This document shows positions 1-64,000 of a stretch of DNA of 64,000 nucleotides, in pieces (positions within the stretch are counted from its first letter, which is position 1; each line of letters begins with the position of its first letter). Both the position numbers and the translations under genes were made by a program. The stretch lies in assembly GCA_918797485.1 (NCBI GenBank), contig CAKKNE010000004.1:5208001-5272000 (forward strand), in the 5' to 3' direction. The notes below the pieces were generated by a model. It saw nothing but the letters and a program-made list of their open reading frames with translations. It did not search any database and had not been told where the DNA came from. The stretch is from Pelagomonas calceolata. Taxonomy: Eukaryota > Sar > Pelagophyceae > Pelagomonadales > Pelagomonadaceae.

Positions 1-163
1 TTCTTCACTAAGTCATTCCTCGGCGACGACCCGGCCGTCCTAGCTCGGTCGAGCGGTGAGGAACCGGCATCGCCACGCCGTTGAGCAGGCGTCGCGTCGA
101 TGGCGTGCAGGTCGACGCGACGATTCAACACGAACGCGCCGTAAAATTTTGATTTCCGCACAG
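1..163 (-). mobile_element. Introner copy, cut by window edge
   Basis: The right end reads GATTTCCGCACAG, matching the family TIR, and the rest is the reverse complement of the full-length copies at 24486 and 55511. The left end lies outside the window. The acceptor AG is at 162-163; the next 8 bases, GCATGGAC, should be the target duplication. Confidence 0.85.
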
Positions 164-934
164 GCATGGACGAGGAGACCTCGGACGCGACGATCCAGTC
201 CGAGAGCCCCGGGCCGCGGGCGCCGGCGGACAGAGGTCCCATTTTAAACAGCGCGCGCGCCTGCTGTCTCCCCGACTGTCGGGCGGCGGACGTCGCGGTC
301 GTCGCCTTCTGGCTCGTGTCTGTGTGGAAATCAAATTTACGGCGCTTTCCTCCTGAATCGACGCGTCGACCTTCACGCCATCAACGCGACTGCTCGATGG
401 CGTGGCGGTGTCGGTTCCCCACCGCTCGACGGAGCCAGCGCGGCCACGTCATCGCCGAGAAATGACTTATGTGTCGATATCGCCCTCGCCTCGAACCTGG
501 CGCTCGCAAACAGCGCCTACATACCCTACGCCGTCCCGACGACGTTCGTCGTCGTCGTGAGCTGCGTGACGGCCCTCTGGTTGCTAGTGCGGGTCTTCAC
601 ACGGGGCAGCCGCGCCATCTCGACCACGGGAGCGACCTACTTGGATCTGCACCTCTTTTGCGTCTACATCGCGGGCGTCGCGCTCGTGATCGCAATCGTG
701 TTGGGTCTCACGCTCGGGCCCGACAAGGCGCGCAAAGTTTCGCGACGTTACGACGACGAGGGCGCCGGCGACGACGAGCGCGTCTTTCGCGAGGGCGCGT
801 ACGTTCGCTGCGGGCTCCTCGCGTTGGTCCTCGCGGTCTTCGGCCTCGGCGTCCGGCTTCGTAGGGTCGCCGGCGCGCCCACGACGCGCCGGCTCGTGTC
901 GAGGTCCATCGAACTCACGTCGCACGCGAGTTAG
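164..934 (+). CDS. 3' part of a polytopic membrane protein (5' end outside window)
   Basis: The last two exons of a gene whose 5' end lies left of the window. The reading frame after the truncated introner ending at 163 runs 164-317, is interrupted by a second introner, and continues in about 460-934 to a stop. With a donor at 318 and an acceptor after 459 the frame closes, but that acceptor is tentative because this element has lost its normal right end. The product has at least four hydrophobic stretches (near VAVVAFWLV, TTFVVVVSCVTALWLLV, LFCVYIAGVALVIAIVL and LLALVLAVFGLGVRL), separated by short basic or acidic loops. I do not recognise the family. Both visible introns are introners, one in each orientation. 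That this is one coding gene is well supported by frame closure and hydropathy; function is unknown. Confidence 0.6.
320..459 (+). mobile_element. Introner copy with lost right terminus
   Basis: Begins CTGTGTGGAAATCAAATTTACGG and follows the full-length copy through the GCCGAGAAATGACTTA segment, but the 3' part carrying the TTGATTTCCACACAG terminus is absent. Splicing must therefore use another AG. An intron 318-459 keeps the frame open; its exact borders are inferred. Confidence 0.7.
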
Positions 935-1054
935 GATCGAGTTAGGGAGCTACCTCCTCCCCTCCTGCTCCCGTCGTCCCCCAGGCTGCCCGTCCCCCCA
1001 GGCTCCGTGGCATCCTCTAATCGTCGTGTTGCATATCCATACTTGCTTCGGAAC

Positions 1055-1080
1055 TCTTGCTAGTGTCTTACAGCGCTAGC
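1055..1080 (+). promoter_or_regulatory. Upstream palindrome motif (GCTAGTGTCTTACA...GCTAGC)
   Basis: The sequence GCTAGTGTCTTACAGCGCTAGC lies about 56 bp before the SLY1 start codon. It is a member of a motif set found only in gene-upstream spacers of this window (also near 9231, 11039, 25286, 28321, 40378, 44598, 50137, 54186 and 56419). Confidence 0.55.
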
Positions 1081-1135
1081 ACACGCTCCTGAGCGCGGCT
1101 ACGCCAAGGACTCTGCAGCGCCGCTCCAAACTAAA

Positions 1136-2959
1136 ATGGACATCCGCAAGCAGCAGAAGCAGGCCATCCTGAAGATGTTAGCATTAAACGAGGACGACGA
1201 GACGTCCGCCGAAGCGCCCATCGACTGGAAGGTCCTGATCCTCGACGAGCCCTGCCGCGAGCTCCTGGCGCCGCTCGTGAGCGTCAACGAGCTGCGCGCC
1301 CGCGGCGTGACGCTGCACGCGCCCATCGAGTCGCCGCGCGACGCGCTGGGCGACGTGGCCGCCGTGTACCTGTGCCGACCGAGCGCAGCCAACGCGGCTC
1401 GTATCGCTAAAGACGCGGCGCAGGCCTTGTATGGGGCGCTCCACTGCAACTGGAGCCGCCGCGCGGAGCGCAAGGTCCTGGAGGGCTTCGCGCGGGAGCT
1501 CGCGGCGGCGCCGCCGCGCGAGGGCCTGCCGGCGGCCGAGGACCTCGTGCGGAGCGTCTGGGACCGGCACGTCGACTTCGTCGCGCTCGAGCCGCGGCTC
1601 TTCCACCTCAGGTTACAAAGGAGGCTCAAGGAGGTCTGCGGCGCGGGCCTCGCGGCGCCGGAGCGGGTCCTGGAGGAGGTCGCCGAAGAGGTCGCGGCGG
1701 GGCTCTTCTGCGCGTGCGCCGCCGTCGGCGCCGCGGCGCCCGTCGTGCGCGCGCGGCCGGGGGGCTGCGCCGCGCGGGCCGCGGCCAAGCTGCACGCCCG
1801 GCTCCACGACGAGTGGCGGCGCCGCGGCGGCGCCGCGGCGCCGGCGCCGCCGACGGGCGCCGCGCGGCCGCTCGTCGTGCTCCTGGACCGCGCCGACGAC
1901 CTCGCGGCGCCGCTGCGCCACGCCGAGACGTACCAGGCGCTGGTGGACGACGTGCTGGACCACCGGGGCGGGCGCGCGACCTTCGTCGACAACGACGCGT
2001 CGAGGACCGTGGATTTGCGCGTCGACGAGGACGCCTTCTACGCGCAGCACGCGGCGCGGAGCTTTCCCGACGTCATCGACGCGTCCGCCGACGCGCTGGC
2101 GCAGCTCCGCGCGCGCGAGAACGCGCTGCGGGCGCGGGGCGGCGGCGAGGCCGACGGCCTCGCGGAGACGGTCGGCGAGCTGCCGCGCCTGCTGGAGCGG
2201 AAGAAGCGGCTGGAGCTGCACACGGCCGTGCTCGGGGCCGTCATGAAGCAGGTCGTCGCGCGCGAGGTGCCGCGCTACGCCGAGGCCGAGGAGCCGCGCG
2301 CGGCCGCGGCGGACGTCGAAGGGTTGTTGGGCGAAGGGGCCAAGGGCACCGTCGACGACAAGCTGCGGCTGCTCGGCGTCGCGGGCCTGCAGGGCGGCCT
2401 CGACGACGACGCCTTCGCGGCGCTCGCGGCGGCGGCGGGCTGCGCCGAGGGCCCGGACCGGGCCCGCCTCGCGCGCGGCGTCGCGGCCATTGGGGAAGCG
2501 CGGAAGCTCGCCGCCGCGGCGCCGGCGCCCGTCGCCGAGGCGGCCGACGACGAGGGCCTGGCGAGCGTGCTGGCCAAGGCCCAGGCCGGGGCCAAGACCG
2601 TGGCCGCGGCGGCCGCGTCCAAGGTCGGGAGCCTGCTGTCGCGGGCGTCGGCGCTGCAGGCCGTGCGGGCCGTCGGGAACCTCTTCGAGGCGCGGCCCGG
2701 CACGGAGCACGACACCTGGTTGGAATTGGACGCGAAGGTCGGGCCCGCCGCCTACGCGACCGACGCCGCGCCGCCGAAGCTGCCGGCCGCCGAGACGCCG
2801 CTCGACGCCATCGTCTTCCACGTCGGCGCCGGGTCGTACCTCGAGCACCACGCCTTGCAGCGCGCCTTCGCCGAGGGGCCGCGGACGGTGTGCTACGGGG
2901 CCGCGGACCTCGCGGACCCGACGGCGTTCCTCGAGGAGATCATGGAGCTGGGGGCTTGA
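1136..2959 (+). CDS. SLY1: SLY1-type Sec1/Munc18 (SM) protein
   Basis: Single-exon gene of 607 residues (yeast and animal SLY1 are about 640-670). SM proteins of this class bind the syntaxin Sed5/Stx5 and chaperone SNARE assembly in ER-Golgi transport. The N-terminus is diagnostic on reading: RKQQKQAILKMLAL, then WKVLILDEPCRELLAPLVSV and LRARGVTLHAPIESPRD, followed by DVAAVYLCRPSAANAARIAKD and a VWDRHVDFVALEPRLF segment, all in the order seen in SLY1/SCFD1. The C-terminal half is rich in Ala/Gly/Arg, contains low-complexity linkers and ends ...FLEEIMELGA. The start is the first ATG after the upstream palindrome. The stop lies only 33 bp from the stop of the convergent exchanger gene. Family assignment is firm; subfamily SLY1 rather than VPS33/SEC1 is likely. 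Confidence 0.85.
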   Translation: MDIRKQQKQAILKMLALNEDDETSAEAPIDWKVLILDEPCRELLAPLVSVNELRARGVTLHAPIESPRDALGDVAAVYLCRPSAANAARIAKDAAQALYGALHCNWSRRAERKVLEGFARELAAAPPREGLPAAEDLVRSVWDRHVDFVALEPRLFHLRLQRRLKEVCGAGLAAPERVLEEVAEEVAAGLFCACAAVGAAAPVVRARPGGCAARAAAKLHARLHDEWRRRGGAAAPAPPTGAARPLVVLLDRADDLAAPLRHAETYQALVDDVLDHRGGRATFVDNDASRTVDLRVDEDAFYAQHAARSFPDVIDASADALAQLRARENALRARGGGEADGLAETVGELPRLLERKKRLELHTAVLGAVMKQVVAREVPRYAEAEEPRAAAADVEGLLGEGAKGTVDDKLRLLGVAGLQGGLDDDAFAALAAAAGCAEGPDRARLARGVAAIGEARKLAAAAPAPVAEAADDEGLASVLAKAQAGAKTVAAAAASKVGSLLSRASALQAVRAVGNLFEARPGTEHDTWLELDAKVGPAAYATDAAPPKLPAAETPLDAIVFHVGAGSYLEHHALQRAFAEGPRTVCYGAADLADPTAFLEEIMELGA

Positions 2960-2992
2960 TTGCTCTCCGGGCTAAGGATCACTAAACAATAC

Positions 2993-4615
2993 TTAGAGCG
3001 TCCGCGCCGTCACCGCCGCCGTGATCGCGACGTAGGCCGAGAACACGAGCGCCGCCTGTCCAGCCCCGAAACATGGGGGATGGCCGCGCGCGATGGGCGC
3101 GAGGCACGCGCCCCAGAACGTAAGACCGATGCCGAAGACGCCCCAGCGCAGCGCGGGATCGCAGTCCAATCCCGAGATGCGTATCGCGCTCTTTGAGGTC
3201 GCGTTGTGGATCGTGAAGGGCAGACCGACGCCGAGCAGCACGGTCACGACCTGCACGCCCAGCACCGTGGAGACCGCGGCGCGGCCGCGACCCTGCGCCG
3301 CGACGGCCGCCGAAACGAGGACGTCGGGGATGGCATAGACCGCGGGCAAAAACACGGCGCCGGCGAAGCCCAGCGGCAGTCGCGCCGCGAGCGCGAGGAG
3401 ATCCGCGAGGCGCGTCAGCACGAGGAGCAGGAACACGAGCCACAGCGCCGACCCCAGCAAGGTCGGCGCGGCCGCCCGGATCGCGCCGCGCAGCTCGGAC
3501 CCGGCGTTGCCGCCGTCCGGCAGCGCGGGCGGCAGGCACGCGTGCGACAGGCGCAGGAACCGCTCCCGCATCCCCCGCCGCGGCGCCGCGGCGTCGCGGT
3601 CGTCCTCGTCCGCCGCGGGCGTCGCGGGCCACTCGTGCGCGTTCGACCGCTTCGACGGCGTGCGCACCACGAGCTCCACGCCCTCCTCGACGTCGTCCGG
3701 CGCCGGCCGCCGCTTCCTCGGGCCGCGCAGGCAGCAGAAGACGTGCAGCGCCCACAGGCCGAGCAGGGCGAGCGACTCGCCCAGCGTCGCGCGGCCGTCG
3801 CGCACGACGACGAGCAGCGCGGCGAACGCCGCCAGCGCGAACGCTCCGTCCCGAAGCACGGGCAGGCGGTCGAGTTCGAGGGGGAGGGCGTGCTTCGCCC
3901 GCGCGGCGGCGAGCGCGACGATCGCGGGCAGCAGCCCGAAGTTCACGACGCCCGAGCCGAGCACGAAGTTCAGCCCGACGCCGACGCGGCCCTCGACGGT
4001 CTCGACCGTGGAGAAGAGCACCTCGAAGCCGCCCGTCGCGAGGGCCAGGACCGTCGCGCCCGCGGCGTCCTCGGTCATCTGCGCCGCGCGGCACAGGCGC
4101 CGCAGCGCCGGCAGCGTCCGCTCCTCCAGGAGGAGGCCCATCCAGAGCGTCAGCGCGACCAGCAGGAGGAGGTACACGGGCGCCATGCCGCGGTACGCGA
4201 GCCAGCCGTAGTGCCGCCTTGTCACGCGGGCGCGCGCCCTTTCCACGCGAGCGGCGCTCGCCGCGGCGCCGCTCTTGTGGTGCAGGCCCGCGGAGTGCGT
4301 GCGCACGTAGTGCCCGAGCCGGTAGAGCCGCGCGTGCTTCGTCAGGTAGTTCTTGGCCTGCTTCGTCAGCGACACGCGCGGCTTCTTGCGCCGCCGGAGC
4401 TGCGGGTTCGACTCCGGTCCAATCGGTTCGTTCAGGATCGGGTCCGCGTCGAGCGCGGCGCCGCCGCCGCGCTCGATGGCAATGACGACCGCGAACGCGC
4501 AGAGCAGGCCGACGAACCACAGGCGCCACGGCGGTGGTGGCGGCGGTTGTTGCTGCTGGGGGCGCGGCGAGGATGGGCGCGGCGACTTCGTCGTTGTGCG
4601 CACCGGCGAGCGCAT
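2993..4615 (-). CDS. K+-dependent Na+/Ca2+ exchanger-like protein (SLC24/NCKX type)
   Basis: Single exon, 540 residues. The N-terminus is proline-rich, then one TM segment (LWFVGLLCAFAVVIAI), a basic loop and two membrane clusters separated by an acidic/basic cytosolic loop. The two internal alpha repeats of the cation/Ca2+ exchanger superfamily are visible: MTEDAAGATVLALATGGFEV around residue 180, and PLGFAGAVFLPAVYAIPDVL with VSTVLGVQVVTVLLGVGLPF around 405-460. The acidic ion-coordinating residues (E in GGFEV, D in AIPDV) are kept, though the surrounding GSSAPE/GTSVPD consensus has drifted. This supports a Ca2+/cation antiporter in an organellar or plasma membrane; ion specificity cannot be read. 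The first ATG is used. It converges with SLY1 and lies in tandem with the SET gene upstream. Confidence 0.8.
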   Translation of the reverse strand: MRSPVRTTTKSPRPSSPRPQQQQPPPPPPWRLWFVGLLCAFAVVIAIERGGGAALDADPILNEPIGPESNPQLRRRKKPRVSLTKQAKNYLTKHARLYRLGHYVRTHSAGLHHKSGAAASAARVERARARVTRRHYGWLAYRGMAPVYLLLLVALTLWMGLLLEERTLPALRRLCRAAQMTEDAAGATVLALATGGFEVLFSTVETVEGRVGVGLNFVLGSGVVNFGLLPAIVALAAARAKHALPLELDRLPVLRDGAFALAAFAALLVVVRDGRATLGESLALLGLWALHVFCCLRGPRKRRPAPDDVEEGVELVVRTPSKRSNAHEWPATPAADEDDRDAAAPRRGMRERFLRLSHACLPPALPDGGNAGSELRGAIRAAAPTLLGSALWLVFLLLVLTRLADLLALAARLPLGFAGAVFLPAVYAIPDVLVSAAVAAQGRGRAAVSTVLGVQVVTVLLGVGLPFTIHNATSKSAIRISGLDCDPALRWGVFGIGLTFWGACLAPIARGHPPCFGAGQAALVFSAYVAITAAVTARTL

Positions 4616-4950
4616 GGTCTGGCCTTTTTTGTGACGCCGCGCGCTTGCTTGTGATGGCTTTTTTGCGGGCAGCCCGAAGGTTGTGGCTGCTGCCCTTCTG
4701 CCGGAAGCCCTCGTCAGAGCTGCTTGCGCTCAGCCAGAGTTATGCTCGTGCGCTTATAATGCGTAGTAGAGCGGCTCTGGGGCAGCTATTTGCTCGACCG
4801 GCGGCGTGCCCGGGCCTCACTTTTTGAGTCAAAATTCGGGTTCGGATTTTTTGAGCAGCTGTTTGAGTATCGTCCGGTTAACTACTGGTCCGAAGATCAA
4901 TGGGACACTTACCGGGGGCCAAAGAAAGAAATCACACGACAAAATGAAAA
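4616..4950. other. 335-bp spacer between exchanger and SET gene
   Basis: Holds the promoter side of the exchanger gene and the 3' flank of the SET-domain gene, both on the minus strand. It is notably less GC-rich than the genes. I see no convincing gene or motif-set copy here. Confidence 0.5.
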
Positions 4951-6177
4951 TCAAGACGATGAGCCGGAGGGCCGCCGGCGCTTCAGCGCCCGAACGGTCT
5001 CAAGCCACGGCGCGAACTCGTCGCCGATCTGCGCGCGGCGCAGCGACTTCCCGACGGCCGCGGCCGCCTCGGGGACGCCGTCGCCGCGCAGGACCGCCCC
5101 GCCCAGCCTCGCGACGCGCGACGCGTGCCGCAACGCGTGGAACGCGTGCAGGTACGGCGCCGCTTTTTCGTCGGAGCGCTCGAGCGCGTCGAACGCGGCG
5201 GCGGACCCGTCGCCGTGAACGGCGGCGAGGGCGCGCCCGAGGTCGGCCGCGGCGGCGGCGTGCGCGCGCGTCGGCCGCCCGCGCCGGCCGCACCTAAAAC
5301 ACGCCGGGCGCCGCAGCAGCCCGCCGCACGCGCAGAGGCGGCCGGCCATCGCGCGCTGCACCGCGGCGGCCGGCGTGCCGTCCCGCCGTTCCGCCCGGCA
5401 GCGCGCGCAGGCGCAATCGAAAAGGTACGTGTCTCGAAGGGACGCCCGGCGCTGCTCGCCCGGCGCGTAGAGCGGCACGTACGCGATGAAGACCTGCTGG
5501 CCCGGCGCGATCGCCGCCCGCGCGATTAGACGCAAGACGGGGGCGCGGCCCGCCTCGATGACGACGACGGGATCGCAGTTCGGCGCGCACGAGTGGTTCG
5601 CCGGCGCCGCGGCCGCGAAGAGGCCGCAGCCGACGCTCTCCTCGCCGAGCTCCAGCGGCGCATGCCGCCACCGATTCGTCTCGGAGACGCCGAACTCGTT
5701 CGACTCGAAGGCCGCCGCGTGGCGCGCGAGGCGCCGCGCGTCGCCGCCGCAGAACGCGGCGGCGCGGGCCGCCGCGGCCTTGAACGCGTCGCGGCGCTCG
5801 GGCCCGTAGGCGTCGTGGTGGTTCTCGAGCGCGTCGAGCTGCTTCGCGACGGCGCCGTCGGCCCGCTCCGCGGCGGCGAGGCGCAGCAGGCTCCGCACGA
5901 GGACCGGCTCGCGCGACGCCGCGCCGCAGACCGACGCGTGCTGCGGGCTCCGTTTGCACGTCGCGCAGAGCACCGCGGCGCATGATTTGTTGCCGCACGG
6001 TTTCGTGGCCGTGTCGGCGAGGCACACGTCGCAGCGCTCGCCTACGAGATGGTCGAGGAGCACTACGGAGTTGCCTGTCGCTTGGCATTCCAAAAGGACG
6101 GTGCCCTTGGCTATGCGCTTTGTGCTTACGAATGCTCTGCCCATGCGTTTCGTGTGTTTGATGGTTACGGATGCCAT
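4951..6177 (-). CDS. SMYD-like SET/MYND protein lysine methyltransferase
   Basis: Single exon, 408 residues from the ATG at 6177; the open frame continues upstream to 6420, but its extra segment looks like leader sequence. The architecture is that of SMYD proteins: SET-N (MASVTIKHTKRMGRAFVSTKR..KGTVLLEC), an inserted MYND-like Cys cluster (CDVCLADTATKPCGNKSC...CATC), a helical insert, then SET-C with the cofactor motif NHSCAPNC near residue 192 and a post-SET zinc segment ending FDCACARC. A second Cys cluster (CACGG...CFRCGRRG) follows. The NHSC and C-terminal Cys residues are intact, so S-adenosylmethionine-dependent activity is plausible; the substrate is unknown. The gene diverges from guanine deaminase across a 519-bp spacer. 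Confidence 0.82.
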   Translation of the reverse strand: MASVTIKHTKRMGRAFVSTKRIAKGTVLLECQATGNSVVLLDHLVGERCDVCLADTATKPCGNKSCAAVLCATCKRSPQHASVCGAASREPVLVRSLLRLAAAERADGAVAKQLDALENHHDAYGPERRDAFKAAAARAAAFCGGDARRLARHAAAFESNEFGVSETNRWRHAPLELGEESVGCGLFAAAAPANHSCAPNCDPVVVIEAGRAPVLRLIARAAIAPGQQVFIAYVPLYAPGEQRRASLRDTYLFDCACARCRAERRDGTPAAAVQRAMAGRLCACGGLLRRPACFRCGRRGRPTRAHAAAAADLGRALAAVHGDGSAAAFDALERSDEKAAPYLHAFHALRHASRVARLGGAVLRGDGVPEAAAAVGKSLRRAQIGDEFAPWLETVRALKRRRPSGSSS

Positions 6178-6696
6178 TGTTGGACCGATGCGCAATTGCT
6201 GCCTGATGCATGCACTGGCACTCTGGCGGCACGCTGACACTGCTGGCACTCTGCACTCCGGCACTGCCGTCACTGCTGCCACTGCTCTAACGATTCCACT
6301 ACGATCACGCTTTTTGCGTTGCCCTGTGCGGCTATAGCTGCTCTCTCTGCCGCCGCGTCTCTCTGCCGCTCTCCTGAGTCTGCCTTGGCTGCAAAACGGG
6401 TTTTCGTTTCCGATCGTCATCCGGCTATGAGTCCTTCCGACTCGTTCTTAGAGCGATAGGTAGCTGACAGTACGTGGTGCGTTGGCGACCGACGAACCAA
6501 GGAGCCAATAAAGTGCGCCTCTCTACGTATTGCTCCAAAAGGAGGGCCGGCGTCCGCGTTCGCGCGCCGTGATCAACACTCGTGGTGTGGTGCTAAGAAC
6601 TGTCAGCGCTCGTACGCAACCGCTGCAGCCGCGCCGAGCCGTACCGCCAGTTCCCAGCAGCTGCCCAAGCTTCAAACACCTCCAGCCGAGGCGCTG
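6178..6696. promoter_or_regulatory. Divergent promoter region, SET gene / guanine deaminase
   Basis: A 519-bp spacer between divergent start codons. 6185-6290 holds an imperfect CACTG/GGCACTC short repeat (CACTGGCACTCTGGC, CACTGCTGGCACTCTGCACT, CACTGCCGTCACTGCTGCCACTG). No gene and no clear copy of the GCTAGTG palindrome. Confidence 0.45.
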
Positions 6697-8160
6697 ATGG
6701 CCGCGCTCGAAGAAAAGTTGGCCGCGCTCTCGACGCACCCCCCAAAATTCGCGGTCCGCGGCCGCTTCGTCCACGCGAACGCGCGGCGCGCGGGCCTCAT
6801 CGAGTTCGTCGAGGACGGGCTGATCGTCGTCGAGGACGGCGCCATTATTGCCGTGGCCAAGGACGCGGACCAAATCAAGGCCGTGCTGGCGGAGCACCGG
6901 CCCCAGGACGTCGTCGAGCTGGCCGAGACGGAGTTCCTCGCCCCCGGCATGGTCGACTGCCACGTGCACGCGCCGCAGTACGCCTACTCGGGCACGGCGA
7001 CGGACAAGCCCCTCATGGAGTGGCTCCAGCACTACACGTTCCCCGCCGAGAAGCGGTGCGTCGACGTCGACTACGCGAAGACGCTGTACAGCGCGCTCGT
7101 CGACCGGCTGCTCATGCAGGGCACGACCTGCGTCGCTTTATATGCCACGATCCACGTGCCCGCGACGAACGCGCTCGTCGACATCTGCCTCGAGAAAGGA
7201 TTAAGGGCGGTCGTGGGCAAGGTCTGCATGGACCGGCACGGCGGCGACGGCTACGAGGAGACGACGGCGGAGGCGCTCGCGGGCACGCGGGCCTGCCTCG
7301 ACTACATACGGAAGGCGCAGCCCGGCGCGTCCGGATTATCGCGGCTCGTGCAGCCGTGCGTGATCCCGCGGTTCATCCCGACGTGCACGCCCGAGCTCCT
7401 CGCGGGTTTGGGGGACATCGCGCGGGAATCCGACGACGTCTGGGTCCAGAGCCACGCGTCGGAAGCTCCCGACCAGGTCAAGTTCGTCGACACGCTCCAT
7501 CCCGGAAAGAGGTGCACGGAGATCTTCGAGTCGCACGGGCTGCTGACGGACAAGTGCGTCATGGCGCACTGCGTCTACCTCGAGGACGGCGAGCTCGACA
7601 CCTTCGCGCGCAAGGGCGCCGGCGTCGCGTGCTGCCCCCTGAGCAACGCCATCTTCTCGCTCTCGCCGGGCTGGCACGCGTTCCCGTTCCACAAGGCCCA
7701 CGCCAAGGGCGTGCGCGTGGGCATGGGCACGGACATCGCCGGCGGCTATGCCGCGTCCATCCTCGTGGCCTGCCGCCACGCCGCCGTCGCGTCCAAAGCC
7801 TGTGCAGAAATCAACGTCGCGTCGATGGCGTGGAAGCGTGGGGCGCCCGAAATTTGATTTTCACGCAGGTCTAAGCACGACATGGGCGAGAAGGACGTCG
7901 ACTACAAGGACGCGTTCTGGGCCGCGACGCTCGGCGGGGCCCGCGCCCTGGGCCTGGACACGGTCCTCGGCAACTTCGAGGTGGGCAAGCAGTTCGACGC
8001 GGTGCGCATCAACTGCGAGGCGGGCAACTACGACACGTTCCCCTCGGCGATCCACCCGTGCTGCCCGTCGCGGCTGGAGCACGACTTCGAGAAGTTCGTG
8101 AACCTCGGCGACGACCGCAACATCGCGAGCGTCTACGTCCAGGGCAAGCGGCGCCGCTGA
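6697..8160 (+). CDS. Guanine deaminase
   Basis: Two exons (6697-7790 and 7869-8160) give 461 residues, the usual size for the family. The enzyme hydrolyses guanine to xanthine plus ammonia in purine salvage/catabolism. Amidohydrolase motifs appear in order: PGMVDCHVHAPQYAYSG (metal-binding HxH) near residue 85, TFPAEKR, FIPTCTPELL, WVQSHASE, MAHCVYLEDGEL, CPLSNAIFSLSPGW and GMGTDIAGGY carrying the metal-binding Asp. The single intron is an introner (7800-7868) preceded by its duplicated target. A donor GT at 7791 and acceptor at 7868 restore VASKHDMGEK; without splicing the frame stops 22 codons into the element. A nucleoside hydrolase lies 2 kb away, also in purine salvage, but an operon-like link is not implied in a eukaryote. 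It converges with the selenoprotein gene. Confidence 0.92.
7800..7868 (-). mobile_element. Short introner, intron of guanine deaminase
   Basis: 69-bp element, CTGTGCAGAAATCAA...TTGATTTTCACGCAG, flanked by imperfect target copies (GTCCAAAGC before, GTCTAAGC after). The predicted intron is 7791-7868, GT-AG. Its interior matches the reverse complement of the 61271 copy (CAAATTTCGGGCGCCC), so these two form a subfamily. Confidence 0.88.
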
Positions 8161-8302
8161 TCTCTCTCTTGCTGGTCCATATGTCTCACATCGCTGGTGC
8201 ATATCTCCGCTCTCTTGTGTATATGTCCTCCCCCGACCACTCCCCCCTGTTTTAAGATTAATCAGATATAACAAACAGCGCGACTGACTGCCACGGGGGC
8301 GG

Positions 8303-8354
8303 ATAGTTCGAGCGGCGTCCGGAGGATATATCCCGCCGGGCGCCGCCGTCATGG
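8303..8354 (-). promoter_or_regulatory. SECIS-like hairpin in 3' UTR of the PRXL2-like gene
   Basis: On the minus strand, about 18 nt after the stop codon, ATGAC is followed by GGCGGCG, CCGG and a GGGATATATCC apex, then CCGG, CGCCGCT and CGAA. The two arms pair over 7 + 4 + 2 bp, and the flanking ATGAC and CGAA can form the non-Watson-Crick TGA/GA quartet of eukaryotic SECIS elements. The usual unpaired AA in the apical loop is not evident, which lowers confidence. Confidence 0.5.
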
Positions 8355-8369
8355 ATCCGCCAGCCGTGA

Positions 8370-9053
8370 CTAGTCGAGCCGCGCGAGCGCCTCCTCGACG
8401 GCGTCGATCGGTGCGGGCGTGCCCGTCTTCTCTTGGTACGAGTAGATGATTTTGCCGGACTTGTCCACGACCAGGACGCCGCCCAGGAGCAAGCCCTCGC
8501 CGACCATGTTGCCCTCGATGTTCTTCTCCTTCATGCGCCTCCCGACGTCCCGGAACGAGCGGATCGTGCGCCAGGGTAACAGCAAAGCCTTCAACGTGCC
8601 CCCGAGCGTCAAGAGGCGGCGGTTGCCCAGGTACGCGTAGAACGCCTTGTCCTCGTCCAGGTACAATTCGCTGCCCTTGAAGTAGTCCCGCTGGAACTCG
8701 CCGACGCCGAGGACCGTGTCGTTCGCCGCCTGTTTCGTGGGCGCCACCTCCTTGACGACGCCCACCAGTCGCTGCTTGCCGCCGCGGATCGCCACGAGCT
8801 CCGAGAGCCCCAGCGCCTCCTCGCGGCAGAGCGGTCAGCCCGGCCGCCGCACGACGAAGACCAGCGCGCCGTTGTCGCGCCAGAGCGAGGAGGCCTCAAT
8901 TGAGTTGCCGTTAATCGCACCGTTCTTGACCGGCCGCAGCGTCGTCGTCGCGAGGTCGGCGGCCGACATCACCACGCGTCTGCTGATCGACATCTGCCTG
9001 GCGGCGAGGCCCGCAGCGCCTGCTGCCAGCAGGGTGGTGCGGCTGAGGATCAT
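8370..9053 (-). CDS. PRXL2/FAM213-type thioredoxin-fold protein, probable selenoprotein
   Basis: 227 residues if the in-frame TGA at 8835-8837 is read as selenocysteine. Upstream of it the frame gives a signal/transit-like N-terminus (MILSRTTLLAAGAAGLAAR) and ...LWRDNGALVFVVRRPG; immediately after, in the same frame, PLCREEALGLSELVAIRGG. The family motif is RRPGCxLCRExA, so TGA replaces exactly the first Cys of the redox CxxC (UxxC). Downstream, YLGNRRLLTLGG, the GNMVGEGLLLGGVLVVD block and GKIIYSYQEK match the PRXL2 (AhpC/TSA-like) fold. A SECIS-like hairpin lies just after the stop. Alternatives are a pseudogene or a sequencing error, but the rest is intact and the position is exact. Established knowledge: pelagophytes such as Aureococcus have very large selenoproteomes. 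It converges with guanine deaminase. Confidence 0.82.
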
Positions 9054-9501
9054 CCTTGCAGCAGGCTGCTCAGTCAGTGAGTCCAGCCACCTGAGTCCTA
9101 GCACCGACGACCCCGTGCGAGTCCTAGCACCGACGACCCCGTGCGGCAACTCGATGCGTCTCCTGGAGCACACCCACCCGCACGGATGACCCAGCTACGC
9201 CCAAGGTCGGCGCACCTACGCACGCGATTGCTGCTAGCGGCCTGTAACACACTAGCCTCGATTGCTTTTTGGCAAGTTTTTGCTGCTCAGCTGCCCAGAG
9301 GGTGGAACGCAGCTCAATTGCTCATAGCAGCACCTTATTGCTCGCAGCGTGACGCCTCGGAGGCGAGTTTCAAGCGATCCAACAATACCCCAATGCAGTC
9401 ACAAGGCCTGAACGCTGCTGGAGCCTCATAACAGCCTAAACGCCGTCGCTGCGCGAGCATACTCGCTGCAGAACACATTCGTCGCCGCGCGAGCACACCT
9501 G
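9054..9501. promoter_or_regulatory. Divergent promoter region, PRXL2-like / GYF-like genes
   Basis: A 448-bp spacer holding a 26-bp perfect tandem duplication (9093-9144) and a palindrome-motif copy at 9231-9256 (GCTAGCGGCCTGTAACACACTAGC, inverse orientation). No gene seen; the weak plus-strand frame here has no family resemblance. Confidence 0.5.
9093..9144. repeat. 26-bp tandem duplication
   Basis: The unit starting GAGTCCTAGCACCGACGAC at 9093-9118 is repeated perfectly at 9119-9144, just upstream of the PRXL2-like start codon. Confidence 0.9.
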
Positions 9502-9957
9502 ATGGAGCGCCGCGCGATTCACGAGGACCCGGACGGCTACTACTTCCGGAGCCCAACCGGCAAGCTCTACGGGCCACTTTCAAGATTTCAGTTCGAGGCG
9601 TGGAGCATGCGCGGCGCGGTCGGGCCGGGCAGTAAGGTGTGGCGCCAGCAGGGCGCACACCACTATCGAGTCGAGATCTCACGGCGCCTCAAATGGCAGA
9701 AACTGCTCTCGGTGCGAAGCTGCGGCGCGATGAGCGACTGGCTCATGACGTTCATCAGCGTCGTCTCGCTTGTCTTCCTCTTCTCCCTCAAAAAGCTGCG
9801 CGACGACCTGCGGAAGGAGCTGCGGGGGCACGCGGCGACGGGCGTTTTCCTCTTTCTCTTGTTCGCCGCGACGGTCGTGCTGTCGGTGAGCGCGATGCGC
9901 AAGCTCTCGAAGCGCGTCGTCACCGAATCGACGGATATTTTCGACCACGAGGTCTAG
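9502..9957 (+). CDS. GYF-like domain membrane protein
   Basis: Single exon, 151 residues. The N-terminal third (DGYYFRSPTGKLYGPLSRFQ, FEAWSMRGAV, GSKVWRQQG) resembles the small GYF_2-type module: tyrosine/tryptophan-rich, with GPxSxxQFxxW spacing. In that family it binds proline-rich ligands. Two hydrophobic segments follow (LMTFISVVSLVFLFSL and GVFLFLLFAATVVLSVSA), separated by a charged loop, so the domain probably faces the cytosol next to a helical hairpin anchor. The tail is charged (STDIFDHEV). The start codon is the first ATG after the spacer. Its stop is 24 bp from the convergent nucleoside hydrolase stop. Fold assignment is moderately sure; the biological role is unknown. Confidence 0.65.
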   Translation: MERRAIHEDPDGYYFRSPTGKLYGPLSRFQFEAWSMRGAVGPGSKVWRQQGAHHYRVEISRRLKWQKLLSVRSCGAMSDWLMTFISVVSLVFLFSLKKLRDDLRKELRGHAATGVFLFLLFAATVVLSVSAMRKLSKRVVTESTDIFDHEV

Positions 9958-9981
9958 TTAATTTTGTTTTGTGATTATTCG

Positions 9982-10842
9982 CTAGCGTGGCAACGTCGCT
10001 GCGGCGGTGCGAAGCCACCCCAAATAGGCCTCCCGATCGACGAGGCGCGTCGCCGCCCTGACTCTACTCTCGCCCCCGACGACGCGCCCGGCCGCGTCGA
10101 CGCCGTAGCTCACGTCGCGGATCTCGAAGGAACCCTCCCTCGAAGCGCAGAACGCCGCCAAAGGATCGAAGCGCGCGGCGCAGGCGTCGGCGCTGCAGAG
10201 CGATCCTATGACTCCGGGCAGCTCTGTTGATTCGGCGAACGCGTCCGTGCAACAGTCGAGGCCCACCAAGGTGAGACTTGGGCAGGTTTTGACGACGGCC
10301 GCCGCCGCCGCCGGGTCGCAGGCAAAATTAAATTCAGGTTCGCGACCGGGCGCGTCGCCGCCCATAGCTATTGCGGTCTCCACGGTGACCCGACCGCTGG
10401 CCAAAACAGCCGCCACGTTCGTGAGCGGTCCGAGACACAGGAGGTCCACAGCGCCTAGCGCGGCGACCGCGCCGCCGACGTCGCCGTCGAACGGCCCGGA
10501 AGCCGCGCCCAGCGACCTGTCCGCGAACCACCGCAGCAGCATCTTCTGCGCGTCGGTGAGCCAGGGCTTGACGGGGACGCGCGGCGCCGACGCACCGGCG
10601 ACGACTGTTACGTCGTTACGCCCACAAGCGTTCAGTATTGTCCTGACGCGCCCGGCGCCGGCCTCCGGCGTCTCGCATGCGCCCGAGGTGGTCGACACGA
10701 CCGCTAAGCGCCGCTCCGTGGCGGCGAGCGCGCTGAGAGCAACCAGATCATCAAATCCCGCGTCCGTGTCGACCCATAAGGGTCGTTTTGCAGTCATGCT
10801 GCTGGTCACTGCTATTGTGAGGCTGCGCAGGAGATTACGCAT
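9982..10842 (-). CDS. Inosine-uridine preferring nucleoside hydrolase-family protein
   Basis: 286 residues from the ATG at 10842; an in-frame ATG at 10797 would start at MTAKRPLWVDTDAGFDD, and the extra 15 residues could be a targeting leader. The family cleaves the N-glycosidic bond of ribonucleosides using a Ca2+ bound by the N-terminal Asp cluster. The cluster VDTDAGFDDLVAL is present near residue 24, followed by VVSTTSG (the usual VTTVxGN has drifted), LGPLTNVAAVL, an AMGGDA segment and PEFNFACDPAAA, the substrate/metal-binding EFNxxxDP motif. Key acidic residues are therefore intact. With guanine deaminase nearby this adds a second purine-salvage-type enzyme. A copy of the shared promoter block lies upstream. 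Confidence 0.82.
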   Translation of the reverse strand: MRNLLRSLTIAVTSSMTAKRPLWVDTDAGFDDLVALSALAATERRLAVVSTTSGACETPEAGAGRVRTILNACGRNDVTVVAGASAPRVPVKPWLTDAQKMLLRWFADRSLGAASGPFDGDVGGAVAALGAVDLLCLGPLTNVAAVLASGRVTVETAIAMGGDAPGREPEFNFACDPAAAAAVVKTCPSLTLVGLDCCTDAFAESTELPGVIGSLCSADACAARFDPLAAFCASREGSFEIRDVSYGVDAAGRVVGGESRVRAATRLVDREAYLGWLRTAAATLPR

Positions 10843-11258
10843 TCACTTCTACTGCCAGGAGCAATCACAGAGCATCACTCGACTCAGGCGGAGGAGTCCC
10901 CTGATCAGATGGAGCACTCACCTGTGAGCACAGCGTTCACTCGACTCAGGCGGAGCAGTCACAGCGGTTGCGCACTCGCTGCAGTTTACAATGGACCTAC
11001 ACACAGTGCTTAGCGCCGGGGGTCGAAAGCAAAAACGAGCTAGTGCTCGAGACATACTAGCGACAACCGGACGGGTCCGGGGGGAGCGGGAGGGGTACGG
11101 GGAACCCCGCGACGTAACTAGCCTGAGCCTGAATCCTAAAATTAATCTGCGGGGCTTGTAGAGCCATGGTAATCCACGCACTAGTCCTAGCAACGGCCGA
11201 GAGTCAGTCACGGAACTTCTTAGGCGCGCGTTGGGGCCCACCGAGGAGAAGAGACACA
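10843..11258 (-). promoter_or_regulatory. Promoter region of nucleoside hydrolase with shared C-rich block
   Basis: Contains a C-rich block (minus-strand reading, about 11135-11064) that is almost the same as 40290-40372, followed by the palindrome GCTAGTGCTCGAGACATACTAGC (11039-11061) about 200 bp before the start codon. Also TCACTCGACTCAGGCGGAG twice (about 10875 and 10931). No gene. Confidence 0.55.
11064..11135 (-). repeat. Dispersed promoter block, copy 1
   Basis: Reverse complement reads AGGCTAGTTACGTCGC, then GGTTCCCCGTACCCCTCCCG and CTCCCCCCGG..CCCGTCCGG, matching 40290-40372 over about 70 bp with few changes. Confidence 0.85.
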
Positions 11259-12083
11259 TCACACTCTGACGAGAATGCAGGCGTCGAACGGGACCAGGTA
11301 GTCATCATCGACGCCGTACGCGCGGCATTCGTCGTTCAAGCAGTCGATGACACACTCCCGACCACATAAATGCCGCATATCCTCGTTCCAGCCCACGTCT
11401 TCTTCCGCGCCCGGAGCCAGGCGCTCGCAGAGATGCTCCAGCTCGTCGACGTCGTCGATGACGCGGATCACCGACTGGCCCTCCACGAGGTCGTCGCGCC
11501 ACTCGGTCATGGGCCGGCCCGCGAGGGACCCGGACGGCTTGTACTGTAGGAGCCGCTCGACCTCGCTGCCGAGGCCCAGCGCGGCCGCCTCGTCGCCGAA
11601 CTTTTTGACCTGCTCGCGGAGCTTGAACGCCTTCAGGAGCATCTCCCGCTCGGGCGACTTTGCCGCCGCATCGAGGTGCTCCTTGGCCGCGTCGAGGCCG
11701 CCCGGCAGCTTCTCGATTATCTTGAGCCGGGCGGAACCGAGGTGCCACGCGGTCGCCGCCTCGGCGTCGACGAGGCCGTTCTCGATCGCGGAGGATACGA
11801 TGCTGCGACTCGCCACGCTGTCGACGAGCTGCGTGCCCATCGGCTTCCGCGTGAACGGCGAGGTCTCCTTCTTCTGCAGCCACGTCTCGATGCGCTCGCG
11901 CTCGTAGACTTGGCCGTCCTCGGCGACGACCGGCTGGACCACCAGGCTGTGCGAGATGGGGCAGGTCACCGACGCGAGCACGGACTCGGCGAACTTGTCG
12001 GACTTGTCCTCGTCGCGCGCCCGCTTCTTGGCCGGCGCCTTGGCCGCCGCCTTGCCGCGCTGGCGCTTCGCTTTGCTAGACAT
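11259..12083 (-). CDS. U-box domain protein (probable E3 ubiquitin ligase)
   Basis: Single exon, 274 residues. A basic Lys/Arg/Ala N-terminus (nuclear-localisation-like: KAKRQRGKAAAKAPAKKRAR) precedes a U-box at about residues 33-105: SVTCPISHSLVVQPVVAEDG, QVYERERIETWL, SPFTRKPMG. U-boxes adopt a RING-like fold without zinc and recruit E2 enzymes. A helical segment follows. The C-terminal 70 residues (RVIDDVDELEHLCERLAPG, VGWNEDMRHLCGRECVI, DYLVPFDACILV) resemble the SH3-like repeats of MIB/HERC2-type ligases, with Trp and Gly positions matching; this second assignment is tentative. It lies in tandem with the nucleoside hydrolase and diverges from the Dispatched-like gene. Confidence 0.78.
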   Translation of the reverse strand: MSSKAKRQRGKAAAKAPAKKRARDEDKSDKFAESVLASVTCPISHSLVVQPVVAEDGQVYERERIETWLQKKETSPFTRKPMGTQLVDSVASRSIVSSAIENGLVDAEAATAWHLGSARLKIIEKLPGGLDAAKEHLDAAAKSPEREMLLKAFKLREQVKKFGDEAAALGLGSEVERLLQYKPSGSLAGRPMTEWRDDLVEGQSVIRVIDDVDELEHLCERLAPGAEEDVGWNEDMRHLCGRECVIDCLNDECRAYGVDDDYLVPFDACILVRV

Positions 12084-12588
12084 GCTGTGGCGCGCGCCTT
12101 CCCTTAAACCAGTGCCGCCGCTGGAATTGAGCGCCTTCCCTTAAACCAGTGCCGCCCCTGGAATTGCGGCAAGCCTTGTTTAACCGGTTGCGCTGCTGCG
12201 GCGCTGAGAATTGCTGCGGCGCTGAGGATGAGCCTAATTTAAACAAGCTCTCAATGGATTTGTCTGCGGCGGCGGGCTAGCTCGTAAAAACAAGCAGCGC
12301 TGCGCTGTTGCTGCTCTTGGATGTGTGCTACGCGGCAACGCGTGGACAGCACGTCCGCGAGGCACTACGATACGCGCTGTGCGGCCCGAGCGCGCTTGCT
12401 GGGAGGTCGGGTTTCTCGATTGACCGCTAGCGCTCGCCCCCAGTCGTCACAACACGCCATCGCAAAGAGTTCTACAGCAAGCATACGCCCTACTGCTTCC
12501 AATTCCAACTCTTCCCAAAACACCCTGGCTGGAGCTGGAGCCCAAGAGCTGGCGCCGCGCACGTGCTCGCTGCCCGAAGGCATTAACC
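12084..12588. promoter_or_regulatory. Divergent promoter region, U-box / Dispatched-like genes
   Basis: A 505-bp spacer with a 37-bp tandem duplication (12094-12167) next to the U-box start, and a half-site (GGCGGGCTAGCTCG) near 12270. No gene seen. Confidence 0.45.
12094..12167. repeat. 37-bp imperfect tandem duplication
   Basis: The unit beginning GCGCCTTCCCTTAAACCAGT occurs at 12094-12130 and again at 12131-12167 with one or two changes, directly 5' of the U-box start codon. Confidence 0.88.
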
Positions 12589-15500
12589 ATGGGCCGCTGC
12601 CCGGCGGAAGGCCTGGAGGCGAGCATCCACGTGCTCTTCCTCTTCGGCGTGGCCGCCTTTTTGGCCTGGGACAGGTACAAGCGCGACGACCTGGACCGGC
12701 CGAATAGAAAACAGGCCGACTGGGCGACGGCGCTCGCGCGCTTCGTGTGCCGCCGGCCGCTGGGCATCGTCTCCATTATTGCTGCTTACGCCGCGTACCT
12801 CTCGCTCGCGGCGTTCGTCGACGTCGACTGCCTCGAGGCGCGCTCCTTGCACCTCGTGACGGCGCTCGAGCAGTACGCCCGCCAGGACGAGGTCACGTCC
12901 TACAACCTGGACAACTGGGAGAGCGCCCAGAAGGCGTCGGTTTCCGCGGGCCTCTGCGCGCCGGCGCGCCGGCGCCTCGCCGCCGTCGGCGACACGGAGC
13001 ACTTGAAACTATTCTACGCGGCGCGGAACCGGCCGGCCGACGTCATCACCGCGAAGTCGCTCCTGGACGCGCGCATCCTCGAGGGGCGCGTCACGAGCGA
13101 CGACGGCTTCGACGACCACTGCTACGTCGCCGGCGGGGCCGGCGGCGCGAACCGCCGGTGCTCGAACGCCGCCGTGCGCAGCTGGACCGACCCCTTCTTC
13201 GCGGGCGGCGCCGTCGTCTCCAATATTGACGCGGCGGCCGCCGAGTTCGCGGAGTCGGCCGAGGGCCGCTACTTCTTCGACGTCTTCTTCACCATCAAGA
13301 ATCCTACAAGCAACGTGTCGCGGTCCGAGATCTTCTTCAGCCTCACGGACCGCGAGGCCTTTCGACAGTGGGCCAAGGACTACCTCCTCCCGACGCGCGG
13401 CGCGGCGCAGAAATCAGCCGGGAGCACGTCGCGTCGATGGCGTGCACACGAGAGTTCCCACACACAGGCTCGAACGGGCGTCGACGGCGGACACGCGCGT
13501 CTGCTGGCTCAACGGCGACGTGAACGACATTGAAGTGGAGGAGGCCGTGACGCACGACGCGCTCCTGGCCATCGGGTCGCTCATCTTCGTCTACCTCTGC
13601 ATGATCGTCCACACGCGCAGCCCGATCGTCGCGACGGTGGCCATGGCGCAGGTGCTGGCGTCGGTGCCGATCGGCGTCTACCTCCACCGGGCGCTCTTCC
13701 ACGTCGACCAGTTCTACGTGCTGAACTTCCTGGGGCTCTTCATCATCGCGGGCATCGGCGCGGACGACAGCTTCCTGCTCTTCGACGTCTGGAAGGCCGA
13801 GGTGGATCGCGGGCCGTCGCGGACGCTGCCGGAGATTTTGGCGGCCGCGTACCGGGCCGCGGGCGCGTCCATGGCCGTCACGTCGATAAGTAGCGCGGCG
13901 TCGTTCTTCGCCAACACCTACTCGACGCTGCCGGCGCTGCGGTCCTTCGGCATCTTCTGCGGCACGCTGATCATGGTCAACTTCGCCTTCGTCATGCTCG
14001 TCTTCCCGGCCGCGCTCGTCATGCGGAGCCGCATGCGGCCGCCGGCCGAGGACGCGCGCGTCGACGTCGGCGGCGAGGACGTCGTCGACGCGTCGTCCGT
14101 GCAGGTGCTGGAGCGGCCGGCGACACCCACGGGCGACGAGGGCGACGCGAACCCCCTCGCCCTGCGCGCCGCGCCGGCGGCGCGCTCGCGTTCGCGCTCG
14201 GACGACGACGAGGAGCGGGAGCCCCTGAACCTCTGGGGCCGCGTGGCCGTGGTCCTGGCGACGCCGGCGGAGCTCGCCGAGGCCTACCAGCGCTTCAAGA
14301 GCTGGGCCGCGATCGACAAGTTCTTCGGGCGCACGCTCCCGACGGCGGTGAAGCGCTTCCACAAGGTCATCCTCGTCGCGGCGCTGGCCCTGGCGGTCAT
14401 GGGCTTCGCGTCGACGGCGGCCGAGCTCAAGGCCGACGACGAGCCGCCGCGCTTCTTCCATCGCTCGCACAACCTCGGGCTGGTCTACGAGCTCAGCGAG
14501 GACTACTTCGCGGCGGGCGCCGAGCGGGGGCTCTCCTCCGCCGGCGGCGTCGTCAACGTCGACGTCGAGGCGCCGACGCCGGGCCCGACGCCGCGCCCGG
14601 TCGCCGCGCCGTCCGCGCCGACGCCGTCGCAGACCACCCCCAGCGCAAAGCCGACCGTGCAGCCCCTCCCCCAGCCCACGCCCCGGCCCACGCCCGAGCC
14701 CACGCCCAAGGCCAGCAACCCGACGGGGGCGCCCGTCTTCGCGCCGACGCCAAAGCCGACGCCGCTCCCCACGCCGCGGCCCTCTTCCGTGGTGCCGGCG
14801 CCCACGCCGCCCGTCGGGCCCGTCGCCCCGCAGCCGACGGCCGCGCCGACAATCCTAACGGACGAACGATTCTGCAACGGCGCGGGCACGAGTTATTACG
14901 ACGACGGCGGCGCCATTAAGTGCGAGTGCTTCGCGGGCTTTGCGGGCACGCGGTGCGAGACCCAGGACGTCCAGTATCTGGATCCCGGCGCCATGGTCAC
15001 CCTCGACCTCGTCCACGGCCTCAAGCAGCGGCCCGGCAAGCCGACGGCGCGGTACCGCTTCGGCAAGCCGCGGTACCGGGGCGCCTTCGACCTGGCCGAG
15101 CCGGAGGCCCAGGTTTATGTGAGGGACACGTGCCTGAAGGCCGTCGGCAAGTCGAAACTCAAAGCCAACGCCGTGCATAGCATCTGCGTGCTCTCCATCT
15201 TCGAGACGGATTTTCTGGCGCCGATGGGGCTGGCGCTCCCATTGGGTAGGGACGACTTCCGGAACCTCTTCGCCGAGTTCCGGCAGTCGAACGTGCTGCT
15301 CGACGGATCGCGCGTCGAGGAGTGGATCGGCTTCGACTGCGCGACGAACGAGGCGACGTGGGTCCGCGACAACATCGTGCTGACGGTCCGCAAAGATGCG
15401 GCGGTCGAGGACCGACTCGACGTATTCCAGGAATGGCGCGACTACCTGGACGACCGCGCAAGCGGGCGGCCGGCCGGCGTCGGAAGAGCATTACTTGCCT

Positions 15501-16195
15501 CGTCGCAGGAGGTCATGGCGAGCCTCGAGACGAACATCGTGACGGGCTCGCTCGCCGCCGCGGGCATCTCGGTCGCCGCCTGCTTTGCGTGCGTGCTCCT
15601 GCTGACGCGGGCGGTAGTGCACACGGGCCTCGTGTTGGCAACTGTCGTGTGGATCAACGCCCTGCTCGCGTCGCTGATCACGTGGTCGCTCGCCTGGAAA
15701 ATTGGCATCATCGAGGCCATTGCCTTCACGATCTTCGTCGGAATATCGGTCGACTATGCCTTACACGTCGACCGCGCCTTCCGCTACGCCTGCGCGGGCG
15801 AGATGATCCGGGCCGGGCGGCTGCAGCAGCTCCGGCGCGCGCTGGGCGAAGTTGGCGCTCCGGTCGCCGCGGCCGCGGCGACGACGTTCGGGGCCGCGGT
15901 CTTCCTCCTCTTCTGCATCATCCTCCCGTTCCGAAAGCTTGGTGTACTGATCTGCGCGCACACGGCTTTTTCGGGCGTCGCCGCGCTGGTCGTCCTGCCA
16001 GCCATCTTGGTGGTGCTCCCGAACAAGGACGTCTCGCCGGCGCGCGAGGAACAGACGGAGTCCTCGGCCGTCGAGATGGCGCCCGTTCAGGCGGCGCTCC
16101 CGCCTTTGCCGGAGAAGGGCGTCCGGGTGGCGGAACAGGAGAAATCCGACCTCGACGACGTCCCCCTCGACCAAGACCCGGGCAACTACATCTAG
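12589..16195 (+). CDS. Dispatched/Patched-like RND protein with sterol-sensing-type domain
   Basis: Two exons (12589-13394, 13468-16195) give 1,177 residues, typical of eukaryotic RND proteins. An N-terminal TM (LGIVSIIAAYAAYLSLAAF) and first luminal loop precede a five-helix SSD-like block (about 298-480) containing GIGADDSFLLFDVW, the GxxxDD proton-relay signature of Dispatched/RND transporters. After a cytosolic loop and another TM comes a second luminal loop with a Pro-Thr repeat linker (about 638-729) and an EGF-like Cys motif (CxC..GFAGTRCE, about 737-768). The second TM block (about 958-1120) carries GISVDYALH. The family exports lipids or sterols using ion gradients; the substrate is unknown. 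The intron is an introner with a GC donor; splicing gives LLPTLERAS. Confidence 0.85.
13403..13467. mobile_element. Short introner, intron of Dispatched-like gene
   Basis: 65-bp element starting CGGCGCAGAAATCAG and ending CCACACACAG, with the family core GCGTCGATGGCGTG. Predicted intron 13395-13467, GC-AG. The target copies (GCGCGGCG / GCTCGAAC) are diverged, so the insertion is old. Confidence 0.75.
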
Positions 16196-16481
16196 TGGGC
16201 TCGCGTGCGAGCCCGAAGTGTTAATGAATTCAGTGTTCTTGCAAAATGTATCTTTTTATACGCCCTGGGTAGGTCTTTGACACACTAGAGATTCACTAGA
16301 GCCGGCTTGCGTGATGAGGCGGGAGCCCACTTTGGGAGGAGCCCGTCGCTCCATACCATTGAATTGCCCCTTTGCGGGGGCAGCCGCTTCGTGGGCGCAG
16401 CGCGCTCACGCCTCTGGAGGCAGGAACTCATTGCCTCTCCCAGGCAGCTTTTGTGGGCGCTAAGCAGCTCACGCCTCTAGG
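16196..16481. promoter_or_regulatory. Spacer upstream of myosin with partial duplication
   Basis: Contains GTGGGCGC...GCTCACGCCTCT twice (about 16390-16413 and 16452-16478), an imperfect local duplication ending at the myosin start, and GACACACTAG..CACTAGAG near 16279, a weak relative of the palindrome set. Confidence 0.4.
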
Positions 16482-19400
16482 ATGCCACCCGCCGGGGGCT
16501 TCGACCAGGGCTGGTCGGTGAACGACCCCTGCTTCTTCAAGGATGAGGCGCGGGGCTGGATCCTCGGTCGCGTGACCAAGGTCGTCGGCGTCGGGCGGAC
16601 CGCGACGCTGTCCCTCGCGTCGGCGGACGGCAAGGTGACCGCGGAGCGGGACGCCTCCGCCATCGAGGCCGCGTCGGCGCGCGCGCGAGAGGGCGTCGAA
16701 GACATGGTCGCGCTCGACGAGCTCACGGAGGCCACCGTGCTCAGCACGCTGCGCGTGCGCTACGACCGCAAGCAGATCTACACGAACGTCGGGGGCATCC
16801 TGGTCGCCGTGAACCCCTACGAGACGATCGCGAACGTCTACGGCGAGGACCGCATGGCCGGCGCGGCCGCCGCCGACGCGGCATTTAGCGGCGCGGCGCC
16901 GCACCCGTTCGTCATGGCCGAGCAGGCGCTGCGGGCGCTGGACCGGGACCGCGCGTCGCAGTCGTTTGTGATCTCGGGCGAGTCGGGCTCGGGCAAGACC
17001 GAGACGTGCAAGTTCATCCTGCGGTACCTGTCGTACCGCTCGAAGCGGCGCTTCGAGCTCGCGGGGACGCCTCGCGGCGGCGCGAATGCGCTCGAGGAGA
17101 GCGTCCTGCTGTCGAACCCGGTCCTCGAGGCCTTCGGCAACGCCAAGACGCTGCGCAACGACAACAGTTCGCGCTGGGGCAAGTACACGCAAGTGTACGT
17201 CGAGCCCTCGAGCGGCGCCATCAAGTCCGTCGGCATCACGGCCTACCTCCTCGAGAAGGTTCGCGTGGTTGAGCGCGCGCGCGGGGAAAGGAACTACCAC
17301 GTCCTGCACCAGCTCGTCGCCGGCGCCAAAAAACAGAAGAAGGGCGACGCGGGGCTGGCGCTCGCGGTGGGCCTCGGCGACGCCCAGACGAGCCACGCCG
17401 TGCTGCGCGACACGGCGACGTCGAGCGCGGCGATCGGCGTGGACGACGCGGCCCAGTTCGCCGTGACGCGCGACGCCCTGCGGAAGCTGGACGTGGCCCA
17501 GCCGGGGCTCTTCGGCGCGCTGGCGGCCGTGTGCCACCTGGGAGACGTCTGCTTCGAGAGTGTCGAGGCCGAGGGCCAGGACGCCGCGGCCGCGATCGCG
17601 AATCAGGACCTGCGGATGGGCCGGAAGGCCGAGCACGCCGCTGACGCGGCGGCGCGCGCGCTCGGCGTCGACCGCGCGCAGCTCGAGGAAGCTTTGGTGT
17701 CGCGGCGGGTCGCCGGCGTCCGCACGCCGCGGCAGGCCGCGGAGGCCGAGCACGCGTCCAAGGCCTTCTGCAAGGCGCTGTACGCGCGCGTCTTCGACTG
17801 GGTGCTCGCGCGCGTCAACGACGCCCTCCAGGCCATGACGAAGACGCCCGTCAGCGCCCGCCGCGCGCTCTCGGGCGACAAGAAGCCGGACTGGCTGACG
17901 GTCGGTTTGCTGGACATCTTTGGCTTCGAGCGCTTCGAGGCGAACAGCCTGGAGCAGCTGCTGATCAACTACGCGAACGAGCGGCTCCTCCGCGAGTTCA
18001 ACGCGCAGGTCTTCGAGGCGGCGACGCGCGAGTACGCCGCCGAGGGCGTGCCCGTCGGCGACCTGACGTTCCAGGACAACGCGCCCCTCCTCAAGACGCT
18101 GGAGCACCCGCGCGACGGCGTCTTCGCGTTGTTGAACTCGGAGTGCGTGCGCCGGGACGGCAAAGACGAGAATCTGCTGAAGCAGCTCCTCAAGAAACAC
18201 GAGCGCGCGCCCTTCGTCGGGGAGCGGCGGGGCCCGCTCCCGGGCGTCTTCGTGCCGCGCGTGTCCGTGAAGTCGACGAGCGCCGAGCGCGCGGACGCGC
18301 TCAGCGTCTTCGGCGTGTCGCACTTCGCCGCGGACGTGAGCTACCGCATCAACGCCTTCGTGGAGAAGAACCGGGATCGCCTGCCGAACGAGATCTGCGC
18401 CCTCGCGGCGACGTCCGACGCGCCCTTCGTCGCGAGCCTCTTCGCGGACATCGACGACGAGGCCCCGCAGACGTCGCAGCAGAAGCGGTCCCAGCGCTAC
18501 GTCGCCGCGTCCTTCGCCGAGAGCCTGGGCAAGCTGACGCAGCTCCTCGACGCGACGCGGCAGTCGTTCGTGCGCTGCGTCAAGCCGAACGAACTGATGA
18601 AGGCGGCGGCCTTCGACGGCGTCGTCGTGCTGGAGCAGCTGCGCTGCATGGGCATGCTCGAATTGATCGAGGCGCGGGCGCGGGGCTACGCGGGGCGCAT
18701 GGACCACGCCGCGTTCGCGTCGCGCTACGGGCTGCTGTTGGAGGACAAGGTCGCGGACGTGCGGCGCTACTCGACGAAGACCACGAAGAAGCTCGCGGCG
18801 GAGTTCCTCGCGCTCCTCCAGCGGCACGTGCCGGGCGTCGAGGCCGTGGCGGTCGGAAAAACTAAAGTCTTCCTGAAGCGGCCGGCGGTCGACGCGCTCG
18901 AGACGGCCCGGGAGACGCGCATGAAGGCCGACGTGCTGCTCGCGCTCGGCGAGGCCGTCGCGGCGCGCGACGTCGAGGCCCTCGAGCTCACGCTGCGCAT
19001 CGCCGACGAGCTCCGCCTCTCGGACACGCCGGAGGCCGCCCGGGCGCGGCAGGAGGTCGAGGTCGAGGGGCGATACCGGGCGGTCGTCGCCGCCGTCGCC
19101 GAGGGCCGCGCCGACGTCATCACCGCGGCCCTCGACGGCATTCAAGATAAAGCGGGCCGCGTCGGCGCGGCCGTCGACTGCGCCCGAGCGGCGGTCGCCG
19201 GCCTGGCGGCCGCGGAGGCCTTGCGGGATGCCACGCCGGACACGGCCGCCGGCCTCGTCAAGCAGAGCGCGGCGGCCCAGGCCGCCCTCGCGAAGGAACT
19301 GGGGAAAAGCCGCGAGGCGCGCCCCAAGGACGTCGCCGAGAGCTCGCCGGAGCTGCCCCTGGAGACGCTGCGGGCGATCCAGGCCGCCGTCGAGGAGGGC

Positions 19401-21257
19401 CTCGCCGCGTGCGCGCGGCTCGCCGAGCAGAAGGCGGCCGTCGACGCCTTAACTAAGGCCGTCGCCAAGGGCGACGGGGCGGTCCTCGCGCGCGTCGTCG
19501 CGCAGTACGAGTCGCTGCCGGGCGACGCCGTGCGGCGCGCGCGCGACGCGGCCCGCGACGCGCTGGCGGTCACCGAGGTCCGCGAGGAGCTCCTGCGCCA
19601 CAAGGCCGCGTGCGCGAAGCTCGAGCGGGAGTCGTGGAAGGACGCGACCTGCGAGGCCTACGCGAAGAAGACCGAGGGGCCGCTCCTCGAGCTCGAGAAG
19701 ACCCTGGCCCGGTGCGCCGGCAAGGACTACGCCTGGCTGCGCAAGGACGTGGGCGCCGCGTCGGCGACGGCCACGAAGCTCCGGGCGAAGCGCGACAAGG
19801 CGGCCGCGCGCGCCCAGGCCATCGCCATGGAGAAGCTCGCCTCGGCCGAGCGCGCGCGCGTCCTCGCGGCGCAGGCCGAGGCGCGCGCCGAGGCCGAGGC
19901 GAAGGCGAGGCGGGAGGCCGAGGCGCAGGCCGAGCGCCGCCGCCTGGACGCCGAGGCCGAGGCGCGCCGCGAGGCGGAGGCCCGCGCCGCGGCCGCGGCC
20001 GCCGCGGACGCGCCGCCGCCGCCGCCGGCCCTCGAGGGCCTTTCCGAGAGCGAACTCGCGCGCGTCCGCGAGAGCGAGCTGAGCCGGAGCCGCGCGGTGC
20101 GCATGGAGGGCCTCGACGCGACGGAGGAACGGGCCATCCGCGCCGAGGGCGAAAAGGTGAAGCGGGCCGGCCGCACGGCCTTCTGCGAGCTCCCCTGGGC
20201 GGCCCGCGTGCAAAAGCTGGTGGAAGGCACGCGCCTGCTCAAGCTCTCGACGACGTCGTCGGCGCGCGTCATGCCGAACGCGGAGTGGAAGCAAGTCCGG
20301 CTGAACTGCCCGTGCGACGCGCGGGGCACGCCGCTGCTCGCGAACGACCCGGCCGCGCGGAACCCGGACGCGAAGCGCGGCGCATACCTGACCTGGCCTT
20401 CTCATACTATTTTGAGGCGGGGCCACCGCAAACTCATGCTCGACGGGATTACCGCCGTGCACGTGGGCACGAACGCGAAGCAGTGGTGCACCATGGTGCC
20501 GACGGAGTGGCACTACGTGACGCTCGTGACGCGGGAGCGGTCCTACGACTTTGGGTTCGAGGACGCGTCGGAATTGCTGCTCTGGGTGAACACGCTGCAG
20601 CGGATTACGTGCGAAGAATGGACGCAGCAGTGCAACGCCGGCGAGGCCGCGGAATTGTTCCGGGGCGCCATCTCCGACGCGCAGCACCGCTTCTACCGGA
20701 GTCGGCGCGCCGGCGCGGGCGGCTCCGACCAGTTCAACCCCTCGCTCAAGGAGCTCTGCCCGGTCCTGTACCCGCTCGCGCCCCAGCTCGCGTCGACGGC
20801 CGCCGAACTCGGCGTGAGTTTCGCGTGCGACGCCCCGCGGCCCCACAAGTTCTGCGCCTGGACGGCGGCCGCGGTCCTCGAGGCGCCGATCGCCCACGCC
20901 GAGGCGGTCGTGTCGATGCGGGCCGTGCTTTCGGACCTCGGGTTCTACGCGAACGGGCGCTTCGCCTGTTCCGCCGGCTTCTATGACGAAAATGGCCTCG
21001 CGCACACGTTGGCGCGGCAGGCCATCAAGCAGCCCTCGCCGGCCTCCGCCGAGTCGCCGACCTCTAGCAAGTCAGGTTCCGGCATGATCACGATCCGGGC
21101 GCAGCACGCAAAAACCGGCAAGGTGTCCGTGCTCAAAATCAAAAAGGGCACGAAGATGGCGTCCGTCTTCGAGGCGCATGCGAAACACAAAGGATTACGT
21201 AGCACCAACTTGGAGAAGGTCAAGACCTCGAAGCGGAGCCCGTCCCGGCGCCAGTAG
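16482..21257 (+). CDS. Unconventional myosin heavy chain with PH-like and SUMO-like C-terminal domains
   Basis: Single exon, 1,591 residues. After an N-terminal SH3-like region the motor domain holds GESGSGKTETCKF (P-loop, about residue 165), NDNSSRWGKY (switch I, about 226), LLDIFGFERFEANSLEQLL (switch II, about 477) and FVRCVKPNE with LRCMGMLELIEAR near the converter, so ATPase and actin-binding elements are intact. I see no clear IQ motif. The neck/tail is Ala-Glu-Arg-rich and probably helical (about 800-1190). A PH-like domain follows (about 1236-1380, ending FEDASELLLWVNTLQR), then a globular region, and finally a short beta-grasp segment (ITIRAQHAKTGKVSVLKIKK, about 1534-1575) that resembles the first half of a SUMO-like fold. 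This suggests a membrane-cargo myosin. The class cannot be assigned by eye. Confidence 0.88.
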   Translation: MPPAGGFDQGWSVNDPCFFKDEARGWILGRVTKVVGVGRTATLSLASADGKVTAERDASAIEAASARAREGVEDMVALDELTEATVLSTLRVRYDRKQIYTNVGGILVAVNPYETIANVYGEDRMAGAAAADAAFSGAAPHPFVMAEQALRALDRDRASQSFVISGESGSGKTETCKFILRYLSYRSKRRFELAGTPRGGANALEESVLLSNPVLEAFGNAKTLRNDNSSRWGKYTQVYVEPSSGAIKSVGITAYLLEKVRVVERARGERNYHVLHQLVAGAKKQKKGDAGLALAVGLGDAQTSHAVLRDTATSSAAIGVDDAAQFAVTRDALRKLDVAQPGLFGALAAVCHLGDVCFESVEAEGQDAAAAIANQDLRMGRKAEHAADAAARALGVDRAQLEEALVSRRVAGVRTPRQAAEAEHASKAFCKALYARVFDWVLARVNDALQAMTKTPVSARRALSGDKKPDWLTVGLLDIFGFERFEANSLEQLLINYANERLLREFNAQVFEAATREYAAEGVPVGDLTFQDNAPLLKTLEHPRDGVFALLNSECVRRDGKDENLLKQLLKKHERAPFVGERRGPLPGVFVPRVSVKSTSAERADALSVFGVSHFAADVSYRINAFVEKNRDRLPNEICALAATSDAPFVASLFADIDDEAPQTSQQKRSQRYVAASFAESLGKLTQLLDATRQSFVRCVKPNELMKAAAFDGVVVLEQLRCMGMLELIEARARGYAGRMDHAAFASRYGLLLEDKVADVRRYSTKTTKKLAAEFLALLQRHVPGVEAVAVGKTKVFLKRPAVDALETARETRMKADVLLALGEAVAARDVEALELTLRIADELRLSDTPEAARARQEVEVEGRYRAVVAAVAEGRADVITAALDGIQDKAGRVGAAVDCARAAVAGLAAAEALRDATPDTAAGLVKQSAAAQAALAKELGKSREARPKDVAESSPELPLETLRAIQAAVEEGLAACARLAEQKAAVDALTKAVAKGDGAVLARVVAQYESLPGDAVRRARDAARDALAVTEVREELLRHKAACAKLERESWKDATCEAYAKKTEGPLLELEKTLARCAGKDYAWLRKDVGAASATATKLRAKRDKAAARAQAIAMEKLASAERARVLAAQAEARAEAEAKARREAEAQAERRRLDAEAEARREAEARAAAAAAADAPPPPPALEGLSESELARVRESELSRSRAVRMEGLDATEERAIRAEGEKVKRAGRTAFCELPWAARVQKLVEGTRLLKLSTTSSARVMPNAEWKQVRLNCPCDARGTPLLANDPAARNPDAKRGAYLTWPSHTILRRGHRKLMLDGITAVHVGTNAKQWCTMVPTEWHYVTLVTRERSYDFGFEDASELLLWVNTLQRITCEEWTQQCNAGEAAELFRGAISDAQHRFYRSRRAGAGGSDQFNPSLKELCPVLYPLAPQLASTAAELGVSFACDAPRPHKFCAWTAAAVLEAPIAHAEAVVSMRAVLSDLGFYANGRFACSAGFYDENGLAHTLARQAIKQPSPASAESPTSSKSGSGMITIRAQHAKTGKVSVLKIKKGTKMASVFEAHAKHKGLRSTNLEKVKTSKRSPSRRQ

Positions 21258-21430
21258 CCGCCATTCTACCCTAGTTTATATTATCTTCATCTTACTGTTC
21301 CGTGGGGTGGGCTTGGCACCGGGCTTGCAAGCTCGATGTTCTCTCTCAGGCCCGGGCTATAGTTCATAGTTGCTTCGTCTTACTGCTCGGTGCGCAGACT
21401 TGGGTCTTGGGGGCGTCGGCGCGCAAGTCG

Positions 21431-22066
21431 CTAGAGCACCGCAGCGGGCTGCGCGAGGCCGGGGTCGGCCGGCAGGGCTTTGCGGTTCGCGAAGCTGGCG
21501 CGTCGGGCCGTCGGCCGCGGCGAGGCCCACTGGCGGAGCTGCGTGACGGACCGGACGGCGCTGCGGAGGCGCGAAACGACGGACTTGCGCGCCGTCTTGG
21601 GCCGCGGCTGGGGCGACTGGCCCGTGTAGCCGGGTGGGAAATTCCAGCCACGCGACGAGAAGGACCACGACCGCCGCGGCGGGCTCGGCTCCGCGTACCG
21701 CCGGTTCTCCTTCATCGGTCGCTTGGGCACGAAGCGCTTGCGTCCCGAGGTGTGCGGCGTGTGGCCGGCAAAGATGCGGCGCAAGAACGAAGGCGGCCGG
21801 TCTTCGAGCGTCGGACGCTCCTGTGCTGCCGGTGCCTCCGCCGATGCTCGCATCGTTTCGTCGCTCGCGCTGCTCAATGTGCGGTTTAACTTGTTGTGGA
21901 CTTGTGGGGCAGCATTTTCGACGTCGTCGAGGACCAGCGCCATTGTTTGGGCAGCTTTGTATGCGAGTTTACGAGCTTCGAGTTGGACTCTGTTATATTC
22001 CTGGAACTCTCCCGCCCTGGGGCGAGTAACCAATTTAAACTGGTATGACTCTATGCAAAGCTCCAT
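21431..22066 (-). CDS. Hypothetical basic protein
   Basis: Single open frame of 211 residues from an ATG at 22066, facing a divergent BUD20 gene. The first 60 residues look helical (EFQEYNRVQLEARKLAYKAA, QTMALVLDDVENAAPQVHNK). The rest is a disordered, Arg/Ser/Pro-rich tail with motifs such as FLRRIFAGHTPHTSG and WSFSSRGWNFPPGYTG. I recognise no family. Unlike the opposing frame it begins with ATG, has varied composition and fits the alternating gene layout, so I prefer it; still, it could be non-coding. Confidence 0.5.
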   Translation of the reverse strand: MELCIESYQFKLVTRPRAGEFQEYNRVQLEARKLAYKAAQTMALVLDDVENAAPQVHNKLNRTLSSASDETMRASAEAPAAQERPTLEDRPPSFLRRIFAGHTPHTSGRKRFVPKRPMKENRRYAEPSPPRRSWSFSSRGWNFPPGYTGQSPQPRPKTARKSVVSRLRSAVRSVTQLRQWASPRPTARRASFANRKALPADPGLAQPAAVL

Positions 22067-22368
22067 CTACGTCGCACATAAACGTGGCGATCGATTGCGA
22101 GGTCACACAAAACCCGAGCTCGAGCGACGGGATCACGTGAGCAGCGCAAAACGCGTGATTGCCGCAGTGTTGCACAAAGTGACTGAAAACAGAGACAATT
22201 GCATCGCTGCGACTGCTAGCTTAACGCGCGCCACCGCTGCCGGACATCCACCGCAAGACTGCACACTGCACTCAGCTGCACACTGCAAACGCACAGCTGC
22301 AAAGCGCACAGCTGCAAAGCGCACAGCTGCAAAGCGCACAGCCGGCACGCCGCAGCGATAAATAAACC
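22067..22368. promoter_or_regulatory. Divergent promoter region, hypothetical / BUD20
   Basis: A 302-bp spacer. Holds a 15-bp repeat GCACAGCTGCAAAGC three times (22291-22335) close to the BUD20 start. Only a half-site GCTAGC (near 22215) of the palindrome set is present. Confidence 0.45.
22291..22335. repeat. 15-bp tandem repeat, three copies
   Basis: GCACAGCTGCAAAGC at 22291, 22306 and 22321, followed by a broken fourth (GCACAGCCGG). It lies 34 bp before the BUD20 start codon, hence probably in the 5' UTR. Confidence 0.9.
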
Positions 22369-22788
22369 ATGGCGAAAAAGGGTGGCCACCGCACGAAATC
22401 GAAACCGGGCTCGGGCTCGAAGATCAAAAAGTACAAGCGCGGCCGCGACACCAAGCGGCGGCGGCGCGACGTCGAGCAAGTCTTCGACGACATGACGAAG
22501 AAGGAGCAGCTCGAAACGGCGCAGCCCTTCGATGATGACCTGCCGGGCTGCGGCCAGTTCTACTGCGTCGAGACGGCGCGATACTTCGTGGACCAGAAGG
22601 CGCTCGACGACCACAAGAAGTCGCGGGCCTACAAGCGGCGCGTCAAGGAGCTCAAGGAGGAGACGCCCTTCACGCAGAAAGATGCGGAGGCCGCGGCGGG
22701 CATGACAAAGGAGCGGCTGCCGAGCGCGGCGGAGTCGCGAGCTAAAGCCGAGGCGAAGAAGGGCCACCGCATGACGGACGATGATTAA
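22369..22788 (+). CDS. BUD20: BUD20/ZNF593-like ribosome biogenesis factor with altered zinc finger
   Basis: Single exon, 139 residues, close to the family length. BUD20/ZNF593 is a shuttling factor that helps export pre-60S ribosomal particles. The basic N-terminus (HRTKSKPGSGSKIKKYKRGR), DDDLPGCGQFYCVETARYFV, DQKALDDHKKSRAYKRRVKE and TPFTQKDAEAAAGM follow the family order. In the usual C2H2 finger (YCxxCARYF...H...KxHKRR), two of four zinc ligands are replaced here: the second Cys by Thr (CVET) and the last His by Tyr (AYKRR). The codons read ACG and TAC, so this is clear in the sequence. The finger may no longer bind zinc, or may fold without it. Confidence 0.85.
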   Translation: MAKKGGHRTKSKPGSGSKIKKYKRGRDTKRRRRDVEQVFDDMTKKEQLETAQPFDDDLPGCGQFYCVETARYFVDQKALDDHKKSRAYKRRVKELKEETPFTQKDAEAAAGMTKERLPSAAESRAKAEAKKGHRMTDDD

Positions 22789-22959
22789 CAACTGTGTGTG
22801 TAATAGACGCATACGGCTCGCGTGATAACGCTTGCGTGCGGGGCCCGTTAGCGCCGCGGCGCGGCAGTGGCAGCGTGCGTGCGGTATCGTCGTCACCTGG
22901 ACGCCACAGTGGGGCAGCCCGCGCCATGCGTACGACAAAAAAAGCATGAGTGGTGGGGC

Positions 22960-25142
22960 ATGAACGTGCGGCGCCCACCGGAAGCACCGGACGACCTGCG
23001 GCGCCGGCCCGGGAGGGCGTTCTCGTCGAAGTATGCCCTGGAGCTGCCACCGCCCGTCAGCGGCAGCTTCGCGACGCTCCCCCGGCGCCGCGCAGCGGTG
23101 GCGAAGAAGCAGGCGGAGCTCCGGCGCCAGGCGCTGGTCGAAGTTGCACTGGAGCGCCAGATCTGGCTCGAGAACGCGGAGAAGGACCGCATTGCGCGGA
23201 CCATCGTCCGCATCGCGCGGCGCCTGGACGGGGAGCGCCGGGCTGTGATTGCTCGGGAGGACGCGGCCTTCCGCGCCGGCGCGCGCGAGGCCGCCGTGGC
23301 GATCGAAACGTGCTGGCGCCGGCACGCGCGGTCGAGCGCCTGGCCGCGCGTCAAGGCCGCTTATTTTAGGGTCCTGGACGCGTGGGCGCAGCTGTACCGC
23401 GCCGCGCGCGAGGACGCGGCGCTGCGAGCGCGGCGACGGGCGGCGCGGGCACAGGTCGCGACGCCGCTCCAGACCCTGTGGCGCGCGCGCCTCGCGCGCC
23501 GCGAGCTGGCGCGGCGGCGACGCGCGCGCGACCTCATGACGAGATTCATCACTGAAGGAGTCATACCGCTCCAGACCAAGTGCCGCATGCTCCTCGCGCG
23601 CCGCGAGCTTTTACGGCGGCGGCGCGAGCTCGAGCGGCGGCGCCGCGCGGAGCGCGCGCGGCAGCAGGCCTACGTCATCGCGACGCGCGCGGTGCGGCGG
23701 TGGCTGCGGTGGCGGTTCCTCCAGAAGGTCCGGCGGTGCGTGCATCTCCACCTCGCGCGGCACCGGCTGCTGCAGCGATCCATGCAAACCGTCGCGAGCG
23801 CGGTCGCGCGACCGCCGGTCCGCGAGGCGGTCGCGCTCGTCGCGGTCGCAACTGCGTGCGCGGGCGCTTCCATGAGCGAGGCGGTCGCGGTCGCCGCGGA
23901 GCGGGAGCGCGTCGCCGAAGAGCAGCGCCGCTGGGAGGAGGAACTGCGACGCCAGATCGCCGCGGCCATCGAAGCGGCCAAGGCCCGCGTCGCGACGCCG
24001 CTCCAGACCCGGTTCCGCGCGCGGCGCGCGCGGCGGCGCTACGTCGCGATCTGTGTGGAAATCAAAATTTTACGGCGCGTAGGCGTCGCGTCGATGGCGT
24101 GGTGATGCCGGTTCCTCACACAGGTCGCGATGCGGGCCGCCGCGGTGCGCATCGCGGGCTGGCGGCGGCGGCTGGCCTGGGCGCGGTTGTGCGCGGCCGA
24201 GGCACGGCGGCGCGAGGAGGAACGGCAACGGCGCGCGCTGCAGGTGATCTGGAAGGTCGTCGTCCCGTGGCTGGCGCGGCGGGCGCTGCGATTTAAGAAG
24301 CGGCGCCTCGCGGTGCTGCGAGGGATGATCCGGGTCAAGGGCTACGCGCGGCGGCAGGCGACGCGCCAGGATCACTGGTGGGACCTGGCCGGCGAGCGCG
24401 CGCTCGACGTCGCCGGGGAGAGCTACCGGGCGGCGAAGGAGGCCGCTCGCCTCGCGACGGCCATGGCGCAGCACGCCGTCACGGTCTGTGTGGAAATCAA
24501 AATTTTACGGCGCGTTCGTGCTGAATCGCCGCGTCGTCCTCCACGCCATCGATGCGACGCCTGCTCGATGGCGTGGCGACGCCGGTTCCTCACTGCACGA
24601 CGGAGCCACCAAAGGTAGCGTCATCGCCGAGAAATGACGTAGTGAAGAATTATCGGGTGCACCCAACGCACTGGTTGATTTCCACACAGGTCACGGTGTG
24701 GAAACAGACCCAGGAGCTCGACCGCCGCCTGAACATGCTCATGATCGCGCGCGCGCAGCGCCTCGCCGCGCGGGCGGCGAAGCGGGTGCGCGAGATCGAC
24801 CTCAGCGGCGTCCCCAAGTTCTGCCGGACCCTGCCGCGCCGGTTCGCGCTGAAGCGCTTCGAGGACGAGCGGTTGCAGATCCTACAGCGGAGCACGCAAC
24901 GGGTCGCGTTCCTGAGGCAGCTCGCGGCCCGCGCGCCGAAGCCGGCCGAGGCCGCGCCCGCGCCCGTTTTCAAGCCGCGGTGGAAGAAGCCGCGGACACG
25001 GCCGCCACCGCCGGAGCCGGAACCGGCCGCGCCGCCCGCGCGACGAGCGACGCGGCTGCTCAGCGCCGTGCGGTGGGGGCGCATCCAGGCGGTGCACGCG
25101 GGGACGGCGCCGACGAGGCCTCCGCCGCCGCCGCCTTGCTGA
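22960..25142 (+). CDS. IQ-motif-rich, Arg-rich helical protein
   Basis: Three exons (22960-24042, 24124-24477, 24690-25142) encode 629 residues; the ATG at 22960 is the first in frame. The protein is dominated by Arg/Ala helices with repeated IQ-like units, for example VATPLQTLWRARLARREL, IPLQTKCRMLLARRELLRR, AYVIATRAVRRWLRWRFLQK and VATPLQTRFRARRARRRY. These are the spacing of calmodulin or light-chain binding IQ motifs. The C-terminus is Pro-rich (TRPPPPPPC). Both introns are introners with perfect 8-bp target duplications, and splicing exactly rebuilds YVAMRAAA and AVTVWKQT. IQ-repeat proteins of this type are often cytoskeletal or flagellar; the function here is not known. Confidence 0.72.
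24051..24123 (+). mobile_element. Short introner, intron 1 of IQ-rich gene
   Basis: 73-bp element CTGTGTGGAAATCAA...GGTTCCTCACACAG between perfect target copies GTCGCGAT (24043-24050 and 24124-24131). Intron 24043-24123, GT-AG. The interior is deleted relative to the 204-bp form. Confidence 0.93.
24486..24689 (+). mobile_element. Full-length introner, intron 2 of IQ-rich gene
   Basis: 204-bp element with ends CTGTGTGGAAATCAA / TTGATTTCCACACAG and perfect target copies GTCACGGT (24478-24485 and 24690-24697). Intron 24478-24689, GT-AG. Nearly the same throughout as 55511-55713, so both are recent. Confidence 0.96.
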
Positions 25143-25285
25143 AACGCCGAGTAATTTGAGATTGTTAGTGAACCTTGACACTACCGCACCACCCTGCACT
25201 GTTCCGGGTGAACCGAAATTGGTGAAGTGCACGTCAAACCCAAGCCGGTACGCAATCACAGCGGCGGACAAAACCCGTCCGTAGT

Positions 25286-25310
25286 GCTAGTGTCTTACAC
25301 GCCGCTAGCT
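25286..25310 (+). promoter_or_regulatory. Upstream palindrome motif
   Basis: GCTAGTGTCTTACACGCCGCTAGC, 117 bp before the TPR-methyltransferase start. The surrounding spacer 25143-25425 has no gene; a GCTCGCACAG-type short repeat lies at 25330-25410. Confidence 0.6.
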
Positions 25311-25425
25311 CGCGAAGCGCAAAAAAAAGCTCGCACAGCTCGCACAGAGCTCAGCACCCCAGCTTTGCTGCCTCGGGCTACAGCCGCACAGCTCGCGCAC
25401 AGCTCGCACTGGTCGTTTTGCAGCA

Positions 25426-26589
25426 ATGCCACCGCTTAAGCTAGTAGAGCTGGTCAAGCAGAGAGGACAGTCGTCGAGCACTACTGCTCGCAAGGCGTTC
25501 GTGAATGCTGCAGCCGCCACAGCTGCCAAAGAGCAGGGCAACAAATTACTGGCGCAAAATGACCTCTTAGCCGCGTACGCGCAATACTCCGCCGGCCTGG
25601 CGAGCGCCGACGCGAGCGACGCGGCAAAACTTTTCGGCAACCGCTCCGCCGCGGCGCTCAAGCTAGGCTGGCCCGACGCCGCGATCGAGGACGCCTGCGC
25701 CGCGGTTTCGGCGGACGTAACTTATGCGAGAGGTTGGTTCCGCCTGGCGGCCGCGCTCGTCGAGGCCGGCGATCCGCTCGCGACCGATGCGTGCGGGTAC
25801 GCCGCCGACCTGGCGCCGCGGGACCCGGGGCCGGCGCGGCTGTTCGAGCGCGCGCGCCACGAGGACGCGGAGCGCTACAAACCTGGGAAGGCGACGATGG
25901 TCGCCGTCGCCGTGGCGCCCGCGCCCGCGGAGACCGAGGAGACAGATGCCGCCGACGACAGCGACGCCAGCGACGGCGACGACGCGTCGGAGCGCGTCGT
26001 CAGCCTCGCCCTCGCGACGCGCACGCAAACGAGCGGCGGGACTGTGTGGGACGCGTCGGTCCTGCTGGCGTCGTGGCTCGCGACGGATCCAACGATCGTG
26101 CGGGGGCGCAACGTCCTGGAGCTGGGCGCTGGCTGCGGCGCCGTCGGCCTGAGCTGCGCGGCGCTCGGCGCCCGCCACGTGGCGCTGACTGATTTTGATG
26201 CCGGCGTCGTGGAACTGTTGAAGGAGAACGCGCGGAACAACTATCTCCGCGCGGGCTGCGACTGCTATGAGCTCGACGTGGCGAAGCCACCTACAGAGCC
26301 GCGTGCGGAATTCGACCTCGTGGTCGGCTCCGAGTGCGTGTACTACGGTGCCTGCGACGCCGTGCCGGCCCTTGTCGAGGCGTCAGTCGGCAAGGACGGT
26401 GACTTGTGCGGCGTTTTCTGCATGGCCGACTCGCGCGCCGGCATCGACGCGTTCGCGACCGCCGCGCGGAAGCGCTTCCGCTACGAGCGGCGGCCGTTCC
26501 CGCGGCCGCTCCGGCGCCGCGCGCGGCGGCTCAACGCCGAGCTCGCGGCCGAGAACACGTACAGCCTGCACCTCCTCTATCGCATGTAA
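25426..26589 (+). CDS. TPR-methyltransferase fusion (methyltransferase family 16 type)
   Basis: Single exon, 387 residues. Residues about 30-150 form TPR-like helices (AAKEQGNKLLAQNDLLAAYA, AAKLFGNRSAAALKLGWPDA, YARGWFRLAAALVEAGD) as in cochaperone-type TPR modules. An acidic linker (DAADDSDASDGDDASE) leads to a class I Rossmann methyltransferase: VLELGAGCGAVGL (motif I), LTDFDAGVVELLKENARNN (motif II) and FDLVVGSECVYY (motif IV, similar to the DxxY of METTL21/FAM86-type protein lysine methyltransferases). The FAM86 and METTL families modify chaperones and translation factors; the substrate here is unknown. The 3' end is partly duplicated just downstream. It converges with the ankyrin gene. 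Confidence 0.82.
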   Translation: MPPLKLVELVKQRGQSSSTTARKAFVNAAAATAAKEQGNKLLAQNDLLAAYAQYSAGLASADASDAAKLFGNRSAAALKLGWPDAAIEDACAAVSADVTYARGWFRLAAALVEAGDPLATDACGYAADLAPRDPGPARLFERARHEDAERYKPGKATMVAVAVAPAPAETEETDAADDSDASDGDDASERVVSLALATRTQTSGGTVWDASVLLASWLATDPTIVRGRNVLELGAGCGAVGLSCAALGARHVALTDFDAGVVELLKENARNNYLRAGCDCYELDVAKPPTEPRAEFDLVVGSECVYYGACDAVPALVEASVGKDGDLCGVFCMADSRAGIDAFATAARKRFRYERRPFPRPLRRRARRLNAELAAENTYSLHLLYRM

Positions 26590-26654
26590 CCCGCTCCGGC
26601 GCCGGGCGCGGCGGCTCAATGCCGTATGGCCTGCACCTCCTCTATCGAATGTAG
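26506..26654 (+). repeat. Tandem partial duplication of the methyltransferase 3' end
   Basis: CCGCTCCGGCGCCG.GCGCGGCGGCTCAA and the terminal CCTGCACCTCCTCTATCG.ATG+stop occur in the gene (26506-26589) and again, with an internal 20-bp deletion, just after its stop codon (26592-26654). Confidence 0.88.
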
Positions 26655-26688
26655 TAATTGTACTTTTCTATCAACTTGAAAAGGGTCC

Positions 26689-28080
26689 TTATTCCTCTAG
26701 CCCGAGCGCCCGCCGCCGTTCGGCGTCGACCACGAGGATCGGAGTCGGCGGCGCGTCCCCGCGCTGGCGCGCAAGCCGCTCGGTGGCCTCGGTGACGTGG
26801 GCCAGCATGTCGTGGAGCGCGTTCGCGAAGATATGTTTCTGTGCTTTCATGTGGTGCTTGGCGCAGCCGCCCGGCGCGTCGGGGACGGACTCGTCGCCGT
26901 CCCGCTCCAGCGTGCGCAGGTGTTCGACGATCGCCTTCTGTGGCGTCAACCGGGGCGCGCACGCGTGCGCCCTGAGCGGGTCGGCGCCTGCGTCGAGCAG
27001 TGCCTTGACGACGGCGACCCGGCGCTGCGGCAGCTCCGGGTCGCTGCCGCCCGCGGGGCTCCGCCCGAGCCAGCAACATGGGCACAAAACGTCGCCGTCG
27101 TGCCAGACTCCACAACCCATTAATAACGGCGGCCCGACGGCGCGGCCCGCGTCGGGGTCCGCGCCGGCCGCCAGCAGGGCCTCGACGCCGCGCGCCGCGC
27201 CGTTGTGGACCACGTTCGACAGCGGACTGCTCGGGTCCGCGTCGCCGCCGCGAACATCGGCGCCGCGCGCGAGGAGCAACCTCAAGATCTTCATCGAAGC
27301 GTCCGAGTCGTCGGCGGCGTCGGCCCACGTCGTCAGCGCCGAGGGCAGGTACGCCTTGGACCGGTTCACGTCGACCTCGGGCCGGTCGGCGAGGACCCGG
27401 GCGCAGACGCTCGGCGCGAGCGTCCACTCGACGGCGCACGTCACGGCGAGGTACGGCGGCAGCGCCACGCACAGCTTCGCCAGCGCCGCGTTCACGTCCG
27501 GCGGCGCGCCCCGCCCCAGCTTCGTCGTCCAGTCGTTCGCCTCGCCGCGGCAGTGCACCGTCAGCGACTCGAGCTCCGGCAGCGCGCCGTGGCGCAGCGC
27601 GTCGGCCAGGCCGCCGAGGGCCTGCGCCACGACGCCCTCGGACTCGACGTCGCTCTGGAAGCTGCAGAAGAGGTCGATGACCTCCCAGGACCGCCGCGAC
27701 GCCGTCGCCAGGCCGGCGAGGTGCAGGAGCGCCTCGGGCGTCTCGATCGCGAGCGTCACCTGCCGCGCGCGGCTCAGGCGCAGCCAGACGGCGGGCTGCC
27801 AGAGCACGTGCCGGGCCTTGTCGCGGTCGGGCGCGTGCTCCGCGACCTTGCGCTGCTCGACGACCGAGAGGAAGGGCACGGCGTCGTTGAAGAGCTTGGC
27901 CACGCAGGTGTAGTACATGACGTGCTCGATGAGCAGGTGGTCGAGGATCGGCGCGACGAGCGACGGCCAGACGCGGCGGTTCAGGGGCCGCGGGTCCGCG
28001 ACGACCGCGGCGCGCTTGGGCGCGCGGCGGTGGCGCGCGCGCGGGCGTTTGTGGTCCTTTGTTTTGTTGGACTTGGGCAT
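26689..28080 (-). CDS. Ankyrin-repeat protein with possible F-box-like N-terminus
   Basis: Single exon, 463 residues. After a basic N-terminus, residues about 35-75 (RRVWPSLVAPILDHLLIEHV, MYYTCVAKLFNDAVPFL) resemble an F-box-type helical segment; this is tentative. The middle is helical (WEVIDLFCSFQSDVESEGVV). Ankyrin-like repeats occupy about 255-380: SMKILRLLLARGADVRGGDA, PLSNVVHNGAARGVEALLAA, GADPDAG and RVAVVKALLDAGADPLRAHA. If the N-terminus is an F-box, the protein could be a substrate receptor of an SCF ubiquitin ligase; otherwise it is simply a scaffold. It diverges from the tail-anchored gene across a 426-bp spacer containing a motif copy. Confidence 0.7.
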   Translation of the reverse strand: MPKSNKTKDHKRPRARHRRAPKRAAVVADPRPLNRRVWPSLVAPILDHLLIEHVMYYTCVAKLFNDAVPFLSVVEQRKVAEHAPDRDKARHVLWQPAVWLRLSRARQVTLAIETPEALLHLAGLATASRRSWEVIDLFCSFQSDVESEGVVAQALGGLADALRHGALPELESLTVHCRGEANDWTTKLGRGAPPDVNAALAKLCVALPPYLAVTCAVEWTLAPSVCARVLADRPEVDVNRSKAYLPSALTTWADAADDSDASMKILRLLLARGADVRGGDADPSSPLSNVVHNGAARGVEALLAAGADPDAGRAVGPPLLMGCGVWHDGDVLCPCCWLGRSPAGGSDPELPQRRVAVVKALLDAGADPLRAHACAPRLTPQKAIVEHLRTLERDGDESVPDAPGGCAKHHMKAQKHIFANALHDMLAHVTEATERLARQRGDAPPTPILVVDAERRRALGLEE

Positions 28081-28506
28081 TGTTTGTTCGCCGACGGCGT
28101 CGGTGGGTTCTGCTGTGCCGTAGCAGTCTTTTTTGGCAGCGAGTGAAGTCTTGTTCGCCTCTTGACTTGGGTTCGGGGCGACTCGAAGTTGTGGTGTTGA
28201 GTACCACTAGACTGGTGTCGGTCTCCGCGAAGGCGCGCGAGCTGCCGGGTCTATGTTTGTGTTCGATAAATAGGCAATGGGCTGTCGGAGCTCATACGTT
28301 TTGCCTAATCCTAGGGCCACCTAGCGTATGTAACACACTTGCAATCTGCTCGAGCCGGGGCAAAGTAGCTACGAGCAGCCGCACGCGTCACGCCAGGACT
28401 CGTCAGACTCATTTGATCACTGCACCGTGCCCGGCTCGACTCGTCAGGCGCAGCAGCACTGCTCCTGTATCACTGCACCGTGCCCGGCGCGAGCTCTGGC
28501 AAAGCA
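28081..28506. promoter_or_regulatory. Divergent promoter region with palindrome and 54-bp duplication
   Basis: CTAGCGTATGTAACACACTTGC at 28321-28342 is an inverse motif copy. ATCACTGCACCGTGCCCGGC occurs twice (28416-28435 and 28470-28489) in a 54-bp imperfect tandem duplication that also repeats GACTCGTCAG. No gene. Confidence 0.5.
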
Positions 28507-29343
28507 ATGACCGATTACAAGAAGTGGGACCACCTCGACGTCTCCGACGACGACGACGGCGAGGACGCAGAGGACATCAAACGGCGCCACGCCGACGCCG
28601 TCGACGCGAAGCGCCGCGACGACCTGCGCACGGACGTCGAAAAAGCGATCTCGCGCCGCGCGCCGAATGCTGACGCTGCAGTGGTGGCGGCGTTCGTCTC
28701 GCAGCAGACGAAGGGCGCGGACGCTTTGGACAATCGGGCGCGGCACGTCCACGTCATCGAGGCACTGGCGCACCGGCCCGCTTTGCAGGAGGAGGCGACG
28801 ACCCGCGCGCTGTGCCGGCTCGCGCGGGAAGCGGCCGACACGGGCGACGTGGCCAAGGGGAAACTCTACCTCGAGGCGCTCAACACGCTGGAGGCGTGCC
28901 GCCGCTTTGGCGGGGCGCTTTCACTCTTCGAGCGCATCTGCGCGCCGGCCGACGAGGCGTCCAAGGAGCTGCGGCGGCTCTACTGCAAGGGCGCCTTCGG
29001 CGAGCTGCGGCTGAAGCGCTTCGTGTTCGAGCGCGTCGGCGAGGACCCGCAGATGGCGGCGGCGCTCGATAGACACGAGCGCGAGGTGCTGGCTAAAGTG
29101 CTGCCGCCGCCGCCGCCGCCGCCGCGACCACCGTCGGGGACGCGCTGGCTGTGGTGGCTCTGCGCGGGCGCTGGTATTGCCGCCGCGTCCTCGCGCGTCT
29201 TTGCGCCGCGCGCGGCCGCGCCGCCTCCTCCGGACCTGCAGGCCGAGGAGGAGGCTGAGCTTCTCCGGCAAATCGACGAGGACCAGAAACGCGTCGACGA
29301 GGCGCGGCGGCGGCTCGAGAGTATGCGGAAACGCGGGAGGTGA
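28507..29343 (+). CDS. Tail-anchored-like protein with Cdc37-like N-terminal motif
   Basis: Single exon, 278 residues from the first ATG. The N-terminus MTDYKKWDHLDVSDDDDGED strongly recalls the conserved start of Cdc37 (DYSxWDHIEVSDDED), the segment that contacts kinase clients and carries the CK2-phosphorylated Ser. The rest of Cdc37 is not recognisable: residues 40-190 are helical with an LYLEALNTLEACRRFGGALS-type repeat, then comes a poly-Pro run, one TM segment (WLWWLCAGAGIAAASS) and a C-terminal coiled coil (EEEAELLRQIDEDQKRVDEA). This suggests a membrane-anchored adaptor, perhaps for chaperone or kinase recruitment (inference). It converges with a small hypothetical gene. Confidence 0.65.
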   Translation: MTDYKKWDHLDVSDDDDGEDAEDIKRRHADAVDAKRRDDLRTDVEKAISRRAPNADAAVVAAFVSQQTKGADALDNRARHVHVIEALAHRPALQEEATTRALCRLAREAADTGDVAKGKLYLEALNTLEACRRFGGALSLFERICAPADEASKELRRLYCKGAFGELRLKRFVFERVGEDPQMAAALDRHEREVLAKVLPPPPPPPRPPSGTRWLWWLCAGAGIAAASSRVFAPRAAAPPPPDLQAEEEAELLRQIDEDQKRVDEARRRLESMRKRGR

Positions 29344-29477
29344 CAAGTAAGAATTAAGCTACCTTGGTGGCGCTTTAGCGCTTCATGCGGCCCTTGGCTT
29401 CTTGGGCTTCGGGTTGCCCGCCGCGACTCGGCGCGAGCCTCGCATCTATTTCTTTGCTTTGCTTAGAGCTAGGCCGC

Positions 29478-29963
29478 CTAGCCACCACGTTCTTTAATGT
29501 ACCTTTGAGTGTCCTCCCTAAAAGCTTGACTCAGCGCCTCGAGCTCCCGGTTTCCTATCTTGGCCAGGGCGACTAGCACGGCCTTGCGCATGGCTTCCTT
29601 CTCGGCATCCGACGTGCAACCAACCGCGAGGTGGTGCTCCAGTCCCGTCGCTGGGTCCGAGTAGTCTCCGAGCTCGCCAATCGTCACCGACGCCGCGGCC
29701 GAGTCGGGGAAAGAAGCGCACGGCGGCGGGCGTCCATAGACAGTGAACTGGCTCAGTTCCCCGAGCGTCGTGCCGCGGTGTGCCTCGGGACCGGGGTAGA
29801 AACCCGACGTCAGCATCAACAGCGACCCGCGTGCGTCGTCGGGCAATTCGTCCATACCGCTCGGGGTACCGACGATGCGGAGCCGTTCGGCCGCCAGGAT
29901 TTTAATAGGGGTGGGCGGACGCCCTGCCGAGAAGTACTGCGCATATAGTGGGCGCACGTTCAT
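29478..29963 (-). CDS. Hypothetical protein
   Basis: Single open frame of 161 residues from ATG to stop. Varied composition with ordered-looking segments (IKILAAERLRIVGTPSGMDE, GSLLMLTSGFYPG, KAVLVALAKIGNRELEALSQ) and lower GC than its neighbours. No signal peptide or TM segment. I recognise no family. It fits the tandem minus-strand order downstream of the giant multidomain gene, with an acceptable spacer on each side. Confidence 0.5.
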   Translation of the reverse strand: MNVRPLYAQYFSAGRPPTPIKILAAERLRIVGTPSGMDELPDDARGSLLMLTSGFYPGPEAHRGTTLGELSQFTVYGRPPPCASFPDSAAASVTIGELGDYSDPATGLEHHLAVGCTSDAEKEAMRKAVLVALAKIGNRELEALSQAFREDTQRYIKERGG

Positions 29964-30289
29964 CTGTCTTAGTCTGAGTCTCTGAGAGTCAGAGAGAGTA
30001 CTTAAGCGGTCACGAACTGAGAGTCAGAGAGTGAGATGACACTTGGTGAGATGACAGTGACTTGGTTGTGTGCTGCCAGGTTAATTGTGATGAGTTTCCT
30101 GCGGCCGATGGATAGGTCCGTTTCCTACGGCGTGAACGCTGTTAAGCTCGCGAGGCTCGCGCGCGAGGGCGATGGCACGAAAAACCCGTTTTGATGCGGT
30201 CGCGCGCACCGTGTTTCTTTCCGTGCTACAAGTCGACAGGCGAAAAAAAACAGCCCGGTTTAGTGACTCGGAGGTTCACAAAAGTCTTC
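29964..30289. other. 326-bp spacer with GAGAGTCAGAGAG repeats
   Basis: Less GC-rich than the coding sequence. GAGAGTCAGAGAG occurs at about 29981 and 30022, and GAGATGACA.TTGG at about 30033 and 30049. Carries the 3' flank of the giant gene and the promoter side of the small hypothetical. No gene seen. Confidence 0.5.
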
Positions 30290-33200
30290 TTACCCGTTCT
30301 CGAGCTCCACCGAGAGCCCGTCGTACGGCCCGAGCCCGTACATGTTCTCGAGCGTGTCGTCCGCACCGCCGCCGTTGGGGTCGAAGAGCCACGACAAAAA
30401 GTCGTAGAACTGGTACGCGTTGGCAAAATGACCAGCCGTCTGGCCGCCCTTGTTCTGGTGATTCGGGTTGGCGCCCTTCTCGACCAGGAGCTTCGCGATC
30501 TTGACGTTTCCGTTCTGGGCTGCTACGTGTAACATAGTGTTACCGTGTTCGTTCACCTTATTGAGATTGAACGTCTCACGTTCGTAGGCATCGACGTAGG
30601 CGGTACCAAAGTCTTCGACGTAGGGCACCTTGACGATGGCCGGGTCGAACTTCTTCTTGGCAATCGGCGCCAGCGCGTCCTTGAGGCGCGAGACCTTGCC
30701 GTGCCTTACTAAAGCCATGACCTGTGTGGACATCAAATTTACGGCGCGTTCGTCCTGAATCGCCGCGTCGACCTCCACGCCATCGACACCTGCTCGATGG
30801 CGTGGCGAAGTCGGTTCTTCACACAGGCCATTACCTCGTCGAAGTCGAGCGGCTTCTCCTCCTCCTCCGCCGCCTCCTCGCCCTCTGCAGCGCCGGTCTT
30901 CGAGTACTGGTCGAGCGGCGTCGCGCCCGCGGCGGCCACGCCGGTCTGGCCAGTCTGCATGAAGACGCGCATTTGCTTGTTCCTTTCTTGTTCGCTCGCT
31001 CTTAATTTGGTAGTCATGTTCAAAATCTTCTTCCGGTGTAAGCGGTGCTCGATACCTGTGAAAATCAAAATTTTACGGCGCGTTCGTGCTGAATCATCGC
31101 GTCATCCTCCACGCCATCGACGCGTCACCTGCTCGATGGCGTGGCGATGTCGGACACAGCTCAATACCTAACGTATTGCGCAAATCGTCATCGTCCAGAT
31201 CGTAGAGGAACGCGCCGTCGACTGCCGCGTCGACGAAGGCCTCGCGGTATTGGCCCAGCGACAGCGTCTGGAGCCATCTGGCGACGTCGTCAACCGACCA
31301 AGCAGAAACCTTCAACGTTTCCTGTCCTGGCATCTGGCCGGGCTTGAGCGACGGCTTGAAATCCTCGCCGCCGAGCTTGTCCTGGTAGGCCGTGGGCCCG
31401 CCCTCGATGCTCTGGGCCGGACCCGCGCCGCCCCCGCCGCCCATGGCCTGGTTCTGGTGGAGCGCCGCCATGACTGTGTCCTGCGTCGACACCGTGCGCA
31501 TCGCCCGGATCATGTTCAGCGACGAGAAGTAGGTCATGCTCATGGACATGAAGCCGAACTTCATGAGCGTCTCCGTCGACTGCATGAGCTGCGCCGCCTG
31601 CTTCTTCTCCGCCACCGAGGGGCCGGAATAACCGCCGCCGCCGCCTCCGCCCACACCGCCTGCCGTCGCCAAAGCCAGCGCGTTCGCGTCGCCCTTGCGC
31701 GCCTGCTCGAGGAGATCGCCCCGCGCCTCCTGTCGCCGTCTTATCTTGTGCAATTCGCGCTGCTGCTCCTCCAACAAGACGACGAGCTTGCGCTCGAGCG
31801 TCCGCAGTTGCTCCTCCTTGCCCTGGCGCGCATGGTCGAGCGTCGCGAGCTTCCCCTCCAGACCGCCCAGCTTCTCGCGCCGCTCCGCGATCTTCGCCAG
31901 CATCGCGCCGAACTCCCGGTCCAGCCGCATCTTCTGCTCCCTTAATTCATATTTTGCCTCCTCGTCGAGCACGCCGACGGCCTCGGCCTCGATCTTCGAC
32001 AGCTGGTGCATCTCCTTCTCGAGCTGCGCGACGCCCTGCTCGAACTCGGATATCTCCTCGAGCAGCGCCTCGACGCTCTCCTCGGCGGCGACCTTCTCCT
32101 GCGTCAGCAGCGACACCTCGCTCTGGAGCCGGGTCGCGTGGAGTTTGTGCTCCAAAAGCATTTGTCTCCCAAATTCGATGCCCTGCGACTGCGACTTCGA
32201 GAAGAGGAACTTGTGCCTCTCGTTTTGCGCCCGCCGTCTTCCGAGGTGTCCGCGGTACGCGCGCTCGACCGTCCGCGCCGCGTAGGAGCGGTTCCGCAGC
32301 TCGAACGTCGCGTAGCGCGCCGTCACCTGCCGCCAGAGCGTTTGAAGCATTGTGGCCGCCCGGTGCCGCCGCTGCTGCATGCCCTGGACCAGCAGCCGCG
32401 CCAGCAAGCCGCGTGCGGTCCGTTGCATCTGCGCCGCCGCCGCGTGCCTGTGCACAAATCAACCAGTGAGTCGAGTGCACGACGGGAACGCGGTCGTGCT
32501 GACTCGGTCGAGCGGTGAGGAACCGGCACCGCCACGCAGTCGAGCAGGCGTCGCGTCGATGGCGTGGAGGTCGACGCGACGATTCGAAGGCGCCGTGAAA
32601 TTTCATTGATGCACAGCGACGTGCATCGTCTTCAGAAGGGTAAAGAAGCCCCTGCCGCTAAAGCCGCGCCAGGCCCGCTGGATGACGTGCGCCGCCCAGA
32701 TCTGCCGCATCTTCACGAGGAAGGCCTGGCGCCCGCGCCAGCCCCGGTAGGCCCGCTGCAGCATGACCGTCGCGCGCTCCTCGCGCAGCCGCCGCACGAC
32801 GGTCCACGCGAGGTGGTTCCGGAAGCAGGCCTGGATCGTCTTCGCGGCGAACTCGAGGCGCTGGAGCCGCTTCTTGTTCCGTTTCAAGCGCCAGGCCATG
32901 TACTCCTTGACCTCGGGGTACTCCTGCGGGTTCGGGTAGATGTGCGAGCCCTCGCCGGGCTTGTAGACGACGTTGTCCTGGCGCTCGAAGGCCGGGTTCC
33001 GCGGGTCGAGGACCGTCTTGAGCGGCGCGTCGTCGCGGCGCTTCCGCGTCTTCACGGACGCGAGCGGGTCCTCGGCCTCGGCCGCGGCGCGCCGCCGGCC
33101 CAGCGCCGCGCCCGCGCGCTCCGCCGACAGGTTCGAGAAGTGGACCCAGTCCGGGTCCCCGTACGCCGCGTTGTGCCCTATTTTGGAGTCGCGCACCTTG

Positions 33201-36200
33201 CCCAGGACGCTGTCGATGAACTCGTCCTCGAAGTTGCCGTGGCCGACGGACTCGCGCGCCAAATCCGTCGCGAGGGGCGTGTGGCCGACCTGCGGCGTCA
33301 CGACCTCGGCGGACCGCAGCTCCGAGTCCGCCCTGTCGACGGCCGCGGGCCCGTCGGCAAAGTCCGCCGTCACGAAGCTCACGTCGTTGATCTCGTGGTA
33401 GCCCACCAGGAGTTGCTCGAGCAGCACGCTGACCTGCTTCCGCGACTCCTGGAAGAGCTCGTGGCCGGCCTTGACCCAGACGACGCAGGTCTTGCGCGTC
33501 TTCAAGGCCCGGTGGATCGTCGCGCACGCGTCCCGCTGCTGCGCGGGGTCCGACCACGCCTGCGCGTGCGATGGCTTCACGAGCACGCCCTCCGTCGAGT
33601 GCACGGCGATGCAGGGCAGGTCCAGCAAGGACAGCGCGGGCCGCACGTCGTGGCTCCCGAGCGCGCCGACGCACAGCTGCATGCGGCCTTCCGGCGTGAT
33701 CGGGTTGTGGACCGCCGTATATAAGTTGAGCGCTAATGGTGTGGAAACCTTTGTCAGGTAGTCCCTACTGAATAGGAACCTCGACCAAAAATAGACCGGC
33801 AGGTCCGGCCGCGACGGCGGCGCGCAGCTGAAGACGTTCATGGCGTCGTGCAGCGCGCCCGCGAGGTGCGGGTCGACGAAACTAAAGCCGTTGCACAACA
33901 CCAAACCGCGCATCGCCGGCTGCCGGTAGTGCGTCGCGTAGAAGCTCGCCACCGACGCGCCGTAGCCGTAACCCAGCAGGAAGAAGGGCTTCTGGTCGTC
34001 GAACTGCTTCGTGCCCCGATTGCCGGCGTGCGTCAATAATTCCGACAGGCACGACGCCAGGAAGGTGTTGTTCAGGAGCTGCTCCTCGCGCCACTCCGTA
34101 AAGGCCTGGCCCGGGTAGTTCCACAGCAGCACCTGCAGGCCCGGGTAGCGCGCGGCGATGGGCGTCAGCACGATCTTCAATCGTTCAAACGTGTCGAAGA
34201 AGTCGTGGCACACGACCAGATTAAAGGTGGCCTGGTGCTCGCCCGCCTGGGCCGGTCTCCGCCCATCGCTCGACAGCGAAAAGTCCACGACGACATAGGG
34301 CAAGGACGTGTCCGCGTCGAGCTGCAGCACGCCGCCGACCGAGCCGTCGACGGCCGTGAACGACGCCGGCAGGCTCAGGCTCTTGGCCGCGAGCGCCGCG
34401 CTGCCCGTCGCGCCGCCGGCGCCGGCGGCCTCCGCGCGCGCGCCCGAGCGCTTCTCGAGCACGCCCTCGACCTGGCCCGTCGACACCGTGATCTCGATGC
34501 CATCTATCAAATGGCGGCCCCAGTTCTCCTCGTCGACGAGCTGCGACCGCGCGCGCAGCGCCCGCCCAAAGGCCCGCGCGGCCTCGTCGCTCTCGAAGCC
34601 CGTGGCTCTTAAACTCAGGATGGCCGAGCCCGCCGTGACCTCGAGGATCTCCACCCTGTCAACTCCCAAACCCAGCTGCGTCGCCGCTTCCGCACAAAAG
34701 GCGTTGCGCGTCCCCTGGTCGAAGTCGTCCGGCTCGAGGCCCGTCAGCCGCACGCTCCAGGACACAAAGGCCGCGTTCGACCCGCGGTCCCTCGCCGGCT
34801 CGCCGTGCGCCGGCTGGGCCCCGCGCTTCGGCTGCGCGAGGTCGCCGAGGAGCTGGCGCCCGTGGCGCGGCACCGCGGCGCGCAGCGTGGATAATAAAGC
34901 CGCCTTCTGCAGCGGCCGCGAGATGCAGCCGTCGAGGCCCGCCGCCTTGTAGGCCCGCAGGTCCTCGGGCGCCGTGCGCGCGCTCAGGACGACGACCGGC
35001 AGGTGGATGAACGTCCCCGGCTTGAGGCGGTCGTTGTCGTCGTTCATGCCCCCGGGCTTGGCCGCCGCGCGCTTGGCCTTGGCGACCTGCTTCGCCGACT
35101 CGCGCTTGCGTCTTTGCTTCTCGAGGTCGCGCACCTCGCCCACGACGTCGAACGCATCACCTAAATCCAGGACGTCGCTCACGAGGATGGCATCGTACTG
35201 CCAGCCCGGCGCCGCGTCGACGCCGTGCGCCGCCGCCAGCATCTCCCGCGCGTGCTGCACGTCGAGCTCCACGTCCACGACAAAGCCCGCGCCTTCCAAC
35301 GTCTCGACGCAGTCCGGCAGGTCCGCCGAGCCCCGGGCTTCCACCACGAGCACGCGCCCGAAATACAAATCCGAGCTCTCGCAGCCCTCCTCTCTCGCCA
35401 GCTTCAGCTGCGCCGCCCGCGACCGCGCGAGCGCCGCCGCGCGCGCCTCGGCCTTGCGCGCCGCGGCGTCGGACGTGCCCCGCAAATATTCGTCGAGCTT
35501 CTCGAACTTTTCGTTCTGGTTCTGGTCGAGCACCGACGCCGGCGCGTCGGCGCCGTAGAGCTCGGCCTCGGGCAGCCGGCCCTTCCAGGACTTGTGGTTC
35601 TTGACGGGCGGCGGCCGCTTGACCTGCTGCGGCGCCTCCACGACGCGAGTTTCCGCGGCCGCGGCGGGCGTGCCCACCCGCCGCGCCAGCGCGTCGCGGA
35701 AGCCCGTCGCCGCGTCCGGCTGATCCGGCTCCTCGGCGAACTGGACGAGCGCGCGCCGCTCCGCGCGCGCCTTCTTCCGGGCCTCGGCCTCGTCCGCAGA
35801 AGCGTCCTTGGCGAGGATCTCGCGTCCCTTGTCCAGCAGCGCGTACATCGAGGCGCAGTGCGCGCAGACGCGGCACCGTTTATACATGTTCGCCGTGCCG
35901 CCCTCGAGCTCGCCCCGCTGCGCCCGCCAGTCGCGCCGCGCGCGCGACGCGTCCGTGTCGGCCGTCAGCCCCTGGGCCTGGTTCTCGCGCCGGCGCGCGC
36001 GCCGCCGCTCGACGCCCGCGGCGCTCTCGGACTCCCGCGGGACCATATCGTCGTCGTCCGACGGTTCCTCGACGTCCTCGCGCGCGAGCGCGATCGCGTC
36101 CGCGAGCTGTTGGTCGGACGGGTCCTCGGGGAAGCGCATCCACTCCGGGAGCTCGTCGTCGTCCCGCCGCTCCTGGCCCTCCTTGAAGCCGCGCTTCTCC

Positions 36201-37387
36201 CTTCCAGCCAAGTAGATGGACCGGAACGCGACTTCTGTGGTAGGCCCCTCGGCGTACGTGTCCCGGACCAGGCTCCGCAGCGCGTCGACGTCGCTCCCCG
36301 TGAAGGCGCGCATCTCCTCCTCCGTGAAGAGCTGCTTCGGGTCGTGGATCTGCACGTGGCAGTAGTCGCCGACGCAGCGCTGGTTCTTGGGAATCTCCGG
36401 CGACTTGGGCGTGGCGCTGCCGAACTTGACGCTCCACTGCCGGGCCTCGTCCTCGGACGTGACGGGCGCGCCCGCTTTCAACTCGTCGCGCTTGCGGCGG
36501 CGCTCGCCTCGGCTCGTGGTGTCGACGCGGCTCGTCACGTCCATGACCTGCTCGAGCGCGGCGCCGTCTACTATGGAAGGCGCCGTGGCCTTGTCCGTCG
36601 GCCGCGACGACGCCGGTCGCACCTCCACCGGGATGTGCGTACAGTCGCCGAGCCAGACGAGCCAGAGCTGGTTCCGGCCGTCGACGACGTAGTCCGCGGT
36701 GAGCTTGGCGACGCGGCAGTGCTGCGTCTTCTCGAGGAAGCGCACGAGGGACCGCGTGGCTGCGTCGAGCGTCTCGTTGAGCGTCGTCGCGCGGCTCTTG
36801 CCGTAGGCCCGCAGGCGCTTCCCCGGCACGTTTATGCACTTCTCGCCGTCGGGGCCGTCGACGAAGGCCGGGCCGTCGGCGCCGTGCTGCGAGAACTTCG
36901 AGTCGTCGGGGCGCGTCGGCACGACGACGGTCGCGGTCTTGATGCGCCCCGTGCCCTGGGGCCGCTCGTAGGCGTTCCTGTAATAATTGCCGTGCACGTA
37001 GGCCTGAATCCCGACGACGTCCGGCTCCGCGGGCAGCGCGCCGCCGAGCTTCGCGAAGCCGCGCTCGCCCAGGAACTTGAAGCCGCCGTCGGCCCGGCGC
37101 ACGCAGCAGACGAAGCCCTCGGGGTTGCCGTCGCCCATGAGCCCGAGGCGCACGAAGCGCTCCTGGATCATCTTCGCCTGCTGGGCGGGGCTCGTCCTCT
37201 TCTTGCGCTGGACCTCGCCTCTTTTGGAAGTGAAGAGCCAGCGGCCGTCCTCGTCGTCCTTGACGAGCGTGTCGGCGACCGTCGCCGTGCAGCGCTCGCG
37301 GTACGTCGCGTTGTGGAGGCCGAGCATGGCCCAGGGCGAAGCCATCATTTGCGGGTTCGCGCCCGAGGCGTCGGCGCCGTCACTCAT
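30290..37387 (-). CDS. Giant multidomain protein: pseudo-receiver, pseudo-hydrolase, IQ, coiled coil, SAM, ankyrin
   Basis: Four exons (37387-32625, 32447-31168, 31055-30835, 30721-30290) give 2,231 residues; all three introns are introners and every junction closes the frame. In order: an unrecognised N-terminal region (1-400); a disordered acidic/basic region; a response-regulator-like fold (about 676-836: VLVVEARGS..., LPVVVLSARTAPEDLRAYKA, CISRPLQ) in which the acidic pair, phosphoacceptor context and Lys are altered; a small alpha/beta domain (872-966); an alpha/beta-hydrolase-like fold (1030-1330) where the nucleophile elbow reads GYGYGAS, lacking the Ser; an IQ array (1512-1660: TIQACFRNHLAW, VMLQRAYRGWRGR, VIQRAWRGF); a long coiled coil (1680-1860); a SAM domain (about 1965-2045); and ankyrin repeats near the end (HGNTMLHVAAQNGNVKIAKL). 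This points to a scaffold, possibly Ca2+/calmodulin-linked and cytoskeletal (inference). Confidence 0.82.
30722..30826 (+). mobile_element. Introner, intron 3 of the giant gene
   Basis: 105-bp element CTGTGTGGACATCAA...GGTTCTTCACACAG between GCCATGAC (30714-30721) and GCCATTAC (30827-30834). On the gene strand the intron is 30834-30722, GT-AG, restoring LDFDEVMALVRHG. Confidence 0.93.
31056..31159 (+). mobile_element. Introner, intron 2 of the giant gene
   Basis: 104-bp element CTGTGAAAATCAAAATTTT...GTCGGACACAG between CTCGATAC (31048-31055) and CTCAATAC (31160-31167). Intron 31167-31056 on the minus strand, GT-AG; it lies inside the SAM domain and restores NTLGIEHRLHRKK. Confidence 0.92.
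32448..32616 (-). mobile_element. Introner, intron 1 of the giant gene
   Basis: 169-bp element in the opposite orientation, CTGTGCACAAATCAACCAGTG...TTTCATTGATGCACAG, between CCGCGTGC and CGACGTGC. Intron 32624-32448 on the minus strand with a GC donor (GCACGTCG); splicing gives LLKTMHAAAAQMQ within the IQ array. Confidence 0.9.
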
Positions 37388-37833
37388 TGTTATTGGCTGC
37401 CCAGGAGCCGCTGGGGACACCAGCTCACGGCGGCCACGGCCGAGCCTCCCGGCGCTGCAGTGCCTTTTCCAGCCGTCGCAGCAATGGCCGCGCGGCGTGA
37501 CCCGGCCGCAGGGTGTCGCCGGGCTGCGCAGGAGCCTCGTCGAGCTCAGCGCCGCTGCCCCAGCCCCAAGCCATGGGCGCTAGTAGGGAGTCTGCTAGTG
37601 CCTGGTGATTCCGGTCGTTCGCGGCGACGACGTCGTCCGTGGGATTGCTGGCCCGGGCCATGCCACCCCAACGGCTCTCTGATCAACCCACTAGGCGGCA
37701 CCTCTGTGGGCAGCAATGGAGCTCGCAAATGGGGCGAGACGAGCAGCAAAGTGCTGCCCTTTCCGATGACGGCTGGGCTGCTGCAGCCCGCGGTCATCAT
37801 GCTGCGTAGTAGCAACTCGTAAAAAGAGTTATC
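37388..37833. promoter_or_regulatory. Divergent promoter region, giant gene / OGT-like gene
   Basis: A 446-bp spacer. GGCGCTAGTAGGGAGTCTGCTAGTGCC at about 37575 is a degenerate relative of the palindrome set. No gene seen. Confidence 0.4.
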
Positions 37834-40257
37834 ATGCGCAGCTACACCGTGCTGCTAGCCGTGCTCATCACAGCAGCCCAGGCCCAAGACGAGCCGCTGC
37901 CGCCGACCGGTTTGCCGCTCCTCGACGACGCGGTGGAGCAGTGTTCGCACAGTGGCGCGCTCGAATGCTACGCGCTGCTCGCGGAGGTCGCGGAGAGGCT
38001 GCCCGGCGAGGCGTGGCCGCAGTTTTATCTCGGGTTGGTGCTGCACCAGGGCGGCATCGACGCGGCGGAAGCGACGCGCGCCTACGAGCGGGCGCTGGCC
38101 CTCGACCCGGGGCACGTGGACGCGCTCTGCAACCTGGGCAAGATGCGCAGCGACGCGGTGCGCGCCGAGGGGCCGTCCGACGCCGCCGTGGCGCTGTGGA
38201 CGCGGGCCCTGGAGATCGACCCGCGGCACCGCATGGCGCGCGTGAACCTGGCGCTGGACCTGCACCGGCGGGGGCGCTTCGACGCGGCGACGGTCCACTG
38301 GGACGAGCTTTTGAGGAGGCACCCGGCGGACCCCGAGGTCCTCTACAACGCGGGCGTGACGCGCGCGCACCGCGGCGAGGTCCCCGTCGCCGCGGACCTG
38401 TACCAGGCCTGCCTCGAGCGCGCGCCGGACCACGTCGAGGCGCGGATCAACCTGGCGGCGCTCTACCACAAGCACGGCACGCCGCGCGACGCCGTCGAGC
38501 ACTACCGCCGGGCCCTGGACTCGCTGCGCCGCGTCGGCCCCGCGCTCGGCGAGGACGGCGACCCGGCCGACGCGGAGACGATGATCCACGGCAACCTGGG
38601 CGTCGCGCTGACGCAGCTCGGCGAGGGCGACGAGGCCGTCGCGGCGCACGCCGCGGGCCTGCGCATCGCCGAGGCGCGCGGCATGGTCGACGCGGCCGAC
38701 CAGGCCCGCACGCACCTGCTCAAGGCGCGCGTCCCGCACTGCGACTGGGTCGCCCGCGAGGCCATGCTCGCGGAGATCCTGGACGTCGACCGCCGCCGCA
38801 TGGACCGCGGCGAGCGGCCCGCGCTGCTACCCTTCGACACGCTGCTCGTCGACATGCCTCCGCGCGCGCGCATGCGGCACGCCGTCTACACGTCCCGGGC
38901 CCTGGAGCACTACGGCGACCTGCTGCCGCCGCCGGCGCCGAGCGAACCCAACGGGACGCTGCGCGTCGCCTACATGTGCTACGACTTCAACGACCACCCG
39001 ACGGCGCACCTCGTCGAGGGCCTCTTCCGCTGGCACCGGCGCTTCAAGGACGCGTTCCGGTCGGCGCGGGGCCCGCGGGCGCTCGAGGCCGTCGCGGCGC
39101 TGGGCTACGGCAAGGACGACCACTCCGACTACCGGGACGCGATCGCGGCCGACGCCGACGCGTTCATCAACGACCTGGCGCTGCTGGGCCACGTCGACGC
39201 CGTCGTCGCGAGCCGCGACTTCGGCGCGCAGATCGTCGTGGACCTCCAGGGGCACACGCTGGGGACGCGCATGGAGCTCTGCATGGCGCGCGTCGCGCCC
39301 GTGCAGCTGGCCTACCTCATCTACCCGGGCACGTCCGGCGCGTCGTGCCTCGACGGCGCGGTCGTCGATCCGATCGTCGTGCCGCCCGAGGCGGCGCGCG
39401 TCTACACCGAGCGGCTCGTCTACCTGCCGGGCACGTACCAGGTGAACGACTACGAGCGCCACGCGGCCGTCGCCACGTACGCGGCGGCGCCCGACGCCCG
39501 CGCGGCGCACGGCCTGCCGCCGAGGCCCTTCGTCGTCTTCTGCAACTTCAACAAGGTGGACAAGCTCGACCCCGCGTCCTTCGGCCTGTGGATGAACGTC
39601 CTGCGCCGCGCGCCCGGCTCGGTCCTGTGGCTGCTCCGGCCCAAGGGCCGCCAGTTCGACCACGTCGCGGCGAACCTCGAGGCGGAGGCGGCGGCGCGGG
39701 GCGTGCACCCGGCGCGGCTGGTCTGGGCGGACCGGGTCCCGAAGGCCGAGCACCTGCGGCGCCACGCGGCCGCCGATCTCCTGCTGGACACGCTCATCTA
39801 CGGCGCGCACTCCACGGCGACGGACGCCCTGCGCGGCGGGCTGCCGCTCCTGACGGTGCGGGGCGAGCAGTTCCCGCAGCGCGTGGGCGCGTCCCTGCTG
39901 AGCGCGGTCGGGGCGAATCAGGAGCTACTCGCCGTCGACAGCCTGCGGGACTTTGAGGACCTCGCGGTCTCGCTCGCGGGGACGCGGCGCCTGCGGGCGC
40001 TGCGGGCGCGGCTCGCCGACGAGGGCCGCGCGTCCCGGCTCTTCGACACGCGCGCCTTCACGCGCGACCTCGAGCGGGCCTTCCACGCGGTCTGGGAGGG
40101 CCACGCGCTCGCGGGGAGGCTCGCGCACCACGTCGTGGTGCTGGAGGACGTCCTTCCGGAGCCGGCGTTGAAGCCGTTTCACGGCGGGCCGCTGCCGAGC
40201 TTCGAGAGCGTGTTGCCGGGGGCTTGGGCGTCAACTGGGGATGTGGGGGTGCGGTGA
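37834..40257 (+). CDS. TPR + GT41 (O-GlcNAc transferase/SPINDLY-like) protein with signal peptide
   Basis: Single exon, 807 residues. An N-terminal signal peptide (MRSYTVLLAVLITAAQAQDE) is followed by TPR units (about 35-290; e.g. EATRAYERALALDPGHVDAL, GDPADAETMIHGNLGVALTQ) and a full GT41 catalytic region: YDFNDHPTAHLVEGLF (the conserved DFxxHP His), DLQGHTLGTRMEL, LAYLIYPGTSGASCLDGAVV, VFCNFNKVDKLDPASFGLWM, SVLWLLRPKG and LLLDTLIYGAHSTATDALRG. OGT/SPY enzymes transfer GlcNAc or fucose to Ser/Thr, normally in the cytosol and nucleus; the leader here suggests a secretory or plastid-associated location, which is unusual for GT41 in model eukaryotes. The catalytic His is kept. The start is the only early ATG. 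Confidence 0.86.
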   Translation: MRSYTVLLAVLITAAQAQDEPLPPTGLPLLDDAVEQCSHSGALECYALLAEVAERLPGEAWPQFYLGLVLHQGGIDAAEATRAYERALALDPGHVDALCNLGKMRSDAVRAEGPSDAAVALWTRALEIDPRHRMARVNLALDLHRRGRFDAATVHWDELLRRHPADPEVLYNAGVTRAHRGEVPVAADLYQACLERAPDHVEARINLAALYHKHGTPRDAVEHYRRALDSLRRVGPALGEDGDPADAETMIHGNLGVALTQLGEGDEAVAAHAAGLRIAEARGMVDAADQARTHLLKARVPHCDWVAREAMLAEILDVDRRRMDRGERPALLPFDTLLVDMPPRARMRHAVYTSRALEHYGDLLPPPAPSEPNGTLRVAYMCYDFNDHPTAHLVEGLFRWHRRFKDAFRSARGPRALEAVAALGYGKDDHSDYRDAIAADADAFINDLALLGHVDAVVASRDFGAQIVVDLQGHTLGTRMELCMARVAPVQLAYLIYPGTSGASCLDGAVVDPIVVPPEAARVYTERLVYLPGTYQVNDYERHAAVATYAAAPDARAAHGLPPRPFVVFCNFNKVDKLDPASFGLWMNVLRRAPGSVLWLLRPKGRQFDHVAANLEAEAAARGVHPARLVWADRVPKAEHLRRHAAADLLLDTLIYGAHSTATDALRGGLPLLTVRGEQFPQRVGASLLSAVGANQELLAVDSLRDFEDLAVSLAGTRRLRALRARLADEGRASRLFDTRAFTRDLERAFHAVWEGHALAGRLAHHVVVLEDVLPEPALKPFHGGPLPSFESVLPGAWASTGDVGVR

Positions 40258-40640
40258 TTTAAGTATTTTTATTGTGATGTAGAATCACTGAGGCTGAGGC
40301 TGAGGCTAGTTACGTCGCAGGGTTCCCCGTACCCCTCCCGCTCCCCCCGGGCCCACCCGTCCGGCTGGATCACAAATCTAGTGTGTTGATCACGCTAGCT
40401 GCCGCTTTTTTCAGCCGCCGGCCCAGCTCCGCGTGGCCTACCTACGCCCTCCTGATCGGCAGCGCTACGAGGATAGTCTCTTCCCTTCAGATAGTCGCTG
40501 TGCCCCGCTCCCGGAGTCGCCAAAAATCTGCTCTAGAGCATCTCAGAGCAAATTCCACGGCAAACCCTTGGACGCGTTGCGAGGTCGCCAGCACTACATT
40601 AATTCTTAATCGGCTTATCACGCCAGCGCAAGCTCGCGCA
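40258..40640 (+). promoter_or_regulatory. Promoter region of the UBC6-like gene with shared C-rich block and palindrome
   Basis: Carries dispersed block copy 2 (40290-40372) followed by the palindrome CTAGTGTGTTGATCACGCTAGC (40378-40400), about 240 bp before the start codon: the same order and similar spacing as upstream of the nucleoside hydrolase. Confidence 0.6.
40290..40372 (+). repeat. Dispersed promoter block, copy 2
   Basis: AGGCTGAGGCTAGTTACGTC, then GGTTCCCCGTACCCCTCCCG, CTCCCCCCGGGCCCACCCG and TCCGGCTGG; matches the reverse complement of 11064-11135. Confidence 0.85.
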
Positions 40641-41783
40641 ATGTCGAACATCGCAGTCAAGAGAATCCACTGCGACGTCCGGGAGCTGAACCGGAACCCC
40701 AGCCGCCAGTACTCGGCGGCGCCGCTCGAGGACAACCTCTTCGAGTGGCACTTCACGCTGCGGGGGCCGCAGGGCAGCGACTTCCAGGGCGGGTTGTATC
40801 ACGGCCGCATCCTGCTGCCGCCGCAGTGGCCCATGAAGCCGCCGTCGATCATGTTTCTCAATGCCAGCGGCCGCTTCGAGGTCGGCAAAAAAGTCTGTCT
40901 GAGCGCGACGAGCTTCCACCCGGAACACTGGCAGCCGGCCTGGGGCATCCGGACGATCCTCGAAGCTCTAGTAGCCTTCTTCCCGACGCCGGCCGACGGC
41001 GCGCTCGGCGCGCTGCAGTGGCGGCCCGACGAGCGCCGCAAGCTCGCGCTGGAGTCGCAGACGTGGCGGTGCCCCTGCTGCGGGCCCATCGCGGAGCTCG
41101 TCGAGGGCGGCGCCGACGAGCGCGTCCTCGCCGACGGCGAGACGGCGTCCGCGGCCTTCGACGCGCCGGTCCTGCCCTGGGACGAGGGGCGCGCGGCCGC
41201 GCCCGCCGCCGCGCCGGCGCCCGCCGCGGCCGCGCCGGCCGCCGCGCCGGCCGCCGACGACGCGGTGCGGGAGGTCGTGCCGCCGACGCCGGACCCCGCG
41301 CCCGCCGCGCCCGCCGCGCCGGCCGCCGAGGAAACGAAAAGCGAGCCTGCCGCCGCCGAGGAGGCGAAGGCTCCGGAGCCCGCGGTCGCGCCGGCCGACG
41401 AATCCTTGAAAGTGCACGTCGAACTGAATGGCGTGCAGGTGTACTTCAAGATCAAGCGGACGACGCGGATGCAAAAGGTTTTTAGCGCCTTAGCCACGCG
41501 ACAGGGCGTGGACGTAACGTCGCTCCGCGTTGCGTTCCGGGGCGCGCGCGTCGGCGGCCTCGACACCGCCGACATTGTCGGCCTGCGCGACGGCGACCGG
41601 CTCGACGCCGAGGTCATAGAGCCGGAGCCGGAGCCGGCGCCGCCCGTCGCGCCGCCGCCACCAGCGCGCGACGCGGCGCCCGCGACGCCCGTGCCGGCGG
41701 ACCTCCTGATCGTGGACAGCCTCATCGCCGTCGTGAGCGTCGCGCTCGTCGCCGTCGTCGCCCACAAGTATCTAGCTGCGTAA
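40641..41783 (+). CDS. UBC6/UBE2J-like E2 with SUMO-like domain and C-terminal membrane anchor
   Basis: Single exon, 380 residues from the ATG at 40641. The UBC fold (about 5-150) reads IHCDVRELNRNPSRQYSAAP, NLFEWHFTLRGPQGSDFQGG, YHGRILLPPQWPMKPPS and KVCLSATSFHPEHWQPAWGI; the active-site Cys is in KVCLS, the UBC6/UBE2J arrangement that lacks the HPN context. Members sit in the ER membrane and serve ERAD. A short CPCCG motif and an Ala/Pro/Glu linker are followed by a SUMO/Rad60-like beta-grasp domain (about 255-330: LKVHVELNGVQVYFKIKR, MQKVFSALATRQGVDVTSLR, GLDTADIVGLRDGDRLDAEV) and a C-terminal TM (LIVDSLIAVVSVALVAVVAH). Typical UBE2J proteins have no SUMO-like module. It converges with the oxygenase gene, 11 bp between stops. 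Confidence 0.87.
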   Translation: MSNIAVKRIHCDVRELNRNPSRQYSAAPLEDNLFEWHFTLRGPQGSDFQGGLYHGRILLPPQWPMKPPSIMFLNASGRFEVGKKVCLSATSFHPEHWQPAWGIRTILEALVAFFPTPADGALGALQWRPDERRKLALESQTWRCPCCGPIAELVEGGADERVLADGETASAAFDAPVLPWDEGRAAAPAAAPAPAAAAPAAAPAADDAVREVVPPTPDPAPAAPAAPAAEETKSEPAAAEEAKAPEPAVAPADESLKVHVELNGVQVYFKIKRTTRMQKVFSALATRQGVDVTSLRVAFRGARVGGLDTADIVGLRDGDRLDAEVIEPEPEPAPPVAPPPPARDAAPATPVPADLLIVDSLIAVVSVALVAVVAHKYLAA

Positions 41784-41794
41784 CAAGTACATTC

Positions 41795-42943
41795 TTACAC
41801 GAGCTCCCAGCGCAGTCCGCCGCCCTCCCCGCCTTCCCGGCGCCTGCTGCGCCGCACGAAGTCGGCCCGGTCCGCGTCGCGTTTGGTCTCGGGAAGCTGG
41901 CGGAACGACTGCAGCGTCCACTTGCCGTTTTCGAAGTACGAGGGCCCGTCCTCGCCGCCGACGACGCGCGCGCCGCCGTGCCACGAGGCGGGGTCGACCG
42001 CGCCGTCATCTCCGAGGGACCAAAAACAAGCAGCGGCGCCGGCCTTCGGCTGGACCCGCACGCCGCCGTGCGGTCCTCGCGTCGTCGTCGCGGGGACATC
42101 GTCGAGCATGAGTCGAGAGCCGCTTTCCAGGAGCGTGCATGCGTCATCAAACGCCCCCTCGTCGTCGTCTTGTCTCACCGCAGCGTCGGTGTGGGTGTAG
42201 CCGGCGGCGAGGAGTCTCACGGCCGCGTCCTTGGCCGCGCGCGCGGTCCCGGCTGCGGGAAAACACGTCGCACCACCCGACGTGTCGTTCAGGTACGCGA
42301 GTACTGTCGCGTAGCGGTGCGGGAACCCGTTATTGGAGTCGACGTGCACACCGCCGGAGCTCAACCACCAGACAGCCGAGTCAAGCGTGACGCCCGCCTC
42401 CGCCGCGGTACGCGGTCCGACCTCGCGCCGCGCGGGCGTAAAGTTGAGCTCGAACGCGTCGCCGGCCGGACAGCCGGTGAGGGAGCGCGCGCGGCGGTCG
42501 ATCGACGCGAGGAGCCGCGTCAGGCCGTCCGGGTGGAACTCTGGCGCGAGGCCGAGCTGTACGTAGTGTTTCGCGCCGAGTCTCCGCGCGCCGACGCGGC
42601 CGCCGAAAGGGGACGAGGACGCGACTCGACCCAGAGCGATGAGTGCCTCGCACTCCGGCCGGCTCAAGAACTCGGGCGCGTAGCGCACGAGCGGTTCCGT
42701 CGACGGCGTCTCGACGCTCGTGCACCGCGCCGCCGCCTCGTAGGCGAGCAGCGGCGCGAGCCTGAGGCAGTGGCGGCTACCTTTCGCCGTCGACGCGTAT
42801 GCGGCGATTCCGGCGGCGTCGAGGTATCGGAGGAGCAAGATCAAGGAGTCGGCTAGACGCTCGGCCAGCGGCAGTGGTCTGAAGAGCTCCGTGACGCGGC
42901 GCGAGTGGGCGCCGAGGTTCGGCGGGAGTCGCGTGCCGCTCAT
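41795..42943 (-). CDS. Prolyl 4-hydroxylase-like 2OG-Fe(II) oxygenase
   Basis: Single exon, 382 residues from the first in-frame ATG at 42943. The C-terminal half carries the P4H double-stranded beta-helix: HVDSNNGFPHRYATVLAYLN (iron-binding HxD near residue 199), GGATCFPAAG, RVQPKAGAAACFWSL and DPASWHGGARVVGG (distal His near 319), then WTLQSFRQ. The N-terminus (RPLPLAERLADSLILLLRYL, AAYASTAKGSRHCL) is helical and F-box-like, which would fit a cytosolic or nuclear oxygenase rather than a secreted collagen hydroxylase; no signal peptide is seen. The family hydroxylates proline using 2-oxoglutarate, O2 and Fe(II). A 40-residue insert separates the HxD strand from the distal His. All metal ligands are present. 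Confidence 0.84.
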   Translation of the reverse strand: MSGTRLPPNLGAHSRRVTELFRPLPLAERLADSLILLLRYLDAAGIAAYASTAKGSRHCLRLAPLLAYEAAARCTSVETPSTEPLVRYAPEFLSRPECEALIALGRVASSSPFGGRVGARRLGAKHYVQLGLAPEFHPDGLTRLLASIDRRARSLTGCPAGDAFELNFTPARREVGPRTAAEAGVTLDSAVWWLSSGGVHVDSNNGFPHRYATVLAYLNDTSGGATCFPAAGTARAAKDAAVRLLAAGYTHTDAAVRQDDDEGAFDDACTLLESGSRLMLDDVPATTTRGPHGGVRVQPKAGAAACFWSLGDDGAVDPASWHGGARVVGGEDGPSYFENGKWTLQSFRQLPETKRDADRADFVRRSRRREGGEGGGLRWELV

Positions 42944-43408
42944 CCCGACACGCCGACCGCTATAAATCACTCCAACGCTCCGCGTCGTTTCTTAGGTTAC
43001 TCAGCTTTGTCTCCGCGCCTTGGCTACAACGCTCTCGGGGCCACGGGTACGTATGAGGTGCGTGCGGGGAGGCTGGTTTTGCAGCTGTGGCGCCGCGTGT
43101 CGCCGTCTGTCGCCCGCCAACTTTTAATATTGCGTAGCTGTCGTATCAAGGAAGCGACAGCCAACTTCAAACCCTATAGATTCCGCGGCTGGCGCACGGC
43201 CAGGCCCAGCAGAGGATTAGTGCATGCAGGTTCCAGCATCGCAAAAAAAAAAGGTCCGGCTCGCAGCCGCTGAGAAATACTGGTTGGCTTAGCCTCCGCA
43301 GCAACACTAGTGATCATAGAATCATGCCTCAGACGCCGCGCTTCGCCGCTTGACGCCCGCGCAGTAGGTAAAAACACGAGAAAAGCTTGACACCATAAAA
43401 AGGACCAA
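42944..43408. promoter_or_regulatory. Divergent promoter region, oxygenase / membrane protein
   Basis: A 465-bp AT-richer spacer with an AAAAAAAAA run at 43242 and AACACTAGTGATCATAGAATCATG near 43302, at most a weak motif relative. No gene supported. Confidence 0.4.
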
Positions 43409-44389
43409 ATGCGCAAAGCTTTGAAACGCGCGCGCCGCACCTTAAGGACATACCGCGACAGCTTCGGGAACATCGTGCGCGGCTCGCGCGAGAGCCTCGA
43501 GCGCCTCGCGCAGCCGGAGGTCAGCGACGAACCTCGAGCGGAGCCGGACACACCACAGCCGCTACCCGTCGTCGCCGAGTCCTTCGACGAGAAAGATGTG
43601 AAGGAGGAGCGGACCTGCTGCCAGCGCCACTTCGGCACCGACGCGCTGCTCGGGAGCTGGTTCCTGGCCGCGGCGTCGCTCCTCTTCGCGCTCTACGGCC
43701 TGGCGCTCGTTATTGAGTCCTGGAATTCGGACGACGCGACGTGGGTGACCTTCGCGTGGGGCAACCTGGCGTCGGGCGTCATGTTCATGGTCGGCTCGTT
43801 CTACTTCGTGAGCGTGAGCTACCCGGAGACGATGGACCGGTGCGCGCGGGAAGCCCTGACCGTCGATGTTGATACCTTGTCGTTCGTGGAGAAGCACTTC
43901 ACGTTCAACGACATGCTGCTCGCGACGTGGTCGTTCGAGCTCGGGTGCATCCCGTACCTCGTCGTCGCGGCGGCGTACCTGGCCGAGGGCGGCCACCGGA
44001 ACACGGTCCTCGGGGCGCTGCTGCTGAGCGCGACGCTCGTGGGCATGGCCTGCCTCTACGTCTGGGTGCGGTCCGCGATGCCGCACGAGATGCAGAAGAA
44101 CGGGGGCAACGGGTCCTCGGAGTTCTACGAGATCTTCATCGAGCCGTGCTGCGGCGACAACGCGTTTCTTAGAAGGCACCTCGGCACGGACCTCCAGGCC
44201 GGGGGCTGGCTCTTCTTCGGGCCGACGGCCGTCGCGGCAGGGCTGGCGCTCGCACTCGTCTGCGTCTTCCCGGGGTCGCTAGACGCGTGGATCGGCTTCG
44301 TCCAGATGGTCCTGCTGGCCGTCGGCGCGGGACTGCTCCTGCGGTCGATGTACCCGGGCGCGCGCGAGGAGGCGCCGCTGCTCGGCTGA
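43409..44389 (+). CDS. Polytopic membrane protein with internal repeat
   Basis: Single exon, 326 residues. A basic then acidic cytosolic N-terminus (about 65 residues) precedes six to seven hydrophobic segments: SWFLAAASLLFALYGLALVI, NLASGVMFMVGSFYFVSV, LATWSFELGCIPYLVVAAAY, TVLGALLLSATLVGMACLYV, WLFFGPTAVAAGLALALVCV and FVQMVLLAVGAGLLL. CCQRHFGTDALLGSWFLAAA near the start is echoed by FLRRHLGTDLQAGGWLFFG near the end, and a KHFTFNDMLLATWSF segment sits between, so the protein looks like a repeated (R/K)HxGTDxLxGxW two-helix unit. The family is not recognised, and no transport signature is evident. The last residues (EEAPLLG) resemble an acidic di-leucine sorting signal. Confidence 0.68.
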   Translation: MRKALKRARRTLRTYRDSFGNIVRGSRESLERLAQPEVSDEPRAEPDTPQPLPVVAESFDEKDVKEERTCCQRHFGTDALLGSWFLAAASLLFALYGLALVIESWNSDDATWVTFAWGNLASGVMFMVGSFYFVSVSYPETMDRCAREALTVDVDTLSFVEKHFTFNDMLLATWSFELGCIPYLVVAAAYLAEGGHRNTVLGALLLSATLVGMACLYVWVRSAMPHEMQKNGGNGSSEFYEIFIEPCCGDNAFLRRHLGTDLQAGGWLFFGPTAVAAGLALALVCVFPGSLDAWIGFVQMVLLAVGAGLLLRSMYPGAREEAPLLG

Positions 44390-44823
44390 GTAACTAAGTG
44401 AATTGTGAACATCGGCTCGGAGATGCGGGCTCGTGTCGACGGCGTGGGGTGAGGTCATCTGCATTCCTAAACGCGCGGGAGCCGCGGGTGGCCACCCGGA
44501 TGTCACACCCGGCACAGAGCGAGCGAATTCCTCGCAAAGAGCGCTTCAATTTGTTGCTGAGAGTGTGGCCAGTTATAGACGGGTGCACGAACAAGTTGCT
44601 AGTGTGTCTATAGGGACGCTAGCTTAATATCGAGTGCTTGCGCACTCGGGGGCGAGGATCGTGCGCGTGCGTTGGGAGGGCCTTCTGTTGAAGGCAAAGA
44701 AAGCTGAGGACTGGCCAATAACGTATAGCGAGCCAGCACTCCCCAAGGCTGTGCCGTCCGCGCTGCTATTGGAGTGACTCTGGGGCACTGAAAAGAACCC
44801 GCGGCGCGGCGTAAGGAAAAAAA
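44390..44823 (+). promoter_or_regulatory. Promoter region of the TPS-TPP gene
   Basis: Holds the motif copy GCTAGTGTGTCTATAGGGAC...GCTAGC (44598-44623), about 200 bp before the start. GTGTCGACGGCGTGG at about 44432 recalls the introner core but lacks TIRs. No gene. Confidence 0.5.
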
Positions 44824-47800
44824 ATGGACGCCAGCCGCCACGGCCGCGCCCTCGAGCAGGACGCGCGCGTCGCGCGCGTCGAGTTCGCGTGCTACGCGCC
44901 GCTCGGCTTCGGCGAGGAGGTCGTCGTCTGCGGCGACGCCCCCGTCCTGGGGAACGGCGACGTGGGCCGCGGCGTGGCGCTGCGGACGTCGGCGGCGACG
45001 TACCCCGTCTGGACGACGAGCGAGCCCGTCGCCGTCTTCGCGGGCGTCGTGCGCTACCGCTACGCCGTCTTCTCGGCGGGCGCCTTCGACCGGTGGGAGA
45101 GTTTTGAACAGGGGCAGGACCGGCGCGTGGCGTTGGTGGACGCGGGCGCGACGACCATCCTCTCGGACAAGCTCGAGTGCGCCGGGCTCCGGCCCTGGAC
45201 GGCGGCGGACGCCGCCGCCTTACGGAACGCGGACACGTCGGCGGCCGCCGTGGCCCGCGCGTCCATTGATGACGCCGAGGCGTCGCCGCGGCGGGGCGTG
45301 CAGTTCGCCGAGCCGCGCGCGGAGAAGCGGGGGTCGCTCACGGTGGAGGCGCCCTTCGGCTCGCCGCGGCGCCAGCCCACGACGTATCTGGCGGCGCGCG
45401 AGCGGCGCGAGGCGAAACCACAACCAAGGAAGATGCCCGCGACGCCCGAGAAGCCGTCTCCCAGAAGCTCGAAGTACGACGACGAGCAGCGCGAGGCGCT
45501 GGCCAAGTTTTTGGGGGACGAGGCGCCGGGCGCCGGCGCCCTCGCGCCGACGGACGGCGTGGTCGTCGCGTCGTTGTTCCTACCGGTGTTGATCGCTCGA
45601 GATTCGTCGGGAAAGCTCCAGATCGCCTGGGACCACGAAAATTTACTCAGTTTGCAGACGCCGCTCCGCGTGACGCGCGTCGGCATCGCGCGGACGCCTG
45701 ATGATGCTACAGAAAGAGAAAAGCAGGACGTCGCGAATCGGCTGCGGCGGCAGCCGTGGTGCGCCATCGCGATTTTTTTGGATGCGGAGACCTTTCGCTT
45801 GTTCTACCACTCGTTCTGCAAGGGCATCCTGTGGCCGGTCTTCCATAATTCGGTCGAGGTCTATGGGGAACAGTCTACACCACTGCTGGAATTTGACGAC
45901 GTGTTTCGGGCGCCGGCCGACGGGACGGAGGATGATAGGGTCGAGCTGCTGGCGGCGGCGGCGGGCTCGGCTCTGAGATTAGACCAGGACGTGAAGTCGC
46001 GGAGCCGGTCGGGGTCAAGTTTTGACCTGGGGAGCCCCCGCGGAAGTTCGGACGCCTTCTCGGAGACGGGCGAGGCGTCTCCCCGTAGCCCGCCGCCCCG
46101 AGATCTGCCGGCGCGGCCCGCGTCGCCCGCGCAGAAGGGTCGGGTGACGACGAACGACGAACGAGCGTGGCACGCTTATAAGCGGGCGAACCAGGTGTTT
46201 CGGGATGCGGTGGTCGAGGCGTACAACCAAGGGGATTTGGTCTGGATCCACGGCTTCCAATTACTCCTCTTGCCGGCCTTCGTGTCTAGAAGACTGGCGG
46301 CGGCGCGCATCGGCGTGTTCCTGCACACGCCTTTCCCTTCTTCTGAAATCTTTCGGACGCTGAGCATGCGTTCGGAACTACTGCGAGGCGTGCTCGGGGC
46401 GGACCGCATCGGGTTCCATCTGTTTGAATACGCGCGGCACTTCGTGACGAACGTCCGGCGATTACTGGGCATCAAGAACGCCCACGACCGTCGGGGTGTG
46501 GTGTTAGATGTCGATGGGAGGGATGTGATCATCACGTGCGTCCACGCGGGCGTCGAGCCCGCCGCGTTATCGAGGGTCGCGGCGCTGCCCGAGACGGAGC
46601 AAGCGCGCCGGGACCTGGCGCGGTCGCTAGGTATCGGCGAGGTGTCGTGGAACGACGGCACGCATATAATTATCGCGGGCATCGACAAGCTGGAGAGACT
46701 AAGGGGCCTGCCGCTGAAATTGCTGGCCTACGAGCGATACCTGGACGACGCGAAGGGTCGGGGCGAGGCGCCGGACACGAGGTTGGTGCAGTACGCGCTC
46801 GCGTCGCCCGAACGGGCGGCCGACGCGGCCAAGGTGCGAAGCGACTGTTTGGCCCTTGTCGATAGAATTAGGGACAGGCACGGCGAAGCGTCGGTCGTCT
46901 GGCGCGAGGTGCGCGACGTGCCCGTCGAGGAGCGCCTCGCGTTGTTAGGCGCGGCGGACGTCTTCTGGGTGTCTTCCGTGCGTGACGGTCTGAACCGGTG
47001 GCCGCTGGAGTACGTGGCAGTGCAGTACGACGCCGTCGTCGCGGGCGGTTTTGATCATGCGCCGGAAAACAAAAAGTACTTCGACGCCATCCTGGAACGC
47101 GCGGCGGACTGCTGCGGCGGCGCGGGCTACCCCTGCGGCGACCCCTGCACGGACTTTGTGCCCAAGGGCCCGCACTCGAAGCGCGGCGACGCGGCGGCCG
47201 AGCGGCGCGCGCTCGCGGCGGAGGTCTTCCCTGAAAGTGATGGGGCGTCTCTGCAACGACGCGCCAAGCTCGAGGCGCGGACGCCGGGCACTTTAGTGCT
47301 ATCCGACTCGTCGTCAGCGTCGCGCGTGTTGTTGGGCGCGACGGTCGCGAACCCCTGGCGCGTCGACGACGGCGCGACGGCCTTGAGGAGGGCGCTGGAC
47401 ATGCGGCCGCGGGAACGGTTGGCGCGCCTGGCCAAGGACGCGCGGTTTCTGGGAAGAGCGACGACGGGGAAATGGGCGTACCGCGTGCTCGCCGATTTAA
47501 AAACGGTGCCTAGAGATAGGAACCCGCTGCGCGCGACGCACGCGGGTTTGGGGCTGGGCTTCCGGATCCTGGGCATGAAGTCGGGCTTCGACGCCTTGCA
47601 GGTCGATCGGGTCGCGCGCGCGTACCGCCAGGCGGGCCAGGACGCGCCGAGCGCGGCGCCGACGGAGAAGGGCGGCTTCTCGGCGACGGGGACGTCTCGG
47701 GTCGTCATCCTAGATTATGGCGGCACGCTCGTGCCCGAGGCGACGGCGGTCGGCGCGGTCGCGTCGTACGCGATCGCGAGCGGCACCAAAAAGACGCCGC

Positions 47801-49020
47801 GGCCCTCGGACGAGGTGCTGGGGGTCCTGGCGGCGCTCGCGCGGGACCCGCGGAACGTGGTCTTCGTCGTGTCGGGGCGCGAGCGCGTCCATTTATTGGA
47901 TGGTCTGGCGGGCCCGGGCCTCGCGGACCTGGGCTTGGCGGCGGAGCACGGCTTTTTCGTGCGGTGGCCCCGGGCGCTGCGGGACGTGGGCCCGGGGACG
48001 GCGGTGATGAACACGGCGCTGGCGCGGCGCGGCGGCGCGGGCACGGCGTCGCCCGGCGCGCACGACCGGCCGCCGCCGCCGCCGGCGACGTCGCCCGAGG
48101 CGCGGTCGCCGCGCGTCGACGACGGCGACTGGGACCGCGCCGCGCCGCGGCGCGGCGGCTGGCGCGCCCAGGCCCTCACGACGATGGACATGTTCGCGCG
48201 GCAGACGCAGGGCACCTACGTCGAGCGCCACGAGTCGTGTTTGGTGTGGCAATATAGGGACGCGGACCCGGACTTCGGCGAGATGCAGGCGACGGAGCTC
48301 GAGAGCCAACTGCGCCTGGTCCTGGCGCCCTACGGCCAGGTGAGGGTATTAAGGGGCGCGAATCCCAGTAGAGGCGGCTACGTCGAGGTCCGGCCCGCGG
48401 GCGTCGACAAGGGCGCGCTGCTGAGGCGGGTGCTGCGGGCCCTCGAGGCGGCGGGGCGGCCGGCGGACTTCGCGCTCGTCGTCGGCGACGACGCGAGCGA
48501 CGAGCCCATGTTCCGCGAGCTGCGGAAGTGGCAGGGCGACGCGGCGGTCCCGACGGCGACGCGCGCGCGGCGGTCGGCGCGGGCCTTCTCCGTGACCGTG
48601 GGCAAGAAGCCGAGCGACGCCGAGTCGTACGTCGACGCGCACGACAACCTCGTGGAACTGCTCGAGGCGCTCGCGCGCGTGTCGAACCGCGGCGCGCGCT
48701 ACTACTCGTCGCACGACTTCGCCGCCGAGTACGCGTCGGCCTGCGCGGCGCTGCGCGACGACTTCCCCGGCGACGCGCGCGGCGACTCGGACGACCGCGC
48801 CTCCACGACGTCGAGCTCGGCGCCGTCGGACATGGCGCGGTCGCTCTCGATGCCGGCCTTCGGCCAGGCGGCGAACCAGCCGCGGCGGCGGCCCGTGGCG
48901 CGCAAGAACTCGTGGCTCTCCTTCCAGGACGCCTTCCAGGTCGCGCCGCAGGAGGCCGAATCTGCGCCCATCATCGAGGAGGGCGACGAGGAGAACGACG
49001 ACGCGGCCATGTTCTTCTAG
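44824..49020 (+). CDS. CBM20 - trehalose-6-phosphate synthase - phosphatase fusion with altered active sites
   Basis: Single exon, 1,398 residues. An N-terminal starch-binding CBM20 (about 15-115: VEFACYAPLGFGEEVVVCGD, YPVWTTSEPVAVFAGVV) is followed by a GT20 domain (about 247-885: VWIHGFQLLLLPAFV, RIGVFLHTPFPSSEIFRTLS, GADRIGFHLFEYARHFVTN, GIDKLERLRGLPLKLLAYER, VSSVRDGLNRWPLEYVAVQ) and a HAD-type TPP domain (about 958-1275: VVILDYGGTLVPEA, VVSGRERVHL, LALVVGDDASDEPMF). Active TPS has WVHDYHL and active TPP has DxDGT; here they read WIHGFQL and DYGGT. A catalytic acid/His pair in TPS and the second Asp of TPP are thus lost, suggesting a regulatory rather than catalytic role, like many class II plant TPS proteins. 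Carbohydrate binding may localise or sense glucan. Confidence 0.87.
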   Translation: MDASRHGRALEQDARVARVEFACYAPLGFGEEVVVCGDAPVLGNGDVGRGVALRTSAATYPVWTTSEPVAVFAGVVRYRYAVFSAGAFDRWESFEQGQDRRVALVDAGATTILSDKLECAGLRPWTAADAAALRNADTSAAAVARASIDDAEASPRRGVQFAEPRAEKRGSLTVEAPFGSPRRQPTTYLAARERREAKPQPRKMPATPEKPSPRSSKYDDEQREALAKFLGDEAPGAGALAPTDGVVVASLFLPVLIARDSSGKLQIAWDHENLLSLQTPLRVTRVGIARTPDDATEREKQDVANRLRRQPWCAIAIFLDAETFRLFYHSFCKGILWPVFHNSVEVYGEQSTPLLEFDDVFRAPADGTEDDRVELLAAAAGSALRLDQDVKSRSRSGSSFDLGSPRGSSDAFSETGEASPRSPPPRDLPARPASPAQKGRVTTNDERAWHAYKRANQVFRDAVVEAYNQGDLVWIHGFQLLLLPAFVSRRLAAARIGVFLHTPFPSSEIFRTLSMRSELLRGVLGADRIGFHLFEYARHFVTNVRRLLGIKNAHDRRGVVLDVDGRDVIITCVHAGVEPAALSRVAALPETEQARRDLARSLGIGEVSWNDGTHIIIAGIDKLERLRGLPLKLLAYERYLDDAKGRGEAPDTRLVQYALASPERAADAAKVRSDCLALVDRIRDRHGEASVVWREVRDVPVEERLALLGAADVFWVSSVRDGLNRWPLEYVAVQYDAVVAGGFDHAPENKKYFDAILERAADCCGGAGYPCGDPCTDFVPKGPHSKRGDAAAERRALAAEVFPESDGASLQRRAKLEARTPGTLVLSDSSSASRVLLGATVANPWRVDDGATALRRALDMRPRERLARLAKDARFLGRATTGKWAYRVLADLKTVPRDRNPLRATHAGLGLGFRILGMKSGFDALQVDRVARAYRQAGQDAPSAAPTEKGGFSATGTSRVVILDYGGTLVPEATAVGAVASYAIASGTKKTPRPSDEVLGVLAALARDPRNVVFVVSGRERVHLLDGLAGPGLADLGLAAEHGFFVRWPRALRDVGPGTAVMNTALARRGGAGTASPGAHDRPPPPPATSPEARSPRVDDGDWDRAAPRRGGWRAQALTTMDMFARQTQGTYVERHESCLVWQYRDADPDFGEMQATELESQLRLVLAPYGQVRVLRGANPSRGGYVEVRPAGVDKGALLRRVLRALEAAGRPADFALVVGDDASDEPMFRELRKWQGDAAVPTATRARRSARAFSVTVGKKPSDAESYVDAHDNLVELLEALARVSNRGARYYSSHDFAAEYASACAALRDDFPGDARGDSDDRASTTSSSAPSDMARSLSMPAFGQAANQPRRRPVARKNSWLSFQDAFQVAPQEAESAPIIEEGDEENDDAAMFF

Positions 49021-49135
49021 AGCCCCTCTCCACCGTATATAAAACCGACACATTATTCACGAGAGTGCTCGTCCGGGGCCTTGGGGGCGCGACCCCCCGT
49101 ACATAGTAGATCCAACCGTGACCGTGACAAATTAT

Positions 49136-49909
49136 TTACGAGATGAACGGGATGCCGACGTGCGTCCGCGCGCGATAGCTGGGGTACTCGCGCGGGTAGA
49201 AGGCCCCAAGCGTCGCCTCCTCGAAGGGGATCCGGTCCCGGAAGAAGCGCCACGAGAGGAGCGCGTAGAGAAATAGGCAGACGGGGTTCGCCAGGAGCAC
49301 CTGCGTGCCCAGGGACCACCAGAACCAGCCGCAGTACGACGGGTGCCGGAGCACCGAGTAGACGCCCGTCGTCACGAGCCGGTGGTGCTGGGGCTTTTGC
49401 GTCGCGACGCGGTGCGCGAAGTGCTCGCCGCACGTCGCGAGCGCGGCCAGGCGCACGGCCTGGCCGCCCGCGACGAGGACGACGCCGAGCCGGAGCGTCG
49501 CCGCGCTCTGCTTGAGCGGGAGCCGGTACTCGAGCGCGAACTCGAGGACCGCCGCGAAGAAGGCCAGGCCGTAGGCGACGGAGTGGTTCAGGAGCCAGCT
49601 GTCGAAGCTCACGTCGCGCCAGCGCCAGGCCGCCGCGCCCAAGAACTCGGACGCGTGGAAGCCGCACATGGCGCACGCGTAGAGGCACCAGCGCACGAGG
49701 GCCACGTTCCGCCGCGGCGCCGCGAGGCTCTGGACGAGCAGGACGGCGTGGGCGCCCCCAATGCCTCCCAGGAAGAGGCCCGCGAGGCCGTTCGCGCCGA
49801 GGCCGTACGGCTGGCTGAAGGGCCGGCTCCGCGCGCGGAGCCACGCGAGCTCGTTCGCGTCGTCCTGCTCGTCGTCCTCGCTCGGGCCGCGCTTTTTTTG
49901 GACGAACAT
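49136..49909 (-). CDS. Protein-S-isoprenylcysteine O-methyltransferase
   Basis: Single exon, 257 residues, usual family size. ICMT methylates the C-terminal prenylcysteine of CaaX proteins such as Ras/Rho at the ER membrane. After a charged N-terminus there are hydrophobic helices (LAGLFLGGIGGAHAVLLVQS, VAYGLAFFAAVLEFALEY, LRLGVVLVAGGQAVRLAALA) and the conserved C-terminal block: GEHFAHRVATQKPQHHRLVT, TGVYSVLRHPSYCGWFWWSL, NPVCLFLYALLSWRFFRDRI and FEEATLGAFYPREYPSYRAR, with the RHPxYxGW and EE..L...Y..Y signatures that bind S-adenosylmethionine and the substrate. The first ATG is used. It converges with TPS-TPP and diverges from the MFS gene. Confidence 0.92.
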   Translation of the reverse strand: MFVQKKRGPSEDDEQDDANELAWLRARSRPFSQPYGLGANGLAGLFLGGIGGAHAVLLVQSLAAPRRNVALVRWCLYACAMCGFHASEFLGAAAWRWRDVSFDSWLLNHSVAYGLAFFAAVLEFALEYRLPLKQSAATLRLGVVLVAGGQAVRLAALATCGEHFAHRVATQKPQHHRLVTTGVYSVLRHPSYCGWFWWSLGTQVLLANPVCLFLYALLSWRFFRDRIPFEEATLGAFYPREYPSYRARTHVGIPFIS

Positions 49910-50351
49910 GGTCTAATGTCTGGCGTTCGTTCCAGCGTTCGTTCCTTCCTCACTGCGCGGTCCGCGTAACAGCAGCCTCCTGGGCAGGCGGCAAAGTCTG
50001 TAGATCGTCCACCAAAGCACGGGAAACTGTCACGCGCTTGAATTGTAGCGAAGGGATATATTTAAACCAACTTGGACTTGAACGGGCGGCTTTTTGGTTG
50101 CCTCCAGGCCGTTTTTGATCAAATCTTCACTTTTTTCTAGTATGTCTTTCGACGCTAGATTTAGCGCGCCGCGCCTCAGCGTTTGCCGCGCGCAGATCGT
50201 GCGCAGAGCGTGCAGTTGATAGCGCATCGCACTGCTGCAATCGCGTCGTCTCGCTTGCACGCCATCGACTGCTCCCAGGCCCAGCGGCACAGCTTCAAAG
50301 TTGGACCATTGCGTGAGAGCGCAGCTCCTTGCACGCCATCGACGCGCTTTT
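49910..50351. promoter_or_regulatory. Divergent promoter region, ICMT / MFS transporter
   Basis: A 442-bp spacer. CTAGTATGTCTTTCGACGCTAG (50137-50158) is a motif-set variant. CTTGCACGCCATCGAC occurs at 50253 and 50328; it equals the introner core CACGCCATCGAC but without TIRs, perhaps remnant introner sequence in the 5' UTR. No gene. Confidence 0.45.
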
Positions 50352-51881
50352 ATGCAAGACTACCAAGCCATGCTGCTCAAAGGCGCAATAACGCTGGCGC
50401 TCCTGCAATGCACCTGGGCCTTGACCTCGCCGCTGAAGCGCCTCCGCCGCGCGACGACCGTGACCAAGGGCGCCAACGTCGGCCTCGCGTCGCTCAAGCC
50501 CGCGGACCTGAAGATCGCCGGCTCGGCCGCGTGCGGCTCCTACATCCAGGGCTACACGACGGGCGTGCTCGGCGGCGCCCTGCTCTTCCTGGGGCCGCAC
50601 TTTGGGCTCACGCCGGCGCAGATCGGCGCCGTGGCGACGGCGACGACGCTGGGGAGCGTCCTGGGCACCTTTTCCGCGTCGGCGCTCGCGGACGCCGCGG
50701 GCCGGCGGCCGACGATGGCCTTCTCGTCGGCGCTCTTCGTCGTGGCCTCGGTCCTGATGGTCTGGACGCCGTCGCTGAACGTGTTGGTGCTGGCGCGGTT
50801 CCTGGCCGGCGTCGGCATCGGGAACTGCGGCGCCGTCGTGCCCGTGTACGTCGCCGAGTGCGCCGAGGCCGCGTCGCGCGGCGCGCTCGCGACGCTGCCG
50901 CAGCTCATGATCTCGAGCGGCGCCATGTCGGGCCTCGTGGTCACCTTCGCGGTGGCGCTCTGCCGCACGGGCCTGGGCTGGTCCGCGGCGACGGCGTCGC
51001 GCGTCTCGCTCGGCTTCACCCTGCTGCCGTCGCTGCTCTACGCCGCCCTCGTGCTGCGGCTGCCCGAGTCGCCGCGGTACCTGCTGCGCAAGGGCCGGCG
51101 GGAGCGGGCCCTCGCGGCCCTGGGCACGCTCCGGGGCGGCCCCTGCGAGGCCGAGCTCACCGCCCTCGAGCAGGCGACGGCCAAGGAGACCAAGGGCGCG
51201 GCGCGGCGCGAGGCCGGCTGGCGCACGCTCCTCGAGCCGAAGATCCTGCGGCGGCTCGGCGTCTGCGTCGTCCTCCAGTTCTTCCAGCAGTTCGCGGGCA
51301 TCAACGCCATCGTCTACTTCACGCCGCACATCCTGAAGAGCTCCGGCACCGTCGCGACGCTCGGGTCGTCGCTGCGGCTCAGCGCGGACTCCGCGGCGCT
51401 CCTCGCGACGGCCGTCACGTACTTCCCCAAGATCCCCGCCATGTTCCTGACCATGGCGCTCATGGACACGTGGGGCCGGGCGAAGATGCTGCGGGTGTTC
51501 AGCCCGGCGATGGGGCTGTGCCTCGCGGCGCTCGGGCTCTCGCTCGGGTCGTCGTCGGGCGTCGCCGCGACCGTGGCGCTCGTCGCCATCGCGCTCTACG
51601 GCATCTTTTTCAACTTGTCGCTCGGGCCGGTGCCCAACATCTACACGGCCGAGTCGTTCCCCGCGCGAGCGCGGTCCGCCGCGATGACGGTGTCGCTCTG
51701 CGCGCAATTCCTTGCGCACGCGATGGTGTCCTTCTGGTTCCCGGTGCTCATGGCGTCTCGCGGCGCGCCCGCGGTCCTGTATTCGTTCGCCGGGATCTGT
51801 GGGGTTGCGGGCCTCTTCGCGTGCACGCTGGCCGAGACGAAGCAGGCGTCGCTCGAGGCTATTGCTTCGGAGCTCGACTGA
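50352..51881 (+). CDS. MFS sugar transporter with N-terminal targeting sequence
   Basis: Single exon, 509 residues from the first ATG (a second ATG at 50370 begins the hydrophobic leader MLLKGAITLALLQCTWA). Twelve hydrophobic segments and the sugar-porter signatures are visible: DAAGRRPTMAF (loop 2-3), PESPRYLLRKGRRERAL (after TM6), QQFAGINAIVYFTPHIL (TM7 substrate site), DTWGRAKMLRVF (loop 8-9) and GPVPNIYTAESFPARARSAA (TM10 and the following loop). These fix it as an SLC2/SP-family proton- or facilitated sugar carrier. The leader ends CTWALTSPLKRLRRATT, a signal-peptide-like stretch followed by a basic transit-like region, so import into the complex plastid is possible but not proven. Confidence 0.87.
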   Translation: MQDYQAMLLKGAITLALLQCTWALTSPLKRLRRATTVTKGANVGLASLKPADLKIAGSAACGSYIQGYTTGVLGGALLFLGPHFGLTPAQIGAVATATTLGSVLGTFSASALADAAGRRPTMAFSSALFVVASVLMVWTPSLNVLVLARFLAGVGIGNCGAVVPVYVAECAEAASRGALATLPQLMISSGAMSGLVVTFAVALCRTGLGWSAATASRVSLGFTLLPSLLYAALVLRLPESPRYLLRKGRRERALAALGTLRGGPCEAELTALEQATAKETKGAARREAGWRTLLEPKILRRLGVCVVLQFFQQFAGINAIVYFTPHILKSSGTVATLGSSLRLSADSAALLATAVTYFPKIPAMFLTMALMDTWGRAKMLRVFSPAMGLCLAALGLSLGSSSGVAATVALVAIALYGIFFNLSLGPVPNIYTAESFPARARSAAMTVSLCAQFLAHAMVSFWFPVLMASRGAPAVLYSFAGICGVAGLFACTLAETKQASLEAIASELD

Positions 51882-51972
51882 CTAATATTTTTAGGAGTGG
51901 TTTTTAGTCGGGGAAAGGGTAGGGAGTAATGTACGTGCTTGGCGGCCGTCTGTGGAGAACGACGCGCTGAGT

Positions 51973-52503
51973 TTAGACGGCGAACGCCGCCACGAGGCCG
52001 ACTAGTACGGACGTCGCCGCGGCGTGCGCGGCGCCGTCCGAACTGTTTCCGTCGCCTGGAGACGACGGCGGAGTCTCCGCTCCATCGGCCGGGCCGGAGT
52101 CGCCGCATGCCCCTGGCTTCTCCGAGCCCGCAGGTAGCGCAAAGGACTCGATGCCGCGGCCCCGCAGGCAGGTGCACTCCGTCTGACAGCAGCAATCGCA
52201 CCGACCGCTTCCGCCTTCGTGCTCGTCGATGTCTACCGACGCGAGCGCGTCCCCGTACTTCGCGTGGCAGACCGCCCAGCACTTCGCCGCGGCTTCGTAG
52301 TCCTGTGTTTGCGTGTCGCGCGTGCGGCCGTTGAGAGCAGGCTTTGTATGAGTTCCGGTGCGCTGCCGGGCCCAGACCTCCTGCGCGTGATTCCTCGCGC
52401 GTCTTGAAGGGGGGCTAGAGGGGCTAGGGTAAGAGCTTGGAGGGGGGGTTTTCTCGGTGTCGGTGTCCACGCAAAACCAGTATTCTTCCAAACACTTACA
52501 CAA
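51973..52503 (-). other. Open frame without ATG, Cys-rich with C-terminal hydrophobic tail
   Basis: 176 codons open, but no ATG in frame; the first codon is TTG. The C-terminal part is protein-like: AKCWAVCHAKYGDALASVDI, a CDCCCQTECTC cluster and a terminal hydrophobic run (ATSVLVGLVAAFAV) like a GPI-attachment signal. CGCAAACACAG at about 52306 on the minus strand could be an acceptor. It may be a 3' exon, possibly an alternative end of the upstream DUF707-like gene, or non-coding. Confidence 0.3.
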
Positions 52504-52509
52504 ACAACT

Positions 52510-54065
52510 CTAGGAGGAACTAGGCATATCGTCCGAGTCGTGCAGGTAGCCGGTCACGTTCCGCGACGCGCGCACCAGCTCGACGCCGCGCGTCGCGTAC
52601 CACTCGGCCATCTCTGTCCTGGCCTTGGACGCCGCGCTGTCGGAGTACGACTTCGTCCACGCGTCCCTCCGGCCGGGGAGGCCGTGCGACGCGCGGAACA
52701 CGTCCACGACGCCGGCCGCGAACTTTTCACCCCGCAAAGAGCAATAGCCGGGCAGCCAATCCGGGTAGCCGTAGCCCTCCGCGTTCATCTCGACGTCCGC
52801 CAAGTCGTGGAAACAGTGATAGGCATTGGGGGTGAACGCCGTCGCGAAGAGCTCTACTTTCGCCACGCGTCGACCGACGGCGCCGTTCGTGAGCTTCTGT
52901 GGCCTGTGCACAAATGAATCAGTGATTCGGGTGCGCCGCGACAATTTGATTCATGCACTGATCGAGGCCGCATCTCCGGGAAGCGGCGGCCGTGGGCCCT
53001 GCGGATCGCCGGCGACGCGACGTCCAGGTCGTTGCGGGCCGCGATCCGGAAAAAAGGCTTGGCGTCGAACTCGCCGGCGAAGAGCCGCACGTCGTCTAGT
53101 ACAACCTAGGTAGAAATCAAAATTCACCTCGACTGCTCGATGGCGCGGCGGTGCCGGTTCATCACCACTCGACGGAGCCAGGACGGCCGCGAGCACCCGG
53201 CTCACTGGTTGATTTCCACACAGATCACGACGAAGACCCACCGCACGCCCAGCGCCTGGACGTGCGCCGGCAGGACGAACTTGAGCTGCGCCACGTAGCC
53301 GCCCGTCCCCTTCGTCGGCACGCGCGGCACGTCGCACGCCTCGCTCAGGTAGGGCCTGCGTGCAAGTCGACCGGTGAGGCAAGCGCCGCGAAATTTGTCT
53401 TTGCGCGCTGGGTCGGGCAGGCGCGGGCCGTCCTCCTCCCCGTCGATGGGGCCGTCGATGGCCTCGTCGAGGTCGGGGTCGTCGCCGCAGCGCTGCCACG
53501 TCGGCACGATGCAGGCGCGGGGGCGGAGCATCGCCCAGTTGCGCCGCGCGACCTGCACGCGCCCGGCGTCCAGCAGCCCCGGCACGACCAGCAGCACGTC
53601 GAGCGCGCCGGCGTCGACGACCGGCCGTCGCGCGGACGCGGCGCAGCGCCGCGTCGCCGCCGCCTTGCGCTCGGCGGCGTCGACCGTCGGCCGGGGCGTC
53701 GGCCGTGGCGTCGGGCTCGGAGTTGGCGTGTTGAGCGCGACCGGCGCCGGCGTCCGCTTCGTCCGGCGCCGGCGCCGCCCCTCGCCTCCCTGGCACGTGC
53801 CGATGCCGTACGCGGCGCGCCACGCCTTCTTAAAGTTGCAGTCGTCGTCGACATCGCACTCCCTGTCCTGGTTCGTGCACCTGCCCTTCTTGCGCGGCGT
53901 GGCCGGCGCGGCGGCCGGCAGCGGAACACCGCCGGCAGAAACACCATCCCCGGACGGTTCGGCGCCCGCGAACGGCAAGGTCAGGAGCTCTTTGAGTGAC
54001 TGTGCGCTGGCCTGCAGCAGGAGCGCTGCGGCGGACACCACTTTGAGCAAGGCAGCGCCCCGCAT
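52510..54065 (-). CDS. DUF707-like secreted/luminal glycosyltransferase-type protein
   Basis: Four exons (54065-53419, 53355-53232, 53105-52969, 52903-52510) give 433 residues. The ATG at 54065 starts a signal peptide (MRGAALLKVVSAAALLLQAS). A Cys/Lys-rich segment and a Thr-Pro linker (TPTPSPTPRPTPRPT) lead to the main domain: LDVLLVVPGLLDAGRVQVAR, VAQLKFVLPAHVQALGVRWV, FVVLDDVRLFAGEFDAKPFF, LDVASPAIRRAHGRRFPEMR and KVELFATAFTPNAYHCFHDL followed by AEGYGYPDW. The order (LDDVxLxxxxF; a DVASPAI strand; a VExFATxFTxxAxxC segment; GYGxPxW) is that of DUF707-type proteins, thought to be Golgi/ER glycosyltransferase-like. All three introns are introners, two with GC donors. The family call is tentative; coding status is firm because every junction closes the frame. 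Confidence 0.68.
52904..52960 (-). mobile_element. Short introner, intron 3 of DUF707-like gene
   Basis: 57-bp element CTGTGCACAAATGAATCAGTG...CAATTTGATTCATGCACTG. Intron 52968-52904 on the minus strand, GC donor (GCCTCGAT), acceptor GTGCACAG. Target copies are diverged. Splicing gives FPEMRPQKLTNG. Confidence 0.82.
53106..53223 (+). mobile_element. Introner, intron 2 of DUF707-like gene
   Basis: 118-bp element CTAGGTAGAAATCAAAATT...GGTTGATTTCCACACAG; one TIR is decayed. Intron 53231-53106 on the minus strand, GT-AG, restoring WVFVVLDDVRLF. Target copies AGTACAAC / ATCACGAC are partly diverged. Confidence 0.88.
53356..53410 (-). mobile_element. Degenerate 55-bp introner, intron 1 of DUF707-like gene
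   Basis: On the gene strand CAGCGCGCAAAGACAAATTT...CGACTTGCACGCAG, with 7/8 matching targets GCCCGACC / GCCCTACC. The predicted intron 53418-53356 is 63 nt, GC-AG, and has no in-frame stop, so retention would add 21 residues. Splicing gives DGPRLPYLSEAC. Confidence 0.7.
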
Positions 54066-54367
54066 CGCTGCCCAAACGCTTTGAGGGGCAGCCTCGCTTT
54101 GAGGGGCAGCCAAAATCGATTAGCAGTCGTACGATCCGGCCCGATTAGCCCGATTTTTCGGGCGGAATCCGGCCGCGGGCCCGATTTGCTAGTGTCTTAC
54201 AGCTAGCTTTAGCAGCCCAGCGGCCAAAAGGAGTGGACTCTGCGGCTTTTTAAGGACCGTCACGCCGGAAACGGGAGCGTTGGGCTGCCTGAACCCCCCC
54301 CCCAAACCCTCTGAGATCCCTGACGAGCACGAGAGCCACACACCTCCCGGGAGCCCTTGGGGTGGTG
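54066..54367. promoter_or_regulatory. Divergent promoter region with palindrome motif
   Basis: GCTAGTGTCTTACAGCTAGC at 54188-54207, the most compact copy of the set. GCTTTGAGGGGCAGCC is tandemly repeated at 54078 and 54096. A CCCCCCCC run lies at about 54295. No gene. Confidence 0.55.
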
Positions 54368-54754
54368 ATGAGGGCTGCCCCGCGCATCGCGCTGCTGTGC
54401 CTGACCCTTCCGCGAGCAATCCTGGCCGCGGACACCGCCGACATCGATTTCCTAAACCTTCAGGGAGATATTCGAATCGCCAAGAAGGAGCGGCAGAACC
54501 TCGAACGAAAGGTCGACGCCCAGAACGGCGACCTCGCGCGCCGGCTCGAGGCCGCGCTCGCCGACAGGCAAGACATCAAAACCCAGCTCTCGATGCTCCA
54601 GGCGCAACTCCACGGGCTCCAGGCGGATGTCGTGTCCATGCCGGGGTACAGCAAGCGCAAAAATAAAGACGGCGGCGGCGGCGGTGGCGGCGGAGGTGGT
54701 GGCGGCGGCGGCGGCGGCGGCGGTGGCGGCAAAAAAAAAGAAAAGAAAAAATAA
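54368..54754 (+). CDS. Small secreted coiled-coil protein with poly-Gly/poly-Lys tail
   Basis: Single exon, 128 residues from the ATG at 54368 (the preceding in-frame GTGs are not starts). A signal peptide (MRAAPRIALLCLTLPRAILA) is followed by a predicted coiled coil: DFLNLQGDIRIAKKERQNLE, LARRLEAALADRQDIKTQLS, LQAQLHGLQADVV, with hydrophobic residues at heptad spacing. A 22-residue glycine run encoded by GGC/GGT codons then leads to KKKEKKK. The glycine tract is a probable length-variable microsatellite. Family unknown; it may be a secreted or cell-surface structural protein. Its stop is 10 bp from the convergent ALG2 stop. Confidence 0.62.
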   Translation: MRAAPRIALLCLTLPRAILAADTADIDFLNLQGDIRIAKKERQNLERKVDAQNGDLARRLEAALADRQDIKTQLSMLQAQLHGLQADVVSMPGYSKRKNKDGGGGGGGGGGGGGGGGGGGGKKKEKKK

Positions 54755-54764
54755 AGACACACTT

Positions 54765-56321
54765 TTACCTTCTAGTAAGAACGCCGACACAAATGCGCTC
54801 GAGCCGGTCCGCGAAGGCGTCGAGCGAAAACAAGTCCCGGACCCGCTCGCGGCCGCGCTCCCCCATGGCCCGCCGCCCCGCCGCGTCGCCGAGGAGGTCG
54901 GCGACGGCCCGGGCCCAGGTTTGGGGATCGGGCGCCAGGAGCCGCCCGGTCACGCCGTCGACGACGGACTCGCGCGGCCCGCCCGAGTCCACGGCGACGA
55001 CGGGCGTGCGCGCGTGCATCGCCTCGAGCGGCACGATGCCGAAGTGCTCGTTCTCCGGCCTGTGTTGCAGCGTGAGGCCCCGCGTCGATGGCGTTTGCAG
55101 GGGACGCCGCGTCCGCGCGTATACAGCAGGCACGCGCAGCGCGCGAGGAGCCGCGCCTTCTCGTCGCCGGAGACGGACCGGCGCTGCGTGACGCGGTCCG
55201 CGACGCCGAGCCGCGCGGCCAGCTCCTCGAGCTCGCGCGCGTGCTCGACGTTCTCCGGCAGGTCGGGGTCGTAGCCCCCCGCGAGCACGAGGCGGACGCG
55301 CGGCGGCAGCAGCGCGAGCGCCTCGACGGCCAGGCCCAGGTTCTTCTTCCGCTCGAAGCGGTTGATCGAGAGGAGCAGCGCCGCGTCCCGCGGCGCCTCC
55401 GCCACCTCGGCGTCAAGGCTCAGGGGCGGGTAGAGCACCTCGGGCGCCACGGCGAGCCGGGGGAACGCCCGGCGGAAGACGCCCGCCGTGAACCGCGAGT
55501 TCACGAGCACCTGTGTGGAAATCAAAATTTTACGGCGCGTTCGTGCTGAACCGTCGCGTCGTCCTCCACGCCATCGACGCGACGCCTGCTCGATGGCGTG
55601 GCGGTGCCGGTTCGTCACCGCTCGACGGAGCCGGCACGGCCGCGTCATCGCCGAGAAATGACTTAATGAAGAATTTTCGGGTGCACCCGACGCACTGGTT
55701 GATTTCCACACAGACGAGCACGACGTCCGCGAGGCCCGTGCACGTCTCCTCGCCCCAGTCCAGCGGCGCGCGGTAGAGGCGCGTGAGCGGGTTTTGTCGG
55801 TTCACGCAGAGCAGTTTGTCCGGGTAGTGGCAGTAGAAGACGACCGGCGCGGCGCACGCCGCCCGGGCGACGGGCACGGCCGTCGCGACCTGGTCCACGA
55901 CGACGACGTCCGGGCCGTCGCGCGCGGCGCGCAGCGCGACCGCGACCATCCGCACCGAGGCGCAGAGCGCGTAGCACCTTCCGAGAATCCGCTTCGGCAG
56001 CCAGTCGCCGGCGACGACGACGCGCAGCGTGCCGTCGCGGGTCTCGTCGAAGCAGCGCCGCGGGTCGTGCCGCGCCGTGTAGATCGTCACGTCGTGGCCC
56101 CGGCCCCGCAGGCCGAGCGCCGCGTCGACGACGAGCCGCTCCGCGCCGCCGATGCCGAGGTCCGGGTGGGCGAAGGCGACGCGCAGCTTGCCTTGGCGTG
56201 GTTTTGGTCGTCGGCGGCGACGCCTTACGAGTCGTATGAGCAGCATTGCGGCTGCTGCAGCGGCCAGCAGGAGCCAAGTTAGCTGGCAGCGGTGTAATGC
56301 TTTCTTGCACAGCAGAGACAT
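54765..56321 (-). CDS. ALG2: ALG2, alpha-1,3/1,6-mannosyltransferase of N-glycan precursor synthesis
   Basis: Three exons (56321-55722, 55510-55119, 55059-54765) give 428 residues, the usual ALG2 size. The enzyme adds the second and third mannoses to the dolichol-linked oligosaccharide on the cytosolic ER face. A TM anchor (TWLLLAAAAAAMLLIRLV) precedes VAFAHPDLGIGGAERLVVDA, IYTARHDPRRCFDETRDG, VAGDWLPKRILGRCYALCA, VVFYCHYPDKLL, VLVNSRFTAGVFRRAFP, LLLSINRFERKKNLGLAVEA and the GT4 nucleotide-sugar motif HFGIVPLEAMHARTPVVAVD. The first intron is a full-length introner with perfect targets. The second is a 59-nt GC-AG intron; splicing rebuilds LLYTPENEHFGIV, which matches ALG2 from other eukaryotes. 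Confidence 0.94.
55060..55118. mobile_element. Degenerate introner-like intron 2 of ALG2
   Basis: The minus strand has donor GCGCGGAC and acceptor GCAACACAG, with the core ACGCCATCGACGCGG inside. It is 59 nt and GC-AG. TIRs and target copies are poor, so the introner origin is inferred from the core and the acceptor; the splice itself is supported by conserved flanking protein. Confidence 0.68.
55511..55713 (+). mobile_element. Full-length introner, intron 1 of ALG2
   Basis: 203-bp element with both intact TIRs and perfect targets ACGAGCAC (55503-55510 and 55714-55721). Intron 55721-55511 on the minus strand, GT-AG. The element is antisense to the gene here, but its close twin at 24486 is in sense with its host. 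Confidence 0.96.
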
Positions 56322-56692
56322 TGCAGCTTTGCTCTGTGGTTCGCTGGCGGTCCAGAACGTCTTCCGACGCCCTCTTTTACAGCTTTGCAGCGCGTACGCT
56401 CCGTGCTCCAAAGAGGCTGCTAGCGTCATGTAAGACACTAGCTTGCAAGCGGCGGGCTAGGCTAGGGCGGCTTTTGAGACGCACGGCCGTCCAGAGCTCC
56501 GTGTAGAACTCTGCAGCCGTTTAGACATTTCCACTGTTGCCACTAATCATCGCAGCCAGCGCTTTTCGCGTGCCGTGGCGAGTACTAGACAAAATCCGGC
56601 AGTGGCAGATTTTCAGCAGTGTGGGGCGGACGCGTAGATTCTGCGCACGCGCATAGCGTCTAAGTTTAGCAACGAGAAACACCAAGACAACA
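56322..56692. promoter_or_regulatory. Divergent promoter region, ALG2 / golgin-like
   Basis: A 371-bp spacer with the inverse motif copy GCTAGCGTCATGTAAGACAC+TAGC (56419-56442) between the two start codons. No gene. Confidence 0.55.
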
Positions 56693-59590
56693 ATGTGGTC
56701 TCGCGCCCTCGACCGAGCCTCCGCTTTAGCGGAAAGAGCAGGAGACGGCGTCGGCGGCCTGATCGACGGCGCGGGCACGATCGGCTCCGCCGCGGCGCGG
56801 GCGCTCGACGCCGTCGACGACCTCATCGGCGACGACGACGACGACAAGCACTCGGACTACTCGTCGGAGGACGACCGGCGGCCCTTCTCGATGCAGGCGC
56901 TGCGCGAGGAGCAGCGCCGGCGCGACGAACTACTGCGCGGGGAGCAGCACACGTCGCTGCGGAGCCGCGGCGCGTCGTACGACTACTCGCCGCCGCCGTC
57001 CCCGCCGGCGGCCTCGCCGGGGCTCTCGAACCGCGTCGCGGAGCTGACGCGGGAGCGCGACGAACTGGCGCGGGAGCGCGACGAGCTGCAGCGCGACCGG
57101 CAGGCTAAGCACGACGAGGCGCGGCGGCTCGTGCAGCGGTACCGGGCCATCGAGCGCGAGCTCGGGAGCGTGCGCGAGAAGGCGGACCGGGCCGACGAGC
57201 TCCAGCGACGGCTCGACGCCGGCGGCTCGAGGCAGGAGACGCTGGACAAATTGGTGGCAAAGTACCGGACCCTCGAGGAGAAGTTCGGCCGGGCGAAGCA
57301 GCGCGCTCTGGAGGCCGAGCAGGCCCTCGCGGCCCAGGGCTCCGACGACGCGCTCCAGGCCGCCGAGGCCAAGGCGACGACGGCCGTGCGCGCGCTCGCG
57401 ACCGCCGAGCGCCGCGCGAACGCCAAGGACGACGAGGAGAGCCGCGCCGTGGCCGACGCGCAGCAGCGGGCGGCCGACGCCGAAGCCCGGCTCGCGACGG
57501 CGACCGAGGCGCTCCGAGCTGCCGAAGAAAGGGCTGCGGAGGGCGCCGAGGCGCTCCGGGCCGCCGAGGCGCGGGCCGCTGAGAGCGCGGCGGCAGACGA
57601 CGGCGCCGCGGTGGAGCTCGAGGCGCTGCGGGGCCGCCTCGCGGCGGCCGAGACGCGCGCGGACGCGGCCGAGAAAGCCAGCGAGCAGGCGCGCAAGTCC
57701 GTCGACAAAATAAAAAAGTCGGCGGAGCGCAAGGTCGAGCGCGCGACGCGCGAGCTCGCCGCGTCAAAGTCGGACGGCGACGCGTCGGCGGCGCTCCGCG
57801 AGGCCCACGCCGAGGAGGTCGAGCAGCTGCGGAGCGAGCACGCCGTGGCGCTCGCCGAGGCGCGCGAAGAGTCGGCGGCGGCGCTCGCCGAGGCACGGTC
57901 CGAGGGTGAAGCGGCGACGGCGGCGCTCGAGGCCGCGAAGGCGGAGACCGCGGAGGCGCGGGCCGAAGCCGAGGCCGCACGTGCGCAGGGCGACGAAGAG
58001 CTTGGCGCGCTGCGGGGCGAGCTCGCCGCGGCCGAGGCACGCGCCGCCGCCGAGGACCTCTCCGGGGCGCTCGCTGCCGCGGAGGAGCGAGCCTCAAAGG
58101 CCGAGGAGCGCTCCGCGACGCTCCGCGACGAGCGCGGCGCGGTGGCGGCGCGCTTCGCCGGCGAGGTCGCGTCGGCCGAGGCCGCGCGCGATGCGGCGGT
58201 CGAGGACGCGGCGGCGGCGCGGAGCGAGGCCGACGCGGCTCACAACGCGGCCGACGCGGCCCGGAGCGACGCCGACGCGGCCCGGATCGAGGCCGACGCG
58301 GCTCAAAACGAGGCGACGAAGCTGCGCGACCGCGTCGACGCGCTCGAGGCCGACGGCCGCGGCGACCGCGTCGCCGCGGCGGAGGCGCGGGCGGCGGCCG
58401 CGGCCGAGGTCGAGGCGAGCGCCGCGCGGCTGGCGCGCGTCGAGGAGGAGCGCGACGCACTGGCGGCGCGCGTGGCCGCGGCGACGCGGCGCGCCGACGA
58501 CGCCGACGCCGCGCGCGAGCGCGACCGGCGGGACGCGGAGCGCGAGGCCGAGCGGCGCGACGCCGACGCGCGGGAGGCGGACGAGGCGCTGGCCGCGGCG
58601 CGCGCGAGCGCTGCGGCGGAGCAGACGCGCGCTAACGGCGCCGAGGCCCTCGCGAAGGAGGCCCGCGCGGCGCTCGACGCGGCGCGGAGCGAGGCGGCGG
58701 CCGCTCGCGACGACCCTGCCCGCGACGGCGCGTTCGCGGCGACGGCGGCCGCGCTCGCGGCCGCGGCGGCCGCGGCCCGGAAACGGACGGCCGCGGACGT
58801 GGGGGCCGTCAAGGCCCTCACGGAGCGGCTCCACGAGCACAAGGCCGCGGCCAAGGCCGCCGAGGACCGCGCGGCGACGGCGCTGCAGCTGGCGGCTCGC
58901 GTCGGCGACGAGCGCGACAAGCTCGCGCGCGAGCGCGCGGCCGTGGACGCCGAACGCGACGCGGCGCGCCGGGCGCTCGCCGATCGCGAGCGCGACGAAG
59001 GTGAGGCTTTGAGCGCCGCGGACGCGCGGGCCGATGACGCGGCCGGGCGCGCGGCGGCGGCCGAGTCCGCTCGCGCGCTCGCGGAGAAGGCGCTGGCCGA
59101 CGAGCGCCAGGAGCGGGCCACGGAGGCCGCGAACTTGGCGCAGGCCGCGGGGGCCGCGGGACAGGCGCTGACGGAGCGCGACCAGGAGCTGCGGCGCGTG
59201 ACCGCGCGGCTCGAGGCCGCGACGCGACAACTCAAGGCCGCCGAGGACTCGGCCGAGGCCGCGCGCGCTCAGGCTGAGGCCGCGCGCGCGGGCCTGCGGG
59301 CGCGCGCGCCGAGCCCGACGGACGACCTCGAGGCGGCGCGGGGCGACGACGACGACCGGCCGAGCCGCAGCTCGCGGGGCGGCCGGCGCGTCTGCGGCGG
59401 CATGTGGCGGGGGCTGCGGCGGTGCCCCGGCGCGTCGCGAGTGATGGGCGCCGAGCCGCCGCGGTTGTCGGCGGTCCTCGTGCTCGCGTACCTCGTGTAC
59501 CTCCAGGTCGACGTGTTCTTGTTGCACGGGTCGCTCGCGGAGGCCGCCGTGGCGCCGTCTGGTGGAGGGCCGGGGCCGCCTCCTGTGTAA
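56693..59590 (+). CDS. Golgin-like long coiled-coil protein with C-terminal membrane anchor
   Basis: Single exon, 965 residues. The N-terminus (MWSRALDRASALAERAGDGV) and an acidic DDDDDK segment precede about 780 residues of Ala/Glu/Arg-rich heptads (e.g. RERDELARERDELQRDRQAK, KYRTLEEKFGRAKQRALEAE). The conserved-looking LDKLVAKYRTLEEKF and the C-terminal RLSAVLVLAYLVYLQVDVFL (about 923-945) fit tail-anchored golgins such as golgin-84/CASP, which tether vesicles at Golgi cisternae. Much of the middle is near-repetitive AEARAAAE/RADAAE, so homology there cannot be judged. The start ATG is the first after the promoter. With SLY1 and ALG2, three secretory-pathway genes share the window, probably by chance. 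Confidence 0.68.
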   Translation: MWSRALDRASALAERAGDGVGGLIDGAGTIGSAAARALDAVDDLIGDDDDDKHSDYSSEDDRRPFSMQALREEQRRRDELLRGEQHTSLRSRGASYDYSPPPSPPAASPGLSNRVAELTRERDELARERDELQRDRQAKHDEARRLVQRYRAIERELGSVREKADRADELQRRLDAGGSRQETLDKLVAKYRTLEEKFGRAKQRALEAEQALAAQGSDDALQAAEAKATTAVRALATAERRANAKDDEESRAVADAQQRAADAEARLATATEALRAAEERAAEGAEALRAAEARAAESAAADDGAAVELEALRGRLAAAETRADAAEKASEQARKSVDKIKKSAERKVERATRELAASKSDGDASAALREAHAEEVEQLRSEHAVALAEAREESAAALAEARSEGEAATAALEAAKAETAEARAEAEAARAQGDEELGALRGELAAAEARAAAEDLSGALAAAEERASKAEERSATLRDERGAVAARFAGEVASAEAARDAAVEDAAAARSEADAAHNAADAARSDADAARIEADAAQNEATKLRDRVDALEADGRGDRVAAAEARAAAAAEVEASAARLARVEEERDALAARVAAATRRADDADAARERDRRDAEREAERRDADAREADEALAAARASAAAEQTRANGAEALAKEARAALDAARSEAAAARDDPARDGAFAATAAALAAAAAAARKRTAADVGAVKALTERLHEHKAAAKAAEDRAATALQLAARVGDERDKLARERAAVDAERDAARRALADRERDEGEALSAADARADDAAGRAAAAESARALAEKALADERQERATEAANLAQAAGAAGQALTERDQELRRVTARLEAATRQLKAAEDSAEAARAQAEAARAGLRARAPSPTDDLEAARGDDDDRPSRSSRGGRRVCGGMWRGLRRCPGASRVMGAEPPRLSAVLVLAYLVYLQVDVFLLHGSLAEAAVAPSGGGPGPPPV

Positions 59591-59993
59591 TTCTCTAACA
59601 TCTTGGAGGCGCCCGCGGCCGGCTTGGTCTCGGACTGGGGTGAGAGAGCAGGATAGTTCGTTTCTGTAGCTATCCATAAGACGTCTATGTTGTCCTAGAA
59701 CTCTTTGCGCCTAAACTAAAATCGGCGAAGCCCGGAAGCCCGCACCTGCTTTGGAACTTGCTCGACGGAGACGGAGAGCAGGCTAGTTGTTTTTACCTCA
59801 GAGCGTCATAGAACAGATCTCCCGCTGCGCACCGTGCACACTCATACACACGAATCACCTGCAGTAGTTTTTGGCTGCTCTCGACGACGCGTGCTCTCGA
59901 TTAGCACAAACACAGAGCAGCACCACGACTCTCCACACCCAATTACGCAAGGCATCAACTCAATCACTGCGAAACTCGAGCACCAACGCCAAC
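59591..59993. other. 403-bp spacer upstream of a hypothetical gene
   Basis: AT-richer sequence with no gene. CTCGACGGAGACGGAGAGCA near 59761 and GGCTAGTTGTTTTTACCTC near 59782 are not convincing motif copies. Confidence 0.4.
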
Positions 59994-60752
59994 ATGGAAC
60001 GGCCGCCGGACTCCAATTTGCAGTTCAATAGCAGCTCCATGGCTCGCAAGAACCCCGCGCTCCAGTCGCTGCGGACGTCGGGCGCGCCCGGTCGGCCGGT
60101 GGCGCACATGCCGAAGGGCGTCACGACGGCGTTCCAGCTGCCCGCGACGCCGCCGTCTATGAAGGAGCCCGACTCGCCCATCGTGCTGAACGAGCCGACG
60201 CCCAAGAGCTCGACGCCCGGGACGGTGACGCCGCCGCCGCCCGGAGGGGTCCTGCCCCAGGGCCACGCCGCGTCGCAACTGCCCGCCGGCGCCGCGATAC
60301 GGGCCCTCAAAGTGCTTTCGAAGGCGCAGGCGCCGGTAAGCGAGATTATCGTCTCGACGAGTTTAGTGGCTGTGCGCAAGTTCTGCGAAGGCAAGGAGAG
60401 GGCCATCGTTCGAGCCGCAATCGAGCTTAACTCGCATGCGAGATCGGGCCTGTCCGCCGACGCGCGCGTTGCGATGCGGAGGCTGCACGCCGCGAAATTG
60501 CCGCTTGCCTACGTCCTCCTGGCGAAGACGGAGGGCGGGGCGAGAGCGGTCGCGTTGGGCGCCCACTCGGGCGACAAGGATCGGCTCGCCGAGGATTGTG
60601 AACTTGTCCACCGGGACGCGCACCGCGGGACGTCTTTTATGATATGGCAAGTTCCAGAGGCAACGCAAGAGCTCGTCGAGGCGAAGTGCCAGGCGCTAGC
60701 GGCCGACGCGGCGGCGAAGGCGTCGGCCGAAGCGTTCGTCGGCATGATCTAG
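59994..60752 (+). CDS. Hypothetical protein with disordered N-terminus
   Basis: Single exon, 252 residues from the ATG at 59994. The first 110 residues are Pro/Ser/Thr-rich and disordered, with short linear-motif-like segments (NPALQSLRTSGAPGRPVAHM, PKGVTTAFQLPATPPSMKEP). The C-terminal 140 residues look folded: AIRALKVLSKAQAPVSEIIV, TSLVAVRKFCEGKERAIVRA, RMRRLHAAKLPLAYVLLAK-like helices and FMIWQVPEATQELVEAKC. I do not recognise the family. The repeated SP/TP sites suggest proline-directed phosphorylation of the tail (inference). Confidence 0.6.
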   Translation: MERPPDSNLQFNSSSMARKNPALQSLRTSGAPGRPVAHMPKGVTTAFQLPATPPSMKEPDSPIVLNEPTPKSSTPGTVTPPPPGGVLPQGHAASQLPAGAAIRALKVLSKAQAPVSEIIVSTSLVAVRKFCEGKERAIVRAAIELNSHARSGLSADARVAMRRLHAAKLPLAYVLLAKTEGGARAVALGAHSGDKDRLAEDCELVHRDAHRGTSFMIWQVPEATQELVEAKCQALAADAAAKASAEAFVGMI

Positions 60753-60901
60753 GGTGTTGAGGACGTCGTTGGACCAGGCTAGGCCATGCCCCCCAAGGAC
60801 TAACGTTTTACTTTGTGTGCTTTGTTATCGCTCGCCCTCGACCCCTAGGTTGCCTCCGAGTCGGTCGCAAGGAAGCAGAAAATCACACAAACCCGTGCTC
60901 C

Positions 60902-63339
60902 TTACTCCTTCCCCGTGTCGAACAAGCGCGCCTTCTCCGACAGGTTCCGCGCCCGCGAGGCGTCTTCGACAATGTCGTCGGGTACCTCATAGTCATCGTC
61001 AGTAACGCCGACGGACGCCCCGAACAGGCAGAACTCCAGCAGCCCCGCCACGTCGCCGTCGTCGACGGTTTTGACGTCGACGGAGAACAGGGACCGGTGT
61101 GAGACTGCCGCGTCCGGCGGGTCATTCGCGAGGTGTACGACGAGCGTCTTCGCCTTCGGGTACCTCTTCTTCAGGAGCTCGCAGCACGCGACGAGGTCCT
61201 GGGCGCCGTCCTCATCCAACGAATCCCCCGTCAGGGGGCAGTTCACGAACGACCCGCACGCGCCGCGGGCCTGTGTGGAATCAAATTTCGGGCGCCCCAC
61301 GCCATAATTCGCAGGATAGCCTAACTCACTGGTTGATTTCCACACAGCCGCGGACCCCATCCCTATAAACAAAGCACACGGCCGCACCCTCCTCCCTCAG
61401 CGCGGCGTCGAGCCGGATCACGCGTCCCGCCAGGTCGTCCAACACTTCGCACTGCGCGCTCACGGGGTCGTCGAACTGAAAGTTATCGACGGACGCCCAC
61501 TTCGTGCGGTGGTTGTAGGCGAAGCGCCGCACGTCGTCGTCGGTCTCGCGCCGCGCGTTCACCGTTGAGTCGTCCGGGCACGGGTCGCCGCGGGCCCGCG
61601 GGCGCCGCGGCGTCGGGTCGCAGACGTAGCGGCCCGTGCGCTCGTCCTGCGCGAGGTAGACGAAGTCGCGCGCGTCGACGCACTTGCCCGCGTGCAGGCC
61701 GCGACGCCGTCGTCCAATGGAAAGGAGCCGGGCTTGCACTCCCTTCTACATTCGTCGAGCCACGCGGCCGCGGCTTGATCCGAACCGGCGGCGATGACGC
61801 GCCAGCGCGGCCCCGCGAGCAGCGTCTCCGCCAGCACCGGGAGGCCGCGGCCCGCCGCGCGGCACCGCTCCGTGAAGCGGTCCGCGAGGCCGCGCGGCGC
61901 GCCCGCGAGCGGGTTGCCGCAGAGCCGGAGCGCCTTTAATGGTAACGCCGCGAGCGCCGCCGGGATTTGCTTGAGGAGGTTGTCGCGCACGTCGAGCTCC
62001 TCGAGCTTCGTGAGCTGTATAATGTTCTCTGGGAGCGCTTTCAGCTGATTCCCGCGGGCCCTGCGCGGAAAGCGACCGGTCACGTCGCTTCACAAAGAAG
62101 AGGGACGTACCTGAGACAGACCAGGTTACAAAACTGGCCGCAGATTTCGTCGGGCAGCGCCGCGAGCCCGGCCCGGTCGAGGTAGAGGCGCCGGAGGCGC
62201 GCGGGGAACGCCAGAGCTTGCGGCGCAAAGGCCGCGAATGGCGCGTCGCACAAAGACAGCGCGCCGTGGTCCCGGGGCGCTCGCGCGCGGCCCTCGTCGG
62301 CCGCGGCCCACCACGCGCGCTCGAGCGCCGTCCGCGGCGCGCTCCCTTCCGTCTTCGTCCACGGCTTCCGGTCGCCCGCGTACTGCACGACGACGGCGTC
62401 GTCGGGCCACACTGCATTAAGGTCCCGCTCGCCCGGCCGCGGCCGCCAGTTGTACCGGAAGGGCAGGCGCTGCCCAGCGACGTCCTTCTCGAACCAGTCG
62501 TCGAAGAACTCGTTCAGGAAGCCGCCGACGTCATTTGAGGGCGTCTTCGGCGCGAGCTTGAGCATGGCCTCGAGCGTATTTGACGAGGGCGTCAGGACCA
62601 GGACGCCGCCGTCGAAGGTGTCCGGCGGGTAGAGCGCCGGCGCCGCCGCGAACGCGACGTCGCGGCACGTCGCGAAGAGCTGGTCCGCGCTCCCGACGAC
62701 GAGGCAGTCCGCGTCCAGATACACAATCTTCCCGTAGTCTTCCAGGCCCCAGACCCGTAGCTTCGTCGACCGCACGTCACTCGCATCGCGGGGGTTCTCT
62801 ATGTTCTCCACCTCGACGACGCGCGTCGCGCCGGCGCCCTTGAGCCGCTGGCGCGTCGCTGGCGTGACCGACCGCGCCACCATCGCCACGCGCGCCTTCT
62901 TCGTGTGCTTGGCCAGCGACCGCAGCAGCGCCTCGGCGCCGGGGGCGTAGGCCTCGCTACCGAGGAACGTCGCGTAGGCGTCGGGCCGCGTCTCGGCGGG
63001 CGGCTCGTAGACGGGCCCGTCGTCGTTCGTGTACACCACCCCACCGTTCGCGCGGCACTCCGCCTCGACGCGCGCGCGCTGCGCGGCGGCGTCGCGGTCG
63101 ACGGGGATCTTCGTGCCGCCGTTCTTGGGCGGCGGCCGCGGCAGCTTTGAGGAGGGCGGCACCTTGACCGTCTTCGAGGGCTCGCAGAAGTCGTCGGCGG
63201 CGGCTTTCTCGGGCGGCCGCCGCTCGTTCTCCTCGTCGTCGACGGCGTTCGTCCAGGTGACGCTGCCGCGCGCCTCGCCGTGCGTTAAGGGCACGGCCTT
63301 GGGCGGCGCCGTGTCACTGAGCGGGCGGGCGCGCCACAT
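60902..63339 (-). CDS. Glycogenin-like GT8 glycosyltransferase fused to leucine-rich repeats
   Basis: Exons 63339-62111 and 62060-61706, then an ambiguous small intron, then to 61356 and 61270-60902; about 750 residues. The GT8 domain (about 110-330) has AYATFLGSEAYAPGAEALLR, KIVYLDADCLVVGSADQLFA (DxD near 206), DTFDGGVLVLTPSSNTLEAM and VVQYAGDRKPW, as in glycogenin/PGSIP. A second half has LRRs (ALAFPARLRRLYLDRAGLAA, LKALPENIIQLTKLEELDVR, LPLKALRLCGNPLAG) and a Cys-containing C-terminal region. The intron 62061-62110 is a conventional GTACGT...CGCAG type, the only clearly non-introner intron here. The frame shifts near 61700 (after FPLDDG): either a 23-nt or a 59-nt GT-AG intron would close it. 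The last intron is an introner. Function: probable glycan transferase. Confidence 0.78.
61271..61347 (+). mobile_element. Short introner, last intron of GT8-LRR gene
   Basis: 77-bp element CTGTGTGGAATCAAATTTCG...GGTTGATTTCCACACAG, with targets CCGCGGGC / CCGCGGAC. Intron 61355-61271 on the minus strand, GT-AG. Shares the CAAATTTCGGGCGCCC interior with the 7800 copy. Confidence 0.93.
61647..61705 (-). other. Ambiguous small intron or degenerate introner in GT8-LRR gene
   Basis: On the minus strand the frame changes between FPLDDG and DERTGRYVC. GTCGCGGC + CTGCACGCGGGC...CTCGCGCAG (59 nt) has CTGC/GCAG ends like an eroded introner. Alternatively GTCGCGG...GGCAAG (23 nt, 61705-61683) would keep KCVDARDFVYLAQ-like sequence. 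A single-base error is also possible. Confidence 0.4.
62061..62110 (-). other. Conventional 50-nt spliceosomal intron in GT8-LRR gene
   Basis: Minus strand GTACGTCCCTCTTC...CTTTCCGCGCAG; removal joins CNLVCLR to ARGNQLKALPEN, continuing the LRR. No TIRs, target duplication or introner core. Confidence 0.82.
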
Positions 63340-63739
63340 TTGCTGGTTTGGGCAGCCTTGTTTTTGTTGAGTTATTGCTTGTTGTTGTTATGATGCTGCA
63401 AGCTTGTTGTGCTGTTGCTGTATGCAACGATGCTCCAATGCTGTGTGCTTGCGATTGGGGGCAGCCCAATGATGCGCGCAGACTTCGAAGGCTGCGGAGC
63501 TGAGACCCGCACGCGGCCTAAGCCGCGCTCCGGGTACCCTGTATTGAGTGCATGATTGCTCCACGCGTCGGCTGCGGCATGAGAATTCGCGTGTCATATC
63601 GTGCGGTGTGAAAGGTTGAGAGGCTCCACCATCACTTGGTGAAGCCGGCCAGCGCACACGCTCCAGCAATGATCACGACATAATATTAGCGCTGTATTAC
63701 ATACACCGTGCCAGGCAGTCGCAAAACAACATAAGAAGA
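63340..63739. promoter_or_regulatory. Divergent promoter region, GT8-LRR / terminal partial gene
   Basis: A 400-bp AT-richer spacer with TTGTTGTT/TGTTGCTG short repeats at 63360-63420. No gene or clear motif copy. Confidence 0.4.
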
Positions 63740-64000
63740 ATGGCTCATCGATCAAAGGCAGTGAGAGCAGCATGTCCAGGCCTGAGAGCACGTCCAGCGG
63801 GCGTCGCGGCACGGAGGCCACGTGCGCCAGCGCTCGCGAGCGCCCGATCGTCGATCGGACTGGTCGCGTCGCTGTGCGCGCTGCTCCTGGCCACGGCGGG
63901 CGCCTACGCGCCGCGCCGGCCGTACCCGCGCGGCGTGCGGCGCCAGGTCCGGCGCGCGGCCGAGGCGCGGCCCGAGCGGTCGTGGACCGGCCGGCTGTGG
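63740..64000 (+). CDS. 5' end of a probable plastid- or secretory-targeted protein (runs off window)
   Basis: The ATG at 63740 opens a frame that stays open for 87 codons to the window edge. It begins with a basic, Ala-rich stretch (MAHRSKAVRAACPGLRARPA) and then a signal-peptide-like core SSIGLVASLCALLLATAGAY followed by APRRPYPRGVRRQVRRAAEA. The TAGAYAP context resembles the ASAFAP cleavage motif of heterokont bipartite plastid presequences (hydrophobic signal, aromatic residue, Ala-Pro, then a basic transit region). A shorter leader starting further in is possible but no closer in-frame ATG is seen. The mature protein lies outside the window. Confidence 0.58.
   Translation, partial: MAHRSKAVRAACPGLRARPAGVAARRPRAPALASARSSIGLVASLCALLLATAGAYAPRRPYPRGVRRQVRRAAEARPERSWTGRLW

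Follow-up and report, generated by a model that had tools for sequence, protein, structure and literature searches.

Introners of Pelagomonas calceolata with a predicted splice rule that takes the donor from the target duplication and the acceptor from the element

The introners of Pelagomonas calceolata form a family that very probably follows a single splice rule, in which the donor comes from the target-site duplication (TSD) and the acceptor from the terminal inverted repeat (TIR). The introners are non-autonomous, MITE-like DNA transposons with 15-bp TIRs and 8-bp TSDs. Upon transposition, 8 bp of the gene would be duplicated. A TSD whose first two bases on the coding strand are GT or GC would provide the 5′ splice site through its upstream copy, with the CACAG tip of the element as the 3′ splice site. 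The predicted intron is the upstream TSD copy plus the element, so that the mRNA would keep one target copy, unchanged. Read outward, each TIR finishes in CAG, and the element should therefore be spliceable in both orientations. Insertions without a GY (GT or GC) on the sense strand are presumably removed by selection.

Element structure and the introns of the window

The family was followed up from a 64,000-nt stretch of contig CAKKNE010000004.1 (the window; positions without a contig or locus name refer to it), and a genome-wide search for copies, TIRs and TSDs, suggested by an earlier sequence-only reading of the window, recovers it in quantity. The exact 15-bp TIR occurs 790 + 772 = 1,562 times in the genome, against 0 for a reversed-pattern control; in the window, the 15-mer has 15 matches with at most 3 mismatches (0.39 expected). 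Full-length copies (~203 bp, at least 90% identity) number at least 31–40 and are spread over all six contigs/chromosomes; except for the exact TIRs, such genome copy counts are lower bounds. The full-length copies mostly differ by 2–6% from the consensus, which indicates that much of the family is young. Sampling required that at least one of the two TIRs be exact, and old copies are therefore under-sampled. The copies fetched from the six contigs are about 56 to 204 bp long, and of 88 copies 56 have two exact TIRs; the TSD is of fixed length, 51 copies having exact 8-bp duplications. In the copies where the acceptor TIR is mutated, the acceptor AG is always kept (23/23). The TIR copies without a partner (L052, L066, L085, L088 and the window copy at 320) are truncated elements or have no recognisable far end. 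TIR variants of the type CTGTGCRCAAATCAA are seen at L081:1798-1948 and L074:2171-2222 and in two window introns (32448-32624 and 52904-52968); they probably represent an older introner subfamily with the same GY rule.

The introns of the window are collected in Table 1. The sequence-only reading had placed perfect 8-bp repeats around the elements at 24486-24689 and 24051-24123, and the repeats are present at both; the element ends it gave for the two sites are found at the first, whereas the second has an altered right end. The same rule had been extended to twelve introns in all. Removal restores the frame at the twelve (and at 55060-55118, thus 13/13, with no stops), but perfect 8-bp repeats occur only in the three at 24478, 24043 and 55511, the rest showing 1–4 mismatches in ungapped comparison. 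The list had missed the degenerate copy at 55060-55118. The statement that introners account for nearly all introns of the window is roughly right, with the exception of 62061-62110 and probably of 30226-30293 (GTAAGA...TTGTAG), which is probably also a non-introner intron.

Table 1. Introns and introner copies in the window (TSD pairs separated by a slash; mismatches counted between the two copies)
Feature	Positions	Strand	Donor	TSD	Remarks
Predicted intron	24478..24689	+		GTCACGGT 24478-24485; exonic second copy GTCACGGT 24690-24697	204-bp introner 24486-24689 (CTGTGTGGAAATCAA...TTGATTTCCACACAG); both TIRs exact; excision matches frames, no stops
Predicted intron	24043..24123	+		GTCGCGAT 24043-24050; exonic copy GTCGCGAT 24124-24131	73-bp short introner 24051-24123; right TIR altered, end CGGTTCCTCACACAG; frames match
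Older introner intron	7791..7868	+	GT	Diverged, GTCCAAAGC / GTCTAAGC, probably one indel	
Degenerate introner intron	13395..13467	+	GC	4 mismatches	End CACACACAG; frame margin 47/55
Introner intron	30722..30834	-	GT	GTAATGGC/GTCATGGC, 1 mismatch	
Introner intron	31056..31167	-	GT	GTATTGAG/GTATCGAG, 1 mismatch	
Introner intron	32448..32624	-	GC	2 mismatches	TIR variant CTGTGCA...
Degenerate introner intron	52904..52968	-	GC	4 mismatches	
Introner intron	53106..53231	-	GT	3 mismatches	Acceptor end TTCTACCTAG
Degenerate introner intron	53356..53418	-	GC	GCCCGACC/GCCCTACC, 1 mismatch	
Introner intron	55511..55721	-		Perfect, GTGCTCGT	203-bp element; ALG2-like mannosyltransferase gene
Degenerate introner-derived intron	55060..55118	-	GC		59 bp; ALG2-like gene; core CGCCATCGACGCGG; acceptor AACACAG; excision restores LLYT/PENEHFGIVPLEAM
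Introner intron	61271..61355	-	GT	GTCCGCGG/GCCCGCGG, 1 mismatch	
3′-truncated introner copy	320..470	+			Stops after GAGAAATGACTTA; acceptor lost, no CACAG end
Ordinary non-introner intron	62061..62110	-			CAG/GTACGT...CGCGCAG/; removal restores leucine-rich repeat

Strand, frame and protein restoration

All exact 8-bp TSDs (51/51) start with GT or GC or end with AC or GC (that is, GY on the other strand), a property shared by 36.9% of the 8-mers in the coding sequence of the window. The coding strand was called in the flanks of 92 copies by a codon-usage model trained on six long ORFs of the window (Pfam-checked). In 56 of the 57 informative copies, the strand so called is the one on which the TSD has its GY end, in line with the earlier claim that the donor derives from the target duplication; the duplicated PP1 loci may be counted twice here. 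The sole mismatch (L004, 203 bp) has its GY end opposite to a weakly scored coding call. Among the flank-called copies, GY is present at both TSD ends in 28 and at neither end in 0.

Could this pattern be a target-site preference of the transposase instead of selection for splicing? The antisense end of the TSD is mildly enriched in RC (about 33% vs. 22% in coding sequence, given GY), and no copy has GY at neither end, even among the few with a weak coding signal. The coding strand is, however, invisible to a transposase, yet the GY end is on that strand in 56 copies against 1, a match that points to the survival of spliceable insertions; in addition, GT makes up 59% of the donors vs. 23% available, as expected if splicing prefers GT. 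A preference in place of selection is thus rather unlikely. A weak preference is possible as an addition to selection, though not as a substitute for it.

In the frame test, reading frames were called separately in the 120 bp on either side of each copy. Once the TSD and the element are removed, the left and right frames agree in every scorable copy (68/68, from six contigs), although 58 of these introns have lengths not divisible by three. Phases 0, 1 and 2 are represented by 33, 12 and 23 introns, against 33.0, 9.7 and 25.3 expected from the codon positions of GT and GC (p = 0.68), and they differ from a uniform distribution (p = 0.008); this is the argument from phase known from Aureococcus and Micromonas, repeated here in another species. 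Both orientations relative to the genes occur, as the symmetry of the TIRs had been said to allow, but unequally, the CCAGTG end being at the donor in 47 copies and the AATTTT end in 22 (a bias of about 2:1). One may conjecture that the AATTTT end gives a better pyrimidine tract when it lies beside the acceptor. The TTGAT of the acceptor TIR was considered as an obligate branch point, which is not supported, since 10 copies do not keep its A at −12.

At the protein level, the gene for a PP1 catalytic subunit (L012) contains two introners in opposite orientations. With both excised, the product aligns without gaps to human PP1-gamma (624 bits) across the two junctions, one of which sits inside the GDVHG metal-binding motif. 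The second introner has a GC donor, and its exonic and intronic TSD copies differ only synonymously (TTG>TTA, CTA>CTC). Together with the frame counts, this alignment supports the earlier proposal that an intron made of the left 8 bp and the element would restore the codon series. In the window, excision of 55511-55721 and 55060-55118 restores the ALG2-like gene; a glycosyltransferase domain spans the latter junction, with a gap-free alignment there to a solved glycosyltransferase. A Pfam domain likewise runs across the junction in a PP2C gene (L011) and in an alpha/beta hydrolase (L005). The PP1 gene is duplicated, at the C6 end (L012) and at the C3 end (L025), with 99.0% identity over 3.2 kb, and both copies carry the same two introners, which suggests that the insertions predate the duplication. 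The two loci fit a block duplication described for P. calceolata, which involves the ends of contigs 3 and 6 (PMC9481584).

The protein products bear on the other ways of reading the borders. With both splice sites inside the element (donor CTGT/GTGGAA), each insertion would add 12 nt to the mRNA (the TSD plus 4 nt). The frame would be kept as well, 12 being a multiple of three; the TIR does contain GTGTGG; and a precedent exists in a related alga, in one family of Aureococcus sp. (PMC9860276, Fig. 2F). Such an internal donor needs no GY in the TSD, yet the exact TSDs all have one, on the sense strand. It would also place four additional residues beside the GDxHG metal site in PP1, with a second insertion behind LLLA, whereas the product without the 12 nt aligns ungapped, which rules out this variant for both PP1 introners; for the family, it is highly improbable. 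The elements might alternatively be ordinary gene-disrupting MITEs, with the apparent genes as pseudogenes or false ORFs. Against this stand the frames of the PP1, ALG2-like, PP2C and alpha/beta-hydrolase genes, intact only after excision, and the agreement in 68 of 68 copies, which leave this reading hardly any probability. The same is true of a spread by reverse splicing of intron RNA: it does predict that intron borders and element ends coincide, but none of the 8-bp TSDs, the 15-bp TIRs or the two gene-relative orientations (47 vs. 22), and its chances appear negligible.

Donor recognition and the search for a transposase

With the donor in the TSD and the acceptor in the TIR, the sampled family has 88 GY donors, 52 GT and 36 GC, i.e., about 41% GC donors in this sample. 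GT amounts to only 23% of GY in coding sequence, where GC is the commoner, and GT (59% of the introner donors) is therefore still favoured as donor. Positions +3 to +6 cannot be distinguished from the coding background in either donor class (G at +5, 27%). In the exon, GT donors are indistinguishable from the background at positions −3 to −1. The GC donors depart from it at −3 and −2 (uncorrected p = 0.002 and 0.034), but the departure is not in the direction of CAG. The search for U1 snRNA gave two candidates, both scoring under the Rfam curated cut-off, and the first begins with AUACUUACCUG, the standard 5′ end. The genome seems to have the usual splice sites, as in the short intron at 62061-62110 with its canonical donor CAG/GTACGT inside a leucine-rich-repeat gene, plus introner donors with little beyond GY. 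In a control on the donors of ordinary introns, attempted genome-wide, most of the non-introner gaps were intergenic or lay in weakly scored exon.

Since nothing beyond GY is informative in the donors and GC accounts for about 41% of them, even though the U1 candidate has the standard end (ACUUACCUG), the choice of the donor might be set by the element, through a helix of the 15-bp TIRs or the fixed sequence that starts 9 nt into the intron, and not by pairing with U1; we regard this as a tentative and rather doubtful idea. In Amoebophrya, a helix between the repeats at the intron ends was proposed in similar form (PMC7789003). The 59-bp copy in the ALG2-like gene has no recognisable TIRs, which indicates that a TIR helix would not always be needed; when hairpin covariation was looked at, copies with both TIRs diverged were few. 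In some copies of the CCAGTG orientation, CCAGTGAGT occurs just inside the donor-side TIR, at about +24 to +32 of the intron. It is close to a U1 match (CAG/GTGAGT minus one base) and could be a decoy or a docking site.

The introners are presumably mobilised by a transposase; an autonomous partner sharing the introner TIRs was not found in the genome. TSDs are 8 bp long in hAT and in P element/KDZ transposons and 8–11 bp in Mutator and Merlin. One hAT transposase gene was found (C4:4499880-4502042), in single copy. Its element spans 3.65 kb (L062:3050-6700; C4:4499549-4503199), with perfect 14-bp TIRs, CAGGGCAGCAGAAG, and a perfect 8-bp TSD, TTGCTCGC; the transposase frame is open (721 aa) and the protein is without relatives elsewhere in the genome. 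This element is not an obvious partner of the introners, since its TIR differs from CTGTGTGGAAATCAA. The P element/KDZ profiles PF21787 and PF18758 have no matches in the genome, with the controls silent too, nor do the Mutator/Merlin profiles PF10551 and PF12762, for which a missing match does not show absence. Viral contigs with two 21–25-nt end patterns were also looked for, and none was found.

Relation to known introners

In the work of Huff, Zilberman and Roy, the introners of Aureococcus anophagefferens are reportedly short DNA transposons that are non-autonomous and have TIRs and direct repeats of constant length; they are said to carry one splice site and to co-opt the other, with a phase bias that follows the co-optable sequence. 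The Pelagomonas family is alike in its pelagophyte host, its TIRs, its fixed direct repeats and its predicted TSD-co-opted splice site, a likeness in described structure. The mechanism class is known from Aureococcus, and introners are already reported in P. calceolata (PMC9481584). In strain RCC100, an intron-length peak near 210 bp was attributed to Aureococcus-type introner elements (Guerin et al. 2022, PMC9481584), which makes the earlier comparison with Aureococcus an apt one; the main text of that genome paper states no TIR, TSD or splice rule.

In Symbiodinium microadriaticum, the introners have TIRs, carry the 3′ splice site and obtain the 5′ one from the TSD (PMC9860276, Fig. 2B), the same arrangement as predicted here, with a TSD of 4 bp there and 8 bp in Pelagomonas. 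Introner family 4 of Aureococcus sp. has an 8-bp TSD in common with Pelagomonas, but it brings both splice sites with it and lengthens the transcript by 12 nt (PMC9860276, Fig. 2F), whereas the splicing predicted for Pelagomonas adds nothing. In Amoebophrya, the introners have inverted repeats able to pair the intron ends, boundary repeats of 3–5 nt and non-canonical splice sites, and no U1 was detected (PMC7789003). Inverted and direct repeats are common to both, while Pelagomonas has GY–AG borders, 8-bp repeats and a U1 candidate with a standard 5′ end.

No route to large-scale intron gain is better supported than introners. In P. calceolata, the rule is unusually testable: copies are young, TSDs intact and sites number in the hundreds, the genome is compact and chromosome-scale, and any departure from exact splicing would show up in conserved genes, PP1 among them. 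The presence of GY-only donors beside a U1 candidate whose 5′ end is standard raises the question of how the spliceosome would use an arbitrary stretch of coding sequence as a 5′ splice site.
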